A stretch of DNA of 64,000 nt, from the NCBI GenBank assembly GCA_001771815.1, contig MEPU01000002.1:1-64000 (forward strand), read 5' to 3'. This stretch comes from Bdellovibrionales bacterium RIFCSPHIGHO2_01_FULL_40_29. GTDB lineage: Bacteria > Bdellovibrionota > Bdellovibrionia > Bdellovibrionales > Bdellovibrionaceae. The position numbers and the translations under genes are program-made. Positions 1 to 64,000 of this stretch are shown here, one piece after another. The notes below the pieces were generated by a model. It did no database searches. It was not told where the DNA came from and worked only from the letters and a program-made list of their open reading frames with translations. Numbering within the stretch: position 1 is the stretch's first letter; every line of letters begins with the position of its first letter.

Positions 1-93
1 AAATCATCGCGTGGCAGGTGCCGTGTGTGAACGGAATGCGGATAGGGATCAGTTTTTTCCGTGTCTGGAAGGCCCACTCATGTGGGGTAGTTT

Positions 94-855
94 CTAAAAA
101 TTAATTCCGATGATTGTTGAAAAATCAAAGATATCCCCATCCAGAGTCGGGCTAACAGGGCTTTGAGAAGGACCACCAACGCCCCCAGAGCCTTCTTCAA
201 TAAAACGCTTATTCTCGTCAGGGAACTGAACAAAATGATACGAGCCCTGAATACCCAAATAAGCCCGACGACGCAGCAAAGGAATCTCTAATCCCAGGCC
301 ACCTTTAAATCCCGCGACATTATCAGGATTGACTGCCAATTGATTAGTTAAACTATACGTTCTTTTATAATAACCGACTCCAGCAATCACGTAGGGATTA
401 AGATCGGCTAATCCTTTTGTGACGTTCTCCGTGTTGAAATAGTATTTCACATTCAAATCAATTGTTTGGATATTCACATTCCCGGTGTAGGTCTGAGTTA
501 AACTGTCAAATTGAACATTGTGGTCACCCATTGAAAATCCCAATGATGTGGCCAGTTGTAAATCAAAAAAATAACTGAATTGAAAGCCATAGGCTAAATT
601 AGGGGTGTAGGCTTGCGCAAAACCTCCGCTGGTGAATCCCCGGTAACCAAGTTGAAGTCCCAATGTTAAAAAGCGACCGTTCTTAAAGAAATTAATATCC
701 GCTTCTTCTTCGGCGTCTTGTTCGAATTCGTTGTAATCAGAAAAAGGATCAAAGGCTTCATCCACTTCGGTGGACTGTGCAAAGCCTATTTGCGGACAGA
801 ATAAGCTGATCAATAGAGCTGCAGCAGCAACATTTTTTTTGCATAGAATATTCAC
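94..855 (-). CDS. Outer-membrane beta-barrel protein (OmpA/OmpW-like size)
   Basis: 253 aa. An N-terminal signal peptide (residues 1-26, ending GFAQ) is followed by a strongly acidic stretch (about residues 29-53, rich in D/E). Alternating aromatic/polar beta segments follow (LTLGLQLGYRGF, YGFQFSYFFDLQLA, NVKYYFNTENV, PYVIAGVGYYKR, LGIQGSYHFVQF), and the protein ends in a hydrophobic strand with terminal Phe (TIIGINF), typical of BamA-recognised porins. It is therefore probably an outer-membrane barrel, with no specific transport role deducible. It is transcribed divergently from the purine operon across a 141-bp gap. An AAGAAG ribosome site precedes the ATG. Family membership (OMP beta-brl type) is inferred from pattern only. 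Confidence 0.7.
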   Translation of the reverse strand: MNILCKKNVAAAALLISLFCPQIGFAQSTEVDEAFDPFSDYNEFEQDAEEEADINFFKNGRFLTLGLQLGYRGFTSGGFAQAYTPNLAYGFQFSYFFDLQLATSLGFSMGDHNVQFDSLTQTYTGNVNIQTIDLNVKYYFNTENVTKGLADLNPYVIAGVGYYKRTYSLTNQLAVNPDNVAGFKGGLGLEIPLLRRRAYLGIQGSYHFVQFPDENKRFIEEGSGGVGGPSQSPVSPTLDGDIFDFSTIIGINF

Positions 856-996
856 TTCTTTATTCTGAATCGATCTCGGAATCGGGACTACTAAATAGTA
901 ACGAGGCCCATCTTTAGTCCTGAAGCGTTAATTTGAAACTTTCTTGTCGCCATTGGGCTGAAACTGGTAATTTTAAATCAATCTGAGGAGAACGTT

Positions 997-2031
997 TTGA
1001 TCGACTACAAAAAAGCTGGTGTCGACATTCAAGCTGGTGACCAACTCGTATCTTGGTTGCAGGACACATCAACTTCAGAATCAACTATTGCCCCATTGCA
1101 AAAATTCACGTCGGATGTTCCAGATTATAAAAAACGAGTGGTTTCAGGTATTGGTGGTTTTGCGGCTCTATTTGATGGTCGTTTTTCAACAATGAAAAAA
1201 CCTCTTCTTGTTTCATGTACGGATGGCGTTGGAACAAAGGTTAAAGTCGCCTCTCACTTTAATGATTTTTCTCGAGTGGGCCAAGATTTAGTCGCCATGT
1301 GCGTGAATGATTTAATATGCACAGGTGGAACTCCACTATTTTTTCTGGATTATTATGCATCGGGGAAACTCGATTTGGATTCAGCCCAGGCTTTTCTTAA
1401 AGGGGTACGAGCTGCTTGTAGCCAGTCTCATCTTGTTTTGATTGGTGGAGAAACAGCAGAAATGCCAGGAGTTTACCAAGATAAAGATTTTGATTGTGCT
1501 GGATTTTCCGTGGGCGTGGTCGATGAAGAAAAAATGTGGGGCGCCCACAAAGTCAAAGTTGGCGATGGAGTTTTGGGGTTAGCAAGTTCTGGTTATCACA
1601 GCAATGGTTATTCGCTGATTCGAAAAGCTTTTGAAAATGAATTTGAAAAGTTCAAAGACTGGTTGATGGAGCCGACAGCTCTTTATGTCGAGGCTCTTTT
1701 GGCTGCAAAAGAAAAATTCGAGATTCATGCTGCCGCCCATATCACAGGTGGTGGTGTTGAAAATATACCTCGAGTACTGCCTTCAAATTTAAAAGTTCGT
1801 TTAAAGCGATGGCCATTTCCGGATTGCTTCCTAGAAGTTCAAAAGCGGACGGGTTTGACGGATATACAAATGCTTGAAACATTGAATTGTGGAATAGGAA
1901 TGACGTTAATTATGCCACAATCAGAAATGCAGTCAGCATCAACATTTATCGAATCATTAGGAATAAAAACACAAAATCTTGGGGTTGTTGAGCCTCGTAC
2001 TGATCAGGAGAGCCAAGTTGCTTGGGACTAG
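997..2031 (+). CDS. purM: Phosphoribosylformylglycinamidine cyclo-ligase (AIR synthetase)
   Basis: 344 aa, the usual PurM length. It closes the imidazole ring in purine synthesis (FGAM + ATP to AIR). Visible motifs: the ATP-binding loop CTDGVGTK (residues 74-81), MCVNDLICTGGTPLFF (101-116) with the Asp/Asn pair that binds metal and phosphate, GGETAEMPGVY (150-160), and the C-terminal HITGGGVENIPRVLP segment. The start is TTG, with a strong GAGGAG ribosome site at 985-990, six bases away. First gene of the purine operon; its end overlaps purN by 14 nt. A possible promoter (TTGTCG at 944, TAATTT at 968, spacing 18) would leave a very short leader, but this is weak. Confidence 0.95.
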   Translation: MIDYKKAGVDIQAGDQLVSWLQDTSTSESTIAPLQKFTSDVPDYKKRVVSGIGGFAALFDGRFSTMKKPLLVSCTDGVGTKVKVASHFNDFSRVGQDLVAMCVNDLICTGGTPLFFLDYYASGKLDLDSAQAFLKGVRAACSQSHLVLIGGETAEMPGVYQDKDFDCAGFSVGVVDEEKMWGAHKVKVGDGVLGLASSGYHSNGYSLIRKAFENEFEKFKDWLMEPTALYVEALLAAKEKFEIHAAAHITGGGVENIPRVLPSNLKVRLKRWPFPDCFLEVQKRTGLTDIQMLETLNCGIGMTLIMPQSEMQSASTFIESLGIKTQNLGVVEPRTDQESQVAWD

Positions 2032-2587
2032 AAAACCGAAAAACAGTGCGGTTTTCATTTCTGGCGGAGGCTCGACTCTTCAAGCATTATTAGAACATCA
2101 GATGTCATCATCGATACGGCTCGTCGTTTCAAATCGTAAAAAAGCTGCGGGATTATTGAAAGCAAAACGCTTTGGATGTCAGACATTTTATTTTGGTAAA
2201 GAGCAAAGCTATAGTGATCTCTCACAGAAACTAACCTCGATGAAAATTGAGGCCATTTTTCTAGCTGGATTTATGAAAATTTTGCCAGAAGACTTTGTGG
2301 CGGATTGGGAGGGAAAGATTTTTAATATCCACCCGAGTTTACTTCCAGAATTTCCAGGTTTAAATAGTTTCGAGAGAAGCTTTCAATCTGGCTCCAGAGT
2401 TGGAGCGACAATACACGCCGTTAATCACAAGATGGATGAAGGTCAAATTTTTTTACAAAAAGAAGTCCCTCTGTTGAAAATAGTCCAGAATAAAAAAAGA
2501 GATCACTCTGTTCAGATGGCAGAAATAGCTTTGCGACAAACAGAGCAACACTTGCTTCGCGAGTTTTCAATACGGAAATGGATTTAG
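2018..2587 (+). CDS. purN: Phosphoribosylglycinamide formyltransferase
   Basis: 189 aa from the chosen TTG. It transfers a formyl group from 10-formyl-THF to GAR. Motifs: SGGGSTLQ (15-22, phosphate loop), FLAGFMKILP, FNIHPSLLPEFPG with the catalytic Asn103-His105 pair, and MDEGQIF with the catalytic Asp140. I chose TTG at 2018 because CAGGAG lies seven bases upstream (2005-2010) and the family motif starts soon after. A longer reading from 1979 adds 13 residues with no homologous look. It overlaps purM by 14 nt, suggesting translational coupling. Confidence 0.9.
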   Translation: MLGTRKPKNSAVFISGGGSTLQALLEHQMSSSIRLVVSNRKKAAGLLKAKRFGCQTFYFGKEQSYSDLSQKLTSMKIEAIFLAGFMKILPEDFVADWEGKIFNIHPSLLPEFPGLNSFERSFQSGSRVGATIHAVNHKMDEGQIFLQKEVPLLKIVQNKKRDHSVQMAEIALRQTEQHLLREFSIRKWI

Positions 2588-2591
2588 TTAA

Positions 2592-3542
2592 ATGAAAATT
2601 GCTTTTTTAGGATATGATTTGAGTGCAACCCAAACGGCAGAGAAGCTAACAGACGCCGGACATAACGTTGCTTTTTTTCTGAAGAAATCACAACAGCAGA
2701 TTCAGTTTGAGCCATTTCACTCTATTCCAGTATTTTGTGATCGTCTTATGATACCGGGAGAAAATCATCTTAGAACTGAGACTCATCAAGATCTTTTACG
2801 TAAAATTAAAGTGTCTTACAGTGAAATTCAGAACCGATTGAGTTATAAATCTGGCCATGGAACTGCCTCTATTCGCAAGTGCGAAGCGAATGCTTTCGTA
2901 CAGTCATTAGATAGTATTAAAGATATCCAATTTGATTCTAAGGTAAAAAAGCATTTGATTGAAATTGATAAACAAGGGATTGAGTCTTTCGATTATGTAC
3001 TGACAGAATCTCATTTTTTGTTGAAGCAAGATTTGGATTTGAAAAAAATAAATATCTTTAAGAAAACAAAAAATTCAAGTTACATATGGTGTTCTCTGCG
3101 CTTTGAGTATGAATTCTTGAAGCCCTTAAGGTCATTGCAATCTATGAAATCATTTTGGATTGTGCTAGATTCAGATCGAGAAACCCTAATCGACAATTGG
3201 TTTTACTGTCGATTAACTGAAAAACAAATTGAATTTTGGACCTATCAGCCAGAATCCCAATCTCATAATCCTGAGTTTCAGAATTTTTATATCGAGCGCA
3301 TTCGACAAGCTCTAGCTGAAAAGTTGCCATTTCTTCATCTGAATCAATTTTTGGATTCAGATGTCTGTACCATTTCGTATGAGGGATGGAATAGGAATCA
3401 GACCTCCACCCTTATTCTTGGGAACTGTTCTTGCGTACCTCATATGGGATTTTGGGCTCAAGAAGAGGTTGATCACTATTTCGAGAATCATATCTTCAAA
3501 ACATTTCGCAAGTTAAAATCAAATCCAGAGGCCACACTATGA
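2592..3542 (+). CDS. Unknown protein of the purine operon, Rossmann-like N terminus
   Basis: 316 aa; not recognised. The N terminus (IAFLGYDLSATQTAEKL, residues 3-19) has the hydrophobic strand, glycine turn and helix of an NAD(P)/FAD-binding Rossmann fold, but without a clean GxGxxG. Near the end, LILGNCSCVPHMGFWAQEE sits where flavin amine-oxidase-like proteins carry their second flavin-contact segment. It may therefore be a degenerate FAD-dependent oxidoreductase; this is inference. No signal peptide or membrane helix. It starts 4 nt after purN and overlaps purB by ATGA, so it is an integral cistron of the pur operon. No standard purine step is left for it between purN and purB. Confidence 0.8.
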   Translation: MKIAFLGYDLSATQTAEKLTDAGHNVAFFLKKSQQQIQFEPFHSIPVFCDRLMIPGENHLRTETHQDLLRKIKVSYSEIQNRLSYKSGHGTASIRKCEANAFVQSLDSIKDIQFDSKVKKHLIEIDKQGIESFDYVLTESHFLLKQDLDLKKINIFKKTKNSSYIWCSLRFEYEFLKPLRSLQSMKSFWIVLDSDRETLIDNWFYCRLTEKQIEFWTYQPESQSHNPEFQNFYIERIRQALAEKLPFLHLNQFLDSDVCTISYEGWNRNQTSTLILGNCSCVPHMGFWAQEEVDHYFENHIFKTFRKLKSNPEATL

Positions 3543-4819
3543 TTGAAAGATACAGCACCGTAGAGATGACAGATTTATTTTCGATGAATGCTCGCTTTAA
3601 TTTTATGAAGGATGTTGAAATTGTATGCGCTGAAGTTCAAGCTGATTTGGGTATTATCCCAAAATCAGCAGCAAAAAAAATAAAGCAAAAAGCAAAGTTT
3701 CAGGTCTTAAGAATAATGGAGATTGAAAAAGAAACTAAGCATGACGTGATTGCTTTTGTTACAAACCTTGCTGAAAATGTTGGCCCCGAAGGGCGATTTA
3801 TTCATTTTGGATTAACCAGTTCAGATGTTTTGGATACGGCAATGAGCCTGCAGATAAACCAAGGATTAGATATTCTTTTAAAAGAAGTTTCAAATTTAGA
3901 AAAAACTCTTTTGAATATGAGCATAAAGTATAAGAATACAATCTGCGCGGGTCGTACCCACGGCATCTATGCAGAAGTTACAACTTTTGGATTTAAATTA
4001 GCTGGTTTTTTAAAAGAACTGCAGAGAAATAAAGAAAAAATTCGAAGGGCTCAGGAAAATATAAAAATTTGTAAACTCAGTGGAGCTGTTGGAACGTTGT
4101 CAGCTCTGCCATTGGAGTTTGAAGTCAAGGTAGCAAAGAAGCTGGGTTTCATCGTTGAACCATTTGCCACTCAGGTTATTCCTCGTGATCGTCATGCTGA
4201 GGTTATTCTGTCTCTGACTTTTTTATTCACAGGGCTGGATCGCTTAGCCATTGAACTCCGTCATTTGCAAAGAAGTGAAGTGGGAGAAGTTGTTGAAGGA
4301 TTCCAAAAAGGGCAAAAGGGCTCTTCGGCGATGCCGCATAAGAAAAACCCCATCAGTGCCGAGAATATTTCTGGTTTAGCACGTCTGATGAAGGGATATG
4401 CGCAATCGGCTTTGGATAATATTTCTCTTTGGCATGAGCGTGATATCAGTCACTCTTCTGTCGAAAGAGTTATATTTCCGGACGCCTTTCAGTTGGCCCA
4501 CTATGGGGTGCAACGCATGAATCAATTATTGCAAGGTCTTTATGTGAATACGGATAAGATGTTGGAAAATACTCATCAACTAGGTGGTGTTTTGTATTCC
4601 TCGCACTTACTTTTGCATTTAGTTGAATATCAAAATCTAAGTCGTGAAGAAGCCTATAAAATAGTTCAATCGGCGGCCCATAGCTTAAAGCCTGGTGAGC
4701 ATTTGCAGTCAGTTCTAGCTAAGAATAAATTATTCGATAAAAAATCCTTACAACAGATTTTTTCCGGAGAGAAACATTTAAAATCAATTGAAGCGCGTTT
4801 TAAAACATATTTAAAATAA
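3539..4819 (+). CDS. purB: Adenylosuccinate lyase
   Basis: 426 aa. It cleaves fumarate from SAICAR and from adenylosuccinate. The fumarase/aspartase superfamily signature GSSAMPHKKNP (residues 261-271) carries the flexible catalytic serine loop. AGRTHGIYAEVTTFG (137-151) contains the conserved Thr-His pair, and LTSSDVLDTA (92-101) contacts substrate. Length and the short N terminus match the bacterial/B. subtilis-type enzyme. The start ATG overlaps the stop of the preceding unknown gene (ATGA). It is unusual only in sitting before purC rather than alone. Confidence 0.95.
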   Translation: MIERYSTVEMTDLFSMNARFNFMKDVEIVCAEVQADLGIIPKSAAKKIKQKAKFQVLRIMEIEKETKHDVIAFVTNLAENVGPEGRFIHFGLTSSDVLDTAMSLQINQGLDILLKEVSNLEKTLLNMSIKYKNTICAGRTHGIYAEVTTFGFKLAGFLKELQRNKEKIRRAQENIKICKLSGAVGTLSALPLEFEVKVAKKLGFIVEPFATQVIPRDRHAEVILSLTFLFTGLDRLAIELRHLQRSEVGEVVEGFQKGQKGSSAMPHKKNPISAENISGLARLMKGYAQSALDNISLWHERDISHSSVERVIFPDAFQLAHYGVQRMNQLLQGLYVNTDKMLENTHQLGGVLYSSHLLLHLVEYQNLSREEAYKIVQSAAHSLKPGEHLQSVLAKNKLFDKKSLQQIFSGEKHLKSIEARFKTYLK

Positions 4820-4831
4820 AGGGATGGTTTG

Positions 4832-5545
4832 ATGATGAGCCAAAAGCTGATCTATGAAGGTAAAGCTAAAAAAATTTTTGAAACAGAACATGCGAATGAA
4901 TTGATGATGGAGTTTAAGGACAGCTTGACTGCCTTTAATGCCCAAAAGAAAGGGCAATTTCAGGGCAAGGGAAAGTTGAATTGTTTGATTTCAACTCATA
5001 TCTTTAAAGTTCTTTCAGCAAATGGGATTTCTCATCACTGGATAAAAACTGAGAATGATAATCAGATGATCGTTCAAAAAACACAAATCATTCCGCTTGA
5101 AGTTGTCGTGAGAAATGTTTTAGCAGGATCGTTAGCTAAAAAAGTGGGACGAGAAGAAGGTCAGAGACTATCTTGTCCGTTGGTGGAATTTTATTATAAG
5201 GACGATGCCTTGAACGATCCATTTGTAAGTGAACCTCAGATCATTGAATTTAAATGGGCCACAGAAACACAGCTTGAAAAAATGAAAAAGATGGCATTAG
5301 AAATCAATCAGATTTTGGTGCCTCATTTTATAAAGGCAGGATTAGACATCATTGATTTTAAAGTTGAGTTTGGAATAAATAGTAGTCGAGAAATTATTTT
5401 AGCCGATGAAATTTCTCCGGACTGTATGAGGTTGTGGGACGTTAAAACAAAAGAAAAATTTGATAAAGATCGATTTCGCCGTGACCTTGGAAATGTTGAA
5501 GAAGCTTATCAAAGTGTCTATGAACGATTGGAAGGGATTTTATGA
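4832..5545 (+). CDS. purC: SAICAR synthetase
   Basis: 237 aa, a normal length. It joins aspartate to CAIR using ATP. Motifs: the N-terminal YEGKAKKIFET ATP-binding hairpin, the IPLEVVVRNVLAGSLAKKVG substrate segment, and LADEISPDCMRLWD near residue 190-203. Two consecutive ATG codons (4832, 4835) follow an AAAGGG ribosome site; I take the first, and an in-frame TTG just upstream is less likely. The gene starts 12 nt after purB and overlaps purS by four bases. Confidence 0.95.
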   Translation: MMSQKLIYEGKAKKIFETEHANELMMEFKDSLTAFNAQKKGQFQGKGKLNCLISTHIFKVLSANGISHHWIKTENDNQMIVQKTQIIPLEVVVRNVLAGSLAKKVGREEGQRLSCPLVEFYYKDDALNDPFVSEPQIIEFKWATETQLEKMKKMALEINQILVPHFIKAGLDIIDFKVEFGINSSREIILADEISPDCMRLWDVKTKEKFDKDRFRRDLGNVEEAYQSVYERLEGIL

Positions 5546-5784
5546 TAACAATTGGAATTAAAATTATGCCTCGAGATGTTATTTTGGATTCTCAGGGGCG
5601 AGCAATTGAAAGTTCAATGAAATCCAATGGATTTCAAGTTCAGTCTTTGCGTGCGGGAAAATATATTGAAATGACTTTGCCAGCAGCAAGTCATGATTTG
5701 GCAAAAGCTGAAGTGGAGCGGATGCTTCACGAGGGTGGCCTTTTTAATCCGCTCATTGAAAAATACGATATTTACTTCAACTAA
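5542..5784 (+). CDS. purS: FGAM synthase subunit PurS
   Basis: 80 aa, the standard PurS size. PurS dimers bridge the glutaminase PurQ and the short PurL in the three-component FGAM synthase of Gram-positives, archaea and many deep proteobacterial lineages. The family look is clear: IKIMPRDVILDSQGRAIE at the start and a C-terminal AEVERMLHEGGLFNPLIEKY. The start overlaps the purC stop (ATGA) and purQ follows after 12 nt. Its presence explains why PurL here is short. Confidence 0.93.
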   Translation: MITIGIKIMPRDVILDSQGRAIESSMKSNGFQVQSLRAGKYIEMTLPAASHDLAKAEVERMLHEGGLFNPLIEKYDIYFN

Positions 5785-5796
5785 AGGATTTATAGC

Positions 5797-6441
5797 ATGT
5801 CTCTGAATGTTGGAATTCCCCGTTTCTTAGGCACGAACTGTGACGAAGATGTTAAACGATGGATTGAATCTAAGGGCTTTCGCGCAACTTATTTATGGTA
5901 TGAAGATCGTTTTGAATCCAAGGATTTTGATTGGATAGTCATTCCAGGTGGATTTAGTCATGGTGATTATTTAAGGTGTGGGGCTTTGGCCGCAAGAACT
6001 CCAGTTATGAAATCAGTGCAAGAGTTTGCTAGTAAAGGTAAGCCCATCTTGGGAATTTGTAATGGCTTTCAAATTCTCTGCGAAGCTCAACTTTTACCAG
6101 GAGTCCTTTTGCAGAATAAGAATTTAAGATTTATTGATCAATGGCAGACTTTGACAGTACAAAATGCCGACAATCCATTTTCAAAAATGATGACGACTCA
6201 ACAGCACATCAGATTGCCGATTGCTCATGGCGATGGACAGTATTATGCGGATAGTGAAACGCTTCAAAAAATTAACAACAATGGTCAGATTTGGCTAACA
6301 TACGATGAAAACCCGAACGGATCTGCTTTGAATATTGCGGGAGTCACAAATGAGAAAAAGAATGTCTGTGCTTTGATGCCGCATCCAGAGCGGGCTCAAT
6401 TTGAATGGATGGGTTCCAGTGATGGGGAGTTGTTTTTATGA
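5797..6441 (+). CDS. purQ: FGAM synthase glutaminase subunit PurQ
   Basis: 214 aa, a class I glutamine amidotransferase supplying ammonia to PurL. Catalytic triad: nucleophile Cys88 in GICNGFQ, with His196 and Glu198 in MPHPERA. The oxyanion segment IPGGFSHGDYLRCG (49-62) is typical of PurQ. An AAAGGA ribosome site precedes the ATG. It overlaps purL by ATGA, which fits the 1:1 stoichiometry of the complex. Confidence 0.95.
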   Translation: MSLNVGIPRFLGTNCDEDVKRWIESKGFRATYLWYEDRFESKDFDWIVIPGGFSHGDYLRCGALAARTPVMKSVQEFASKGKPILGICNGFQILCEAQLLPGVLLQNKNLRFIDQWQTLTVQNADNPFSKMMTTQQHIRLPIAHGDGQYYADSETLQKINNNGQIWLTYDENPNGSALNIAGVTNEKKNVCALMPHPERAQFEWMGSSDGELFL

Positions 6442-8621
6442 GTTCTGATTTGTCTCAAAATTTAAAAATCTATCGACTTTCGATGGAAGAATACGAAAAA
6501 ATGAAAACACTCCTTGGGCATGAGCCCAATGTGATTGAGTGGTGTCTGTTCTCAGCACTATGGAGTGAACATTGCAGTTATAAATCTTCGAAGAATCACT
6601 TGCGAAAGTTTTCATTTCGAAATTCAAACACGCCAGATATGGATGGCGAGAATGCCGGTGTCGTTGATCTTGGATATGGTGAAAAGATTGCTTTTAAAAT
6701 GGAAAGTCATAATCACCCCAGTTTTATTGAACCCGTTCAGGGAGCAGCCACAGGAGTTGGTGGGATTTTGCGTGATATTTTCACCATGGGAGCCAGACCA
6801 ATAATGTCGGCCAATTATCTGTGTTTCGGAGACATTGAAGCTCCGCGCATGAAGCATTTGATGAAAGGTGTTGTTAAAGGCATTTCTTCATATGGAAATT
6901 GTGTCGGTGTTCCAACTGTCACTGGGCAAACAAATTTTCATCCTTTGTATAATAAAAATATTTTGGTGAATGCCCTAAGTGTTGGCTATTTTGGACCCGA
7001 GCAGAGAATGGCATTATCCAATGCCTCAGGTTCAGGAAATCTTGTGGTCTATGTTGGAGCAAAAACAGGCCGTGATGGTGTGCATGGGGCTTCGATGGCT
7101 TCAGCTTCTTTTGATGATGATTCAGAATCCAAAAAGCCAAACGTTCAAATTGGTGATCCGTTTTATGAAAAGCTATTGATCGAGGCCTGCCTAGAAGTCC
7201 TAGAGAAAAATTTAGTCGTTGCCATGCAAGATATGGGGGCTGCCGGTTTAACAAGTTCTAGTTTCGAGATGTCTTCAAAAGGACAAGTGGGCTTTATTTT
7301 GGATCTTAAGAAAGTTCCACTGCGGGATTCTTCAATGACTCCGGAAGATATTTTATTATCCGAAAGTCAGGAGCGTATGCTTTTGATTTGCAAACCAGAG
7401 AAACTTTCTGAACTTCAAGAAACGTTTAAAAAGTGGAGCTTGGATTCTGCCGTACTCGGAGAAGTTCAATCTGATCGCAAGGTCAAGTTGATGTGGGGTG
7501 AGGAAGTTCTAACAAATATTGATCCTGATCTTATTGTGGAAGAAGCTCCGCGGTACGACAGACCTTATCAACCATGGAATTCACTTCAAAAAACTCAAGC
7601 CTTGCAAGCTCCAGAAAAAATAAACTTTCAAAGTCTGATCGAGAAGGCCTTTAAAACATCAAAGCTGAATCGATTCCAATGGATTTACAATCAGTATGAT
7701 CAACGTGTCGGGGCGCGAACAGCAACAGCTTGTGAAAGTGCGGTGGCGCATGCCCGTCTGGATCATTCGGGTCGTGGTCTTGCTCTAGCAGTAGGTTGTC
7801 GAACTGATTTGATGGTTATGGACGCACAAATTGGAGCTTTTGATGCTGTTTACTATCCAGCTTTTCAAATGGCACTTAAGGGTTCTGTAGCACTTTCAAT
7901 TACCGACTGTTTGAATTTTGGAAATCCACAGAAACCAGAAATAATGAGTCAATTTGTAGCTAGTGTTGAGGCCATTGCCTCGGCGAGTGTGCAGCTGAAT
8001 GCGCCTGTGATTAGCGGAAATGTCAGTTTTTATAATGAAACTCTGGATGAAAATATTCCGCCAACACCAGCCATTGGTATGGTGGGAATGCGGGATTCTG
8101 TCGAAGATATTTTACCCGATTATTTTCAGGCTCCGATGGAATATATAGTGCGTGTGAAGATGGATTGGTTGCAGAGCTATACGTGGTTAAATTCATTGGA
8201 GCAAAAGGTTTCTCAATTTACTGAGAATACTCATGCCGATATTGCTGGGTTTATAAAGCAATGCCAAGCCTTGGATCAGAAAAGACAGGCGGAATTGATT
8301 CCTATCACTTCAATAAAGGCGATAGGTCTCGGTGGTTTAGCTGTTACATGTTTGAAAATGGTTCAAGGAAACGTGGGATTTGATTTGAGTTTTGACACAA
8401 GTTTGATACCAGAGTCTGAATTATTTCGAGATGAGTTGTATAGTTTTATAGTGACGACAACAGATTTAGATTTAACGATTTCTTTCTTAAAGAAGCACTT
8501 TAAGAATTTTCCAGTAGATATCCGAAAAGTTGGTGAAACAGTGACCGAGAAAATACACATTTCAAAAAAAATCATTCTGGATTTTAAGACCACAAAATCA
8601 CAGTTTGAAAAAGGGCTTTAA
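6438..8621 (+). CDS. purL: FGAM synthase large subunit, short PurL
   Basis: 727 aa, the small-PurL class that lacks the fused PurS-like and glutaminase domains. Motifs: EHCSYKSSK (about 45-53, ATP/substrate contact), KMESHNHPSFIEP with the catalytic His, GGILRDIFTMGARP, and a second half with GGASFY-equivalent SGNVSFYNET and GLGGLAVT. It converts FGAR plus ammonia to FGAM with ATP. It overlaps purQ (ATGA) and its stop overlaps the purF start (TAATG). Several ORF-like readings on other frames within it are shadows. Confidence 0.95.
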   Translation: MSSDLSQNLKIYRLSMEEYEKMKTLLGHEPNVIEWCLFSALWSEHCSYKSSKNHLRKFSFRNSNTPDMDGENAGVVDLGYGEKIAFKMESHNHPSFIEPVQGAATGVGGILRDIFTMGARPIMSANYLCFGDIEAPRMKHLMKGVVKGISSYGNCVGVPTVTGQTNFHPLYNKNILVNALSVGYFGPEQRMALSNASGSGNLVVYVGAKTGRDGVHGASMASASFDDDSESKKPNVQIGDPFYEKLLIEACLEVLEKNLVVAMQDMGAAGLTSSSFEMSSKGQVGFILDLKKVPLRDSSMTPEDILLSESQERMLLICKPEKLSELQETFKKWSLDSAVLGEVQSDRKVKLMWGEEVLTNIDPDLIVEEAPRYDRPYQPWNSLQKTQALQAPEKINFQSLIEKAFKTSKLNRFQWIYNQYDQRVGARTATACESAVAHARLDHSGRGLALAVGCRTDLMVMDAQIGAFDAVYYPAFQMALKGSVALSITDCLNFGNPQKPEIMSQFVASVEAIASASVQLNAPVISGNVSFYNETLDENIPPTPAIGMVGMRDSVEDILPDYFQAPMEYIVRVKMDWLQSYTWLNSLEQKVSQFTENTHADIAGFIKQCQALDQKRQAELIPITSIKAIGLGGLAVTCLKMVQGNVGFDLSFDTSLIPESELFRDELYSFIVTTTDLDLTISFLKKHFKNFPVDIRKVGETVTEKIHISKKIILDFKTTKSQFEKGL

Positions 8622-10075
8622 TGAAAAATTCGTGGAAAGACGAGTGCGGAGTTTTTGGAATTTGGAATCATCCAGAGGCCGCGCGATTAACATACCTTGG
8701 TCTGTATGCGCTTCAGCATCGCGGACAAGAATCTGCAGGAATTGTTTCACTTGAAATGACGGAGGCTGCTGGATCGAAACCAGTACATCATATTTACAAG
8801 AGTTTAGGCTTAGTTGCGGATGTGTTTAAAGAAACTCATTTAAATCAACTTCGTGGGTTGTCAGCGATTGGGCATGTGCGCTATTCGACTACAGGTGGAA
8901 ATTTATTGTCAAATGTTCAGCCTCTCACGTCGAATCTGCTTTCGGGTCCAGTCGCTATTGCTCACAATGGAAATATTGTGAATAGCGCTGTTTTGCGTGA
9001 GGCGTTGCAGCGTGATGGATCCATATTTCAAGGAACGAATGATACTGAGGCTGTCTTGCATCTTTTGGCTAAGAATCCATCAACTCATTTGCGATCAGCG
9101 TTGAAAGAAAGTTTACAGTGTTTAGAGGGGGCATATAGTTTTGTTATACTAGCTCACGATCGATTGATTGCGGCGCGCGATCCGTTGGGATTTCGTCCGT
9201 TGGTTTTGGGTCGTATCGAGAATAGTTCGAGTTTAAGTTATGTTGTTGCTAGTGAAACATGTGCTTTGGATCTCATCGGAGCCGAGTTTGTCAGAGAAAT
9301 TGAGCCCGGAGAAATTTTAGAAATTAGCTCTAAAGAAATGGTTTCAGAGCGCATTCCAACTGCTGCAAAGTCAAATTCTGTTTCTGTACGAAAATCAGCG
9401 CAATGTGTATTTGAACATGTCTATTTTTCGAGACCAGACAGTGTTGTTTTTGGCCGCTCTGTTTATAATTCGAGAAAACGTTTCGGTCATCAGTTGGCTC
9501 AAGAATCACAGGTTGAGGCTGATGTGGTCATTCCGGTTCCAGATAGTGGTGTGCCATCAGCATTAGGGTATTCGCAGACCAGTGGAATACCCTTCGAGTT
9601 TGGTTTGATTCGCAATCATTATGTGGGACGCACGTTTATTCAACCAGGGCAGGGTGTTCGGGATGTGGGAGTTAAGATTAAGCTCAATCCCCAGCCAGGA
9701 ATTTTAAAAGGAAAAAGAATCATCGTGATTGATGATTCTTTAGTGAGAGGAACCACCAGTCAAAAAATCATTCAAATGTTACGCGCTGCTGGTGCCAAAG
9801 AAGTGCACTTGCGAATTGCATCACCGCCGACGGTAGGGCCATGTTATTACGGAGTTGATACACCACAAAAAAGTGAACTGATCGCATCGATGCAGAGTGT
9901 AGAGGATATTCGTCAATTTATAGGTGCAGATACGCTGGCATACCTCAGTGAAAAAGGAATGTGGAAGGCGATGGAGGGTGGTCCTGAAACTTTCTGTGCA
10001 GCTTGTTTTAACGGTGATTATCCGACAAGCTTAAAGGGTGTTGAAATCAAAAAAACAGTTGAAAAAAATATCTAA
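8621..10075 (+). CDS. purF: Amidophosphoribosyltransferase, [4Fe-4S] type
   Basis: 484 aa; the committed step of purine synthesis (PRPP + Gln to phosphoribosylamine). Cys9 in ECGVFG should become the N-terminal nucleophile after removal of an eight-residue propeptide. The glutaminase domain has GHVRYSTTG and AHNGN; the PRTase domain has the PRPP loop VIDDSLVRGTTS. The four cysteines that ligate the iron-sulfur cluster in the B. subtilis enzyme all have counterparts: QCVFEHVYF, GPCYYGVD and CAAC near the end. It is therefore predicted to be the oxygen-sensitive, propeptide-processed type. TAATG coupling with purL. Confidence 0.95.
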   Translation: MKNSWKDECGVFGIWNHPEAARLTYLGLYALQHRGQESAGIVSLEMTEAAGSKPVHHIYKSLGLVADVFKETHLNQLRGLSAIGHVRYSTTGGNLLSNVQPLTSNLLSGPVAIAHNGNIVNSAVLREALQRDGSIFQGTNDTEAVLHLLAKNPSTHLRSALKESLQCLEGAYSFVILAHDRLIAARDPLGFRPLVLGRIENSSSLSYVVASETCALDLIGAEFVREIEPGEILEISSKEMVSERIPTAAKSNSVSVRKSAQCVFEHVYFSRPDSVVFGRSVYNSRKRFGHQLAQESQVEADVVIPVPDSGVPSALGYSQTSGIPFEFGLIRNHYVGRTFIQPGQGVRDVGVKIKLNPQPGILKGKRIIVIDDSLVRGTTSQKIIQMLRAAGAKEVHLRIASPPTVGPCYYGVDTPQKSELIASMQSVEDIRQFIGADTLAYLSEKGMWKAMEGGPETFCAACFNGDYPTSLKGVEIKKTVEKNI

Positions 10076-11012
10076 ATTAAAACCTGGCGATTTGATTGAT
10101 GTCATTGCGCCAGGATCAGCAACAGAGCCCGAAACTTTAAAGAAATCAGTCGGAGCTTTAGAGTCCATGGGATTTCGTGTTCGTGTTTCAAAAGATATTC
10201 TGAAGCCTGACTTATTCTTGTCCAACTCGGATCAGTATCGTTTTCATGATTTAAAGCGTGCACTTTTGGCGAAAGATTCTCAGGCAATTTGGTGTTTGCG
10301 CGGTGGCTACGGATCAATGAGATTGCTGCCGGCATTAAATAAGCTTAAAAAACCAAATCATAAAAAACTTTTGATCGGATTGAGTGATATTTCCTCTTTG
10401 CATTTATTTTTGAATCAAAAATGGAACTGGCCGACTTTACATGGTCCGCTTGTTGATCGATTGGGTTTAGGTTTGCTTTCGATTGAGAATCAAGCTGAAG
10501 TCCGCAAAGTTCTTTATGGAGAGATCGCAGAGGTTGTCTTTGATCGACTCACTCCATTAACTGCTGCCGCTCGGAAAGTAAAAAAACTTGAAGGGTCCGT
10601 TATTGGCGGAAATCTCATGGTGATCACATCAAGCTTAGGAACACCAAATCAGGTTCGAGGAGATGGTAAAATTCTGTTCTTTGAAGAAATGAGCGAGCGA
10701 GGTTATCGAATAGATCGTTGTCTTCAACAAATGAAACAAGCTGGAGTTTTTCGCAAAGTGAAGGCGGTTGTTCTTGGTGATTTTATCAAATGCGAGGAGC
10801 CTAATGGCATTGATTTGTCTTGGCAGACGCTGATTCAGTTTTTCGAAGAGCTTCATATCCCCTTGTTTAAAGGTATTGAAACAGGACATGCGCCTATTCA
10901 GAGGCCACTATTTTTGAACACTCCATCAAAAATTTCAAAGAGTGTAATTGATCAATCGCAATTTCAGATGGTAGTCTATTCTCCATATGAAATACTCAAG
11001 CCAAGAAAATAA
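10038..11012 (+). CDS. ldcA: Murein tetrapeptide LD-carboxypeptidase (peptidase S66)
   Basis: 324 aa from GTG at 10038. A TTG at 10059 (MKKISKLKPGD) is an equally plausible start because neither has a well-spaced ribosome site. The S66 family trims the terminal D-Ala from cytosolic murein tetrapeptides. Motifs: VIAPGSATEPE at the N terminus, CLRGGYGSMRLLP, GLSDISSLHLF (candidate nucleophile Ser), LFFEEMSERGYRIDR (Glu) and IETGHAPIQRP (His). No signal peptide, fitting cytoplasmic recycling. It overlaps purF and the next gene, so the purine operon runs into a cell-wall recycling set. Confidence 0.88.
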   Translation: MLKSKKQLKKISKLKPGDLIDVIAPGSATEPETLKKSVGALESMGFRVRVSKDILKPDLFLSNSDQYRFHDLKRALLAKDSQAIWCLRGGYGSMRLLPALNKLKKPNHKKLLIGLSDISSLHLFLNQKWNWPTLHGPLVDRLGLGLLSIENQAEVRKVLYGEIAEVVFDRLTPLTAAARKVKKLEGSVIGGNLMVITSSLGTPNQVRGDGKILFFEEMSERGYRIDRCLQQMKQAGVFRKVKAVVLGDFIKCEEPNGIDLSWQTLIQFFEELHIPLFKGIETGHAPIQRPLFLNTPSKISKSVIDQSQFQMVVYSPYEILKPRK

Positions 11013-12042
11013 ACTCATTGAAAATATTCGGTCCAGTATCCCAGATGTCACACCGGGTGTTTCGGTCAGGGCTTATCACACGGGTCGGTTGGTTTGTGAT
11101 ATCAGTGTTGGGCAGACCTATCCGTACTATGATCTCTCGTCGCTGACAAAAGTGATTTTTACTCAGCAGGCCATGATGGAAGCTTTTGATAAAGGTCACT
11201 GGAATTTAAATTCGACTGTTGGGGATTTTTTGCCCGACTATCCGCATGCAATTAAAATCATTGAATTATTGACTCATATGTCAGGCCTAGAATGGTGGAA
11301 ACCATTTTATCAGTCAGCTCCATTAGACAAAACATGGCAAGAGCGCCGTCAGTGGCTGTATGAAGAGTTGAAAAAATCAGAAATTAATAAAACTGGAAAA
11401 GCGATCTATTCGGATTTGGGAATTATGCTTGTTGGTTTTATTCTTGAGAAAATTCATCGCAAAAATATATATATCATTTGGTTAGAATTTAAAGAGCGAT
11501 ATTACTCCAATACAACATTGAGTTTTCATATCGATAACAAGACGGATATTCCCATTCAGCAATTTGCTCCGACAGAGGATTGCCCATGGCGAAAACGAAT
11601 TATGCGTGCCGAAGTTCATGATGAAAATACGTGGGCGCTGGGTGGAATTTCCACTCATGCAGGATTATTTGGGAGCATTGAGGATGTTGCTGCTTTTGGT
11701 TTGAATGTGAGATCACAGTTGCAAGGAATAGCTCGTTATCAAGTGCGACAAAAAACAGCGCAACTTTTTGCCTCACGAGCCATTCCAGTAGAAGCCGGCG
11801 ATTGGGCTCTGGGGTATATGATGCCTTCGGTGGATAGGGCCAGTTGTGGCCCTCATTTCTCGGTGTTGTCCATTGGCCATACGGGGTTTACGGGAACTTC
11901 TTTTTGGTATGATCCCAGACACGATCTGTTGGTATTGATTTTAAGCAATCGTGTTCATTATGGACGTGAAAATAAAGGTTTTGTGAAGCTACGACCCCAA
12001 ATCCACAGTTGGATTTTTGAATCTCTGAAAAGGACAGTTTAA
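10987..12042 (+). CDS. Serine hydrolase of the class C beta-lactamase/PBP fold
   Basis: 351 aa without a recognisable signal peptide. The three motifs of the serine beta-lactamase/DD-peptidase fold are present: SSLTK (S-x-x-K, about residues 46-50), YSD in place of YxN (about 142-144) and HTG (about residue 298) in place of KTG. LTHMSGLEWW is the usual segment after the second strand. It overlaps ldcA by 26 nt and the mpl start by one base (TAATG). That placement suggests a role in murein peptide processing (an esterase, D-aminopeptidase or transferase are all possible). The real substrate cannot be read from sequence. Confidence 0.85.
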   Translation: MKYSSQENKLIENIRSSIPDVTPGVSVRAYHTGRLVCDISVGQTYPYYDLSSLTKVIFTQQAMMEAFDKGHWNLNSTVGDFLPDYPHAIKIIELLTHMSGLEWWKPFYQSAPLDKTWQERRQWLYEELKKSEINKTGKAIYSDLGIMLVGFILEKIHRKNIYIIWLEFKERYYSNTTLSFHIDNKTDIPIQQFAPTEDCPWRKRIMRAEVHDENTWALGGISTHAGLFGSIEDVAAFGLNVRSQLQGIARYQVRQKTAQLFASRAIPVEAGDWALGYMMPSVDRASCGPHFSVLSIGHTGFTGTSFWYDPRHDLLVLILSNRVHYGRENKGFVKLRPQIHSWIFESLKRTV

Positions 12043-13466
12043 TGGCTCAATCTCCTATTCAAAACTTAAAAGTTGGTTCTCATATTCATCTGATGGGAGT
12101 TTGCGGCACAGCAATGGCTTCGCTTGCGGGTCTATTGAAGGACCGTGGATTTAAAGTAACGGGCAGTGATTCCAACCCCTATCCTCCGATGTCCACTCAG
12201 TTGGAATCTTTGGGTATTATGATTCAAAAACCTTATCAGGCCGAGAATTTATTTCCAAAACCGGATTATGTTATCGTTGGAAACGTCATTTCAGCAAGCA
12301 ATCCCGAAGCCCAAGAAATGATTCGGTTGGATCTGCCATTTTGTTCGTTGCCGCAAGCTATGGGAGAGCTCATTATTGCCGAGCGAAATTCTTTTGTCGT
12401 CGCAGGAACTCATGGAAAAACAACCACGACATCGCTTCTCAGTTGGGTGGCTGAAAAATGTGGTCAACAGCCCGGTTTTTTAATTGGTGGAATCCCAAAA
12501 AACTTCTCTAGAAGTTTTACTAATCCTAAAGCAAACACTTTTATTATTGAAGGTGACGAGTACGATACGGCCTATTTTGATAAAGTTCCAAAGTTTATTC
12601 ATTACAAACCCAAGTTCGTCATTTTAACATCTGTCGAGTTTGATCATGCTGATATTTACAAAGACTTTGCAGCAGTTAAATCGGCATTTAAACGATTGGC
12701 CGAGCTGGTTCCAAGCAATGGATCTTTTATTTATTGGGGTGATGATAAAAATGTGTCTGAGATCGCTCAATTAGCGAAATCAAATATTTTTTCATATGGA
12801 TTTTCGGCAGCATGTGACTATGGTGTCAAAGTTCTTGAACAAAAAGAAGGATTTACGTTGTTCGAAATCGCATTTCGTGGCGAAACATTAGGACAATTTC
12901 GAACAACTATGACAGGGAATTATAATATTTTAAATGCGACGGCAGTTATTGCGCAAGCGCATGTTCAACAGTGGGATTTGGGATCAGTGCAGCAGGCATT
13001 ATCAACATTTACGGGAGTTAAGCGACGCCAAGAAATCTTAGGGGAGCCTAATGGGATTCTTATTATTGAGGATTTTGCTCATCATCCGACAGCAGTGAAA
13101 GAGACCATCAAAGGAATTCAATCACGTTATCAAGGCCGCAAGGTTTTTTCAGTTTTTGAACCACGATCAGCAACATCGCGAAGAAAAATATTTCAAAAAG
13201 ATTATGTTGAAGCGTTTAGTTTTGCTGATGAGGCTATTATTGCTGAGGCCTTTGATCAGGGTAAAATCTCTGAAGACGATCGCTTCTCAGTGGCAGAATT
13301 GGTGGGGGATCTTAAGGCTTCTGGAAAAACAGCGAGCTATTTTAAAAAAGCGGATGAGATTGTGGCGTATTTAGTAAAAAATGCTCAAAAAGGTGATGTG
13401 ATATTGATTATGAGTAATGGTGGTTTTGATGGCATTTATCAGAAGCTTCTTCAGGGCTTAGCTTAA
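12042..13466 (+). CDS. mpl: UDP-MurNAc:L-Ala-gamma-D-Glu-meso-DAP ligase (murein recycling)
   Basis: 474 aa, the usual Mpl length. It attaches the recycled tripeptide to UDP-MurNAc. The N terminus HLMGVCGTAMASLAGLLKD is the Mpl version of the Mur-ligase first domain. The ATP P-loop is AGTHGKTTTTS (about 126-136), followed by IEGDEYDTAYFD and the third-domain motif DFAHHPTAVKETI and FEPRSATSRRKIF. With LdcA upstream it forms a coherent recycling route: LD-carboxypeptidase makes the tripeptide and Mpl re-uses it. This would be valuable to a predator digesting prey wall, though that link is inference. Confidence 0.93.
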   Translation: MAQSPIQNLKVGSHIHLMGVCGTAMASLAGLLKDRGFKVTGSDSNPYPPMSTQLESLGIMIQKPYQAENLFPKPDYVIVGNVISASNPEAQEMIRLDLPFCSLPQAMGELIIAERNSFVVAGTHGKTTTTSLLSWVAEKCGQQPGFLIGGIPKNFSRSFTNPKANTFIIEGDEYDTAYFDKVPKFIHYKPKFVILTSVEFDHADIYKDFAAVKSAFKRLAELVPSNGSFIYWGDDKNVSEIAQLAKSNIFSYGFSAACDYGVKVLEQKEGFTLFEIAFRGETLGQFRTTMTGNYNILNATAVIAQAHVQQWDLGSVQQALSTFTGVKRRQEILGEPNGILIIEDFAHHPTAVKETIKGIQSRYQGRKVFSVFEPRSATSRRKIFQKDYVEAFSFADEAIIAEAFDQGKISEDDRFSVAELVGDLKASGKTASYFKKADEIVAYLVKNAQKGDVILIMSNGGFDGIYQKLLQGLA

Positions 13467-13562
13467 AACAGAAGCATTTCCCTATAAGAGCAATGCATTA
13501 TTTTGGGAATAACAACAGTATCCCATTGAAACCCGGTTTATTAAAAAATAAAACCATACGTT

Positions 13563-16064
13563 ATGGCATCAGTATCTTCAAAAAAGTCCGGTGAAATGAC
13601 TCCTTTAATGAAACAGTTTTGGGACATCAAAGCCTTTCATCATGATAAGATTTTGTTATTTCGAATGGGTGATTTTTTTGAAATGTTTTATGACGACGCT
13701 GTCAAAGCAGCCCCCATTATTGGGATTGCGCTCACTCAGAGAAATAAAAAATCCGAAGATTCAACTCCGATGTGTGGAGTGCCTCATCACTCGATTGCGG
13801 GCCCTATTAATAAACTTCTTGCTGCCGGATTAAAGATAGCCATTTGTGATCAAATTGAAGATCCAAAGTTAGCAAAAGGACTGGTTAAACGCGCGGTGAC
13901 GCGAGTGTTGACTCCTGGAATGGTTTTTGACAGCGAGACTTTAGATCAAACCAAGGCCCATTATGTATGTGCTATTCATTTAGATACGATGAGTTTTATC
14001 GACACCACAACGGGTGAAGCTTTTTATTATGATGTGCGATTGATTCAAGAAAAATTACGCCTGATTGATATTTTACCAGTGGCTGAAATTGTCGTGACGG
14101 ATGCAGGTGCTCTTTGGCTAAAAGACAGTCGATTGTCTGATAGATATTTAATTTCTGAACATGCTGTGAGTGTTTCAGATTCTCAAAGTTTGCTTTTGGA
14201 TTATATCAAAAAGCTCAGTGTTTCTGATGTTGAGTTTATTTTGCAACCCTTCGAGAAACGTGAAATTCAGCATCGATTGGGGATTTCACAAACCACGCTT
14301 CGTCATTTGGAAGTTTTTTCAAATTATAAAGGTGGTGAGCAAGGGTCTCTTTTTAAAGCCATCGATCGCACAAAGACTTCGGCGGGATCGCGTATGTTGC
14401 GTCAGTGGTTGAGCTTTCCGCTTCGAAATACAGAGCAAATTCAAGCCCGCCAAGAAAAAATCACACTTTTCCGCGACAACATGATGGAGCTTAAAAAAGT
14501 TCGTGAGATACTTGTCGGGATGGGGGATATTGAGCGTCGGATGGGAAAGATTGCCCAACCTCAATGCCATGGACGAGATCTTCTTTCGTTAGCAAATTCT
14601 TTAAAAATTGGTCTTCAAGCTTTGAAATGGTGTGACAAATTTTTTACATTTGATCATGCGGATTCATTATCTGAAGTGGCTGAATTGGCCGATCAAATTG
14701 AGCGAACTATTGATGACGAAGCACCACTGACGGTGAAGCTTGGCCACGTTATTAAAAAAGGTTTTTCAAATGAATTGGACGAGCTGATTCATATCTCTAC
14801 CAATGCTCATGCTTTAGTTGCTCAGTTGGAACAAAAAGAAAAAGAATCCACGGGAATTTCTTCGTTAAAAGTGCGCTATAATAATGTTTTTGGCTATTAC
14901 ATTGAAATTACAAATACACATAAAGATAAGGCTCCAGCGCACTATCATCGCAAACAAACGTTAGCTAACGCAGAACGATTTTACACAGATGAGTTGTTGG
15001 AACTAGAAAAGAAGGTTCTTTCTGCTCAAACCAAACGTTTTGAATTGGAGTTTGAGATCTACATGTCACTTCGTGTTCAAGTTTTGAATGCGGCGGAAGG
15101 CATTTTAAAATTAGCATCAATTTGTAACGAGATGGATGTTGTTTCTTCATTGGCATGGCTGAGTCTTGAAGAAAGTTACTGTCGACCTGTTTTTACCACT
15201 GATAAAAAGAAACTTCTTCTGCAGGATTCTCGACATGCTGTCGTTGAACAATTTATTCGAGGTCAATTTGTAGCCAATACGATTTCAATGGACCATCAAG
15301 ATTGTTTTTTGATCACCGGTCCCAATATGGCAGGTAAATCAACATTGATGCGTCAAGTGGCGCTAACAGTTATATTGGCGCAAATGGGGTCTTATGTTCC
15401 AGCCACGCATGCTGAGCTGCCGCTCTATGATGCGATCTACACGCGTATTGGCGCCAGTGATCAGCTCTCAGAGGGCCTTTCCACATTTATGGTTGAAATG
15501 ACCGAGACCGCCCAATTATTAAATGCGGCGACTGAGAACAGTTTACTGATATTGGACGAAATCGGACGAGGAACGGCGACTTTTGATGGACTTTGTTTGG
15601 CTCAGGCGATTTTAGAATATATTTTATCACACTTAAAAACTCATGTTTTCTTTGCGACTCACTATCACGAGTTGACAGTTTTGGATCAGAAGTTTCCACA
15701 AATTAAAAATAAATACATGCAAGTGCTCTCAAAAGAAAATGGCCAGATTGAATTTTTACATATTCTAACCAGCGGTGCCGTTGGTCAGAGCTATGGTGTT
15801 CAAGTGGCTGAGCTTGCAGGATTGCCTCGTGAAATTATACAAAGGGCTACATCGCTTCTGAAAACTTTTGAAACACCTGAAGTCAATAAAGTGGTGAGTA
15901 AAAAAACTTCAACAAATCAGATGTCTTTGTTTGAGGCTGTGAAAGTGGAATTGGATCCTGAAAAGCAACAACTTATAAATGAACTCAAAACATTTTCCGT
16001 ATTGAAAACATCACCGCTTGAGGCTTTGAATCAAATCGCAAAGTGGCAAGAAAAATTAATTTGA
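13563..16064 (+). CDS. mutS: DNA mismatch repair ATPase MutS
   Basis: 833 aa. The mismatch-binding motif FRMGDFFEMFYDDA (about 33-46) includes the Phe-x-Glu that wedges at mispairs. The C-terminal ATPase has Walker A GPNMAGKSTLMRQ (about 591), Walker B LLILDEIGRGTATFDG, and FATHYHELTVL. A 96-bp gap separates it from mpl and the ATG has no convincing Shine-Dalgarno sequence. No mutL is visible in the window. Confidence 0.97.
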   Translation: MASVSSKKSGEMTPLMKQFWDIKAFHHDKILLFRMGDFFEMFYDDAVKAAPIIGIALTQRNKKSEDSTPMCGVPHHSIAGPINKLLAAGLKIAICDQIEDPKLAKGLVKRAVTRVLTPGMVFDSETLDQTKAHYVCAIHLDTMSFIDTTTGEAFYYDVRLIQEKLRLIDILPVAEIVVTDAGALWLKDSRLSDRYLISEHAVSVSDSQSLLLDYIKKLSVSDVEFILQPFEKREIQHRLGISQTTLRHLEVFSNYKGGEQGSLFKAIDRTKTSAGSRMLRQWLSFPLRNTEQIQARQEKITLFRDNMMELKKVREILVGMGDIERRMGKIAQPQCHGRDLLSLANSLKIGLQALKWCDKFFTFDHADSLSEVAELADQIERTIDDEAPLTVKLGHVIKKGFSNELDELIHISTNAHALVAQLEQKEKESTGISSLKVRYNNVFGYYIEITNTHKDKAPAHYHRKQTLANAERFYTDELLELEKKVLSAQTKRFELEFEIYMSLRVQVLNAAEGILKLASICNEMDVVSSLAWLSLEESYCRPVFTTDKKKLLLQDSRHAVVEQFIRGQFVANTISMDHQDCFLITGPNMAGKSTLMRQVALTVILAQMGSYVPATHAELPLYDAIYTRIGASDQLSEGLSTFMVEMTETAQLLNAATENSLLILDEIGRGTATFDGLCLAQAILEYILSHLKTHVFFATHYHELTVLDQKFPQIKNKYMQVLSKENGQIEFLHILTSGAVGQSYGVQVAELAGLPREIIQRATSLLKTFETPEVNKVVSKKTSTNQMSLFEAVKVELDPEKQQLINELKTFSVLKTSPLEALNQIAKWQEKLI

Positions 16065-16092
16065 GCTCAGAGCGGATTTTTTGGTTTAAATT

Positions 16093-16308
16093 CTATTTTT
16101 GATTTTGAGGTGTTGTCGGTGGTTTTGTTGCGGCACCGGCTTGACTACCCTTGTGTTCACGCCAGTTGTACTCAGAGCTTCTGACTAAACGATTGTTCCA
16201 GTCATCCCATTGTTTTTTAGGAAGTTTATGGGAAACCTGACCTTTGTCGTCAAAGATTTCGGGTTCGCGGCCACCAATAAAATTTGCTAGTTTTTTTAAA
16301 ATACTCAT
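16093..16308 (-). CDS. Small hypothetical basic protein
   Basis: 71 aa, not recognised. It begins SILKKLANFIGGREPEIFDDKG and ends with a Pro/Thr/Gln-rich tail (KPPTTPQNQK). Trp-rich middle (QWDDWNNRL, YNWREH). No signal peptide or membrane segment. It lies on the minus strand convergent with mutS and 13 nt downstream of the next minus-strand gene, so probably co-transcribed with it. Confidence 0.5.
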   Translation of the reverse strand: MSILKKLANFIGGREPEIFDDKGQVSHKLPKKQWDDWNNRLVRSSEYNWREHKGSQAGAATKPPTTPQNQK

Positions 16309-16321
16309 GTCCCAACAGTAA

Positions 16322-16579
16322 CTACATTTTTGGATTTGCGCAAATGTCTATAATATCTAAACCACGTTCTTCGCCGGGGTATTTTCCGCCGGTTAAACGT
16401 TGATAGCATTCTTTAGCGGCTAATTTAAAAGCAAGATCTTTAGTGGGGGCTGTTTTTTTAAGTTCAAAAGATTGCTTTCCGGATTGAAAGACAAACTTAA
16501 AATCTTTGATTGAGTTCGACTGTGCGGCATTTGCAGATAAGCCAGCAAGCATCAGGATAGTCATAAGTGTTGTTTTCAT
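16322..16579 (-). CDS. Small secreted protein, unknown function
   Basis: 85 aa from the ATG with an excellent AAAGGAGG ribosome site five to six bases upstream; longer in-frame starts are rejected for that reason. Signal peptide MKTTLMTILMLAGLSANA with an AxA cleavage site. The mature part of about 65 residues has two cysteines (KECYQRL, DICANPKM) that could form a periplasmic disulfide. Followed on the same strand by a 71-aa hypothetical. No family recognised. Confidence 0.7.
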   Translation of the reverse strand: MKTTLMTILMLAGLSANAAQSNSIKDFKFVFQSGKQSFELKKTAPTKDLAFKLAAKECYQRLTGGKYPGEERGLDIIDICANPKM

Positions 16580-16807
16580 AAAGCCTCCTTTTAAGGTCAT
16601 ACAATAACTTTGCAAAAAACGGTGCCAATGAAGGGTGGTTTGTCTCTTGTTGAGGCAATATAACTATATGATAATACTGATGAATATTATTCTTCTGTAA
16701 TATCATATTGAGACTGACAAAAATGGGTAGTCAGTTAATATAAGATAAAGCTAGAGAAATTGACGCAATGTGCTATATTGTTTCATATCAAGACACTGGA
16801 GTCCTCT

Positions 16808-17641
16808 ATGCATTTACTGACCTCGATCATAGTTATATTAGCTATCAGCGCGTTCTCTACCGTTGCCTTTTCTGCTGAAAAAAAAGTTCTATTGATTAGT
16901 GATATTGACGACACTATCAAGGCCTCGCATGTGCTTAATAGCAAAGCTGTTGTTTCGCGTTTTGCCAATCTGACCATCCGATTTAGTGGTATGGCGCAAC
17001 TGTACCAATTGATTCAGAATCAAAATCCTCAAAAAACGCGGCTTGTTTATCTTTCAAATGCTCCCGTAGAAGTTTCTATTTTTCATCAATCCTTCCTGAG
17101 TCAGAATAATTTTCCACCAGGAAAGGTCCTCTTAAGGGAAAGTATTTTTGATGAAAATCATAAAATCAATGCGATTAAAAAACTGGTTATCCAAGAAAAA
17201 CCAGATGTTGTTATTATGATTGGTGATAACGGTGAGCGAGACGTAGAAATTTATCATGAGGCCCAACGATTTTTTCAAAAAAGCTCTATTCAAATGGTTA
17301 GTTTTATTCACCAAGTTTACACAACAAAAATTGGCTTTTTTGGTGATCTTTTGGGAATTGCTGAACGAGGTAAAAAACTTTTAAATGGTCAAATCGGTTT
17401 CGTCACTCCTGTGGAGATCTCGTTGGAATTGAACCGATTGGGTTTATTAAGCCAACAAAGTGCGGATTGGATGATCCAAAATGTGGGAACTTATATTTCA
17501 GAAGAAAGTATTTTTGATTGGGATACAATTGGGAACATAACTTTTCCCTCGTATAAGACATGCGATGATTTTGTATGGAAGTGGCAGATTACAAAAGAAT
17601 TATCACCTTTGATTGATAAAATTAATTCTGCATGCAGATAA
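16808..17641 (+). CDS. Secreted DUF2183 (App1-like) HAD phosphatase
   Basis: 277 aa from the ATG at 16808. Signal peptide to about residue 23 (FSTVAFSA). The HAD-type catalytic motif SDIDDTIKAS (31-40) is the DxDxT signature of the App1/LNS2 phosphatidate phosphatases (DUF2183). The rest of the family pattern follows: VYLSNAP (Ser motif II), PPGKVLLRE, HKINAIKKLV (Lys motif III) and IMIGDNGERDVEIY (motif IV). Predicted to dephosphorylate phosphatidate or a similar phospho-ester in the periplasm or outside. It overlaps the next gene by 10 nt. Confidence 0.8.
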   Translation: MHLLTSIIVILAISAFSTVAFSAEKKVLLISDIDDTIKASHVLNSKAVVSRFANLTIRFSGMAQLYQLIQNQNPQKTRLVYLSNAPVEVSIFHQSFLSQNNFPPGKVLLRESIFDENHKINAIKKLVIQEKPDVVIMIGDNGERDVEIYHEAQRFFQKSSIQMVSFIHQVYTTKIGFFGDLLGIAERGKKLLNGQIGFVTPVEISLELNRLGLLSQQSADWMIQNVGTYISEESIFDWDTIGNITFPSYKTCDDFVWKWQITKELSPLIDKINSACR

Positions 17642-18429
17642 AAAGCATTATTCCAGCACTTTATAACAATCTTCTTTCGACAAAGGTGTTGAATTTAAGT
17701 GCTGTTGAAACCAAAGCCACGTGTCAGAATTGTCTGAGGTCTCGTGATAAGCGCTTCGCCTATACTTACAAATCCAATTTAAAATGTTGTACATTTCATC
17801 CTTATCTTCCCAATTTTGCAGTGGGTGCATTGCTATCAACAAAGGAAAAAACAGTCGGTATAGAAAAGCTTGAATCCAAGATTTTATCTCGTGAGTTTGC
17901 CTTACCCATTGGAGTGATGGCTCCATATGATTATCAACTGGCTTTTCTATCTAAGAATGAGGAAGACTTTGGAAATAGAGCTGATTTACTCTGTCCTTAT
18001 TTTAGCGCCGAGCAGAATCAGTGTTCCATTTGGGAGTATCGCGGAGTGGTCTGTACGTCATTTTACTGTCGAAGTGATTACGGGCAAGATGGACAAAAAT
18101 TTTGGGCCGTAATGAGTGATTTTTTAAGCTACGTTGAAATGGCTTTGGCTGAAGAGTGTCTTGTGCAGCTTGATTTTTCACCTCGAGATCTTTCGGATCA
18201 ATTGATGTATTTGAATAAAAGAGATTTTTCTTTGTCAGAACAAACTCAGCATCAACTCGACGAGGTTACGGATCGTAAATTATGGAATGGATATGACAGC
18301 AAAATAGAATTCTATCAAAAATGTTTTGCAATCGTTCAAAAATTAGATAGAAATCAATTTAAAGAAATTTTAGGCGAGCAAGGCCTAGAGTTGGAAAGCG
18401 AAGTTGTCGATTATGGCCATCGCAGATAA
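17632..18429 (+). CDS. Cys-rich YkgJ-like putative metal-chelating protein
   Basis: 265 aa. Cysteines are spaced as in the YkgJ/UPF0153 family of predicted Zn/Fe-chelating proteins: CQNC (about 31-34), CCTFHP (about 52-57), LCPYF, QCSIWEYRGVVCTSFYC in the middle. The remaining C-terminal half (about 160-265) is alpha-helical and unrecognised. No signal peptide. It overlaps the DUF2183 gene upstream and sufE downstream, so it forms one unit with sufE; a role in iron-sulfur metabolism is possible but only suggested by context. Confidence 0.65.
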   Translation: MQIKSIIPALYNNLLSTKVLNLSAVETKATCQNCLRSRDKRFAYTYKSNLKCCTFHPYLPNFAVGALLSTKEKTVGIEKLESKILSREFALPIGVMAPYDYQLAFLSKNEEDFGNRADLLCPYFSAEQNQCSIWEYRGVVCTSFYCRSDYGQDGQKFWAVMSDFLSYVEMALAEECLVQLDFSPRDLSDQLMYLNKRDFSLSEQTQHQLDEVTDRKLWNGYDSKIEFYQKCFAIVQKLDRNQFKEILGEQGLELESEVVDYGHRR

Positions 18430-18841
18430 AATTGAAGCCTTAAAATCTCAGTTCGATAAGTGTGTCACGTGGGATGCGAAGTACGAAAAAATCATTGAAT
18501 TGGGTAAAAAGTGGCCGGGTTTGGACGATCAGTTTAAAACTGAAGATCTTAAAATCAAAGGATGTCAGTCACAGGTTTGGCTTAAGGCGGAAATGGGACC
18601 CAATAAGACGATTCTTTTCAGTGGTGATAGCGATGCTTTATTAGTGCGTGGTCTTGTGGCATTGATTGTAACTGTTTATTCTGGCGAAACGCCCCAAGAT
18701 ATTCTGAATACAGATGTTGTTTTTTTGAAAGATATGGGGTTCGACACAGGACTAAGTCCAAGTCGTTCGAACGGTCTTTTTTCGATGGTTAAACAAATTA
18801 AATACTACGCAACTGCATTTCAGTATTTACTTTCAAAATAA
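18413..18841 (+). CDS. sufE: Cysteine desulfuration protein SufE
   Basis: 142 aa from ATG 18413 (an in-frame TTG lies three codons upstream). SufE accepts sulfur from the desulfurase SufS and passes it to the Fe-S scaffold. The persulfide-carrying cysteine is Cys51 in KIKGCQSQVWL, the same position as in E. coli SufE. FSGDSDALLVRGLVALI is the usual second half. No sufS or sufBCD in the window. The start overlaps the stop of the Cys-rich gene by 17 nt. Confidence 0.92.
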   Translation: MAIADKIEALKSQFDKCVTWDAKYEKIIELGKKWPGLDDQFKTEDLKIKGCQSQVWLKAEMGPNKTILFSGDSDALLVRGLVALIVTVYSGETPQDILNTDVVFLKDMGFDTGLSPSRSNGLFSMVKQIKYYATAFQYLLSK

Positions 18842-18857
18842 GTTCGACTTAAAATAA

Positions 18858-19364
18858 ATGGTGCTTCATCTCAGTTTAGTGATTCTTATTATTTCTGCGA
18901 CTCTATTGGCTTCTGAATCTGAAGCTCGCATTCGCATGCGTAAGATTAAAGACACTCCAAAAACATGCACGGTGATGAAAGAGGATCCCCTATTAAGTCG
19001 CCCAGCAAAACCTGTTTGGTCCACGGAACGGCACAGCGTCGTGATTTCGAATCAAGTGACACTAGTTAATGATTTGGGAGTCAAGGTGTGCTCGTGGAAC
19101 AAAGATTTGTTTACTGAAGTTGCGGATGTGAATACTTTTCGCTTTTATATTGATGAGTACAAAGAAGTTATTTACCCCCATGTGGATCAAAAAGAACGTG
19201 GCTTTGTGATGTTTCAAGCGGAATTTAAAGATTGCGTTCTTGGTAAGAAAGCAACAACAGTTCGGGCCGAATTTCCAGTTTGCAAAAAACCTAAAAAGAA
19301 AAAAAAGACTTCAAAGAAAAGAACAAATAAAGTTATCAAGAAAAAGAAAGCGACCACGAAGTAG
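18858..19364 (+). CDS. Secreted protein with Lys-rich tail, unknown
   Basis: 168 aa. Signal-peptide-like N terminus ([23 protein letters not shown]). The mature part has four or five cysteines (CTVMKED, KVCSWNK, FKDCVLG, FPVCKK) and looks like a small disulfide-stabilised beta domain. The last 30 residues are almost all Lys/Thr/Ser ([13 protein letters not shown]), which could bind nucleic acid or acidic surface polymers. No family recognised. It lies between sufE and msrB; its stop overlaps an upstream GTG of msrB. Confidence 0.6.
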
Positions 19365-19378
19365 TGAAGGGATTTACG

Positions 19379-19924
19379 ATGAAATTTATTTGTATTAAAA
19401 TTTTTTTAGTGACCCAGCTTTTGATGTTATCCGTTTTTGGACAAGAAGGAGCACCAGGTATGAATTGGAAAAAACCGACTGATTCCGAATTGAAATCAAA
19501 ATTAACTCAGATCCAGTACGAAGTGACACAAAAGGACGGGACAGAAAAACCTTTCAAGAATGAATACTGGAACAACCATGACGAGGGCATTTATGTGGAT
19601 GTGGTTTCTGGTGAGCCCTTATTTAGTTCACTGGACAAGTACGAGTCTGGGACGGGGTGGCCCAGTTTTACAAAGCCATTAAAGGATGACTTTGTAAAAC
19701 TCAAGCAAGATCGTCGTTTATTTTCCACGCGAACTGAAGTTCGAAGTCAAAAAGCCGATTCACATTTAGGTCATGTTTTTGATGATGGGCCTAAGCCAAC
19801 AGGTAAACGCTATTGTATGAATTCGGCAGCGCTTCGATTCATTGCAGTCAAAGACATGGAAAAACAAGGTTATGGTGATTTTCTCAAATTGTTTGAAGGT
19901 AAAAAAAAAAGTTTGACCGAGTAG
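19379..19924 (+). CDS. msrB: Exported methionine sulfoxide reductase B (first half of an MsrB-MsrA fusion)
   Basis: 181 aa from ATG 19379 (GAAGGGA ribosome site; an upstream GTG at 19364 is less likely). Signal peptide to about residue 21. MsrB reduces the R epimer of Met sulfoxide. Motifs: [36 protein letters not shown] and the catalytic Cys in [11 protein letters not shown]. The CxxC zinc pairs of many MsrB proteins are missing ([10 protein letters not shown]). It stops as GKKKSLTE just after ten A's; the msrA frame continues from the same A-tract. Confidence 0.93.
19901..19910 (+). promoter_or_regulatory. A10 slippery tract joining msrB and msrA frames
   Basis: Ten adenines. In the msrB frame they read AAA AAA AAA A, then stop at TAG 19922. 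Slipping back one base (or an mRNA with one extra A) moves into the msrA frame, open from 19903 without a stop. The msrA active-site codons GGCFWC (19933-19950) lie in this frame upstream of its first ATG, and no ATG/GTG/TTG lies between the stop at 19900 and the cysteine codon at 19939. A AAA AAA is a classical -1 slippery heptamer; a base miscount in the homopolymer is the alternative. Confidence 0.7.
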
Positions 19925-20430
19925 TTTTTTCTGGTGGTTGCTTTTGGTGCATGGAGAAACCATTTGAAGAGCTTGTCGGAGTTCTAGCGGTTACATCTGG
20001 ATACACTGGAGGGCACGTCGAAAATCCATCGTATGAACAGGTTTCCAGTGGCGCAACGGGGCATATTGAATCGGTTGAAGTGGTTTATGATTCTTCTCAG
20101 ATTTCACTTGAAAAAATATTAGAAGTTTATTGGATTAATATAGATCCATTTGATGGCAACGGTCAATTTTGCGATAAAGGATATCAGTATACAAGTGCTC
20201 TGTTTTATTCCACTGATGCTGAGAAGGAATTGTTCCAAAAAAGTTGGGCTCAAGCTCAGAGAAAGTTAAAAATTTCTGGAACATTAAAGACAAATATTTT
20301 GCCGGCGAAAACTTTTTTTAAAGCCGAGGATTACCATCAGGATTATTACAAGAAAAATCCTATTCGTTATCGGTATTATCGTTCGGGTTGTGGACGAGAT
20401 AAACGTTTACAGCAGGTGTGGAATAGGTGA
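19903..20430 (+). CDS. msrA: Methionine sulfoxide reductase A (second half of an MsrB-MsrA fusion; needs frameshift)
   Basis: MsrA reduces the S epimer of Met sulfoxide. The whole domain is present only if reading enters the frame from the A10 tract: [19 protein letters not shown], with the catalytic Cys in GCFWC, then [32 protein letters not shown] and the segment [14 protein letters not shown]. The first ATG in the frame (19951) lies after both cysteines of GCFWC, so a product started there would be dead. I therefore read this as the C-terminal half of a bifunctional exported MsrBA enzyme of about 355 aa. Its TGA overlaps the GTG of the next gene. Confidence 0.85.
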
Positions 20431-21722
20431 GTTTACAAAAAATAAAATCTGCACTGGCTATAGATTTTGGAACGAGCCATTCACTTGTTGGTGCTGTGAT
20501 TGATGGGAAATCAACAGAGGCTATTCCAATTGATGCAACAGCACCAGATCCTACATTGATGCGAACATTGCTTTATTTTCCACATCAGGATTCTTGTTTT
20601 TATGGAAGTCAGGCTCTTTCGCAGTACATAGATCAAGATATGGAGGGACGATTATTTCGATCGTTTAAATCCCACTTGGCTAATCCCAACTATTTGGGAA
20701 GTGTTGTGGGGAATCGCATACTGAGTTTGGAAAATATGGTGGGGACATTCTTGCTTGAGCTTAAAAAAAGAGCTGAGAATTACCTTCAAGTTTCTATAGA
20801 TCATGCTGTTATTGGTCGACCTGCACGTTACTCGATGGACTCAGTTCATGAAGAGATCGCAATAGTTCGCATGCAAAAGGCAGCACATTTTGCAGGGTTT
20901 CGTGATGTCCAGTTTATTCCCGAACCCATTGCTGCAGCTTTTGATTATCGAAAAAAAATAAATACCGAAAAAATAATTTTGGTGGGAGATTTCGGTGGGG
21001 GAACATCTGATTTTACAGTGATGCGAATTCATCCAGAGCCGTTTAGTAAAAAAGATGTGTTAGCGGTAGATGGTTGCCCTCTTGCTGGAGATGCGCTGGA
21101 TAGTATTTTTATGAGCCATCGATTGAATGAGTATTTTGGTGCTCAGTCAGTTTACCGATTACCCATGTCGAGTAATTTACTGACCATGCCACCTTCGATT
21201 ATGCAGCGACTCAATCATCCAGCTCATTGCGTTCACTTAAAAGAAAAAGACACCTATGAATTTATTCGTGAAGTCCGCAAATGTGCTCTTCGCGATTCTG
21301 ATAAAGACGCGATTGATCGATTGTGTTTATTGGTGGATGATCAACAGATATTTTCTTTTTTTGAAAAAATTGAGCACTTGAAAAAAACACTCTCATTGTC
21401 TCAAAATGCTGAATTCAGTTTTGATTATCCAGGATTAGAGATCTTGCAAGAATTTTCGCAAGCTCAGTTTGTGACTTGGTCTGAAAGTATTCAGAAACGC
21501 ATCTTTCAATCTTTGGATGATTGTATGAAATCTGCAGGTGTCATACCTTCGCAAATAGACTTGGTCTGTTTGACAGGGGGGACGGCTCAAGTTCCATTTA
21601 TTCGAAAGCAATTCGTAGAGCGATTCGGGTCTGGAAAATTACAAACGTCGTCTCAATTTCACTCGGTTTTATCAGGGCTGGTGGAGTCCGCATCGCTTTG
21701 GCATCAAGGTGTTCAATTTTGA
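20427..21722 (+). CDS. yegD: Hsp70-family chaperone, YegD-like
   Basis: 431 aa, close to E. coli YegD. N-terminal actin/Hsp70 ATPase: phosphate loop 1 AIDFGTSHSLVG (about 10-21), phosphate loop 2 VGDFGGGTSDFTV (about 188-200) and the adenosine segment LTGGTAQVPFIR (about 381-392). It lacks the substrate-binding beta-sandwich and lid of DnaK, as YegD does. The GTG start overlaps the msrA stop (GTGA). Translational coupling to a periplasmic Met-sulfoxide repair enzyme suggests a stress-repair unit, but its client is unknown. Confidence 0.85.
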   Translation: MSLQKIKSALAIDFGTSHSLVGAVIDGKSTEAIPIDATAPDPTLMRTLLYFPHQDSCFYGSQALSQYIDQDMEGRLFRSFKSHLANPNYLGSVVGNRILSLENMVGTFLLELKKRAENYLQVSIDHAVIGRPARYSMDSVHEEIAIVRMQKAAHFAGFRDVQFIPEPIAAAFDYRKKINTEKIILVGDFGGGTSDFTVMRIHPEPFSKKDVLAVDGCPLAGDALDSIFMSHRLNEYFGAQSVYRLPMSSNLLTMPPSIMQRLNHPAHCVHLKEKDTYEFIREVRKCALRDSDKDAIDRLCLLVDDQQIFSFFEKIEHLKKTLSLSQNAEFSFDYPGLEILQEFSQAQFVTWSESIQKRIFQSLDDCMKSAGVIPSQIDLVCLTGGTAQVPFIRKQFVERFGSGKLQTSSQFHSVLSGLVESASLWHQGVQF

Positions 21723-21770
21723 AACATCTTTACTCTTAAGCTCTCTGAATCAATTGCCGATGAGTTAACG

Positions 21771-22238
21771 ATGACGCCCACAACAAGTAAAACAGTTATC
21801 TGGATAATGATGATCATGATTGCCGGATTAACGTTGTTTTCATTTCAAAATTGTTCACCGTCGGTGATCATGGTGGGATCTGGAGCTCCTGTAAAAGCCA
21901 ATCATTTATCAGAAATGCTTATCGAGTCCGAGAATGAAATTCAAGCGACAAAACAGGAACTCAATGCAGATGAATCCAGTTATCGGGCTTTTAAAGTGCA
22001 CCGTGAGATGACTAGTGAAACGACTAGAGATGTTGCCGTTGAGACAACTCCTGAAGAAAATAACGCTCCTGAAGAAAAAAATGCTGCTGAGATTGCGCAA
22101 GCCCCTGTTGTGACGGAAGAGATACCAAAAGAGGCTGTGGCTGCGGCAGAAATACCCGTAACCCCCGTTGTCGTTGAACAAGAAGAAGTCCAAGTGAAAC
22201 TTCGAGTGAAAAAAACTAAAAAGAAAAAAATAAATTAG
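21771..22238 (+). CDS. Ala/Glu-rich lipoprotein, unknown
   Basis: 155 aa. N-terminal membrane segment with a lipobox-like end FQNCSPS (Cys at about residue 28); FQNC-type sites occur in many Bdellovibrio lipoproteins as I recall. After that the chain is low-complexity: Glu/Ala/Val/Pro repeats (ETTPEENNAPEEKNAAE) and a basic tail KKTKKKKIN. Such an extended, charged linker could span the periplasm. No domain is recognised. It is convergent with the YebC gene, overlapping its end by four bases. Confidence 0.6.
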   Translation: MTPTTSKTVIWIMMIMIAGLTLFSFQNCSPSVIMVGSGAPVKANHLSEMLIESENEIQATKQELNADESSYRAFKVHREMTSETTRDVAVETTPEENNAPEEKNAAEIAQAPVVTEEIPKEAVAAAEIPVTPVVVEQEEVQVKLRVKKTKKKKIN

Positions 22239-22936
22239 AGTGTTGCATACACCTTATGGGTGTCATCCAGATCATCGACAGCATTTAAAAATTCTTCAAC
22301 ATCTTTTCGCTGAGAATCAGTTAATTCGGTGATGTTGGTTGCTTTGTATGAGAGTGATGCGGATGTGACTTTCCAGCCGCGCGCTTGAAGCGCTTTGTTG
22401 AGGGTGTCTAAATTTTCAAAAGCCGTTGTGAATTCATAAGTACCGTCTTCATTATTCTGAACATCATCAGCTCCGGCTTCGATAGCTTCCTCATCAATAT
22501 CAAATGTTCCCACTTTAGAAGCTTCGACAGCACCAACTCGTGCAAACATCCAAGCCACACTGTTTGTTTCGCCAAGGTTGCCATCGTATTTTTTAAAGAC
22601 ACTTCGCATTTCAGGTGCGGTTCGATGTTTATTGTCCGTTTGACATTCGACGATAACTCCAACTCCATGAGGTCCATAGCCCTCGTAGGTGAGCTCTTCG
22701 ATAATCTTCCCATCATCCAAAAGACCGGCGCCTTTTTTTATGGCTCTATCAATTGTATCATTGGGACAGGAAATAGCCTTTGCGGCATCTATGGCCATGC
22801 GAAGACGAGCGTTCATGTCGGGATTAGGGCCACCTAATTTTGATGCGACTTGAATCTCGCGAGCCACTTTCGTAAACATGGCCCCTTTTTTTTGTGCATT
22901 CTCTGATTTGCCAGCGGCTTTCCAACCTTTTCCCAT
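22235..22936 (-). CDS. yebC: YebC/PmpR-family protein (TACO1 family)
   Basis: 233 aa from ATG at 22936, preceded by AAGGGAG; 27 further in-frame residues upstream look non-homologous. The family opening MGKGWKAAGKSENAQKKGAMFTK differs slightly from the usual AGHSKW..IKHRKAA form but keeps the helix (FTKVAREI, GPNPDMNARLRMAIDAAK, MPCDTI-like SCPNDTIDRAIKKG). YEGYGPHGVGVIVECQTDN is diagnostic. Members act as transcription regulators or help ribosomes through proline stretches; which applies here cannot be read. Confidence 0.9.
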   Translation of the reverse strand: MGKGWKAAGKSENAQKKGAMFTKVAREIQVASKLGGPNPDMNARLRMAIDAAKAISCPNDTIDRAIKKGAGLLDDGKIIEELTYEGYGPHGVGVIVECQTDNKHRTAPEMRSVFKKYDGNLGETNSVAWMFARVGAVEASKVGTFDIDEEAIEAGADDVQNNEDGTYEFTTAFENLDTLNKALQARGWKVTSASLSYKATNITELTDSQRKDVEEFLNAVDDLDDTHKVYATL

Positions 22937-23023
22937 AAGTGCTCCCTTGGTAGAAAAGATATAAAATATCCTAACAGGTCTTAGTTTGTCTAGGTCTGGG
23001 CGATGTGCTAGATTCACAAGGTT

Positions 23024-23806
23024 ATGTGGGCTTTTAATGAATCTGATGTCTTTAAAAAAATCCTAAATATTCGGCACTGCTCGAATGATGTGTTTCAATT
23101 AAAAATGAAAGAACCAGTTCCTCTGATTCCAGCGCGTGATGTGAGTTTACTGGCGCCTAAGGAGCTGCCAGAGAAAAAGGGACTTTCATTTAAACAAGGA
23201 CAAGCTCGGTTATTGCATGATCTGGCCAGTATTGAACTGCAAGCGATGGAACTTGGGCTTCGAACATTGGTCGAGTTTCCAGAGGCACCTCAAGAATTTC
23301 GCGAGCAACTTTGGGATATTATGCTTTCAGAAAGCGAACATTTAGAGATGTGTCTTCAAGAGATTGATGGACTCGGTTTTAAATGGGGTGATTGGCCGGT
23401 TCATTGTGCGCTTTGGTCTGCGACCAACGTGACTGATTCTTTATTAGATCGAGTTCTTATTGTGCATCGATTCCTAGAAGGAAGTGGATTAGATGCCGGA
23501 GAAACTATTTTGCGACGCCTGCAGGGGGTCGACGCTAAACCCATTCAAAAAGCAGCTCAAAAAATATTTTCCGATGAAATTGGGCATGTCGAGTTTGGTT
23601 CTAGGTGGTACCGATCGCTATGTTCTTTAGAAAAGATAGATCCCCATTTGGATTTTTCAGATCGCATGACAAAGTTGCGGTGGATTCTTCCAAAACGGGT
23701 CGAGAATATTGCCGTAGATCTTCGGAAACGGGCGGGATTTACAGATTCTGAAATTGAGCATTTACAAAAATTGCGACTTCAGTTTCTGGGGCAGTCCATA
23801 GATTAA
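23024..23806 (+). CDS. DUF455 ferritin-like diiron protein
   Basis: 260 aa. DUF455 is a ferritin-like four-helix family related to MiaE. Metal ligands are visible in order: [14 protein letters not shown] (about 66-79), SESEHLEM (ExxH, about 104-111), [10 protein letters not shown], and [10 protein letters not shown] (ExxH, about 184-193). [16 protein letters not shown] is also typical. No signal peptide. The function of the family is unknown; many neighbours are stress genes. It is divergent from yebC with about 90 bp between starts. Confidence 0.85.
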
Positions 23807-24546
23807 ATATCTTCGTCGGGATCCAGAAATCTCCAGCGCCCTTCAGGTAGTTTTCCAAGCATCAGCTTTCCTACACGCACTCGCTTTAATCCGGTAACAC
23901 GCAGGCCTACTAATTCGCACATACGTCGAATTTGACGTTTCTTGCCTTGCTTCAAAATAAAACGAAGTTGGTCTTCATTGATCCAATCGACTTTGGCGGG
24001 TTTTAGCTTTTCGCCATCGAGTTCAAGTCCAAAATTTAATCGGGCTAAATCGTCTTTTGATAAAAACCCTTCAACACGAACAATATACTCTTTTTCAACG
24101 GTCGAATTTTCACCAATCAATTTTTTAGCAAGACGTCCATCCTGGGTGAAAATTAAAAGACCTTGTGAATCAATATCTAAACGACCGACAACGGCTAAAT
24201 TCTTCATATCGCCATGTTGAAGGGTGCGTTTCTGATTTGAAAACTGAGTGCTGTCTTTAACCAATCGGATGGCAGGTTCGTATCCAGGCTCCGGTTGTCC
24301 CGAAACATATCCAATGGGTTTGTTCATTATAATGGTTACTAGATTATTCTGCTGTCGTAATGCGGGAGTATCCAAAGTGATCTTCACATCTGGAGTCACT
24401 TTAGTGCCTAGCTCTGTGATACGTTCTCCGTTAACAAAAACGTAACCTCTTTGAATATAGTCATCAGCTTCGCGGCGCGAACAAATACCGCGCTCAGACA
24501 TCAGTTTCGAGAGTCGTAGCAATTCTTTAGAGTTAGACTGTGACAT
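23803..24546 (-). CDS. rRNA pseudouridine synthase, RsuA/RluB/RluF family
   Basis: 247 aa from the ATG at 24546 ([12 protein letters not shown]). N-terminal S4 RNA-binding domain: [20 protein letters not shown] and [10 protein letters not shown] (about 12-50). The catalytic domain has [16 protein letters not shown] and the active-site Asp in [41 protein letters not shown] is the third conserved block. The MNKPxGY..GQPE.GY form looks most like RluF (23S U2604), but the exact target is not certain. It overlaps the end of the PTPS gene. Confidence 0.9.
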
Positions 24547-24949
24547 AATATTTTTCACTCCAGAGATTTTCCATTTCAAAAAGTTTAATAGAGATCAATG
24601 GATAAGGTAATTTTAATGAGGCCAACTTTTTTTCAAAATAAAGTAAGATATTTTCGGTTGTTGGAATAGTTTTCTTAAATTCTGGAATAACAAAATTGAG
24701 GTGCTCATGATCTAATTTTTGGGTCAAAGCTGTTAACTTTTTTGAAAGGACTTCATTGATTTTAATCAATTGGGTGTCTCCTATTTTTTCTGAGACTTGA
24801 AAACCAACCTCAATACGATAATTATGACCATGTCCGTACTTAGAATAACAGCGACCAAATTGTTTTTTATTTTCTGCCACTGAAAAACTGGCGTTCTTAT
24901 ACAAATGTGCCGAGCTAAATTCAGATTGAATTTTGAGAACTCGAATCAT
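24533..24949 (-). CDS. 6-pyruvoyl-tetrahydropterin synthase / QueD family
   Basis: 138 aa. The zinc histidines and catalytic residues of the T-fold family are visible: FSSAHLYKN (first His), [14 protein letters not shown] (Cys plus two His), LDHEHLN (Asp/His) and PTTENI. Members make either 6-pyruvoyl-tetrahydropterin or the queuosine precursor carboxy-tetrahydropterin. No other queuosine gene is in the window. The upstream neighbour is an SDR enzyme overlapping by ATGA, which is the same enzyme class as sepiapterin reductase, so a pterin role is possible. That is inference only. Confidence 0.85.
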
Positions 24950-25689
24950 TTTTGCCCAATTCCGCCATCAACAGATAGAATAGCTCCTGTGGTCCAGGCC
25001 GACTGATCGGATCCTAAAAAATAAGTGGCCTGAGCAATATCAGACGGCTGGCCAATTCGCGGAAGCATTTGTAAGGTTGCCAACTCGGTTGTGATTTTAC
25101 TTTTTTCATCAGGCTTTAAATTGTGAAATGTATGAATCGGAGTATCCACAATTCCTGGGCATACGGCATTCACACGGATATTATGAGCGCCACCTTCTTG
25201 AGCCAAAGTAATAGTTAAATTATTCAGTGCGGCCTTGATCGCAGAATAAGCTGAAGTTCCTGGGGCAGGCTTTATTCCTAAAGTGGAAGAAATATTAACA
25301 ACACTGCCTTTTTTATTTTTAATAAAAAGTGGCCAGATCAATTGAGTCAGTTCAACGGGTGCCAATAAATTAACTTGAAACTGTTCATTCCATATTTCAG
25401 TCGATGTCATTTCAAAACGGGATTGCTTGTAAATCCCTGCGTTATTCACTAAAATTTCCAGTGGGGGACGGTTTTCCAAAAGATTCAGAATTGTGGTTTT
25501 AAAATCTTTCAGATCTTTCAAATCAAATGCAAAAATTTCAGTTTCATTGAGGCAGGTTTTTTGAACCAACTGCAGTTTTTTCTGATCTCGTCCAAAAAGA
25601 AAAACAAAGTGACCGTTCTTAGAAAATTCTCGGGCGATTTCAGCACCAATTCCTGAACTGGCGCCCGTTACGATCACGCTGGATTTCAT
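24946..25689 (-). CDS. Short-chain dehydrogenase/reductase (classical SDR)
   Basis: 247 aa. Cofactor loop VTGASSGIGAEIA (about 7-19), VNNAGIYKQ, catalytic Ser in NISSTLG, catalytic YSAIK (YxxxK), and the C-terminal VDGGIGQK close. FGRDQKK after the second strand suggests NADP preference (Arg). Its stop overlaps the PTPS start by four bases and its ATG follows the acyl-CoA dehydrogenase stop directly, so the three are co-transcribed. Candidate roles are sepiapterin-reductase-like or lipid 3-oxo reduction; sequence alone does not decide. Confidence 0.88.
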   Translation of the reverse strand: MKSSVIVTGASSGIGAEIAREFSKNGHFVFLFGRDQKKLQLVQKTCLNETEIFAFDLKDLKDFKTTILNLLENRPPLEILVNNAGIYKQSRFEMTSTEIWNEQFQVNLLAPVELTQLIWPLFIKNKKGSVVNISSTLGIKPAPGTSAYSAIKAALNNLTITLAQEGGAHNIRVNAVCPGIVDTPIHTFHNLKPDEKSKITTELATLQMLPRIGQPSDIAQATYFLGSDQSAWTTGAILSVDGGIGQK

Positions 25690-26856
25690 TTAAACCTTAT
25701 CCATTTCCATTTTAGCAATTGTTTGCAATTGCATATTTGAAGTGCCTTCATAAATTTGTCCAATTTTAGCATCACGCCAAAATTTTTCGACAGGGTATTC
25801 CTTGGTGAATCCATTTCCGCCAAAGAGGTCAATGGCCATGGACGCAATTTTCTCAGCGGCTTTTGATGAATAGAGTTTTGCCATTGCTGCGGATTCAATG
25901 AAATCCTGGCCAGCATCTTTCAAGCGTGCGGCATTGTAAACCATCAAACGTGCAGCCTCCAGTTCCACGCGCATTTGTGCCAATTGAAACTGAACGCCTT
26001 GAAATGAACCGATCGCTTTTCCAAATTGTTCACGGGATTTAATATAATTCAATGTGGCTTCATAGGCACCTTGAGCAATTCCTACCATTTGCGCACCAAT
26101 TCCGATGCGACCTTCATTTAAGGTTTCAATGGCAATTTTATAACCTTTACCTATTTCACCTAAGACATTCGCTTCGGGAACTTCGCAATTTTCAAATATC
26201 AGTTCACAGGTTGAGCTGGCGCGGATTCCTAATTTGTCTTCTTTCTTGCCGACGGTGAAGCCCTTAAAATCTTTTTCAACGATGAAGGCCGTAATTCCTT
26301 TGTAGCCTTTTGCAATATCCATATTGGCAAAAACAATAAAGAAACTGGCTTCTTTGGCATTTGTAATCCAAAGTTTATTGCCGTTTAAAATCCATTTTCC
26401 ATCTTTTTTTTCTGCGCGACATTTTAAACCAAAAGCGTCCGAACCCGATGACGATTCAGATAGGCAGTAAGCGCCGACCCAGTCTTTTGCTAATTTGGGA
26501 AGATACTTTTCTTTTTGTGCCTCATTGCCCCATTTGATTACGGCATTTGTAACCAATGTGTTTTGGACATCACACAAAACAGAAACAGATCCATCAATAC
26601 GTCCAATTTCTTCAATTGCAATACAAGCCATTGTGAAAGTGGCTCCGGCACCACCGTATCGCTCGGGGGATTCAATTCCCATCAAGCCCATTTCAAAAAG
26701 TTTTGAAACAATGTCGGGATTCATCTGAGCTTTTTCATCCATATGAGTCACATGAGGTTTGATTTCAGACTCTGCAAACGATCGAACAGCTTCGCGAAAA
26801 GCAACTTCATCTTCAGACCACATTGTTAAAGCAGGACGCGTATTTTCCATAGACAT
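25690..26856 (-). CDS. Acyl-CoA dehydrogenase (short/medium-chain type)
   Basis: 388 aa, full length. FAD motifs YCLSESSSGSDAFGL (about 138-152) and WITNAKEA; catalytic Glu in IYEGTSNMQLQTIAK near the C terminus; REQFGKAIGSFQGVQFQLA mid-protein. The AAGGAG site five bases before ATG at 26856 supports the start. It oxidises acyl-CoA to enoyl-CoA in beta-oxidation; position of the Glu matches butyryl/short-chain enzymes. First gene of the minus-strand run with SDR, PTPS and the pseudouridine synthase. Confidence 0.94.
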   Translation of the reverse strand: MSMENTRPALTMWSEDEVAFREAVRSFAESEIKPHVTHMDEKAQMNPDIVSKLFEMGLMGIESPERYGGAGATFTMACIAIEEIGRIDGSVSVLCDVQNTLVTNAVIKWGNEAQKEKYLPKLAKDWVGAYCLSESSSGSDAFGLKCRAEKKDGKWILNGNKLWITNAKEASFFIVFANMDIAKGYKGITAFIVEKDFKGFTVGKKEDKLGIRASSTCELIFENCEVPEANVLGEIGKGYKIAIETLNEGRIGIGAQMVGIAQGAYEATLNYIKSREQFGKAIGSFQGVQFQLAQMRVELEAARLMVYNAARLKDAGQDFIESAAMAKLYSSKAAEKIASMAIDLFGGNGFTKEYPVEKFWRDAKIGQIYEGTSNMQLQTIAKMEMDKV

Positions 26857-27025
26857 AGGAACTCCTTAGAAATTTGAGATATCCTAAATTAAGCGGAAGT
26901 CTCTCGGAGATCAAGTGACCAGTCGCATTAAAGTTCTTTTTGTGCCTGAGCAGCAGTTGAGTAATCTCAAAGCAGAATACAGGTTTTTCTCGACATGAGT
27001 CTCAATTTTGGTAGCGTAGTTCTCT

Positions 27026-27688
27026 ATGGATATAGTTGAAATTGGTGGAAAATTAGCAATCTTTTTTGTTCCGTTTTTATTTGCGCTTTGCTTTCATGAG
27101 TATGCTCATGGATTGGTCGCTAAATGGCGTGGAGACAACACCGCCGAGCAACTAGGCCGGCTGACGTTAAATCCAATGGCTCATGCTGATATTGTCGGAA
27201 CTTTTATTCTTCCGATCAGTGCTATTGTTTTTGGAATTCCCATTTTCTTTGGATGGGCTAAACCTGTTCCCGTAAATATTCGTAATTTAAAGAACGTTCG
27301 AACAGATATGTTCTGGATTGCCATTGCGGGTCCGCTTTCAAATGTGCTTTTGGCTCTTGTGGGTACGGTTATCATGATGTTGACAGTTCGCTTGGGATTG
27401 CTCGGTGAGTTTGCAAAGCCCGTAATGAGCATGCTGCAAATGTTTGTGTTAGTGAATTTATTTTTGGCACTTTTCAATTTGATTCCGCTTCATCCTCTGG
27501 ATGGGGGCAAAGTTTTAGCACGTTTTTTACCTGCTTCTGTTAACTTGAAACTTGAGCAGAACGAACAGATGACCAGTTTTATTTTATTGGGATTAATGAT
27601 TACCGGAGCATTTTCAGTTTTAAGAGTTCCTGTTTTTTATGTTTTCAATCACTTGATGGCTTTTGCAGGTGCTGGAGCATTTCTATGA
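27026..27688 (+). CDS. Site-2-protease-like M50 membrane metalloprotease
   Basis: 220 aa with four to five hydrophobic segments. The zinc motif is HEYAH (residues 24-28) and the third ligand is in NLIPLHPLDGG (about 156-166). FGWAKPVPVN matches the small SpoIVFB/YwhC-type rhomboid-independent M50B proteins without PDZ. It is an intramembrane protease of unknown substrate. Overlaps trpS by four bases. The same M50-trpS-scpA-scpB order is common in bacteria from my recollection of such neighbourhoods. Confidence 0.9.
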   Translation: MDIVEIGGKLAIFFVPFLFALCFHEYAHGLVAKWRGDNTAEQLGRLTLNPMAHADIVGTFILPISAIVFGIPIFFGWAKPVPVNIRNLKNVRTDMFWIAIAGPLSNVLLALVGTVIMMLTVRLGLLGEFAKPVMSMLQMFVLVNLFLALFNLIPLHPLDGGKVLARFLPASVNLKLEQNEQMTSFILLGLMITGAFSVLRVPVFYVFNHLMAFAGAGAFL

Positions 27689-28665
27689 GAGTGATGAGTG
27701 GAACGCGAACCTCGGGTGCCTTGCATTTGGGGCACTATCTGGGGTGGCTTAGTAACTGTTTAAAGATGCAAGATCAATACGATTGTTATTTTGGAGTGAT
27801 GGATTGGCACGGTATGACAAGTGCCTATAAGTCTACTCATGAAATTCCAAATTGGAATCGGGATATTTTTGCAGAAATGATTGCTTGGGGGTTAGATCCC
27901 GAGAAAAGCACGATGTTTATACAGTCGCATGTGCCAGAGCATATTGAGCTATTTATGATTTTTTCGAATCTCACTCCGATGGGGTGGTTAGAGCGTGTGA
28001 CCACATGGAAAGACGCCCAAGAGGATGCAAAGGCGAATGACACTCATAATTTAGGGCGATTTGCTTATCCTGTTTTGCAGGCTGCTGATATTGCCATTTA
28101 CTCAGGGCAACTGGTGCCTGTTGGTGCGGATCAAGTTTCTCATTTGGAATTGACTCGTGAAATCATTCGGCGCTTCAATCATTTATACAAAGCCAAATTG
28201 CCAGAACCCAAACCATTATTAACTGAAACGCCGGCATTTCCAGGTCTTGACGGTAGAAAAATGTCAAAATCCTATGGAAATTCGATTTTGCTTTCTGAAG
28301 AAAGTAAGTCTTTAAAGAGAAAAATCAATTCGATGGTGACGGATCCGCAAAGAGCACTTCGTGAGAATCCAGGAAATCCATTGGTCTGCAATGTGTATAC
28401 ATATCATAAACTTTTTTCGTCAGAAACTGATCAAAAATGGACGGTTGAAGGTTGCACCACTGCGGGAATTGGCTGTGGAGATTGTAAAGCCAAGCTCTGT
28501 GGTAATATTGAGCAGCTCATAGAAAAACCACGAGAAAAGAAAAAAGAGTTGTTGAATAACCCGAAACAGCTTGATTCAATAATTTTAGCAGGATGCGAAA
28601 AAGCTCGTACGGAAGCGAGTCAAAATTTAAAAACGATCAAGCAGTACATGAAGTTAATAGTGTAG
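27685..28665 (+). CDS. trpS: Tryptophanyl-tRNA synthetase
   Basis: 326 aa. Class I motifs: HLGH (residues 14-17, HIGH variant) in SGALHLGHYLG and the KMSKS loop in DGRKMSKSYGNS. The segment VLQAADIAIYSGQLVPVGADQVSHLELTREI-like (about 130-160) is the Trp pocket. A Cys-rich stretch TTAGIGCGDCKAKLCG (about 256-271) in the C-terminal anticodon domain matches those TrpRS proteins that carry a small cysteine cluster. Start overlaps the M50 gene (ATGA). Confidence 0.95.
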   Translation: MRVMSGTRTSGALHLGHYLGWLSNCLKMQDQYDCYFGVMDWHGMTSAYKSTHEIPNWNRDIFAEMIAWGLDPEKSTMFIQSHVPEHIELFMIFSNLTPMGWLERVTTWKDAQEDAKANDTHNLGRFAYPVLQAADIAIYSGQLVPVGADQVSHLELTREIIRRFNHLYKAKLPEPKPLLTETPAFPGLDGRKMSKSYGNSILLSEESKSLKRKINSMVTDPQRALRENPGNPLVCNVYTYHKLFSSETDQKWTVEGCTTAGIGCGDCKAKLCGNIEQLIEKPREKKKELLNNPKQLDSIILAGCEKARTEASQNLKTIKQYMKLIV

Positions 28666-28690
28666 ATTTTTTGATCATTTAAAGGAATTC

Positions 28691-29722
28691 ATGAGTAGCA
28701 TTCGAGTTCAGCTCCAACAATTTGAAGGTCCATTGGATTTGCTTCTTTACCTTATCCGTAAAGAAGAGATGGATATTTTTAATATCAATATCGTTGAAAT
28801 TACAAAGCAGTATTTAGATTTTATTAAATTGATGAAAGAGTTCGATTTAGAAGTGGCTGGCGATTTTATTGCTATGGCTTCGACTCTTATTCAAATCAAA
28901 TCAAAAATGCTTCTTCCGCAGTATGATGAAAATGGTGACGTGGTTGAGAATATCGATCCACGAAAAGAGTTGGTTCAAAAACTATTAGAATATGAAAAAT
29001 ACAAAGAAGCTTCTAAAGCCCTTTATGATCGCCCTTTGTTGAATCGGGATGTTTGGGCGCGGGGATTGCGTGAAAAATTAGAAGTCACCAATGATGAGAT
29101 TGAGCTTGAAGACAATGCTCTGTTTTCATTGATCTCATCGTATCGTCGTGCAATGAAGACGTTGCATAAGAAAATTCACAAAGTGAATGTTAAATTGCAA
29201 TCCATTGCCAGTCGGATTTTGGAAATTTCCACACGCTTGATTCCGGGGTCAACATTACGCATGACTGAGCTTTTTTCTGTGGACATCAAAGAGAGAATTG
29301 AACGATCCCGTCAGGCTTTAATTACGTTCCTATCTTTACTTGAGTTGGGAAAAATGGGCTATGTCGGACTTTATCAGACTGAAACGTATGGTGACATTCA
29401 TATTCAAACTAAAAAGACAATTGAAGGTGACGTTGTTTCACGAGTTGAAGAGTACGGCTCTATCAATGCCGATCAGGTGGCAGACTCCTTGTTTGCAAAA
29501 ACAGCTCGTTTGACAGAGCAAGAACTTGAGATTTTAGATGCAGAAGATGATGTTTTACAGAATGTCGAAAAGATGCAGATGAGTTTCTCGGATACGGACG
29601 TCGCTATTCTTGAAGATGAGATCGCCTCAGACGAAGAGATTTTGGCTGCCGAGAGTGAACTCGACGAAGAGATAAAACAGGAGCTGATTCCAGAATCCAC
29701 AGACAATGAAGAGCAGGTGTAA
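28691..29722 (+). CDS. scpA: Segregation and condensation protein A (kleisin), acidic tail
   Basis: 343 aa, longer than the usual 240-260. N-terminal kleisin motif: QFEGPLDLLLYLIRKEEMDIFNI (split FEGPLDLLLYLI). ASTLIQIKSKMLLP is diagnostic. C-terminal WHD region FLSLLELGKMGYVGLYQ. The final 80 residues are strongly acidic (EIASDEEILAAESELDEEI). ScpA bridges the Smc heads with ScpB. A clear AAAGGA site precedes ATG. Two bases separate its stop from scpB. Confidence 0.92.
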   Translation: MSSIRVQLQQFEGPLDLLLYLIRKEEMDIFNINIVEITKQYLDFIKLMKEFDLEVAGDFIAMASTLIQIKSKMLLPQYDENGDVVENIDPRKELVQKLLEYEKYKEASKALYDRPLLNRDVWARGLREKLEVTNDEIELEDNALFSLISSYRRAMKTLHKKIHKVNVKLQSIASRILEISTRLIPGSTLRMTELFSVDIKERIERSRQALITFLSLLELGKMGYVGLYQTETYGDIHIQTKKTIEGDVVSRVEEYGSINADQVADSLFAKTARLTEQELEILDAEDDVLQNVEKMQMSFSDTDVAILEDEIASDEEILAAESELDEEIKQELIPESTDNEEQV

Positions 29723-29724
29723 CT

Positions 29725-30957
29725 ATGGCCCGTAAAAAAAACAAAACCTCAGATGCCGATGGTGCTATTGAAAGCGTAAAAACAGCACTTCAAGATATTG
29801 AAATAGAAGCTTCTATTTTTATGTCCGAAGAGGTGGTCTCTGAAAGCTTTTTACCAGAGGTTGAAGTCGACGAGCAGGATGAAGAGTCTTTGCCGGTTGT
29901 TGAAGCTGCGGACCTTGAGGGCTCAGAGTTGGATGGTTTTGAAGCTGCAGATATTGAAGAGCTTGAGTTTGTTGAGGAAGAACAAATTCATAGTATTATT
30001 GAAAGTATTCTCTTTGCTTCGGATCGCCCTGTTAGCTTTGCTTCGATTCAGCAAGTTTTCAAAGGGACAAACGTTAAACGAGAAAAAATTCGTCGTGTTT
30101 TAGAATCTTTAGCCGTGAGCTATGCTGGTGGAGATCGTGGAATTGTTCTCGAAGAAATTACGGGTGGTTATCAACTACGCACCAAAGTGGATAATATGAA
30201 TTTTTTAAAGCGCACCATGAAGACGCGCGCCTTTAAATTATCGGGACCGGCTCTAGAGACTTTATCTATTGTTGCCTACAAACAACCTGTTGTAAAAATT
30301 GAAGTGGATCAAATTCGTGGTGTTGAGTCCGGACACCTTTTGCGGGCTCTTATGGAAAAAGGATTGGTTTCATTTGAAGGAAAAGCGGAACATCTGCCTG
30401 GAAAACCGATGCAGTACGGAACAACTCGTCGATTTTTAGAAATCTTTGGCTTAAGAAACTTAAAAGAACTACCAACTTTGTCACAGATTGATGAACTTTT
30501 ACCGGAAGGCATTGGTGATGAGACAGAAGAAAAGCAAACACTCTCGATGGTGACTGAATCCATGGCTGAAAACTCAAAAGCCATGACTTATTCAGAAGGT
30601 GAAGAAGAGTTAGGTCAAATCGAAGAGCAATTAACTGCCATTTCAACGTCATCGGAATTTTTCGAGCAAGAAAAGATTCGTCAAAAAATGAAGCGTGACG
30701 AAGAAAAAGCTCAGAATATCCGAGAAGCTTTAGCTGTTGGCGAAGCCGTTTCAAAGCGAGATATCAATTGGTTGAAAAAGTTTGAAAATCCAGAACCTAT
30801 TCATCCAGCGGAAGCTAATGCTGAAACGAATACTGAAGTTGCTGAGCTAAATTTAGCTGATGCCACTGTAAGTGAAATGGAAGAGGCTGAGGACGACGAG
30901 CTTCCTATGTATGAAGAGGCTGATGACGAAAAACCTACAGAAGAGGGCTATGTTTAA
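29725..30957 (+). CDS. scpB: Segregation and condensation protein B with acidic extensions
   Basis: 410 aa, about twice the usual 190-200. The folded core (about 88-270) has IESILFASDRPVSF, RGIVLEEITGGYQLRT, LSGPALETLSIVAYKQPVVKIEVDQIRG and GRTDLPGRP-like EHLPGKPMQYGTT plus FLEIFGLRNLKELP. An acidic N-terminal arm (about 1-85) and a long acidic, repetitive C-terminal arm (about 270-410) flank it. Such arms could bind basic proteins or regulate loading; nothing more is visible. Overlaps the next gene by eight bases. Confidence 0.93.
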   Translation: MARKKNKTSDADGAIESVKTALQDIEIEASIFMSEEVVSESFLPEVEVDEQDEESLPVVEAADLEGSELDGFEAADIEELEFVEEEQIHSIIESILFASDRPVSFASIQQVFKGTNVKREKIRRVLESLAVSYAGGDRGIVLEEITGGYQLRTKVDNMNFLKRTMKTRAFKLSGPALETLSIVAYKQPVVKIEVDQIRGVESGHLLRALMEKGLVSFEGKAEHLPGKPMQYGTTRRFLEIFGLRNLKELPTLSQIDELLPEGIGDETEEKQTLSMVTESMAENSKAMTYSEGEEELGQIEEQLTAISTSSEFFEQEKIRQKMKRDEEKAQNIREALAVGEAVSKRDINWLKKFENPEPIHPAEANAETNTEVAELNLADATVSEMEEAEDDELPMYEEADDEKPTEEGYV

Positions 30958-31498
30958 TAAAATATCAAAGCTTATTGCAGGCTTTGTATTTTTTTACATA
31001 GTGGCGATGATCGTTGTTCTGGGGAACGGGTCATCGTTTATGGGGCGTTATTTTCAAGATTTTTTTAATCCGATTGCCAATTCAATCGGATTAAATACAA
31101 CATGGAACTTCTTTTCTCCGGATCCAGCGCAGACAATGTATTTACGGTACTTTGTGATTTTCGAAGACGAATACGGAAATACAACAGCTGACACCGTGGA
31201 AGGTTTTTATCCCAAATCCAAGGATTTGGGAGGCGATTTTCGATTAGATAAAAAAAGAGATTCCTATGCGATGCGCTTTTTAGCTGTGGATCCGTATCGG
31301 ATTGAAGTTTTCTTTACACCCTGGTTGTGTCGCAAAAACCCGGGAGCAACAAAAGTTCAAGTGGAGTTGATTGTTAATCGTATCCCTTCATTGGATCAGG
31401 TGATTGCGGTGGTCAATAGTAATATCAATGATTATGACAATATATTAACCACCGAGCAAATTAATCGTTACATTTATGAGTGTCCACATGCGATCTAA
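30950..31498 (+). CDS. Membrane-anchored partner of HTTM protein
   Basis: 182 aa from ATG at 30950 (GAGGG site inside the scpB end). One N-terminal membrane helix (ISKLIAGFVFFYIVAMIVVLG), then a soluble domain with TTWNFFSPDPAQTMYLRYF near residue 49. The W-N-x-F-S-P-D-P motif is the kind that I associate with small proteins encoded next to HTTM domain proteins. It overlaps the HTTM gene by 23 nt. No enzymatic motif is seen. Confidence 0.7.
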   Translation: MFNKISKLIAGFVFFYIVAMIVVLGNGSSFMGRYFQDFFNPIANSIGLNTTWNFFSPDPAQTMYLRYFVIFEDEYGNTTADTVEGFYPKSKDLGGDFRLDKKRDSYAMRFLAVDPYRIEVFFTPWLCRKNPGATKVQVELIVNRIPSLDQVIAVVNSNINDYDNILTTEQINRYIYECPHAI

Positions 31499-32414
31499 AA
31501 TTAAAAACTTTATAACAGATTTAGATCGTTTCTTGTTTTCACGATCCCATTTTGAACAGTTAGCAATTTTTCGCATAATGCTTTGTTCAACTTTATTTTA
31601 TATTGCCTGTTTTAGACAAATGAATATTGATCAACTGGGTCCAAATTCGCTGATCCCCAGAGAGCTTGCGCTGTCTGTTTTTCCTGATTTTTATCGCCCT
31701 GTTGTTCAATGGTTTTTTTGGCCGGACTCCTATGTGGGTACAGTTCATATGATTCTGATTAGTCTTTTGTTTTTAGCATCCATTGGTTTGACGAATCGGG
31801 CGTTGTTGCTGGTGACTTGGATTATTCACCAAGGTATTTTAAATCGAAATTACGCCATGTTATTTGGTGCAGATGTCATTGGTGGTCTTTTCCTATTTTA
31901 TTTAAGTTTTACAAAATGCAATGAATGCTATTCTGTCCGCCGACTTATTTTTAAATCGGAATCACAAATTCAGAAACCTGTTGATCCCATCAGTTCTGCT
32001 TTTTTTCGAATTATGCAGATTCAGATTTGCGTGATCTATATGTACACGGGATTTGAAAAGCTTAAAGGCAATTCATGGTGGGATGGGACGGCGCTTTGGA
32101 CTGTTTTTGCAAATCCACAGTTTAGTCAGTATGACTTTAAATTCTTAAGTCATGTTCCTCTGTTCTTTGCAGGAGCCACTTTTTTATCATTAGTGTTTGA
32201 GATTTATTTTGCGCCCATGATGTTGCAGCAAAGATATCGAAATATCTGGTTGAGTGCCGGAGTTCTTTTTCATTTGAGTATTGGGATATTATTGGGACTG
32301 ATGCCCTTTTCAATGGTTATGATCTCGACTTACGTCCTTTTTCTTAAGCAAGAGATGATCCATAAATGGATCAATCAACTGAGTATTCTGTTTAAATCAA
32401 TACGACGAGTTTAG
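31476..32414 (+). CDS. HTTM-domain membrane protein (vitamin-K-carboxylase-like)
   Basis: 312 aa, polytopic. The family pattern is visible: an amphipathic N terminus, LAIFRIMLCSTLFYI, TWIIHQGILNRNYAMLFGADVIGG (about 104-127), FRIMQIQICVIYMYTGFEKLKG and NSWWDGTALWTVFANP. These match the HTTM family related to eukaryotic gamma-glutamyl carboxylase, but the carboxylase active site cannot be confirmed. ATG at 31476 is taken; a later ATG at 31488 is possible. It follows directly on the small anchored partner, with which it probably forms a membrane complex. Confidence 0.78.
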   Translation: MSVHMRSKIKNFITDLDRFLFSRSHFEQLAIFRIMLCSTLFYIACFRQMNIDQLGPNSLIPRELALSVFPDFYRPVVQWFFWPDSYVGTVHMILISLLFLASIGLTNRALLLVTWIIHQGILNRNYAMLFGADVIGGLFLFYLSFTKCNECYSVRRLIFKSESQIQKPVDPISSAFFRIMQIQICVIYMYTGFEKLKGNSWWDGTALWTVFANPQFSQYDFKFLSHVPLFFAGATFLSLVFEIYFAPMMLQQRYRNIWLSAGVLFHLSIGILLGLMPFSMVMISTYVLFLKQEMIHKWINQLSILFKSIRRV

Positions 32415-32474
32415 TCTGTCTCAAAATAAGACCTCATGTTCATTTTTTAAATCAAGCACCCGATAAGTATAATT

Positions 32475-33758
32475 GTGAGGACCAATCGTAGTCTTGCCGT
32501 CGTGGCTCTATTTTTACTGCTGCTTTCAGCAGGCTGTTCAAACCCTGTTGCAAATTCGTTGCTAACGGATCAATCGAGTTCGTGTGATTCTATTACTGAT
32601 TCAAGTTGCAGTACTGATAATGAAGGTGATGATTCGACATCATCTTCTGCCGTTGAAATTCAAGCTGATTCAGACACTCTGACTGCAAATATGGACGGTG
32701 GAGATATTGTTGAAATTACCGGAACTTGTAAAGATCAAGGACGTCGGAAGAATAGAATTCTTGTCGAAGTTTTTGCGGGTGAATTGGATGAAACAGTATC
32801 TCCGTATATCAGTAATGATTTTGGAACGAAGTGCTTGAGTGTTGTGCCAGATTTATCTGGTATTGCTGCTGGTTCCGAATGTTTCTGGGTGACTAAAGGC
32901 GCTGGCTTAGTTGAAGACGCTTTGTTGCCCAGTGAAAGAAAATATCCACAATGCCACAATGGTCAGTTTGGATTTTCAGTTCGGTTAGGGAAAATCCTGA
33001 CCGAGGCTCAAGGTACAAAGTATCAGATTCGAATGAAGTTGCAGACAGAAGACGGATCGATTTCTCAATCCACTTGGAATCGGGTCACGGTTTCTCGGGG
33101 ATTGACTGCTCCAGCGATCACAACAGCTTTGGTCGTTCCCAGTACGATATCCTGCAATCTGACGAATTTAATCCCGCGTTTTAATGAGAATATCGAATAC
33201 ACATTGAATCGAACATTCCAATTAAGAAACGGAACAACATCAGCGGTGGTGAACCCTGTTATGTTCACAGGAATCACGTCAGCCAATACAAATGTTTTTT
33301 CTTTTGTCGAAGGTCCTTTGGTTGAAGGCGTTCCATATACTTACTCGATCACAGCTGAGGAAACTGAATACACGTATTTAACACCTCAGACAAAAGTGTC
33401 GTCCACAATCCCTTGTCGGATGAATGAGCCTGTTCTTGTCGCGGCAGATATTCCAACAACGGGATCTTGTTATCTGAGTGTTGCTGTTGGAAATCCTGAT
33501 CCTACAGTGGAGTATGAAATTCAGTATGGCAGTGCGCCTAACTGGTCGGGGACTCCTCCAAGCGCTAATGGAACGGGAACTGTAGTTGGTTGTGCCTCAG
33601 GAACTATTCGAGATCGCTGTCAGATCAATTTACCAAGTAATGTCACATACTATTTTGCAGTTCGAGCTTTCCGCGACACCGTGACAGCCAACAATGTTGC
33701 GGATATCACGGAAGAGTCCGGTTTTTGGTCGAATGAAATAAGTTGTCGACCACCTTAA
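32475..33758 (+). CDS. Lipoprotein with two FN3-like repeats
   Basis: 427 aa, GTG start. Lipobox LLSAGC (Cys at about residue 21), then a Ser/Asp-rich linker (SSSCDSITDSSCSTDNEGDDST). A first domain (about 60-205) is unrecognised with several Cys. Two related modules follow, each opening with a P-x-T-x-S-C-x-L pattern (VPSTISCNLTNL near 222, IPTTGSCYLSVA near 325) and continuing PTVEYEIQYG-like strands as in fibronectin-type folds. Surface or periplasm-facing; function unknown. Convergent with nrdB, 8 nt apart. Confidence 0.68.
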   Translation: MRTNRSLAVVALFLLLLSAGCSNPVANSLLTDQSSSCDSITDSSCSTDNEGDDSTSSSAVEIQADSDTLTANMDGGDIVEITGTCKDQGRRKNRILVEVFAGELDETVSPYISNDFGTKCLSVVPDLSGIAAGSECFWVTKGAGLVEDALLPSERKYPQCHNGQFGFSVRLGKILTEAQGTKYQIRMKLQTEDGSISQSTWNRVTVSRGLTAPAITTALVVPSTISCNLTNLIPRFNENIEYTLNRTFQLRNGTTSAVVNPVMFTGITSANTNVFSFVEGPLVEGVPYTYSITAEETEYTYLTPQTKVSSTIPCRMNEPVLVAADIPTTGSCYLSVAVGNPDPTVEYEIQYGSAPNWSGTPPSANGTGTVVGCASGTIRDRCQINLPSNVTYYFAVRAFRDTVTANNVADITEESGFWSNEISCRPP

Positions 33759-33766
33759 TCTATAAA

Positions 33767-34777
33767 CTAAAATGTTTCGTCAAAACTTACTTGTCCCGAA
33801 ACACCAACTTGATAAGCTGAAACTCGTCTTTCAAAAAAGTTTGCAAGCTCTTGCATATCTTGAAGTTCCATAAAATCAAATGGATTCTTAGTGTTGTAGC
33901 GCGGTGGAATATTTAACATTTCAAGACGTTGGTCTGCGATGTATTCCAAGTACTGGCGCATATCATTAATTGATAAACCGGCAATACCATTTGCAATCAG
34001 GTCTTCTGCAAAAGTCATTTCGCAGTCAATTGCATCTTCAAGCATTTGCACAACCATGTCCTGCATTTGTTCATTAAACAAAGTGGGCTCTTCTTTGCGA
34101 ATTGTTTGAATAACTTGATTTGCGAAGGCCATATGCATGCTTTCATCACGGAAAACCCAGTTTGTACCCGAAGCCAGACCAGCCAACATACCTTTAGAAC
34201 GTAAAAAGTAAACATAGGCAAATGCAGCAAAGAAAAACATGCCTTCAATACAAGATGAAAAACAAATTAAATTCATCAAGAACTTGCGACGATCTTCTGG
34301 AGTTTTTAATGTCTCCAGGTCGTTGATTGAATCCATCCATTTAAAGCAAAAATCGGCTTTCTTTTTGATTGATGGAATATTTTCAACTGCAGCAAAGGCC
34401 AAGGCCCGATCGTCAGGATTAGGAATATAGGTGTCTAATAAAGTCAGATAAAACTGAACATGCAGTGCTTCTTCATATAACTGACGGCTTAAGTACAGAC
34501 GTGCTTCCGGAGAGTTAATGTGCTTGTATAAATTAAGAACAAGATTATTACCAACAATCGAATCACCAGTTGCAAAAAAAGCAACCAATCGATGAATCAA
34601 ATGCTTTTCTGCATCGGACATTCTTGAATTCAAATCCACTAAATCTGTCGAGAAATCAACTTCTTCAACAGTCCATGTGTTCTTGATCCCGTTTTTATAC
34701 ATTTCATAAAATGTGGGATATTTCATTGGTCGCAATGTCAGGTCGAATCCAGGATCTAAAATCATTTTATTCTCCAT
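33767..34777 (-). CDS. nrdB: Ribonucleotide reductase class Ia beta subunit
   Basis: 336 aa. Diiron ligands: E/H in YEEALHVQFY (ExxH plus Tyr at the +7 position matching the radical Tyr122 of E. coli R2), EGMFFFAAFAYVY, and DESMHMAFANQ (ExxH). First segment DFSTDLVDLNSRMSDAEKHLI is typical. It makes the tyrosyl radical for dNTP synthesis. It follows nrdA by 29 nt on the same strand. Confidence 0.95.
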   Translation of the reverse strand: MENKMILDPGFDLTLRPMKYPTFYEMYKNGIKNTWTVEEVDFSTDLVDLNSRMSDAEKHLIHRLVAFFATGDSIVGNNLVLNLYKHINSPEARLYLSRQLYEEALHVQFYLTLLDTYIPNPDDRALAFAAVENIPSIKKKADFCFKWMDSINDLETLKTPEDRRKFLMNLICFSSCIEGMFFFAAFAYVYFLRSKGMLAGLASGTNWVFRDESMHMAFANQVIQTIRKEEPTLFNEQMQDMVVQMLEDAIDCEMTFAEDLIANGIAGLSINDMRQYLEYIADQRLEMLNIPPRYNTKNPFDFMELQDMQELANFFERRVSAYQVGVSGQVSFDETF

Positions 34778-34806
34778 TTTTCAAATTCATAAAAGTTAAT
34801 GCTTTT

Positions 34807-37230
34807 TTACTGGCAAGCTTCACAAGCTTCTGGATTCTCCAGGCTGCATGTGATGGCCTCTTCATCTGTATACACTTTCTTTGGCGCTTCGGAGTCTGCG
34901 GTCGGAGCTGCAGCAACTGTTGATTTTTTCACAGTTGTTTTTGTAATTGAAGTGGCCGGTCGAGAGCGAAGGTAATACGTTGTCTTGATCCCTTTTTTCC
35001 AAGCATACATATACATGGATGACAATTTTCCAATAGTAGAACTTTCTTGAAAAAGGTTCAAAGATTGGGATTGGTCAATAAAGGCGCCGCGGGCCGCAGC
35101 CATATCAATCAAAGCCTTCATCGGAACTTCCCAAACTGTACGGTAAAGTTTGCGGATAGCTTCTGGGATTGCTGTGATTTCTTGAATGGATCCCTCGTGC
35201 ATTTTAATTTCATTGCGGAAGTCCTCATTCCATAAACCGTGAGCTTTCAGTTCTTGAACAAGATACTTATTCACTTGCATGAATTCACCAGATAGAGTTT
35301 CACGTTTAAACAAATTAGAAATCTGTGGCTCAGTGGCTTCATAAGCACCAACAATGGAAGCAATCGTTGCCGTTGGAGCAATAGCAATCATCAATGAATT
35401 TCGAAGCCCATATTTCATCATACGTTCGCGAAGAGCGTTCCAGCGTTTTTCATCAGTGGGTTTAACTCCCCATAGATCAAATTGAAATTGGCCCTTGGCC
35501 GCACGTGTTTGTTCAAAATTTGTGTGGGCACCATGCTTTTCAGCCAAATCGATACTTGTTGTTAAAGCATGAAAATAAATTTCTTCTTGAATTTTAGTCG
35601 ACAGAGCCAAAGCCTCGTCAGAATCGAAAGCAAACTTCAATTGAAAGAAAGCATCCTGTAGTCCCATGATTCCTAGACCAACGGGTCTCCAGCGATTATT
35701 GGAGACTGCTGCTGTATCGATGGGGTAAAAGTTGATATCGATCACGCGGTCTAAATACTTCACAGCGGCGCGAACAGTGCGACCTAGTTTCTCAAAATCA
35801 AACTGTCCATCAATAATGTGACGTCCAAGATTGACAGAACCTAAATTACAAACTGCTGTTTCATTTTTTGAAGTCACTTCAAGGATTTCGGTGCATAAGT
35901 TTGAAAGATGGATCACGTTTCCAGGCTGACCTGTTTGGTTGGCTTTAACGTTAGAAGCATCTTTAAATGTCATCCACCCATTGCCAGTCTGAGCCAATGT
36001 TTTCATCATACGTGAATACAGGTCTCGGGCTTTGATTTGTTTCATGTACATCTTTTTTTCTTCGGCCTCGATGTAAGATTTTTCAAACTCATCACCATAA
36101 ATATCGCAGAAATGAGGCACAACATTAGGATCAAAAAGCGACCAAAGACCATCAGTTTCTACACGCTTCATAAATAAATCAGGAACCCAGTTTGCAATAT
36201 TGATATTGTGGGTGCGTTTTGCGTCGTCGCCGGTGTTGTCGCGAAGCTCTAGGAACTCTTCGACATCAGCATGCCAGGTCTCAAGATAAACACAGGCAGC
36301 ACCTTTTCGCTTGCCACCTTGATTGACTGCAGAAACAGATGAATCCAAAGTTTTTAACCAAGGAATAATTCCGTTGCTGTGGCCATTAGTGCCTTTGATC
36401 AATGAGCCACGAGATCTGATGCGGTGATAAGCCAAGCCAATACCGCCCGCAAATTTTGATAAAAGAGCTATATCCGTATAGCGGTCATATATAGAACGCA
36501 AATCATCGTCTGGAGAATCCAGCAAATAACAAGAACTCATTTGCGGACGCAAAGTCCCAGAATTGAATAGGGTTGGGGTTGATGGCATGTAATCATGAGA
36601 AGAAATCAATTTATAAAGTTCGATAGCTTCAGCCGGAGATTGTGCCAATCCGCAAGCCACACGCATAAAGAAATACTGAGGTGTTTCAAAAACCTGGCGA
36701 GATTTTGGATTTTTTAAAAGATAACGATCATAAACTGTTCGCAGTCCAAAATATTCGAAGCGATCGGTGCGGTAGTGCTCAATGGCTGCGCATAACTCCG
36801 CCTTGTGTGTCATGACAAACTGATGAGTTCCTTCTGCTAATAAGCCATGGGTAAAGCCAAAGTTTACTGAATCAGCAAAGGAATCAATTTTCAACGAGCG
36901 CACTTCCTCTTCGATATATGTCGAAAGTAAGCGAGCTGCCAATCGAGAATACTCGGGATCTTCACCGATAAGAAGAGATGCCGTCTGAATACAGAGATTA
37001 TCGAGTTCTTTTGTCGAGGCGCCATCATAAAGACCGCTAATGGCTTTTGTAGCCACGCGAAGTGGATCAACAGAAGTTAAACCTTGGCAACACCGGGTCA
37101 CGCGCTCGACAATCTTTGTGACATCAACGGGCTCAAGCGAGCCATCTCTTTTTTTAACCCGCATAACATGGGCTGTAGTGAGTGTTGGTGAGTGCGTGCC
37201 GACTAAGGCTGATGTCGCTTGAATTTCCAT
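34807..37230 (-). CDS. nrdA: Ribonucleotide reductase class Ia alpha subunit
   Basis: 807 aa from ATG at 37230, after a GGGGGG ribosome site; 21 more in-frame upstream residues look non-coding. An N-terminal ATP-cone (MRVKKRDGSLEPVDVTKI, about 20-37) predicts dATP feedback. Active-site Cys in QMSSCYLLDS, NLCTEILEV, and CNLGSVNLG. The tail ends CEACQ, the mobile CxxC pair reduced by thioredoxin. Predicted control by the CTAGATCTAG palindrome upstream (see the regulatory entry). A predator that raises dNTPs for multi-chromosome filament growth would need strong supply; that is inference. Confidence 0.96.
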   Translation of the reverse strand: MEIQATSALVGTHSPTLTTAHVMRVKKRDGSLEPVDVTKIVERVTRCCQGLTSVDPLRVATKAISGLYDGASTKELDNLCIQTASLLIGEDPEYSRLAARLLSTYIEEEVRSLKIDSFADSVNFGFTHGLLAEGTHQFVMTHKAELCAAIEHYRTDRFEYFGLRTVYDRYLLKNPKSRQVFETPQYFFMRVACGLAQSPAEAIELYKLISSHDYMPSTPTLFNSGTLRPQMSSCYLLDSPDDDLRSIYDRYTDIALLSKFAGGIGLAYHRIRSRGSLIKGTNGHSNGIIPWLKTLDSSVSAVNQGGKRKGAACVYLETWHADVEEFLELRDNTGDDAKRTHNINIANWVPDLFMKRVETDGLWSLFDPNVVPHFCDIYGDEFEKSYIEAEEKKMYMKQIKARDLYSRMMKTLAQTGNGWMTFKDASNVKANQTGQPGNVIHLSNLCTEILEVTSKNETAVCNLGSVNLGRHIIDGQFDFEKLGRTVRAAVKYLDRVIDINFYPIDTAAVSNNRWRPVGLGIMGLQDAFFQLKFAFDSDEALALSTKIQEEIYFHALTTSIDLAEKHGAHTNFEQTRAAKGQFQFDLWGVKPTDEKRWNALRERMMKYGLRNSLMIAIAPTATIASIVGAYEATEPQISNLFKRETLSGEFMQVNKYLVQELKAHGLWNEDFRNEIKMHEGSIQEITAIPEAIRKLYRTVWEVPMKALIDMAAARGAFIDQSQSLNLFQESSTIGKLSSMYMYAWKKGIKTTYYLRSRPATSITKTTVKKSTVAAAPTADSEAPKKVYTDEEAITCSLENPEACEACQ

Positions 37231-37262
37231 ATTCCCCCCGATTTTAAGGTAAAGTAAGCCCT

Positions 37263-37286
37263 CAAAACTTCCCCTCAGAAGTTTTG
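37263..37286 (-). promoter_or_regulatory. 9-bp inverted repeat near the nrdA promoter
   Basis: A perfect inverted repeat, CAAAACTTC then six bases then GAAGTTTTG, lies about 33-56 bp before the nrdA ATG. It could be an operator or a leader hairpin. A possible minus-strand promoter (TTGAAA at 37317-37312, TAATGC at 37295-37290, spacing 16) would start RNA inside it, so an operator is slightly more likely. Confidence 0.4.
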
Positions 37287-37427
37287 AAAGCATTAAGTCT
37301 AGTTCTCATTTTTTCAAGAAAATTTATTTGACCGTTCTAGTCAGTTCGTTGGAGTGAAATCTTGACTAAAGGTCAACTTTTCTCATCCGTGTCGTAGTGC
37401 AAGCTCCAGTTGATCCGCATTTCAATA

Positions 37428-37443
37428 ACACTAGATCTAGTGG
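37428..37443 (-). promoter_or_regulatory. Candidate NrdR box upstream of nrdAB
   Basis: The 16-mer ACACTAGATCTAGTGG contains a perfect 14-bp palindrome and agrees with the NrdR consensus acaCwAtATaTwGtgt at 13 of 16 positions. NrdR represses ribonucleotide reductase operons. The box lies about 200 bp before the nrdA start; paired boxes are usual and no clear second one was found, so the call is tentative. Three more CTAG-containing half sites scatter toward the gene. Confidence 0.4.
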
Positions 37444-37737
37444 TTCCATCACTCAGCCTCATCAATAAGGCCTATTCTTTCTTGAAATTAGGTTGAATCT
37501 TTTTTTTGAAACTTTCAAACAAAAAATAAATTTTTTTTATGGTCATGCCTAAAAAAAGATCAGATGCTGTGCGAAAAAATGAAATTTGCTCGATCAAAGT
37601 CCGGCTTATTTTCTCTCTCGAGAGTTCGAGTCAAGACCTTAGTTTTGGCAATAATAATTTCACTTTTTTTTAGAAGCAGAGTTGAAATGCTCGTATTTCT
37701 TAAATTTTCTGTCATGTGCTTTTTCTTCATTCATTTT

Positions 37738-38733
37738 TTACGAAGTTTGCACGATTCGAAGCTGCATCTGATTAAAAAGCTGGCGATCAATTTCTGTCTG
37801 AGGAATCCAACAGCAACTTTGAAATGTCTTTGAACGGCGCAGTTCATCAATAATAGCTTGGTGTGTTCCCATTTTATTTGCAGTCCACTGCGGAGCTACT
37901 AACTCTTCCCAGCGCGATGCAAATGCAGCTAAACGATGAACAGCTATTTGAGGTTTCAAGTATGATAAAAATAATTTCACTTTTTCTGTATAAACTTCTT
38001 GAGTGATAGGTTCAAAATTTCCGGCACGATACCAGGTCTCGAGATCTGTATTCTTGAGAACATGAAGGTTATGCAATTTAACATTAGTGATCGGAAGTGA
38101 GTTGCAAATCCGAGCAGATTCAATAATTTGAGCATCGGTCTCATTCGGAGAACCAAAAATAAGATGGATTCCCAAATCGACTGCTGTCGATTCACTTATT
38201 TTAGCAATGGCTTTTAGAGAATCTTGGGCCGTATGCCCGCGCTGCATGAATTCCAAATGCTCGTCAAAAAAACTTTGAACGCCAAGTTCGACAGAAACAA
38301 ATGATTTCAGATAATACTCTTGCCATAAATCAAGAACAGCTTTTGAAACGCAATCGGGACGCGTTCCAATTACAAACCCTTTGACGAAGTCATGCTTGAG
38401 CGCAGTTTCAAAACGCTCGCGAAGAACAGGTATTTTGGTGAACGTATTCGTATAGGCCTGAAAATAAACCAAATACTTTTCAGCTTTGTAACGTTTTTTG
38501 ATCAGGCCATGAAATTTAAGTATTTGCTCATCCAAAGACATTTCAAAAGATTCTTCTCGTGCAGCCGAGCCCCAAACATCACAAAAACTACAGGTTTTCA
38601 TTCCCTTTAAGCCCATGCGATTAGGGCAATCATCCACAATACTAACAGGAATTTTATAAACTTTATCGTTAAAAATTCTTTTGTAGTGTTCTGAAATCGA
38701 ATGATAGGGTAGCCCGGTCCAACCTTTTTCCAT
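37738..38733 (-). CDS. Radical SAM protein of the YhcC (TIGR01212) family
   Basis: 331 aa from ATG 38733; an upstream TTG would add 13 residues. The Fe-S motif is split as in this family: DDCPNRMGLKGMKTCSFCD (about 33-51), with Cys spaced C-x11-CxxC. Further on, VELGVQSFFDEHLEFMQRGH is the SAM-binding helix region. GLPYHSISEHYKRIF near the N terminus is characteristic. Function of YhcC proteins is not established. It faces away from the MnmD-like gene with an 18-nt overlap with the GTG start region. Confidence 0.85.
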   Translation of the reverse strand: MEKGWTGLPYHSISEHYKRIFNDKVYKIPVSIVDDCPNRMGLKGMKTCSFCDVWGSAAREESFEMSLDEQILKFHGLIKKRYKAEKYLVYFQAYTNTFTKIPVLRERFETALKHDFVKGFVIGTRPDCVSKAVLDLWQEYYLKSFVSVELGVQSFFDEHLEFMQRGHTAQDSLKAIAKISESTAVDLGIHLIFGSPNETDAQIIESARICNSLPITNVKLHNLHVLKNTDLETWYRAGNFEPITQEVYTEKVKLFLSYLKPQIAVHRLAAFASRWEELVAPQWTANKMGTHQAIIDELRRSKTFQSCCWIPQTEIDRQLFNQMQLRIVQTS

Positions 38734-38750
38734 AGAAGGGGTAATATAAA

Positions 38751-39488
38751 GTGACTTCGACGTTTGAAGCAAGCGGCTTTCAGATTATAACAACAAATGA
38801 TGGTAGCCCCACCTTGTTATCCAAAAAACTCCAAGAGAGCATGCATCACTCCGCAGGAGCCGCAACAGAGACCTGGTATATTTATGGGTCCGTTCTCGAG
38901 AAAGCCTTGTCCCTAGAGGAACCTCTGCGCATTTGCACAGTTGGATTAGGTTTGGGATATATTGAAATGGCCTGGGCTGCTTTGGAACATCATCAGACGT
39001 CATTAGACACTTTCGAAATTGTGGAGTGTTTAAAATCGAGCTTTCAGGATTGGTTTCTAAGTTCTGATGAAGACCCAGCTGCGATCCACCACATGGCGTG
39101 TGCAAAGCTTTTGCAAAAACAAAAAAGTCTGCAGACAGTCCATGATATCAAAGTCCAACTTCGCAAGAATCCACCCCGATTTCATGGCAGTATTTTGGAT
39201 TTTTCAGAAACTCAAAAATGGAATGTGATTTGTTTTGATGCGTTCAGCAAGAAAAGTAGCGGAGATCTATGGACTCCAGAATTTTTAGATACTTTTTTAC
39301 GCGAGTTTACAGATAAAAACTGTGTTTTTACAACTTATGCCTGCACAGGCACATTGAAACGAGCGCTTTTAAATCATGGGTTTCAATGGATAGAGCGCCC
39401 AGGCTTTTCAGGAAAGCGAGACTCAACCTTGGCTATCCGGGGATCAGTTATGTCTCGTGCTTTCCAAACTTTTTCACATAGTCAATAA
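38751..39488 (+). CDS. MnmD/MnmC-N-like methyltransferase (DUF752)
   Basis: 245 aa, GTG start. The SAM-binding loop is ICTVGLGLGYIEMAW (about 61-75) and the distinctive end is TYACTGTLKRALLNHGFQWIERPGFSGKRDSTL, as in the N-terminal half of MnmC. That half methylates the 5-aminomethyl group of U34 in tRNA. It lacks the FAD oxidase domain of MnmC, so it resembles standalone MnmD-type proteins. Convergent overlap of 41 bp with the GYF-PilZ gene. Confidence 0.78.
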   Translation: MTSTFEASGFQIITTNDGSPTLLSKKLQESMHHSAGAATETWYIYGSVLEKALSLEEPLRICTVGLGLGYIEMAWAALEHHQTSLDTFEIVECLKSSFQDWFLSSDEDPAAIHHMACAKLLQKQKSLQTVHDIKVQLRKNPPRFHGSILDFSETQKWNVICFDAFSKKSSGDLWTPEFLDTFLREFTDKNCVFTTYACTGTLKRALLNHGFQWIERPGFSGKRDSTLAIRGSVMSRAFQTFSHSQ

Positions 39489-40239
39489 TGGCAGCCTTGG
39501 CTTCATCATTGATTTGTAAAAACTTAAGCCCAATATATCCATCAATTCCGGAATAAATAACTTCAGCCGTGACATGAAGGGGTTGAAAAAAATGAGGACT
39601 ACTGATTTGCCCCTCAACCGTATCGCCAATTTTTAAATCCAGAACTTCTGTAAATCCCATGCCACCTTCGCTGATGGTGACGACCTTGACATGGAGTTGT
39701 CCGCCCTTATCAGAAGATCCCGTAAAATTAGCCAAGATAGGAACTCGAGGATGCTTTCGGCGCGACAAACCCAAGCGCTCAATAATATCTGGGTAGGCAT
39801 AGACATCCGTCCACTCTTTAGTTTTTGGGTTCTGGATGGAAATCGCAGAAATGTTTTTCTGTTTAGAAATGAATGCCAGTAATTCTGTTTTTGTCATCAA
39901 CGGTTGATCAACAAAGCTTAATTGAACACGGTATAATGCTGTGTCAGTAAAAGTTTGTGCAAATGTATTTTCATCAGGAGTCGGATTTGATGACTCCGAG
40001 GTTTTCGCGGGTGACGAGGGCATCACAGATTTTGCCGTGGTGTGTTCCATTGTGATTTCTTGAGGGATTGCGGCCTCGGTCTGCCATTTTGTAGATTTGA
40101 TCCATTCGGTAAGACCGCGTTTCCAAACCAAGGTGTTTTCCATATTCATTTCACCTAAATTACCTAAGACAGTCTCAAGCGCATCATCTGTAAATGGACC
40201 TTGGATTTGACCTTGAAATTGCAAAAACCATTTCACCAT
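39448..40239 (-). CDS. GYF_2-PilZ domain protein, probable c-di-GMP effector
   Basis: 263 aa. The N-terminal GYF_2-type domain reads KWFLQFQGQIQGPFTDDALE with LVWKRGLTEWIKS (about 3-50). A Ser/Pro/Thr-rich linker follows (about 60-100). The C-terminal PilZ domain (about 155-258) has RRKHPRVPI (RxxxR motif) and a weakened second motif TISEGGMGF for DxSxxG, so c-di-GMP binding is probable but not certain. It starts three nt after the patatin gene stop, so they share a transcript. c-di-GMP governs the predatory cycle in Bdellovibrio. Confidence 0.82.
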   Translation of the reverse strand: MVKWFLQFQGQIQGPFTDDALETVLGNLGEMNMENTLVWKRGLTEWIKSTKWQTEAAIPQEITMEHTTAKSVMPSSPAKTSESSNPTPDENTFAQTFTDTALYRVQLSFVDQPLMTKTELLAFISKQKNISAISIQNPKTKEWTDVYAYPDIIERLGLSRRKHPRVPILANFTGSSDKGGQLHVKVVTISEGGMGFTEVLDLKIGDTVEGQISSPHFFQPLHVTAEVIYSGIDGYIGLKFLQINDEAKAAIIDYVKKFGKHET

Positions 40240-40242
40240 TGT

Positions 40243-41346
40243 TTATCCTAACTCAAAAAAATTATAAATGGAATCCTTGGCGGTCAAGGCATCCTGATAT
40301 CCCATATCAATCAGTTGCCGACAAAACTGCGGATTAAAAAGCAGGTAACTTAAAATTTCGCTGGCTTCATCTAAATGTCCAAAGGTGGATATCGTCATTC
40401 GCAAAAGTCGTGGTAAATGATGGGCTTGGTGGCGAGCAATTTCACCAATATCTTGGGATGGTGAAATGCAAATCGCTTTAATATTCTTAAGATTTTGGCT
40501 TTGTCGTATATTGGGATCAGCTAATTGCACCAATTCATTGATGCGCTGAATTCTTAAAACATCTTGTTCGACAGAATCCAGCAAGACCGCATTAAGAAGT
40601 GTATTTAAAATCCGAATCATCGAAGGCTGGCCCTCTATTTTAGAGCGGGTTGTTTCAGAATTTAATTGGTTGCGAACTCCAATCACAAAAAGCTTTGTAG
40701 CCCCCATTCGAATGGAAGGACTGCAAGGGGTATTATTTCGAACACATCCATCGCCATAATAGCTTGTGCCTATGGCAATGGGCGGAAATAACATAGGAAT
40801 CGCGGAAGACGCCATAATATGACTCGGTGTGATCTCACAGAGTTCGGCTTTACGACGACTTTCCATCCAGGTTACCGATTTGGTATTGCTCTGAACAAAG
40901 CTGATGGCCGCATTTAAATCGTAATTATTTGCTGTGATAATCAGTGAATCCAGCAGTTTCTTATCTATGTTTTTTTGAATTTTAGAAAAATCACAATTTT
41001 TTTCAAGCAATTGCCGCAGCGGAGACGTGTCCAGAATAGCATTGAGCTTTTTTTCACCCAAAAGACCCAATGAAAATTTATTGAGTGATAAAAAATCAGT
41101 CTTAAAAACATGCTCCGAAGTCATCTGGGACCACAGATAAATCAATTTCTCAACAGCCACGTCGAACTGCTCGATTTCGCTGGCTAATTTAGCGCTATTA
41201 ATAGCTCCGGCGCTAACTCCTGATAGAATTTGAAAGGGGTGTTCTACTTTTTCTTTTTTCAAAAGCTCGGCTAAGCCTTTAAGAACTCCAACTTGATATG
41301 CTCCACGTGCTCCGCCGCCAGACAAAATAAGCGCTGTTTTACCCAT
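40243..41346 (-). CDS. Patatin-like phospholipase
   Basis: 367 aa from ATG at 41346 (MGKTALILSGGG); an upstream start adds 12 residues. Oxyanion loop GGGARGAYQVGVL (8-20), nucleophile elbow SGVSAGAIN (GxSxG), and the catalytic Asp in YGDGCVRNNTP. The oxyanion and Ser-Asp dyad are complete, so it should be an active lipid acyl hydrolase. It has no signal peptide. The downstream GYF-PilZ partner could control it in response to c-di-GMP; this is inference from the 3-nt spacing. Confidence 0.9.
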   Translation of the reverse strand: MGKTALILSGGGARGAYQVGVLKGLAELLKKEKVEHPFQILSGVSAGAINSAKLASEIEQFDVAVEKLIYLWSQMTSEHVFKTDFLSLNKFSLGLLGEKKLNAILDTSPLRQLLEKNCDFSKIQKNIDKKLLDSLIITANNYDLNAAISFVQSNTKSVTWMESRRKAELCEITPSHIMASSAIPMLFPPIAIGTSYYGDGCVRNNTPCSPSIRMGATKLFVIGVRNQLNSETTRSKIEGQPSMIRILNTLLNAVLLDSVEQDVLRIQRINELVQLADPNIRQSQNLKNIKAICISPSQDIGEIARHQAHHLPRLLRMTISTFGHLDEASEILSYLLFNPQFCRQLIDMGYQDALTAKDSIYNFFELG

Positions 41347-41561
41347 AAAAAATAGCGTAAGGATATTCTCATTCAGAGTCAAACCGAGGTCTGGTTATCA
41401 TGTGGTGACTAACATTTTTTGCAACTCTTAAAATGAGACATCGATTTCAATTCTCGCTCTGAGAATACCCTCGAAATAACTCAGGATTTTCCAAGGGCTT
41501 TCCGGGAGAGTCTGGCCTCTGTTTTGTACTTCTGTAATGCAAGACAATGAAGGAGTTAGTT

Positions 41562-42164
41562 ATGTATCAAAACAAGATGAACCGCCCCAGCGACAAAATG
41601 ATCTCTTTTTGCATGTTTGTTGTTTTGTGTGCCGTCAGTTTTTCCTGTGCAAAAAAGCCTTCTGGTGTTCGTGCTGTTAAAAAAACAGAGTCTGTGAATA
41701 TGAGCCCAGCTATATCCAACCAATCCGAGCAACAGGCCCAGGCTCAAAACATCATGTATAAGCTTTCCACTGTCAGTACTCCAACAATCACCTCGTCGGG
41801 ACACACTGTAGATTCGGATCTGCAAACCCCTGATTTGGACTATTTGCCTATCACGACAAGTCATGAAAATGGCAACCTCTATTCTGAAGGATCTTATACT
41901 GACGCTAAACGGGGAGCCCGCGTTCTTATTCAGGCAGAATGTTTTGGTTCAGATTGCTATAAATATCTTTTGTTAGTGACTGTGGTTAAGAATAATCTGG
42001 CGCTGTATCAAACGGCAGCACTTTCGTTCAAAGACGACTGTCGTTTCTATACGATCAGCATGGCTCAAGGTGTTGGAAACTTTTTCCAGAGTATTGATGA
42101 ACTTGACTCGTATACTCAATCCAAAAATTACCTTCCTAAAAACGATTGTCTCAGCGAGGAATAA
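41562..42164 (+). CDS. Lipoprotein-like secreted protein, unknown
   Basis: 200 aa from ATG at 41562; AAGGAG sits seven bases before it inside a longer reading, so the later start is preferred. Signal segment MISFCMFVVLCAVSFSCAKK with a lipobox-like SFSC. The mature part is Ser/Thr/Gln-rich (about 35-90) followed by a beta-rich domain with a pair of Cys (ECFGSDCYKYLL, DDCRF). No family recognised. Confidence 0.62.
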   Translation: MYQNKMNRPSDKMISFCMFVVLCAVSFSCAKKPSGVRAVKKTESVNMSPAISNQSEQQAQAQNIMYKLSTVSTPTITSSGHTVDSDLQTPDLDYLPITTSHENGNLYSEGSYTDAKRGARVLIQAECFGSDCYKYLLLVTVVKNNLALYQTAALSFKDDCRFYTISMAQGVGNFFQSIDELDSYTQSKNYLPKNDCLSEE

Positions 42165-42180
42165 TCTTTAGGCTCAGGTG

Positions 42181-42822
42181 ATGTACGAATTCCTGCAATC
42201 CCTTCTTCATATAGATGCCACGATTAATTTATGGGCCCAAACTTGGGGCCTTTATCTTTATTTAATACTCTTTCTGATTATATTCGCCGAGACAGGTCTG
42301 ATTGTGACGCCTTTTTTGCCGGGTGACTCTTTGCTCTTCGCCGTTGGAGCACTGGCTGCTACCTCAACGGCTTTTGATATTAAAATTTTAATTCCACTTT
42401 TAGTGAGCGCCGCCCTGCTAGGGGATTCATTAAATTTTATTGTTGGGAAAAAATTTGGTCGTCGCCTTTTCGAGAATGAATCTCGACTCTTTAAGCGTTC
42501 ATACTTGATGAAAACCGAGTTCTTTTATGAAAAACATGGAAATAAGGCCGTTTTTATGGCTCGGTTCTTTCCTATTCTTAGGACATTTGCTCCATTTGTA
42601 GCGGGCCTTGGGCAGATGCCGTATCGAACATTTGTGTCGATGTCGATATTGGGGTCAATCTGTTGGATCAATAGCTTTACTTTGACTGGCTACTTTTTTG
42701 GTCAAATTCCAGTCATTCAGAAAAATTTTACAGTATTAGTCATGGCTCTTGTACTTTTGCCAGCGGTGCCAATTCTTATAGCGTTTTTCAGATCCATTTT
42801 AAATAAATACCGAACTCAGTAA
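42181..42822 (+). CDS. DedA family membrane protein
   Basis: 213 aa from ATG 42181, polytopic. Family signatures: FAETGLIVTPFLPGDSLLF (about 38-56) with the essential acidic residue, and FMARFFPILRTFAPFVAGLGQMPY (about 124-147) with the conserved F-x-R-x-x-P-x-x-R pattern. DedA/DUF-SNARE-like proteins translocate undecaprenyl-phosphate or other lipids and support membrane potential. Ends in a hairpin terminator overlapping its stop. Confidence 0.9.
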   Translation: MYEFLQSLLHIDATINLWAQTWGLYLYLILFLIIFAETGLIVTPFLPGDSLLFAVGALAATSTAFDIKILIPLLVSAALLGDSLNFIVGKKFGRRLFENESRLFKRSYLMKTEFFYEKHGNKAVFMARFFPILRTFAPFVAGLGQMPYRTFVSMSILGSICWINSFTLTGYFFGQIPVIQKNFTVLVMALVLLPAVPILIAFFRSILNKYRTQ

Positions 42823-42840
42823 CCTCGGTATTGTTTTATT
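42806..42840 (+). terminator. Intrinsic terminator after dedA
   Basis: Stem AATACCGA / TCGGTATT (eight pairs) with an 11-base loop, followed by GTTTTATT. The stem begins inside the last codons of dedA. Confidence 0.65.
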
Positions 42841-42925
42841 ACAAAAAGCATGGCACCTTCATTGCTGTTTGCTAAGCCGAAAGCCCAGTTGGGCCATAAT
42901 GAAACCATTTTACGGGGGTAAAATA

Positions 42926-43996
42926 ATGAAGAAGTTAATCGTTGTTGCAATCGCAGCTATCACGGTATCTGCAGTAGCACAAACAACCAGCACAACAGCT
43001 CCAATTGCACCAGCAACAGAAACTGCTGCACAACCAGCAACAGCACCTGTCGCTAAAAAGAAAAAAACAGTTAAAAAAACTGCAGTACCAACAGCTGTTG
43101 CTCCAGCAACATCTTCAATGGTTCCAGCAGTGGCACCAACATCTTCAGTCGCTCCGGCTGTTGAAAATCCAACAACTTCTACAGCACCTGCGGCAACATC
43201 AACAACTGCAGCACCTGCAACTGAAGAAGGAAAAAAATGGTCTGTCGCATTGGTTCTTCAAGCCTCTGCAACTAACGAAGCAATGAAACAATTAGGTTCT
43301 TCAGAAGTTTCAACAATCAACTATGTTGGCGCTGGATACAAACTAAACAAAACTGACAAAGTTGGAATTCGCCAGTATTTCTCTTATGCGACAACTCCAA
43401 ACAAAGCGAATCGCGTTGAGCAAGAGCCAACAGTTCTGACTTTTGGAACTAAAATGGCTGGAATTTTTGGTTCAGATGAAATTGCTCCTTCAGTTTGGTA
43501 CTATATTCCTAACAATGGTTTAACTCGCGCCTACAATACAGATGAAACAATTTCTCATAACGGAATTCTTCGTTTAGATGCTGAGATCGCATGGACATTG
43601 AATCCTAAATGGACTGTTTCTTACTATTTAAATCCTCGTCAATCTATGGTTGCTAAGCAGTCATTTGTTGACCGTGACGGCAAAACACAATCAATTGAAG
43701 CAGATTCTCGTTTAATTCATTACGGATATGTTTATTACAATGTATCTGATGCTATCCAACCTTATTCATATGTTGGTATGGATCACCGTGCTCGTACTGA
43801 GACATTCACTTCACACAGTGACAGTGCTTTATTAGGCATTGGCGCTAGCTTTGTTATGGCTGGTGGAAAGTTCGTCTTGAATCCAGAAATTGCAAACACT
43901 GTTGGCTTGAAAAGCAAAGGCGTAACAGTTGCGGCTCCACGTTGGTTGCAATCAGATGATTTAGAATACGTTTTAACTGCTGCTATGTCTTACTAA
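42926..43996 (+). CDS. Outer-membrane barrel with Ala/Pro/Thr-rich linker
   Basis: 356 aa from ATG 42926 (GGGGGT ribosome site). Signal peptide ends VSAVAQ. Residues about 20-95 are Thr/Ala/Pro/Val repeats with one basic patch (KKKKTVKKT), then a barrel-like domain (WSVALVLQASATNEA, NYVGAGYKLNKTDKVGIRQYFSY, LNPKWTVSYYLNPRQSM) ending in a terminal aromatic strand (VLTAAMSY). The linker could cross the periplasm or peptidoglycan. A strong terminator follows. The alternative-frame reading of the repeats is a shadow. Confidence 0.75.
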   Translation: MKKLIVVAIAAITVSAVAQTTSTTAPIAPATETAAQPATAPVAKKKKTVKKTAVPTAVAPATSSMVPAVAPTSSVAPAVENPTTSTAPAATSTTAAPATEEGKKWSVALVLQASATNEAMKQLGSSEVSTINYVGAGYKLNKTDKVGIRQYFSYATTPNKANRVEQEPTVLTFGTKMAGIFGSDEIAPSVWYYIPNNGLTRAYNTDETISHNGILRLDAEIAWTLNPKWTVSYYLNPRQSMVAKQSFVDRDGKTQSIEADSRLIHYGYVYYNVSDAIQPYSYVGMDHRARTETFTSHSDSALLGIGASFVMAGGKFVLNPEIANTVGLKSKGVTVAAPRWLQSDDLEYVLTAAMSY

Positions 43997-44024
43997 TCAG
44001 TCTATTAAAAAGTTATTCTTAAAC

Positions 44025-44057
44025 AAAAAAGCCTTAGTGAAAACTAAGGCTTTTTTT
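44025..44057 (+). terminator. Strong bidirectional intrinsic terminator
   Basis: AAAAAAGCCTTAGT, loop GAAA, ACTAAGGCTTTTTTT. A ten-pair AAGCCTTAGT stem with A-tract and T-tract on the two sides works for the barrel gene (plus) and for the M23 gene (minus), which converge here. Confidence 0.93.
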
Positions 44058-44081
44058 ATTTCTAAGTTTGTTTTTTTAAAG

Positions 44082-44750
44082 CTACTCTTCGATAGCCCCA
44101 TCATCGACTTCATTTGTTAAAGCCTCACCCGCGGGAAGTAAGGGGAGTGGATCAACGGGACCATCCAATTTTCGAATCTCAAAATGAAGATGCGGTCCAG
44201 AGGATCGTCCGGTATTTCCAAGGGCTCCGATCACTTCACCCTGTTTGATTTGAAAACCCTCGGGAACAATAATTTTATCCAAATGAGCATATAATGTTGC
44301 CCAACCTTCAGGGCTTTCCACCATGACCATTTTTCCATAACCTTTGAATCCTTTGCCAGCATAAATCACCTGACCATCATGGGCTGACATCACTGCCGTT
44401 CCACGAGGAGCTGCTAAATCAATTCCTTTGTGAGGGCGACGTCTTCTTTTTGTGCCTCGAGGCAGAAATCCACGAGTCATACGCGCTTCCCAAACTGGCC
44501 AATCAAACTGAAAACGACGGCGCACTTGTTTTTTGGTGGACGTCTTTGAAAGATCGCTTTGACCATCTGAAGTGATTTTAATGGAATTTTGATCTTTATC
44601 GACACGAATTTCAGATTGATCCTGATTTCCGCTAGAAGAAATTTGTTGTGTTTCGATATTGGACGACACACAGCCTGTCGTAAAAACAACTGTCGCCAAA
44701 TAAAGACGAACATGCTTTTTGAAACTTAGTAAATCGGAAAATTTTGACAT
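44082..44750 (-). CDS. M23 (LytM) family lipoprotein
   Basis: 222 aa. Signal peptide with lipobox FTTGC (Cys about 27). The C-terminal LytM domain (about 95-215) has [11 protein letters not shown] (first His/Asp zinc ligands), [17 protein letters not shown], and ATLYAHLD then [11 protein letters not shown] with the last two His. All four zinc-site residues appear present, so it may be a real murein endopeptidase rather than a degenerate amidase activator. It overlaps the end of glyA by 25 nt. Confidence 0.9.
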
Positions 44751-45994
44751 AACTCTTTCACTTGTTGCTGAATCTGATGCTTGAGATCAACATTATCCGG
44801 AGTTTTCAAAACAGTTGAAATCCATTTTCCAATTTGCTTCATCTCGGATTCTTTCATGCCTCGGGTTGTTAAGGCCGGAGTTCCAATACGAATGCCACTT
44901 GTTACAAACGGCGAACGTTTTTCATTGGGAACGGTGTTTTTATTGACGGTGATTCCCGCTTCGTCCAATGCGGCTTCGGCCACCTTACCTGTGATATCCT
45001 TGAATTTTTCACTCGAAGCTAAATCCACCAACATCAAATGATTGTCCGTACCACCGGTGACTAAATGAAAACCTTCGCTCAGCAGAACTTCCGCCAAGGC
45101 TTTCGCATTTTTTAAAACTTGATCAATATAATTTTTAAATTGAGGCTCTAAGGCTTCTTTGAAGGCAACTGCTTTTGCGGCGATCACATGCTCTAGAGGC
45201 CCACCTTGAATACCTGGAAAAATCCGAGAATTCATTGTTTTTGCTCGCTCTTCCGAGTTTGTCATGATGACTCCACCTCGTGGACCGCGCAAAGTTTTGT
45301 GTGTTGTAGAGGTGATGTAATCGGCATAGGGAATAGGGGAGTCATGATGTCCGGTAGCCACCAAACCCGCAAAGTGAGCCATGTCCACCAAAAGAGTGGC
45401 TCCAACTTCATCCGCGATTTCTTTGAATTTTGCAAAGTCCAATTTCCGAGGGTAGGCACTATAGCCCGCAATGATCAGTTTTGGTTTTGTTTCGAGTGCA
45501 GTTTTACGAATCGTATCATAATTAAGAAGTCCGGTGGCTTCATCTAACTTGTACGAAGCCACTTTAAATAAAAGTCCACTGAAGTTAACAGGACTTCCAT
45601 GAGTCAAATGTCCACCATGAGACAAATCCATTCCCAGAATAGTTTCTCCGGGCTTTAATGCGGCCATATAGACACCCATATTGGCGCTTGAACCCGAGTG
45701 AGGTTGAACATTGGCGTAACCCACATGGAATAACTTTTTTAAACGCTCAATAGCCAGGGTTTCAATTCCGTCCACGTTGTGGCAACCACCATAGTATCGT
45801 TTTCCAGGGTAGCCTTCGGCATATTTATTTGTGAGAATTGTACCTTGGGCTTGCATTACAGCCTTTGAGGCATAATTTTCAGAAGCAATCATCTCGAGAC
45901 CATTTTGCTGGCGCTCAGTTTCAAGTTTAATAAAATGAGAGACTTCGGTATCGAAGCTCAGGTCCCGATGAAGATCTGTATTTTGTTTTGTCAT
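44726..45994 (-). CDS. glyA: Serine hydroxymethyltransferase
   Basis: 422 aa. It interconverts Ser and Gly, loading one-carbon units onto THF. PLP Lys in [13 protein letters not shown] (about 228-240). [13 protein letters not shown] (about 59-71), [14 protein letters not shown] and [14 protein letters not shown] are all diagnostic. It provides formate-level folate that PurN uses in the purine pathway upstream. Adjacent rpiB ends 7 nt away. Confidence 0.97.
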
Positions 45995-46001
45995 GTCTCT
46001 A

Positions 46002-46439
46002 TTATGAAATGCTTGAACCTATTTTAGCAACTCTGGTTTCATGGCGACCACCTGCAAAAGGCGTCGTTAAAAAAATATCTGCCCAACGTTGAGCCTCTTC
46101 AATCGAACAATAGCGTGAACCAATGCATAGAACGTTGGCATCATTATGTTCGCGAGATAATTTTGCAAGGTCATCATTATAGATCAGTGCCGCACGAATA
46201 AACGGGTATTTATTTGCTCGAATAGCCATGCCTTGCCCAGAGCCACAAATAAGAATTCCAATAGCACCAGTTTCTTTTTTGAGACTCTGACAAACACGAT
46301 CTGCATAGTCAGGATAATCAACGGAATCTGCGGATGTTGGTCCCAGATCTACAATGTTAAATTTGGATTGCAAGTATTGAACGATTTTATTTTTGAAATC
46401 AAATCCGGCATGATCACTGGCAATAAATAAATTTTTCAA
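46002..46439 (-). CDS. rpiB: Ribose-5-phosphate isomerase B
   Basis: 145 aa from TTG at 46439, chosen because GAGGG lies five to six bases upstream; a TTG four codons earlier also fits. [12 protein letters not shown] (about 4-15) and [13 protein letters not shown] (catalytic Cys in the RpiB/LacAB family) are clear. It supplies ribose-5-phosphate, the PRPP precursor used by purF. Starts directly after the fabF stop on the same strand. Confidence 0.92.
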
Positions 46440-46440
46440 T

Positions 46441-47706
46441 CTATCCCTCAAACTTTGAAAAAATCAGGCAACTATTTGTGCCACCAAATCCAAAAGAATT
46501 ATTCATGACGTGTTTCAGTTTTCCGTCACGAGCTGTATTGGGAACATAATCTAAATCGCACTCAGGACTTGGAGAGTGTAAATTTATTGTCGGTGCTACT
46601 TTTTGATCAACAAGGCTCATCACGCAAAATGCGGATTCAACAGCGCCGGCAGCGCCTAGTAAATGTCCGGTCATGGATTTTGTTGAAGATATCCAAATCT
46701 TTTGAGCATGGTCCTTCATTAAAGTCTTAATAGCATGAGATTCTAAAGGGTCTCCCATGGGAGTACTTGTTCCGTGAGCATTCACATACTGAATATCAGA
46801 GGGATTAAGTTGAGCATCGTTGAGTGCGGATCGCATCGCTGCAACAAAGCCTTCGCCATCTGGATGCGGAGACGTGATATGATAAGCATCCGAAGAAGCC
46901 CCATACCCTGTGATCTCACAGAGAATAGTCGCCCCACGTTTTTGGGCATTTTCCAGTGATTCAACGATAAATGAAGCCGCGCCTTCACCCAGAACAAAGC
47001 CGTCACGATCCTTATCCCAAGGCCTTGAGGCTTCGCTGGGATTGTCATTACGGGTTGATAGGGCATGCATATTATTAAACCCTGCTATTGCAATAGGGGT
47101 TACTGTCGATTCAGTTCCTCCAGCCACCATAGCATCCGTAAGTCCAAATCGAATATAATTATAGGCTTCGCCAAGTGAGTGAACACCTGTCGCGCATGCT
47201 GAAGTGATTGTAAAATTAGGTCCCTTGATTCCATGCTGGATAGAAATCCATCCTGGAGCTAAATTTGTAATTACTGAAGGAATAAAAAAGGGCGAAACTC
47301 GAGAGGGCCCTTTTGTTATCAGACGAGAATGTTGCTCTTCGATAAAGGGTAAGCCACCCATGCCAGAACCCATGAAAACACCAATACGATGGGTATTTTC
47401 AGGTGTGATTTTTAATCCAGATTGATCGAAACCCATCTGCGTTGAGGCCAAAGCATACTGGATAAAAAGGTCCATTTTTTTCTGTTCTTTTTTTTCAATA
47501 TACAGATCTGGATTAAAATTTTTAACTTCTCCAGCAAAACGAACATCGTACTCGTTGGCATCAAATTTTGTAATGGAAGCGATTCCAGACTGACCATTCA
47601 GAGCTGCCTTCCACGAATCAGATAACGTCGTACCAAGAGGGGAGACAGCTCCCATCCCAGTAATAACGACTCGTTTTTGGCCATTTGGCTTTGTCGTAGA
47701 AATCAA
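46441..47706 (-). CDS. fabF: 3-oxoacyl-ACP synthase II
   Basis: 421 aa, TTG start. KAS catalytic set: Cys in TSACATGVHS (about 171), His in YVNAHGTSTPMGD, His in MTGHLLGAAG. RVVITGMGAVSPLG at the start and NNSFGFGGTNSCL at the end are typical. Elongates acyl-ACP. It follows acpP by six bases. Confidence 0.96.
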   Translation of the reverse strand: MISTTKPNGQKRVVITGMGAVSPLGTTLSDSWKAALNGQSGIASITKFDANEYDVRFAGEVKNFNPDLYIEKKEQKKMDLFIQYALASTQMGFDQSGLKITPENTHRIGVFMGSGMGGLPFIEEQHSRLITKGPSRVSPFFIPSVITNLAPGWISIQHGIKGPNFTITSACATGVHSLGEAYNYIRFGLTDAMVAGGTESTVTPIAIAGFNNMHALSTRNDNPSEASRPWDKDRDGFVLGEGAASFIVESLENAQKRGATILCEITGYGASSDAYHITSPHPDGEGFVAAMRSALNDAQLNPSDIQYVNAHGTSTPMGDPLESHAIKTLMKDHAQKIWISSTKSMTGHLLGAAGAVESAFCVMSLVDQKVAPTINLHSPSPECDLDYVPNTARDGKLKHVMNNSFGFGGTNSCLIFSKFEG

Positions 47707-47712
47707 CGGAAA

Positions 47713-47949
47713 CTACGCCTTACCTTTTGAAGTCAAATACGTTTGAACATCATTCACTGTTTTTAACTTTTCAGCATCTTCATCAGGAATTTCAAGATCA
47801 AACTCCTCTTCCATAGCCATAACCAATTCAACGATATCAAGACTGTCGGCGCCTAAATCATCAATAAACGATGCTTCTGATTTTACTTTTTCTGGGTCCA
47901 CACCTAATTGCTCGACGATGATATCTTTAACTTTTGCGTTTACTGACAT
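47713..47949 (-). CDS. acpP: Acyl carrier protein
   Basis: 78 aa from the ATG at 47949 (AAGGAG site); seven upstream in-frame residues are rejected. The 4'-phosphopantetheine Ser is in [21 protein letters not shown] (Ser at about residue 38). Standard acidic ACP of the fatty-acid cluster. Confidence 0.97.
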
Positions 47950-48015
47950 TGGAATCTCCTTGTTAGTCATTGTTCATAATCTTTTAAACTTTAAAATATC
48001 GCATTAAAATAACAA

Positions 48016-48765
48016 TTAATTTAAGTACATACCACCGTTTACATGAAGCGTTTGACCCGTGATATAAGATGCAGCATCACTTAACAAAAAGGCAACAGCA
48101 GAAGCCACTTCAAAGCTTTCTCCGGCTCGGGCCAAAGGAATACTATCTGCAAACTTTTGAGTTTGTTCCTCAGAAAGAGTCGCTGTCATATCACTTTTAA
48201 TGTAGCCAGGAGCCACACAGTTTGCCCGAATTCCACGCGAAGCCAGCTCAAGCGCAACGGACTTAGTGAAAGCTTCAAGCCCGCCTTTGCTAGCAGCATA
48301 GTTTGTCTGCCCTGAATTCCCTGTTGACCCAATGACGGATGAGATATTAACAAAAACACCTCGCCGCGCCTTCAGCATGGATTTTGAAAAGGCTTTGGTG
48401 ATATAAAAAACCCCATTTAAATTGGTTTGCATGACAGACTGAAAGTCTTCGGATTTCATGCGCAGAAGCAATTGATCCTTGGTGATTCCAGCATTGTTCA
48501 CAACACCGTCGACTGATTGAAACCGCTGAAGCACATCAGTAACGACGGCATCGACATTGGCTTCATCAGAAACATCCATTTTAACACAAAAATGACCTTC
48601 ACCCGGAAGTGTTTTAACAAGCTCATGAGCTTTGGCTTCATTGGATGAAAAAGTAAATCCAACAGAAGCCCCTTGCTCAGCAAGATACTTCACAATGGCG
48701 GCACCAATTCCGCGACTTCCACCGGTGACAAAATATTTTTTTCCTGACAGATTTAGAATATTCAC
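48016..48765 (-). CDS. fabG: 3-oxoacyl-ACP reductase
   Basis: 249 aa, GTG start. SDR motifs: VTGGSRGIGAAIV, VNNAGITKD, Ser in NISSVIGSTG and the YAASK catalytic pair, VAPGYIKSDMTATL and ending VNGGMYLN. It reduces 3-oxoacyl-ACP with NADPH. Between fabD and acpP in the cluster. Confidence 0.95.
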   Translation of the reverse strand: MNILNLSGKKYFVTGGSRGIGAAIVKYLAEQGASVGFTFSSNEAKAHELVKTLPGEGHFCVKMDVSDEANVDAVVTDVLQRFQSVDGVVNNAGITKDQLLLRMKSEDFQSVMQTNLNGVFYITKAFSKSMLKARRGVFVNISSVIGSTGNSGQTNYAASKGGLEAFTKSVALELASRGIRANCVAPGYIKSDMTATLSEEQTQKFADSIPLARAGESFEVASAVAFLLSDAASYITGQTLHVNGGMYLN

Positions 48766-48813
48766 AATTCCAACACGATGACCGAACTAGAGTATCCGCT
48801 CAAGTTTTTATTT

Positions 48814-49797
48814 TCATGACGACTGCGTTGCATTATCAATACCTTCAAGTGCCTTTAAATCCTCCAAAGAACGCGTCGAAAAGACATTGAAAAAATCAGG
48901 ATCGGACTTTTTAAAGAGGCCTTTTAAAACAGTTCCGTGTCCGCATTCAATAATTGTTTTGCAGGACAACTTTTTTAATTCCAACATCGTTTGAGTCCAT
49001 TTCACAGGACCTGAAACTTGTTGAATAAGATTGTGCGTTAATACATTCGCCTGAGTTTCTGGTTTTGCTGTAAAATTCTGAAAAATCGGCAAAGTCGAAT
49101 TTTCGAGTGGATGGGATTTAAAGAAATCAGCCATTTTTTCTTGCGCTGGCATCATCATACCGCAATGAAAAGGGGCTGAAACTTGAAGTGGAATCAACTT
49201 CACCCGGCGTGCTTCACCCGGAAGAATCTCAGGTTTAAAATGATCCATCATCCAAGTTAAAGCTTTTTGATTTCCACTAATAACGATCTGCCCCTCACAA
49301 TTAAAATTTGCGGGCGACAGGGGTGAATACCCAGAATTTTCACACACCCAACGGCATAAAAACTCAACTTGGTCTTCGGTTAATCCTAATGTGGCAACCA
49401 TTCCGCCTTGTCCAGCAGGAACTGCGGATTGCATGGATTGACCTCGCAAGCGTACTGCTTGAATTGCTGTTTCAAATGTGAATGCCGAACCAAGAACCAA
49501 ACTGGAGTATTCACCAATGGAGTGCCCCGCCGTACAAGTGGGTTGAATATTGAAAATTTCTTTCAGCACAAGTGCTGTTGCAACCGATACAGTTAGAAGA
49601 GCGGGTTGAGTGTTTTCTGTTAGAGCTAATTCTTCAGGCGTCGCTGTGAAACATAATTTTTTAATATCCAAATTTAACGTATCTGAAGCTCGCTCAAAAA
49701 TATCTCGAGCGATCTGAAATTCGTCATAAAGAAATTGACCCATTCCAGGGTTTTGACTGCCTTGGCCGGGAAATACAAAAGCTACTGGTGAGCCCAT
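48814..49797 (-). CDS. fabD: Malonyl-CoA:ACP transacylase
   Basis: 327 aa. GQGSQNPGMG near the start, catalytic Ser in GHSIGEYSSLV (about 92), and Arg/His sites VRLRGQSMQ and SAPFHCGMM. It charges ACP with malonate. An AGAGGT site precedes the ATG. Ordered between fabH and fabG. Confidence 0.95.
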   Translation of the reverse strand: MGSPVAFVFPGQGSQNPGMGQFLYDEFQIARDIFERASDTLNLDIKKLCFTATPEELALTENTQPALLTVSVATALVLKEIFNIQPTCTAGHSIGEYSSLVLGSAFTFETAIQAVRLRGQSMQSAVPAGQGGMVATLGLTEDQVEFLCRWVCENSGYSPLSPANFNCEGQIVISGNQKALTWMMDHFKPEILPGEARRVKLIPLQVSAPFHCGMMMPAQEKMADFFKSHPLENSTLPIFQNFTAKPETQANVLTHNLIQQVSGPVKWTQTMLELKKLSCKTIIECGHGTVLKGLFKKSDPDFFNVFSTRSLEDLKALEGIDNATQSS

Positions 49798-49816
49798 GGA
49801 TACCTCTTTTTTATTT

Positions 49817-50803
49817 TTAGAATCGAAGGATTGCTGATCCAGATGTTAAACCTGCACCAAAAGCGGTGAGTAATATCAATTGGCCACGTTTAATACGACC
49901 ATCTTTGTAAGCCATATCAAATGCAATCGGAATAGATGCGGCCGAAGTATTTCCAGTTTCATGAACTGTAGATACAATTTTTTCCATCGGAAAATTAAAC
50001 TGACCAGCAACAGCTTCCGTAATTCGCATGTTAGCTTGATGAGGAACAATCCAGTCCAATTGTTCAGGAGCAATATGAGTTGCCTCTAAAGCCTCGCGAC
50101 AACAAGCAGCCATAGTTCGCGTGGCATTTTTAAAAATTTCTTTTCCACGCATTTGCATGAAATGTCCACCCTCATCCAAAACTTGCTGTGTGAAGGGGTG
50201 ACGAGTTCCGCCGCCTTTTGCCCATAATAATTCGGCATAGGCACCTTCAGCATGAGCGTGTGCTGTCATGAGGTAATTTTTTTCAGTATCTGGAGCTTGA
50301 GAAACAACAAAGGCACCAGCTCCATCACCAAATAAAATACAGGTATCACGGTCTTTATAGTTTAATAAACGAGTGAGATTTTCGGCACCAATCACCAGGA
50401 TATGCTTGTAGGCACCTGTTTTAATAAATTGATCCGCAACAAAAAGACCATAAATGAAACCAGAACAAGCGGCATTCAGATCAAAGGCCATGATGTTTTT
50501 TGCACCTAGTTTCGCTTGAACAAGACAGGCTGTGGCTGGCATTTTGTAATCAGGACTCACTGTTGCGACCAAAATGAGATCGATTTGATCAATCGTCATT
50601 TTAGCATCGACTAAGGCCCGTTGAGCTGCTTTAACGCAAAGATCCGAACAACCTTCATCGTCAGCAACCACATGGCGTTTTTCAATGCCTGTACGCTGGA
50701 CAATCCAATCATGGGATGTGTCCACCATTTTTTCTAAATCATAGTTGGTGAGAATCTTCTCGGGTAAATAGGACCCAACTCCAGCAACATGAGTGCGAAA
50801 CAT
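49817..50803 (-). CDS. fabH: 3-oxoacyl-ACP synthase III
   Basis: 328 aa. Starts chains by condensing acyl-CoA with malonyl-ACP. Catalytic Cys in LNAACSGFIYGL (about 114), His in VPHQANMRI and Asn in HETGNTSAAS. Family opening is VGSYLPEKILTN. Preceded by rpmF with only three nt between, where many bacteria have plsX between rpmF and fabH. Confidence 0.96.
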   Translation of the reverse strand: MFRTHVAGVGSYLPEKILTNYDLEKMVDTSHDWIVQRTGIEKRHVVADDEGCSDLCVKAAQRALVDAKMTIDQIDLILVATVSPDYKMPATACLVQAKLGAKNIMAFDLNAACSGFIYGLFVADQFIKTGAYKHILVIGAENLTRLLNYKDRDTCILFGDGAGAFVVSQAPDTEKNYLMTAHAHAEGAYAELLWAKGGGTRHPFTQQVLDEGGHFMQMRGKEIFKNATRTMAACCREALEATHIAPEQLDWIVPHQANMRITEAVAGQFNFPMEKIVSTVHETGNTSAASIPIAFDMAYKDGRIKRGQLILLTAFGAGLTSGSAILRF

Positions 50804-50806
50804 AAA

Positions 50807-51001
50807 TTACTTTTTCGCTTTAGCAGCGCTAATTTGCTTACCTTTGTAGTACAAAGCACCGTCAGCAGCTTTAAAAGCGCGGTGAGGGCGAACGAGTTCA
50901 CCAGATTTTTTATCTAAAGCCATTGCAGGCGCTTCTAAACCATCATGGGAGCGACGCATATCGCGTCGAGACTTCGAGGTCTTCTTCTTGGGTGTTGGCA
51001 T
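50807..51001 (-). CDS. rpmF: 50S ribosomal protein L32
   Basis: 64 aa, the standard length. It starts [20 protein letters not shown], the conserved L32 N terminus; no zinc CxxC pairs are visible, so this is the zinc-free form. Sits in the classical yceD-rpmF-fab position. A long 58-bp gap precedes it. Confidence 0.96.
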
Positions 51002-51059
51002 TGTATATCCTCCGAAAAAAGATTTAAATCTTGCTCGAACAATCGAGTAAAATCAATAG

Positions 51060-51626
51060 TTAATTCAATTTAATGTTTTTTAGCTTCAAATCCTTTAATC
51101 CAGCAAAGGGGTTCTTCTTTTCCACGCTTAAATTCTCATCATATATGACAGCATCGCGATTCTTTGGTTTATCACAAAGCGAACAATCACCATTCATTTT
51201 GACTGGCGGCATAGGATTAAACGGAATATCAATCGCTATGGATTCGTGCAAAAAATCCCCCAGATCAAATTGGCTGTTTTCATATTCAATCACAGAAACA
51301 CCATCATCGGCCTCAGAAACAGCCACACTGGATTTGGCGTACTTACCAGTTCGATCGACTTCAGGTTTAGGAATCAGTATTTCATTGATTTTTTTCTGCA
51401 CAGAATACTTGAAAGAGTCTCCGCAACGAGAGCAGATTTCTGGAGAATTGGCTTTGATCATTCCACTGATTGTAAAATCCTTAGAATTTAAAGGTTTAAT
51501 AAAAAACTGAATATCATACGGTTCATCCGAGATAATATCCGCTAAAATAGAATTCAATTCCGCTGTTTTTCGGTTGAATTCATAAGATCGGCCTTCTTCG
51601 GGGATTTCGTTCAATTTGATTTTCAT
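51060..51626 (-). CDS. yceD: YceD/DUF177 family protein
   Basis: 188 aa. DUF177 proteins are encoded immediately before rpmF and support 23S rRNA and L32 assembly. Two cysteine pairs are visible: CSRCGDSF (about 82) and CSLCDKPKN (about 148), with the family segment LHESIAIDIPFNPMPP. A long plus-strand reading opposite it is a shadow. A probable first gene of the fab transcription unit. Confidence 0.88.
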   Translation of the reverse strand: MKIKLNEIPEEGRSYEFNRKTAELNSILADIISDEPYDIQFFIKPLNSKDFTISGMIKANSPEICSRCGDSFKYSVQKKINEILIPKPEVDRTGKYAKSSVAVSEADDGVSVIEYENSQFDLGDFLHESIAIDIPFNPMPPVKMNGDCSLCDKPKNRDAVIYDENLSVEKKNPFAGLKDLKLKNIKLN

Positions 51627-51687
51627 AAGACCGAAAGATGTACCGCACCCAAGCCTTTGTCGTCAATCTATCCTACGCGCCTATTCG

Positions 51688-52293
51688 TTAAGACCAGCCG
51701 TAATTGAAACTGATACTGATCCGAGGTGTTTTCGACTGATTTGTAGGAACTTCATGTCGCAACCAACTTTCAAAAAGCACAAGATCTCCAGACTTTGCCG
51801 GCAGACTGACAAACCGTTGGTTTTCAAGTTTTGCATCACTCTTTACTGCCGGCGAATTCATAAAAAATCCAAGGCGTGGATCTTCAAACTTGATAGCACT
51901 TGCACCCGTTGGAAAAGCCACATAAAAGGTTCCACTGATCACACTTTGAGGATGAATATGAGTCGTATGTTGCGCCAGTGACGGCATCACATTAACCCAA
52001 CATGTGATCATTTTGAGATCGGATTTTGTCGTCACCTCATAGTCTAATTGCTTCAAATACCGGTTGACGTGAGTATTTATTTTTTTCTCAAGCAAGGCAA
52101 AAGTCGATGACAACTTATGAAGCTGATCCAAGGATCCATAGGATGTGTAACCATTCTTATAATTCTGTGCGGACCATTCTTTTCCAGTATGATCAGACTT
52201 CTGAATGAGATTAATTTCTTGAGCTAAGTCTTTTAAATCAAAGCTTATTTTGTTGTGATAAACCGAGGTCGTAAAAAGTGATTTCATAGTCAA
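51688..52293 (-). CDS. Putative 2OG-Fe(II) oxygenase (TIGR02466 family)
   Basis: 201 aa. Motifs in order: YGSLDQLHKL, TTHIHPQSVISGTFYV (iron His in HIHP), IKFEDPRLG (Asp), LVLFESWLRHEVP (second iron His) and RISISFNYGW (2OG Arg). The two-His ligand set is visible; the third acid is likely the Asp of EDPRL. The substrate of this family is unknown. It stands alone on the minus strand and faces a hypothetical secreted gene. Confidence 0.8.
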   Translation of the reverse strand: MTMKSLFTTSVYHNKISFDLKDLAQEINLIQKSDHTGKEWSAQNYKNGYTSYGSLDQLHKLSSTFALLEKKINTHVNRYLKQLDYEVTTKSDLKMITCWVNVMPSLAQHTTHIHPQSVISGTFYVAFPTGASAIKFEDPRLGFFMNSPAVKSDAKLENQRFVSLPAKSGDLVLFESWLRHEVPTNQSKTPRISISFNYGWS

Positions 52294-52481
52294 ACTGGAT
52301 AGCGCAATTTCAAGGCGCCGTCTACCTGGGAATGACGGCTTTTATTGTTCTGATCGTCTAAAATCTATTCACCAGTCCTGCCCTGAGACACTCACAGCTA
52401 TTAGGTGCGATTAGACTTTTATGACCTCTGGCATTTTCATTGCTTTATAACTGGGAGAACACACTTTTTCGGAGGTTGTAT

Positions 52482-52802
52482 ATGAAAACGATTCTAACAT
52501 TATCACTGGTTCTTTTAACTGCTGGACTGAGCGAGGCCAAACTGAGTGATTTTAACTCTTTGATCGATGAGACCTCAAAAGCCCAATCAAATCTTTATGC
52601 CGATTTAAAGCAAAATTTAAAAGAAACTCAAGTCGCAGTAACAAGCACTCATCACGAACGCTATTTAGTGGATACGTCCGCGACAATCAATGTGCCCACT
52701 CGCAAAGGTTTTCTGACATATAAAAAAGAAAGTATCAATTATCAGCCAACAATTCAGCATGCGAAAAAAAGACTTGCTCTCGAGATCGATTCTGCAGAAT
52801 AA
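52482..52802 (+). CDS. Small secreted protein, unknown
   Basis: 106 aa from ATG 52482 (GGAGG seven bases upstream). Signal peptide MKTILTLSLVLLTAGLSEA. The mature 85 residues are helical and Lys/Ser-rich (DLKQNLKETQVAV, RKGFLTYKKESI). No family recognised. A terminator follows directly and overlaps the next gene's 5' end. Confidence 0.6.
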   Translation: MKTILTLSLVLLTAGLSEAKLSDFNSLIDETSKAQSNLYADLKQNLKETQVAVTSTHHERYLVDTSATINVPTRKGFLTYKKESINYQPTIQHAKKRLALEIDSAE

Positions 52803-52809
52803 TTAATAA

Positions 52810-53238
52810 ATGATCTTTCAAATCAAAAAAAAGCTGGTTTTTCTAACCAGCTTTTTTTTTATAATAAGTCCCACTCTTGCTGCGCCACAAATTCAGGTCC
52901 GTTTTCGCCTGACAGGTGATCTTGATTTTGGAATGAGTTTTACAGGTCCAATGGGTGCAAATATTATAGGCCAACCTGATCCCAGCGGGCCAAAACCGCT
53001 GTGCGAGTCATCCGCTTTGTTTCGAAAAGTCTCATCTCAGCAGTCAATGAAAATTGAAGTTTGGCTGAAGCTTATTTGCCCGAGCAAAGAGCAAAAAGTG
53101 ACCCTTTCACCACCTCGATTTTTCCTGGATGAAAAAGGGCCCATAAATACCGTGGAACTTCGATACCTCACTCATGAATATAAAAAAATTCACGTCACAA
53201 TCTCCGAACTGTCAATCTCCGAAAAAATAAAAAAATAG
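52810..53238 (+). CDS. Secreted protein whose 5' end contains a terminator
   Basis: 142 aa from ATG 52810. Its signal peptide (KKKLVFLTSFFFIISPTLA) is encoded in part by a textbook intrinsic terminator. The mature part (QIQVRFRLTGDLDFGMSFTG and two Cys LCESS, LICPSKE) looks like a beta-sandwich export domain and is not recognised. If real, its transcript must be attenuated or start inside, because a transcript from the upstream gene would stop there. Confidence 0.5.
   Translation: MIFQIKKKLVFLTSFFFIISPTLAAPQIQVRFRLTGDLDFGMSFTGPMGANIIGQPDPSGPKPLCESSALFRKVSSQQSMKIEVWLKLICPSKEQKVTLSPPRFFLDEKGPINTVELRYLTHEYKKIHVTISELSISEKIKK
52825..52860 (+). terminator. Intrinsic terminator inside a signal-peptide coding region
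   Basis: A-tract then AAGCTGGTT, loop TTTCT, AACCAGCTT and a run of T's. Nine stem pairs plus U-tract, so efficient stop is expected. It lies in codons 6-17 of the gene starting at 52810. Confidence 0.9.
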
Positions 53239-53337
53239 TTTCAGTGTCGCGAAGTGTAACGACTGGTTTTTTTTGTTAAATCTGCAACACTTTGACCTCT
53301 CTGCTTATATTAACTGAAATCTTAAAGGAGTTGCAGC

Positions 53338-54453
53338 GTGAGTACTTTTGAAATGATTAGCAAACATGGCGATCACGAACAGGTCATTTTTTGTCATGAT
53401 AAGAATGTTGGTTTGAAAGCCATTATTGCAATCCACAACACGGTCTTGGGACCAGCTTTGGGTGGAACACGCATGTTCAATTACAAAAATGAAGATGAGG
53501 CCCTGATCGATGTCTTGCGACTTTCAAAAGGAATGACTTATAAAGCCTCAGCGGCGGGATTGAATCTTGGGGGCGGTAAAGCTGTTATTCTTGGCGATTC
53601 AAAAACTCAAAAAACAGAAGGCCTTTTCAGAGCCTTTGGTCAATTTGTAAATTCTCTGAACGGAAAATACATTACTGCTGAAGATGTGGGAACATCTGTG
53701 AATGATATGGAGCATATCTATATGGAGACTCCTTGGGTCACAGGGATTCCAAAAGATTTTGGTGGATCCGGAGATCCATCGCCTTATACAGCTCATGGTG
53801 TCCTTATGGGAATTAAGGCTGCAGCTCATGAAAAATTAGGCACTGATTCCCTAAAAGGAATGCGCATTGCTGTTCAAGGTCTGGGAAATGTAGGCTCCAA
53901 TTTAGTGAAGTATCTTGTTGAAGAGGGTGCTAAAGTTATCATTGCTGACATTGATCAAGTTCGCGTGAAAGCTCATCATGATAAATACGGTGTTGAGGTT
54001 GTGGCTCCAGATCAAATTCTTTTTACAGAATGTGATATCCAAGCCCCATGTGCTATGGGAGCTATCGTCAATGATCAAACTATTGGTAAATTCCGCTGCA
54101 AAGTGATTGCAGGTGGAGCGAATAACCAATTAGCAGAAGCGCGCCATGGTGATCAACTGCGTGAATTAGGAATCCTATATGCTCCTGATTATGTTGTTAA
54201 TGCCGGTGGACTCATGAATGTTTTTGTGGAGCTCGAAGGCTACTCACCTGATCGCGCCTTTGAAAAAACAAAGCGTGTTTATGATAATGTCAAAAAAGTT
54301 TTCGAAATTTCTAAACGTGATAATATCGGAACTCACACGGCCGCAGATCGCTTAGCCGAAGAGCGTATTAAAACGATTGGATACCTTAAACAGCATCATC
54401 CAGGAAAATCAAATCGGTCTTTCACAACATTAAAAGAAGTTAATAATCGCTAA
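53338..54453 (+). CDS. ldh: Leucine dehydrogenase (Leu/Phe/Val dehydrogenase family)
   Basis: 371 aa, GTG start with AAAGGAG nine bases upstream. Catalytic Lys69 in MTYKAS and Lys81 in LNLGGGKAVI match the Bacillus LeuDH pair. GPALGGTRM (substrate loop) and VQGLGNVGSNLVKYL (NAD fold) complete it. It deaminates branched-chain amino acids; a peptide-eating predator could use this as a first catabolic step, though that is inference. The gene stands alone. Confidence 0.92.
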   Translation: MSTFEMISKHGDHEQVIFCHDKNVGLKAIIAIHNTVLGPALGGTRMFNYKNEDEALIDVLRLSKGMTYKASAAGLNLGGGKAVILGDSKTQKTEGLFRAFGQFVNSLNGKYITAEDVGTSVNDMEHIYMETPWVTGIPKDFGGSGDPSPYTAHGVLMGIKAAAHEKLGTDSLKGMRIAVQGLGNVGSNLVKYLVEEGAKVIIADIDQVRVKAHHDKYGVEVVAPDQILFTECDIQAPCAMGAIVNDQTIGKFRCKVIAGGANNQLAEARHGDQLRELGILYAPDYVVNAGGLMNVFVELEGYSPDRAFEKTKRVYDNVKKVFEISKRDNIGTHTAADRLAEERIKTIGYLKQHHPGKSNRSFTTLKEVNNR

Positions 54454-54483
54454 AAACCACTGAAGAAAGAAGAGAAAGACCTT

Positions 54484-55188
54484 ATGACAATAATTCAAAA
54501 GCAATGGAAACTGATCCTCGGTGTATTTGGTGTGATTTTACTTGTTGGGGCGGGAATCATGATTCGCACAGTCATGGCAACGACAAAAGAACAGAAAGCT
54601 CAAGAAAAGTTTTTCATGATTGAGAAAAAGTACACGGACTATAAAGAAAAAAAGAATGCTCCACCACCAGATCTCAAGAATACCAAAGCAGCTCCGGCTA
54701 CCACTCCGGAGGCATTGGCTTTGGAATTGACCGAAGTCAAAGGTCAGTTAGAAAAATTTGTAACTGAAAATCCAGTTTCAAAAGCCACTCAAATGGCAGC
54801 ATTGTATTTCAGTGAAATTTTAAAAGAAGAAAAAAACAAAGAGTTGGCATTATCCACACTTCAAAAAGTTCAAACCCAAGACACTGGTTTAGTGAATACT
54901 TTGGTTCAACAGCAAATTGGTCAACTTTTAGCGGATTCTAATAAGTGCCAAGATGCTATTGATATTTGGCAAAAAATTGTGGCTCGAAAAGAAGCTTCAT
55001 TTTTACATAATGAAGTTAAAATTCAACAAGCACTCTGCTATCAACAGTTGAATAATTCTCAAAAAGCCGAAGAGCTTCTCACAAATATTGCCAATCAAAA
55101 ACCTGATGGACAGATTAATTCCACCACAACCAAGGATGCCGCTAAGTATTTAAGATTACTGCAAATGAAGAAAGTTTCTGGCATTTAA
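54484..55188 (+). CDS. YfgM-like membrane protein with TPR fold
   Basis: 234 aa. A single N-terminal membrane helix (LILGVFGVILLVGAGIMI), then a Lys/Glu-rich linker and a helical repeat domain (ALALELTEVKGQL, ATQMAALYFSEIL, QQIGQLLADSNKC, ALCYQQLNNSQKAEELL). YfgM is encoded directly before bamB in E. coli and here too, which supports the assignment. It anchors periplasmic folding factors near SecYEG in E. coli. Confidence 0.78.
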   Translation: MTIIQKQWKLILGVFGVILLVGAGIMIRTVMATTKEQKAQEKFFMIEKKYTDYKEKKNAPPPDLKNTKAAPATTPEALALELTEVKGQLEKFVTENPVSKATQMAALYFSEILKEEKNKELALSTLQKVQTQDTGLVNTLVQQQIGQLLADSNKCQDAIDIWQKIVARKEASFLHNEVKIQQALCYQQLNNSQKAEELLTNIANQKPDGQINSTTTKDAAKYLRLLQMKKVSGI

Positions 55189-55190
55189 CA

Positions 55191-56324
55191 GTGAAATCCT
55201 TCTTATTTATTCTCCTCTTTTTAGGTCTTGGTTGTTCGCAGGCTCCTCGTCAAGAGGTTTCTCAATTTGTCGTCACGGCGGATTGGGTTCGCGACACTTT
55301 AGCAAAAAAGAATGAAGGTTTTCGCAAGATCAATCGGATGACACCGGTGATCTACAAAGACCTCATTATTGTCGGTAATGCTGTTGATGGTCTTGTCGCT
55401 CTTCATCATGACAGTGGTGCTGAAGTTTGGAGAATCCCTATTCCCCATGGTGTAGAGGCCGGAGCCACTGTTATTCGCGATCGCCTTTTTGTCGGTTCAA
55501 ACAATGGTCGAATGTATGGAATTGATTTAAAAACAGCACAGATTCTTTGGACCTTTGATACCAAATCTGAAATTGTTGCCGAACCTATTCTGGCAGACGG
55601 TATTTTATATTTTCTCTCGGGCAGTCAATCTGTCTTTGCTTTGGATGCTGCCAATGGAAAGCAGCTGTGGACCTACAATCGTCAAGACACATCTAGTTTG
55701 ATGACTATTCGTGGTGGTTCAAAGCCTGCCTATTCCAATGGAAATATCTTTGTGGGCTTTAGTGATGGCTCGCTGGTAGCCTTTAATGCCAAGACGGGGA
55801 CACAGCAATGGGAAATCTCACTAAATAAAAATACCCGTTTCAAAGATATTGATTCGACTCCTCTAGTGGATGCCGATACGATTTTTATCAACAGCTATGA
55901 TGACAAGATCTACTGTGTTTCAAAATCAAAAGGCGAAATTATTTGGAGCACAAAAGGGGGCGGCATTAGCACTCCCATCTTGTCTGGAGATCGATTGATT
56001 TACACCACCTCGCGTGGCGAGATTGTTTCTCTCTTAAAGAAAACTGGTCAAGAAGTCTGGAAAGTCACTTCAAAGTCTGGGATTTTATCTGATCCCGTAC
56101 TTTATCATGGCATGATCACGACTGGCGAGTCCCAAGGTCGTCTTTTATTTTTAGATTTACTCACAGGTGATCTCAAAGGATCCTTTGAGCCAGGTCGCGG
56201 TGTCTTTTCAAGACCTGCCGTCAATTTGGATCGAAAGCATGTTTACTTTATTTCGGGTGAAGGCAATGCCTATGCTATTCGCGCCGAAACACGACATAAA
56301 TCCTCCATCTACTATTTAAAATAA
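55191..56324 (+). CDS. bamB: Outer-membrane assembly lipoprotein BamB
   Basis: 377 aa, GTG start, three nt after YfgM. Lipobox FLGLGC (Cys about 15). An eight-bladed beta-propeller built of PQQ-like repeats is visible, e.g. LVALHHDSGAEVWRI, MYGIDLKTAQILWTF, VFALDAANGKQLWTY, LVAFNAKTGTQQWEI, IYCVSKSKGEIIWST. BamB helps BamA insert barrels. A good fit with the several predicted barrel proteins here. Confidence 0.92.
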   Translation: MKSFLFILLFLGLGCSQAPRQEVSQFVVTADWVRDTLAKKNEGFRKINRMTPVIYKDLIIVGNAVDGLVALHHDSGAEVWRIPIPHGVEAGATVIRDRLFVGSNNGRMYGIDLKTAQILWTFDTKSEIVAEPILADGILYFLSGSQSVFALDAANGKQLWTYNRQDTSSLMTIRGGSKPAYSNGNIFVGFSDGSLVAFNAKTGTQQWEISLNKNTRFKDIDSTPLVDADTIFINSYDDKIYCVSKSKGEIIWSTKGGGISTPILSGDRLIYTTSRGEIVSLLKKTGQEVWKVTSKSGILSDPVLYHGMITTGESQGRLLFLDLLTGDLKGSFEPGRGVFSRPAVNLDRKHVYFISGEGNAYAIRAETRHKSSIYYLK

Positions 56325-56343
56325 CTCAACAGAGGAGCCCCTT

Positions 56344-56736
56344 ATGAATTTATTTTTAATCCGGATATTCGCAGTTGTTGGATTTTTTTTCGTTATGGCC
56401 TGCTCAAATATCCCTTGTAAAATTGAAGACCGACCTGCTCCACAAACCACAGGAGATCAGAAATCAATGACAGCACCTAAGGATTTAACATCTCGCACGC
56501 GTGTTTACAAAGCTGACGGATCATTACAGTGTGGGCAGGGGAAAAAAGTGGACCTTTCAACCATGCAAAAAGAATTGGGTGATATCCAAATATTCTCTGC
56601 AGAAAATAAGAATGATGGTCTGATGAGAATCCAAGTCTGCGGTCACCCTACAGGAAACTGCAACGTTTACGAGATCTTAGAGGCCGATCTTGATAAGGCT
56701 CTTAAGCTGGGATTTAAAAAATGGATTCGCGACTAG
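56344..56736 (+). CDS. Small lipoprotein, unknown
   Basis: 130 aa. Lipobox VMACSN (Cys about 20), a Pro/Thr linker (about 28-45), then a Cys-containing domain (SLQCGQG, IQVCGHPTGNCNVYEI). It follows bamB by 19 nt with an AGAGGAG-like site, so it may be made with the Bam lipoprotein. No family recognised. C terminus GFKKWIRD. Confidence 0.65.
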   Translation: MNLFLIRIFAVVGFFFVMACSNIPCKIEDRPAPQTTGDQKSMTAPKDLTSRTRVYKADGSLQCGQGKKVDLSTMQKELGDIQIFSAENKNDGLMRIQVCGHPTGNCNVYEILEADLDKALKLGFKKWIRD

Positions 56737-56830
56737 TATTGATTCAAAAAGCGAATTATTTTGAGAATGTTCCGATTAATATATAAAGATTAGACTATTT
56801 ATTGGAAACTAGACCCATCAGGGGGAACTG

Positions 56831-57007
56831 ATGGACTACGTGGAATATCTTCTTTACGAAGCCAGGCCATATCTTTATGCATCTCTTTCGGCATTTGCTT
56901 TTTATAATTATCAAGGTTCAAAATTGATGTTAGCAAGTGCAGTCATATTGGCCGGCTGCAGTTATTCTGTATTTGCACTTCGGTATCAGTATCGAAAAAT
57001 CAAATGA
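56831..57007 (+). CDS. 58-aa membrane protein, unknown
   Basis: 58 aa. GGGGGA lies five bases before ATG at 56831. MDYVEYLLYEARPYLYASLS opens the chain; a single hydrophobic stretch (LMLASAVILAGCSYSVFAL) and a basic end (RYQYRKIK) follow. Positive-inside rule predicts the C terminus in the cytoplasm. It ends 13 nt before the integrase stop, convergent. Too short for family recognition; possible toxin-like or regulatory small protein, but nothing proves either. Confidence 0.55.
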   Translation: MDYVEYLLYEARPYLYASLSAFAFYNYQGSKLMLASAVILAGCSYSVFALRYQYRKIK

Positions 57008-57019
57008 ACCTTTGATCAC

Positions 57020-57910
57020 TTATTTGATTTCAATCAAGTAAGCCCCTGCTGATTCTTTTGGTCGAATATCCAAGTACTTTCCTGTTGTTGATATAGACTC
57101 ATGACCCAGTGTTTTTTGCACGACATGAATGGGAGCGCCAGCTTCTATAGAATGAGTGGCGCAGGTGTGCCTCAACCAATGCGGAGAAGGTTCAACAGAG
57201 ACTTTTGCCACTTTCGCGGCCCGCCGAACAATTCTAAAAATCTGACTTGGATTTAAGGGTTTTTCGATCTGACCTGCTTTCGGTCGGGTGGATGTAAATA
57301 AGTAATCACTCGAAAGATCAACTATAAAATCAAAAAGATCCCGCGCCAAGTGGGCGGGGAGATGAATGGACCGGACTTTCTTCCCCTTACCTTCTACTAA
57401 AAGATAAAAACTTTCCTCGCTTCCGCGCTGTATGCTGGATTGACGCAATTTGCAAATCTCATCCACTCGAACACCTGTAAAGTATAGGACCTTCAGAATC
57501 AGTTTATTCCGTGCGTGAGATTCTTTTAAAATCATCTGCTCTATTTGTTCCCGTGAAAGGACCTTCGAATACAATCGATCCGGAGTCTTAATGGTTTCAA
57601 GTAAAACCGCTGGATTTCTTTCGATATATCCCGACTTATGCACAAACGAAAATAATGAAGACAATGCATTTTTATACGTATTGCGAGTGGAATCCGAATG
57701 CTCTCCAAAAGTTTTAATAAAAAGCGCCAGGTGAGTGACCTGAGTCGTTTTTAAATACAGCTGAGGATAGAAATTGAAAAACTCTTTAACTATACGTCTG
57801 TAATACCTTTGAGTTTTCGCTGATTTTTGAAATAACCATGAGCCGATGATCGCAAGATCCTCTAAATTTCGCCCAGGAATGACTTCTAAACTGTGATTCT
57901 GATTTGACAT
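57020..57910 (-). CDS. Orphan tyrosine recombinase (phage-integrase family)
   Basis: 296 aa from ATG 57910. An N-terminal SAM-like core-binding domain (about 10-95) is followed by the catalytic domain: Arg in TGVRVDEICKL (about 151), HWLRHTCATHSI (HxxR), GHESISTTGKYL (His and Tyr nucleophile). All six recombinase residues appear present. It is not obviously XerC or XerD and stands alone beside an HTH gene. A GCTTAT-GAT-ATAAGC palindrome (57914-57928) and a direct TAAGCAC repeat lie directly upstream of its start. Confidence 0.85.
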   Translation of the reverse strand: MSNQNHSLEVIPGRNLEDLAIIGSWLFQKSAKTQRYYRRIVKEFFNFYPQLYLKTTQVTHLALFIKTFGEHSDSTRNTYKNALSSLFSFVHKSGYIERNPAVLLETIKTPDRLYSKVLSREQIEQMILKESHARNKLILKVLYFTGVRVDEICKLRQSSIQRGSEESFYLLVEGKGKKVRSIHLPAHLARDLFDFIVDLSSDYLFTSTRPKAGQIEKPLNPSQIFRIVRRAAKVAKVSVEPSPHWLRHTCATHSIEAGAPIHVVQKTLGHESISTTGKYLDIRPKESAGAYLIEIK

Positions 57911-57913
57911 ACA

Positions 57914-57928
57914 GCTTATGATATAAGC
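57914..57928. promoter_or_regulatory. Palindrome before the integrase gene
   Basis: GCTTAT, GAT, ATAAGC: a perfect six-base inverted repeat whose arms flank three bases, immediately upstream of the integrase start. TAAGCAC recurs at 57924-57930 and 57940-57946. Possible operator for integrase control; not tested. Confidence 0.35.
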
Positions 57929-58001
57929 ACACCTAATTCTAAGCACGAATACTAAACTAATCATGCGTACATAAACTAGACCTTGGTCCGATAGTAAAAT
58001 G

Positions 58002-58020
58002 TGGCAGATTTGGCAGAATT
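58002..58020 (+). repeat. Tandem TGGCAGA(A)TT repeat before the HTH gene
   Basis: TGGCAGATT then TGGCAGAATT, adjacent copies ending six bases before the HTH gene ATG. No Shine-Dalgarno sequence is seen between. Such tandem half sites could be an autoregulatory operator. Confidence 0.35.
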
Positions 58021-58026
58021 TGAACT

Positions 58027-58479
58027 ATGAAAAAATCTCTCAGTCCGTTTGATTATCCGATCGTTATCCGCAAAAACATGAATTTTTTAACGATCAGCGT
58101 TCCAGACCTCAATATCATCATGACGGAAGAAATTCCTCTGACGAACAAACTAGAGAAAAACTTCTTAATTAAGATTGCTAAAAACGTAGGAATGGCTTGG
58201 GTCAAGGTTTCCCACCAGATTTATCGAAAGCAAACCAAGCAACGAACACCCTCAAAAACCAAAGATATTTTATCGCCACGTTTCAGGTCAAAACCGATCA
58301 AAATTGCGCAGGCGGCGAAGATCATTGGAGTCTCTGAAAATACACTTCGCCGTATGGTCAAACGGGGTGATATTTCATGCGTAAAAACTGGTAAAGGTCA
58401 TCGGCGATTTACCGAAAATAGCCTTAAAAAGTGGCTTGAAACCAGCCAAGTGACGACGACTTTAAATACTTCAAAATAA
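58027..58479 (+). CDS. HTH DNA-binding protein, excisionase/MerR-like C domain
   Basis: 150 aa. The C-terminal domain (about 95-145) is a winged HTH of the excisionase/MerR-like type: KIAQAAKIIGVSENTLRRMVKRGDISCVKTGKGHRRF. The N-terminal 60 residues (FDYPIVIRKNMNFLTISVPDLNII) resemble the HicB fold of antitoxin proteins, though only by eye. It diverges from the integrase gene over a 116-bp gap, so it could be an excision factor or regulator of it. Confidence 0.7.
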   Translation: MKKSLSPFDYPIVIRKNMNFLTISVPDLNIIMTEEIPLTNKLEKNFLIKIAKNVGMAWVKVSHQIYRKQTKQRTPSKTKDILSPRFRSKPIKIAQAAKIIGVSENTLRRMVKRGDISCVKTGKGHRRFTENSLKKWLETSQVTTTLNTSK

Positions 58480-58555
58480 ATACTAGAAATCAATTGAAAG
58501 ACCACCTTCATTCCATTAAATCCAAGATTACTCATTCATACAAAAGGTTGGATCT

Positions 58556-59131
58556 ATGAAATCAATTCTAGCAGTTTTTGTTCTTTTGTTTTCAGTTGTT
58601 ACTTTAGCAGGTCTTGAAGCTGATTTTGAAACCATTAAAAATTGGGGACGAAGCCAAGAAGCCACTGGAACAATATGCGAAGATATTGCTCAATTGCGTT
58701 TCATGGAAAAGTATCCAGCACCCGAATACACTGTTTTAACTGGAATTTCGTACAGTGATAAAGATCGCACCCTCGGTGAATTGGATGTGATTGTTTTTAA
58801 TAATTCAAACCATGTTGCCGAAATCGTTGCCGAGGTTAAATGCTGGAAAAGCCCAAAAAGTGGCTTACATAAAGCTCATGATCAGCGAAAACGATTCCTC
58901 AAAAATGTTCATTCCAGTAAAGCTTTAAAATTCACCTGGCTTCAGGATCCAAAAGTAAAGCTCACTAAAACTCAGTTCAACAAAGTTCAAGAGTTTATGT
59001 CCGTGGCTCAAAGCGGAACTCAAAAAGATGGCTTTGATTACGAATTGCCTTATACATTGAAAGAGCTGATGCAATTACGGATGGATATCCTAAAATGCCA
59101 GGATTCAGGTGCTTGTAAAAAGCCAGAATAA
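58556..59131 (+). CDS. Secreted PD-(D/E)XK-like nuclease, predicted
   Basis: 191 aa with signal peptide (MKSILAVFVLLFSVVTLAG). The core GELDVIVF (Asp77) followed by VAEVKCW (Glu93-x-Lys95) and an N-terminal Glu in an amphipathic helix (ICEDIAQLRF, Glu42) matches the alpha-beta-beta-beta order of PD-(D/E)XK nucleases such as the YraN type. Secreted, so if active it would work on DNA or RNA outside the cytoplasm. This is inference; no known family was recognised. Confidence 0.6.
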   Translation: MKSILAVFVLLFSVVTLAGLEADFETIKNWGRSQEATGTICEDIAQLRFMEKYPAPEYTVLTGISYSDKDRTLGELDVIVFNNSNHVAEIVAEVKCWKSPKSGLHKAHDQRKRFLKNVHSSKALKFTWLQDPKVKLTKTQFNKVQEFMSVAQSGTQKDGFDYELPYTLKELMQLRMDILKCQDSGACKKPE

Positions 59132-59253
59132 TACATGATGTAACATAATATAACTTATCAGAAAACATGCTCTTTAATGGATACTAGCCTTATAGCGATA
59201 AACAACACAGAAATTCGTTTTCTTTCCAGTTAAAATAGAACCATAATAGAGCC

Positions 59254-59772
59254 ATGACCCAAGGGACATTGCTAATTGTTGAAGATGAATTTGATCTTCT
59301 GGAAATTCTTGTAGAAATGCTGTCGCCGGTTTGTGGTAAAATCTTAACAACTTCAAACGGTAAAGAAGCTTTAGATGTTTTATCCGGCACTGAAAAAATC
59401 CATGCTGTGTTATCTGACATAAATATGCCACTAATGACTGGTTTTCAATTGCTTGCCCAGGTTCGTGAATCAGGAAGCATTATTCCTTTTGTGACATTAA
59501 CAGCCTATGCCGACCAAGAAAATATGCGCGAATCCATTCGACTAAATGCCACTGATTTTTTAACAAAACCTTTTGATCGCAAAGAACTTGCCGATGTGAT
59601 TGGAAAGGCTCTTCGCCAGGGCATAAATTTAGATGAAATTCAGCAGGAAATGCAAACTCGGGCACAGGATTTAAAGATTACCAGTGAATTTTTGGAATAT
59701 TACCAAACCTATCAAAAGAAAATTATGGGCATCCGCATTGAAAATTCTAAATATATAAAACAGCGCTCTTAA
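59254..59772 (+). CDS. Response regulator, receiver domain only
   Basis: 172 aa. The receiver domain (about 3-120) has the acid pair VEDEFD (Asp), phosphoacceptor Asp in VLSDINMP (about 54), Thr in LTAYAD (about 82) and Lys in TKPFD (about 105). The tail (about 125-172) is a helical coil (LDEIQQEMQTRAQDLKITSEFLEYYQ) with no DNA-binding or enzymatic domain. No kinase neighbours it. It could be a CheY-type effector or a phospho-relay part. Confidence 0.85.
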   Translation: MTQGTLLIVEDEFDLLEILVEMLSPVCGKILTTSNGKEALDVLSGTEKIHAVLSDINMPLMTGFQLLAQVRESGSIIPFVTLTAYADQENMRESIRLNATDFLTKPFDRKELADVIGKALRQGINLDEIQQEMQTRAQDLKITSEFLEYYQTYQKKIMGIRIENSKYIKQRS

Positions 59773-59826
59773 AAGATCTGGCACCCCTGTTTTATTTCAA
59801 GTTAGTATAGAGACATGAAGGATTTT

Positions 59827-60540
59827 ATGAAAATACCAAAAGCCTCGTTGATCTTAGCGTCACTCATTTTTTCACTTTTTACAGCAACACCCGTCTGGGC
59901 TGATTTCACCCGAGAAAAGTGTGCTGAAACATTGGTGGGTAATAAAATTATTCAAGTGAATCGCCAGTGGAATGAAAAAACACGACGTTGTTTTATTTCC
60001 GTACATCCCCGAGTCATCGAGGATTTAAAGTATCGAGATTATTATTTCGATAACTCAGGATTTTTTATGGTTTTCAATTCCTATGGAATTGGAGATGAAT
60101 CCGTAACAGCTGGAGCTCGTGGTTTTTTTTTACTTCCCCAAGTGAACGAGTATCCAGATTTTTCTTTTGAAGAGAATAACGATGTGATTGTCAAAATGGT
60201 TTCCGGTCACCAACTTCGCATTTCAGGCAAAGATTTCTCAATTGTCAGTTTATCAGATGGATTAATCACTGAAAAACCTCTATCACCTAAAAACCAGGGC
60301 GGTGTCGAATTTCAACTGACTCGCGGATACTGGCTGGATGGGGGATTTAAATTAGGAGGTCTCCCGTTGGACACCTCAACCAATAAGACTCGATTCCAAT
60401 CCGCACAATCCACAGAATCTTGCATACTGACGAATAAAACCTATTTAAATTACGAATCAGATGGTGAGTTTTCCTTGAAATTTTTAGGCACTAAAATGAC
60501 AGATTTTGTGAGGGCGAAATGCCCTCAGTTAAAATTGTAA
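59827..60540 (+). CDS. Secreted protein, unknown
   Basis: 237 aa from ATG 59827; an ATG at 59815 would add MKDF and lacks a better ribosome site. Signal peptide ends TPVWA. The mature protein is beta-rich with one Cys pair near the ends (FTREKCAETL, RRCFISVH and a terminal ARKCPQLKL-like end FVRAKCPQ). No family recognised. Convergent with the M28 gene, seven nt apart. Confidence 0.6.
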   Translation: MKIPKASLILASLIFSLFTATPVWADFTREKCAETLVGNKIIQVNRQWNEKTRRCFISVHPRVIEDLKYRDYYFDNSGFFMVFNSYGIGDESVTAGARGFFLLPQVNEYPDFSFEENNDVIVKMVSGHQLRISGKDFSIVSLSDGLITEKPLSPKNQGGVEFQLTRGYWLDGGFKLGGLPLDTSTNKTRFQSAQSTESCILTNKTYLNYESDGEFSLKFLGTKMTDFVRAKCPQLKL

Positions 60541-60547
60541 GTTGATC

Positions 60548-63484
60548 CTACTCTTTCAAAACAGGCATGATATCTAACTCCAGAACTTGGCCACCTCGAG
60601 AGACTTTAATCTTTGTTACGGCTCCAGGTTTTACGGCCTGCAAAGTGTAAACATAATCATATAAATTTTCAATTTTCGTTTTATCAAATTCAATAATGAT
60701 ATCGTTTTCTTTAAGACCCGCTTTTTCAGCTGGTGAATTCTTTGAAGCACCTGAAATGCGAACTCCTTTGACTCCCTCTTGGCTGTAGTCCGGAATAGTT
60801 CCTAAATAAATTCGAAATCCCCGTCCCTCAAGTCGTTGCCCAGAATTACCTTCTACTTTTTCATAATGAACAGCTGTACTGGAGACTGTCGCCACTTTTT
60901 CTAAATAGGTTCTTACAACATGAGCTGTTTTCTGCAAACCAGGATAATTTAAAGTCTCAGGAATATCACGTGGAGAGTGATATTCCGCATGAGCCCCCGT
61001 GAAAAAAGAGATCGATGGAATTTGAGCCAAGTAAAAAGTCATCGCATCGGTCGGCAAATAGGGATCGGAAGTCAGTGCTAAACTTTGACCAGTAATCAAT
61101 CCGACTTCCTCGCTCAAACCATGCCATTCTTTCGCAGAACCCACGCCCTGAATCTGAAGTGTATCTCGAAGTCTTCCAATCATATCCAAATTAAAACTGG
61201 CTTCGAATCCCTTTGAAAACGGTGATTTTACCTTATCCCAATCTTTAACAAAGGCATTTGATCCCAAAACTCCAATTTCTTCACCTGACCAAATCGCAAA
61301 ATAAAGTGGTTTCTTGAGTTTTTCTCTATTCTTTACGCTGGAAAAATGATGAGCCAACTCTAACACGCCCGCAACTCCAGAAGCATTATCATCTGCACCA
61401 AAGTGAATCTGACCTATTTCATTTGCCTTAGCCAAGGATGATCCCGTTTGCACTCCACGTCCTAAATGATCTCCATGACCACCAATAATAAGCGCTTTAT
61501 TTTTCTGATATCGTTTCGGTTCCAATTTTGCGATCACATTTCGGCCTGTGGAACGCTTCGCCAATAAATCAACTTCTGCTGAAACATACTGAGAATTCAA
61601 AATAAATCCAGTGGCTTCAGGAGATTGAAGATAATGATCTTGAAGAGCTTTAAATGTTCTAAACTGCGAGTTTTGATCTGATTTTTTAAGTAATTCTAAA
61701 AAGACATCCTCTGAAATTTTTAAAACGGGTAACGTTGTATCTGATAAAGATCCCTCGAAGCGGACCGTCTTCAAACCTGAATTTGATATAAAGATAACAC
61801 CTGCAGCGCCTTGATTTTTTGCAACAGTGATCTTGTGTTGTGGTCTTGAGAATGTCAGCAAATGAAGTCGCATTTCTTTTTGAACATGGTCAGGAGCCCC
61901 ATCCAAAATAGCCACCCATTTACCCGTTACATCCAAACCTTTGTAAGAATCAACCGCCGGCAGTTTTTCAGTGGCTGATACTTTCACTCCAAAACCTGCA
62001 AAGGCCACTGGAGCCGCAGGGAATTTACCCGATTTTGAATACGACAGAACTTGGTAATCTGCTGATCGTGTGAGTTTTTTACTGACTCGTCCGCCAAGTT
62101 CTAATGTATTTTTATCGGTTGCTTCCACTGCTGATATAAATTCAAAAGTGTGAATAAAGTCTTTTCCAATAGCCGGCTTCAATCCCCAATCTTTGAATAA
62201 CTGAGCTATGGTATTTGTATAAATAATCTCTTTGGCAGATCCTGTCGCTCGCCCCTCCATCGATTCATCAGCCAGATATTTAACGATGGCTTTGATATCA
62301 TCTTGATTGATCGATTCACTTAACTTTAATGGATTTTGAGTCTCTTTCATTTTTAGAGCGGGCGGTAAATTCAAAGCCTTTCGAGCTTCATTATCATTCC
62401 AATCAGCTAAATAAATTTGGCTTTCACCTTTTTCATTTCGATGGGACCATGTTAACTTTTGACCATCTGGTGAAAAACTGGCTAATCCATCAAAACCATC
62501 CGAGAATGTAATTCGAACAGGTTTTTGCTTTCCTTCAGTATCAACAATAAAAAGCTCAAAATTAGCATAACCTAAAATAGATGACCCAAAAATAATATAA
62601 TCACCTGATGGATGAAAATACGGAGCCCATGACATGGATCCCAATTGAGTGATCTGCTTTTGATTACTTCCATCCACATTCATCGTGTAGATTTCAGCCT
62701 TTGAGCCATCAGCACTAAATCGACGCCATGTGATCTTTTTACCATCGGCACTGAAAAAAGGTCCACCGTCATACCCAGAAGACGTTGTCAAACGCTTCAC
62801 TTGAGAACCGTCGGCCTTCATTATATAAATATCCATTGCATAAGAGGGATCACGATCAAAGATTTTTTTCTCTTCATCACTTAATTTTTCAGTATATGCG
62901 GAACGATTGGAAGCAAAGGCAATCCACTGACCATCTGGAGAATACGAACCTTCGGCGTCATACCCTTTGGCGCGTGTTAACTGTTTGACCTTCTGACCAT
63001 GAAGATCAGATTCAAAAATATCAAACTCTTCATCAAAACTCCAAGAGTAGCGTCCCTTGACAGGTTTTGCGCGCTCTTCATACTCAGCTTTAACTTTATC
63101 TTTTATCTTAGGATCAAGATGTGTCGATGACCACATGACTTTTTTTCCAGCGGGATGAATCCAACCACAGGTGGTTTTACCTTGCCCTGTTGAAACACGT
63201 TGAGTTTGGCCATTCTGTAAATCAACAATATACATCTGATAAAATGGATTTCCGAGTTCTCGCTCGGATTGAAAGATCATTTTTTGACCATCTTGACTGA
63301 AGTACCCTTCACCAGATCTGGGACCAACAAAGGTGATCTGTTTTGAATTCGTATAAAATGTATTCTGAGTGCTGACAATAGATGTTGGTATCAGATTTTT
63401 TTCAACTTGAGCTGTTGATTTTAAAGAAGACAAGATGACCACAAAAGAAATGCAGGCTATGACTAAAGAGTAGATTTTTTTCAT
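60548..63484 (-). CDS. Secreted WD40-like/M28 aminopeptidase/PDZ protein
   Basis: 978 aa. Signal peptide (MKKIYSLVIACISFVVIL). The first third (about 45-380) is a PD40/TolB-like propeller, with repeats of the form SPDGQWIAFASNR. A PA-like insert is followed by an M28 zinc domain (about 630-830): GGHGDHLGRG, HFGADDNASG, WSGEEIGVLGS, LDMIGR and AEYHSPRDIP supply ligands. The C-terminal PDZ (about 870-975) has GVRISGASKNSPAEKAGLKENDIIIEF. A large secreted exopeptidase probably for degrading host protein. Confidence 0.88.
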   Translation of the reverse strand: MKKIYSLVIACISFVVILSSLKSTAQVEKNLIPTSIVSTQNTFYTNSKQITFVGPRSGEGYFSQDGQKMIFQSERELGNPFYQMYIVDLQNGQTQRVSTGQGKTTCGWIHPAGKKVMWSSTHLDPKIKDKVKAEYEERAKPVKGRYSWSFDEEFDIFESDLHGQKVKQLTRAKGYDAEGSYSPDGQWIAFASNRSAYTEKLSDEEKKIFDRDPSYAMDIYIMKADGSQVKRLTTSSGYDGGPFFSADGKKITWRRFSADGSKAEIYTMNVDGSNQKQITQLGSMSWAPYFHPSGDYIIFGSSILGYANFELFIVDTEGKQKPVRITFSDGFDGLASFSPDGQKLTWSHRNEKGESQIYLADWNDNEARKALNLPPALKMKETQNPLKLSESINQDDIKAIVKYLADESMEGRATGSAKEIIYTNTIAQLFKDWGLKPAIGKDFIHTFEFISAVEATDKNTLELGGRVSKKLTRSADYQVLSYSKSGKFPAAPVAFAGFGVKVSATEKLPAVDSYKGLDVTGKWVAILDGAPDHVQKEMRLHLLTFSRPQHKITVAKNQGAAGVIFISNSGLKTVRFEGSLSDTTLPVLKISEDVFLELLKKSDQNSQFRTFKALQDHYLQSPEATGFILNSQYVSAEVDLLAKRSTGRNVIAKLEPKRYQKNKALIIGGHGDHLGRGVQTGSSLAKANEIGQIHFGADDNASGVAGVLELAHHFSSVKNREKLKKPLYFAIWSGEEIGVLGSNAFVKDWDKVKSPFSKGFEASFNLDMIGRLRDTLQIQGVGSAKEWHGLSEEVGLITGQSLALTSDPYLPTDAMTFYLAQIPSISFFTGAHAEYHSPRDIPETLNYPGLQKTAHVVRTYLEKVATVSSTAVHYEKVEGNSGQRLEGRGFRIYLGTIPDYSQEGVKGVRISGASKNSPAEKAGLKENDIIIEFDKTKIENLYDYVYTLQAVKPGAVTKIKVSRGGQVLELDIMPVLKE

Positions 63485-63512
63485 GCCGGTATCAGAACAA
63501 ACGAGGATATTG

Positions 63513-64000
63513 ATGTCAATTGAAAGCTGCCGCTATTTATCTGTTTGCCAGGGGTGCCATTTTGAAAAAATGGCCTACTCAGAGCAGCTTGAAATTAAAA
63601 AAAATCACCTCGCTGAGCTATTCCAAAATCATCAACTCCAACCACCCCCTATTGCCATCAGAAGCCTTGGAGAAAACTATTTAAGACAGCGCTTTGACTT
63701 CACTATCCACAATGGACGAATGGGGCTCTATAGTGCCGACAGAGAGATTATCGATATTGAATCCTGCCAGCAAGTGGCTTCAGAGCTGCAAAAAGCTTTT
63801 AGTGATTTTAGATCCATTCCATTTCCTATCAAAAAAGGCTCCGTTCGCTTGCGTGTTGGTCCCAGTGGATTACGAGGCGTCTGGTTGGATTTTGCAAATA
63901 CGGATATTAAAAACTTACTTGATGAAAAAAACACCTTAGAACGTCTTTGGAAGCTCGGCTTCCATATCGAAATTGGACAAAAAGGGAAAGTTCCCATTCC
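63513..64000 (+). CDS. TrmA/RlmD-family RNA uracil-5-methyltransferase (start only)
   Basis: Truncated by the window edge; 162 codons visible. The N terminus holds the Fe-S cysteines typical of this family: SCRYLSVCQGCHFEK (C-x5-CxxC, residues about 6-15), and YSEQLEIKKNHLAELF follows. Then RQRFDFTIHNGRMGLYS matches the RNA-fold strand. It methylates U in tRNA or rRNA. Start ATG 63513 sits 28 bp from the divergent M28 gene. A reading in another frame (63694 on) is a shadow. Confidence 0.82.
   Translation, partial: MSIESCRYLSVCQGCHFEKMAYSEQLEIKKNHLAELFQNHQLQPPPIAIRSLGENYLRQRFDFTIHNGRMGLYSADREIIDIESCQQVASELQKAFSDFRSIPFPIKKGSVRLRVGPSGLRGVWLDFANTDIKNLLDEKNTLERLWKLGFHIEIGQKGKVPI

Follow-up and report, generated by a model that had tools for sequence, protein, structure and literature searches.

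Within the 64,000-nucleotide stretch of contig MEPU01000002.1 analysed here (the window), from Bdellovibrionales bacterium RIFCSPHIGHO2_01_FULL_40_29, the forward-strand open reading frame at 58,556–59,131 is a predicted gene for an exported PD-(D/E)XK nuclease of 191 amino acids (ATG start, TAA stop). The best explanation for this gene, which we consider reasonably probable as a whole, is a Sec-exported, metal-dependent PD-(D/E)XK nuclease that would break down extracellular nucleic acid, in a predator chiefly that of its prey. The elements of this explanation differ in weight: the product is very likely an active exported nuclease, whereas a role in digesting prey nucleic acid is favoured by a small degree. 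The PD-(D/E)XK superfamily is itself well known, and what is novel is the family to which the protein belongs, together with a permuted sister group.

A conserved gene with an export-type N-terminus

On sequence comparison the open reading frame is a real, conserved gene: tens of Bdellovibrionota genomes encode homologues of similar length that are 28–62% identical to the window protein along practically its whole length. By inspection, its N-terminus combines a basic n-region, a hydrophobic stretch and small residues at −3 and −1 (...SVVTLA/GLEAD), consistent with a Sec-type signal peptide of residues 1–18 (MKSILAVFVLLFSVVTLA; 58,556–58,609, + strand) and cleavage, judged by eye, before G19. 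An earlier note on this DNA had recognised the signal peptide but made it 19 residues long. By a simple rule, each of the 54 family members examined has a hydrophobic N-terminus and, with it, a potential cleavage site; the rule is crude, as 157 of 398 neighbouring control genes (39%) pass a similar one. Sec export of the window protein is thus supported both by eye and by this rule.

Four cysteines (C41, C96, C181 and C187) are invariant in the 37 aligned sequences of the group that includes the window protein (group A), and two are invariant in the sister group (group B), a pattern that would fit an oxidising compartment. We envisage that export from the cytoplasm is directed by the signal peptide, which would be cleaved off after A18, leaving a mature domain of about 173 residues to fold under oxidising conditions, where the invariant cysteines probably form disulfides; its final location may be the periplasm, the prey or the medium.

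The PD-(D/E)XK fold is known outside cells in the form of toxin domains, both in polymorphic toxins and in T6SS effectors. To call an exported nuclease of this fold unusual, as the earlier note did, is accordingly fair for a free-standing Sec substrate but does not extend to toxin domains. The same precedents raise the prospect of the window protein being an antibacterial toxin that is secreted and paired with an immunity protein. We regard this as very improbable, since the protein consists of one domain behind a Sec signal, with no delivery domain, and since none of 37 neighbourhoods contains a conserved small partner gene.

Active-site motifs and predicted fold

The exported nuclease proposed here carries the full motif I–II–III–IV set described for PD-(D/E)XK enzymes (PMC1913061). 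Motif I is the glutamate E42, which lies with C41 in the first core helix (58,676–58,681, +); motif II is the aspartate D77 of GELD on the second core strand (58,784–58,786, +); and motif III comprises E93-V94-K95, followed by C96, on the third core strand (58,832–58,843, +). Motif IV, on the second core helix, consists of K106, Q110, R111, R113 and F114 (58,871–58,897, +), of which K106 and Q110 are invariant and the others conserved in at least 90% of sequences. E42, D77, E93, K95 and Q110 are invariant in 37/37 aligned homologues, and the catalytic columns, with C41 and C96, are likewise invariant in 28/28 homologues retrieved by a separate scan, a set that overlaps the first. Translation places these residues where they had first been read, with GELDVIVF at residues 74–81 and AEVKCW at 92–97, and no homologue in either set has lost D77, E93 or K95, a loss that had been named in advance as evidence against a nuclease. 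The complete list of invariant columns among the 37 sequences is G38, C41, E42, Y66, G74, E75, L76, D77, E93, V94, K95, C96, K106, Q110, F141, G154, G159, C181 and C187. Beyond the motifs, conservation, the structural model and module profiles delimit a C-terminal module (residues 123–187; 58,922–59,116, +) that contains the fourth core strand (146–151), a GFD.EL motif, the last helix (168–183), C181 and C187.

An AlphaFold2 model computed from the 28-sequence alignment (pLDDT 93, pTM 0.86) consists of helix 39–52, strands 58–67, 72–82 and 87–95, helix 100–118, strands 125–128 and 146–151, and helix 168–183. The motif residues sit on the elements expected of the fold, with the aspartate and the (D/E)xK on consecutive core strands (72–82 and 87–95) and motifs I and IV on helices (39–52 and 100–118). 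Searching the PDB with Foldseek placed restriction and CRISPR-associated nucleases on top at E-values no better than 2e-3, no PDB match falling below 1e-3. After re-ranking with VIA-align the best 50 PDB rows were, on our reading, all PD-(D/E)XK or related endonuclease domains (Z 5.0–7.2), headed by HamA (8zue, Z 7.2 over 164 residues), XisH (2okf, 7.1; 2inb, 7.0) and Card1 (6wxw, 6.4), with Can2 also included. Z-scores below 8 lie in the range where the tool warns about common arrangements and would by themselves be weak; it is the uniformity of the structural list together with the motifs that makes the assignment firm, and we consider a PD-(D/E)XK nuclease fold almost certain. Searching by sequence gave no credible relative of solved structure.

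Sequence profiles point the same way. The only profile to match the window protein below 1e-3 was the PADLOC PD_DExK profile PDLC01495 (7e-4), which matched 24 of the 37 members (best 4.8e-6); it describes CRISPR-associated proteins. Motifs, model, structural matches and this profile together bear out the PD-(D/E)XK domain put forward in the earlier note, and its statement that the protein belongs to no recognised family also holds, there being no Pfam match above the curated cut-off and none in PHROGs or NCBIfam. Below threshold, Pfam and NCBIfam returned DUF6602, NERD, HSDR_N_2, HamA and YraN, the last in keeping with the YraN-type likeness noticed at the outset; NERD and DUF6602 are among the weak Pfam matches of the window protein itself. 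Membership of UPF0102/YraN is not indicated: the Pfam model (PF02021) matched two of 37 members (best 0.0018), the NCBIfam YraN models gave E 0.0057 or weaker, and the window protein itself gave no match to them at E 5. The window family shares no significant sequence membership with YraN/UPF0102 and Hjc-like small nucleases, and differs from them in its Sec signal, its four invariant cysteines and its C-terminal GFD.EL...CQ..G.C module. Similarly, HamA (DUF1837, of Hachiman) gives the best structural score, but sequence matches are weak (best members 0.023 with Pfam HamA and 0.0032 with PADLOC HamA), indicating likeness of fold and not membership. HamA acts inside the cell together with the helicase HamB, whereas the window protein is predicted to be exported and has no helicase partner. 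COG4636 was also considered and set aside, the paper describing it (PMC551604) being silent on secretion and on signal peptides.

In the catalytic site suggested by these residues, Mg2+ or Mn2+ would be held by E42, D77 and E93, K95 would position the attacking water, and K106, Q110, R111 and R113 of the second core helix would hold the phosphate backbone, with the C-terminal module contributing the fourth strand of the sheet and a capping helix. Most members of the PD-(D/E)XK superfamily cut DNA, and nothing in the sequence indicates RNA; we consequently think it rather improbable that the exported protein is an RNase or a structure-specific nuclease, acting on the RNA of prey or on branched nucleic acid and not on bulk DNA. 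Such an activity would be compatible with the varied substrates covered by the structural matches, for example Card1 and Can2, and with the recycling of prey RNA by predators (PMC3593177).

A circularly permuted sister group

Searches within the phylum revealed a second set of open frames, of about 206–331 residues and mostly from other families of Bdellovibrionota, that match the core only and whose products are likewise predicted to be exported (group B; loci L031–L038, L105–L124 and L136). The cores of groups A and B align with an hhalign probability of 99.2 (E 8e-20), and equivalents of E42, D77, E93, K95 and Q110 are kept in 29/29 group B proteins. The C-terminal module of group A aligns in front of the group B core with a score of 36.9, whereas 200 column shuffles reached no more than 17.1 and the module scored 12.0 when set against the core of group B itself. 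Module profiles applied in both directions located the module ahead of the core in 27 of the 29 group B proteins (two had no match) and after the core in group A; many of these matches are individually weak, shuffled sequences reaching at most 0.5 bits. A homologous core and a homologous module thus occur in opposite order, and judged from these alignments group B is a circular permutation of the group A domain with the same catalytic residues. Two genomes (G349 and G355) contain both groups.

Inactive members of the superfamily exist, and the window protein could in principle be a catalytically dead representative with a nucleic-acid binding or structural function. We give this scarcely any credence, because two groups that have diverged deeply both keep the full motif I–II–III–IV set (37/37 in one, 29/29 in the other), and it is on this conservation that we argue for catalysis.

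Distribution and genomic context

All members found fall within Bdellovibrionota. Matches were detected in 44 of 148 relatives at E 0.01 and in 75 of 369 Bdellovibrionota genomes at 0.001, the latter count taking in the core-only group B. An alignment-based scan of an 84,980-species collection, which works by specific peptide patterns that distant relatives elsewhere could escape, recovered 27 loci; 26 belong to Bdellovibrio, other Bdellovibrionales or Bdellovibrionaceae, Pseudobdellovibrionaceae, Oligoflexia, Bacteriovoracaceae, Bacteriovoracales and Halobacteriovoraceae, and the remaining one apparently corresponds to G008, of the window's own genus. When the same collection was scanned with the window protein alone there was no match. 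Copy number is highest in a Bdellovibrio-like genus (g6), where most genomes carry copies, one to four each. The window's own genome has a single copy, and only 4 of the 14 genomes of its genus have the gene, which is therefore not essential to the lifestyle of that genus. The tree joins the window protein to those of G008 and G002 (100/93) and then to that of G010 (97/82). Short partial family matches that G010 has in addition to its intact copy (L050, G010:C32; L143, G010:C108:48669-48797) look like remnants of other copies, and a group A copy elsewhere, divided between two short frames and containing a stop (L137, G162:C9:60942-61193), has apparently decayed.

Upstream of the nuclease gene are a tyrosine recombinase (57,020–57,964, −) and an excisionase-like HTH gene (58,027–58,479, +), and downstream lies a receiver-domain gene (59,254–59,772). 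The recombinase/HTH pair (57,020–58,479) recurs near the same flanking genes in G010, G003, G007 and G013 with different cargo, and what lies between the BamB-like gene and the peptidase seems to be variable across the genus. Two further predicted exported proteins without a Pfam match occur in the window, one (59,815–60,540) recurring next to the peptidase gene in several members of the genus and the other (56,344–56,736) next to the BamB-like gene. Same-genus relatives hold other cargo in the BamB-like/peptidase interval, and the nuclease gene is located elsewhere in G002, G008 and G010, so it is not tied to the neighbourhood seen in the window. Cargo of a mobile element or phage was considered and rejected: the recombinase/HTH pair occurs without the nuclease near the same flanks in same-genus relatives, no relative came up among phage records, plasmid records or viral contigs, and there is no tRNA nearby. 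Across 37 neighbourhoods no conserved partner gene was found, except inside orthologous groups with housekeeping neighbours. No promoter-like site was seen on the strand of the gene, an observation that says little. The window's genome also encodes an Endonuclease_1 elsewhere (G000:C7:187609), making redundancy likely.

Relation to known Bdellovibrio nucleases and possible role in predation

Lambert and Sockett listed 20 nucleases of B. bacteriovorus HD100, in which the exported ones are of the Endonuclease_1 and SNase types (PMC3593177). Bd0934, Bd1244 and Bd3507 (Endonuclease_1) and Bd1431 and Bd1934 (SNase) are exported or predicted to be so, as is the window family, but the latter is unrelated to them and missing from the published list (PMC3593177); neither the window protein nor the group A alignment matched an Endonuclease_1 (PF04231) or SNase profile. 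The published primer sites for bd1244 (PMC3593177) are found at 1179546 and 1179635 in one of the genomes searched (G045), which appears to be HD100 or nearly so. It has three family copies, at 1214197, 1489176 and 2070045. The first lies about 32 called open reading frames past bd1244; the second is about 19 kb past nusA (Bd1546; PMC2797640) and hence beyond bd1501; and the third is near Bd2145 by interpolation, which is approximate. By position and by family, the three match no entry in the list of 20. In the main text of the papers on Bdellovibrio that were searched, no exported PD-(D/E)XK protein was found to be mentioned.

A double mutant in bd1244 and bd1934 remained able to degrade prey DNA and had a phenotype in biofilms, not in predation (PMC3593177), and a bd0934 bd3507 double mutant preyed normally with raised extracellular DNase, its authors allowing for an extracellular nuclease yet to be identified (PMC7925074). 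The exported nucleases already known from HD100 are therefore insufficient to explain the loss of prey DNA, and the suggestion in the earlier note that the window protein degrades prey DNA is plausible in that it fits this published gap. The biofilm phenotype could also be read as favouring an exported nuclease for the bacterium's own surroundings, one that trims extracellular DNA in biofilms, salvages nucleotides or keeps foreign DNA from being taken up, with no specific prey role, and the presence of the gene in only part of the window's genus would agree with this. We nevertheless think such a role unlikely, as copy number peaks in the Bdellovibrio-like genus g6, no link to biofilm or uptake genes was found, and neighbourhoods are unconserved beyond close orthologues.

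With digestion of prey nucleic acid as the reading we prefer, the family is a candidate for the enzymes, not yet identified, by which prey DNA is digested. More tentatively, and as a possibility about which we have some doubt, these proteins may form an exported PD-(D/E)XK family dedicated to Bdellovibrionota, in two circularly permuted topologies and with several copies in Bdellovibrio, that supplies the extracellular DNase activity persisting after known exported nucleases are deleted. Group B, as a natural circular permutation that appears to leave the active site unchanged, is useful for studying how far the fold tolerates rearrangement. For the question of how periplasmic predators destroy the DNA of their prey, double deletions of known exported nucleases having left predation intact, the family offers a short list of conserved, previously unlisted candidate genes, three of them in the HD100-like genome.
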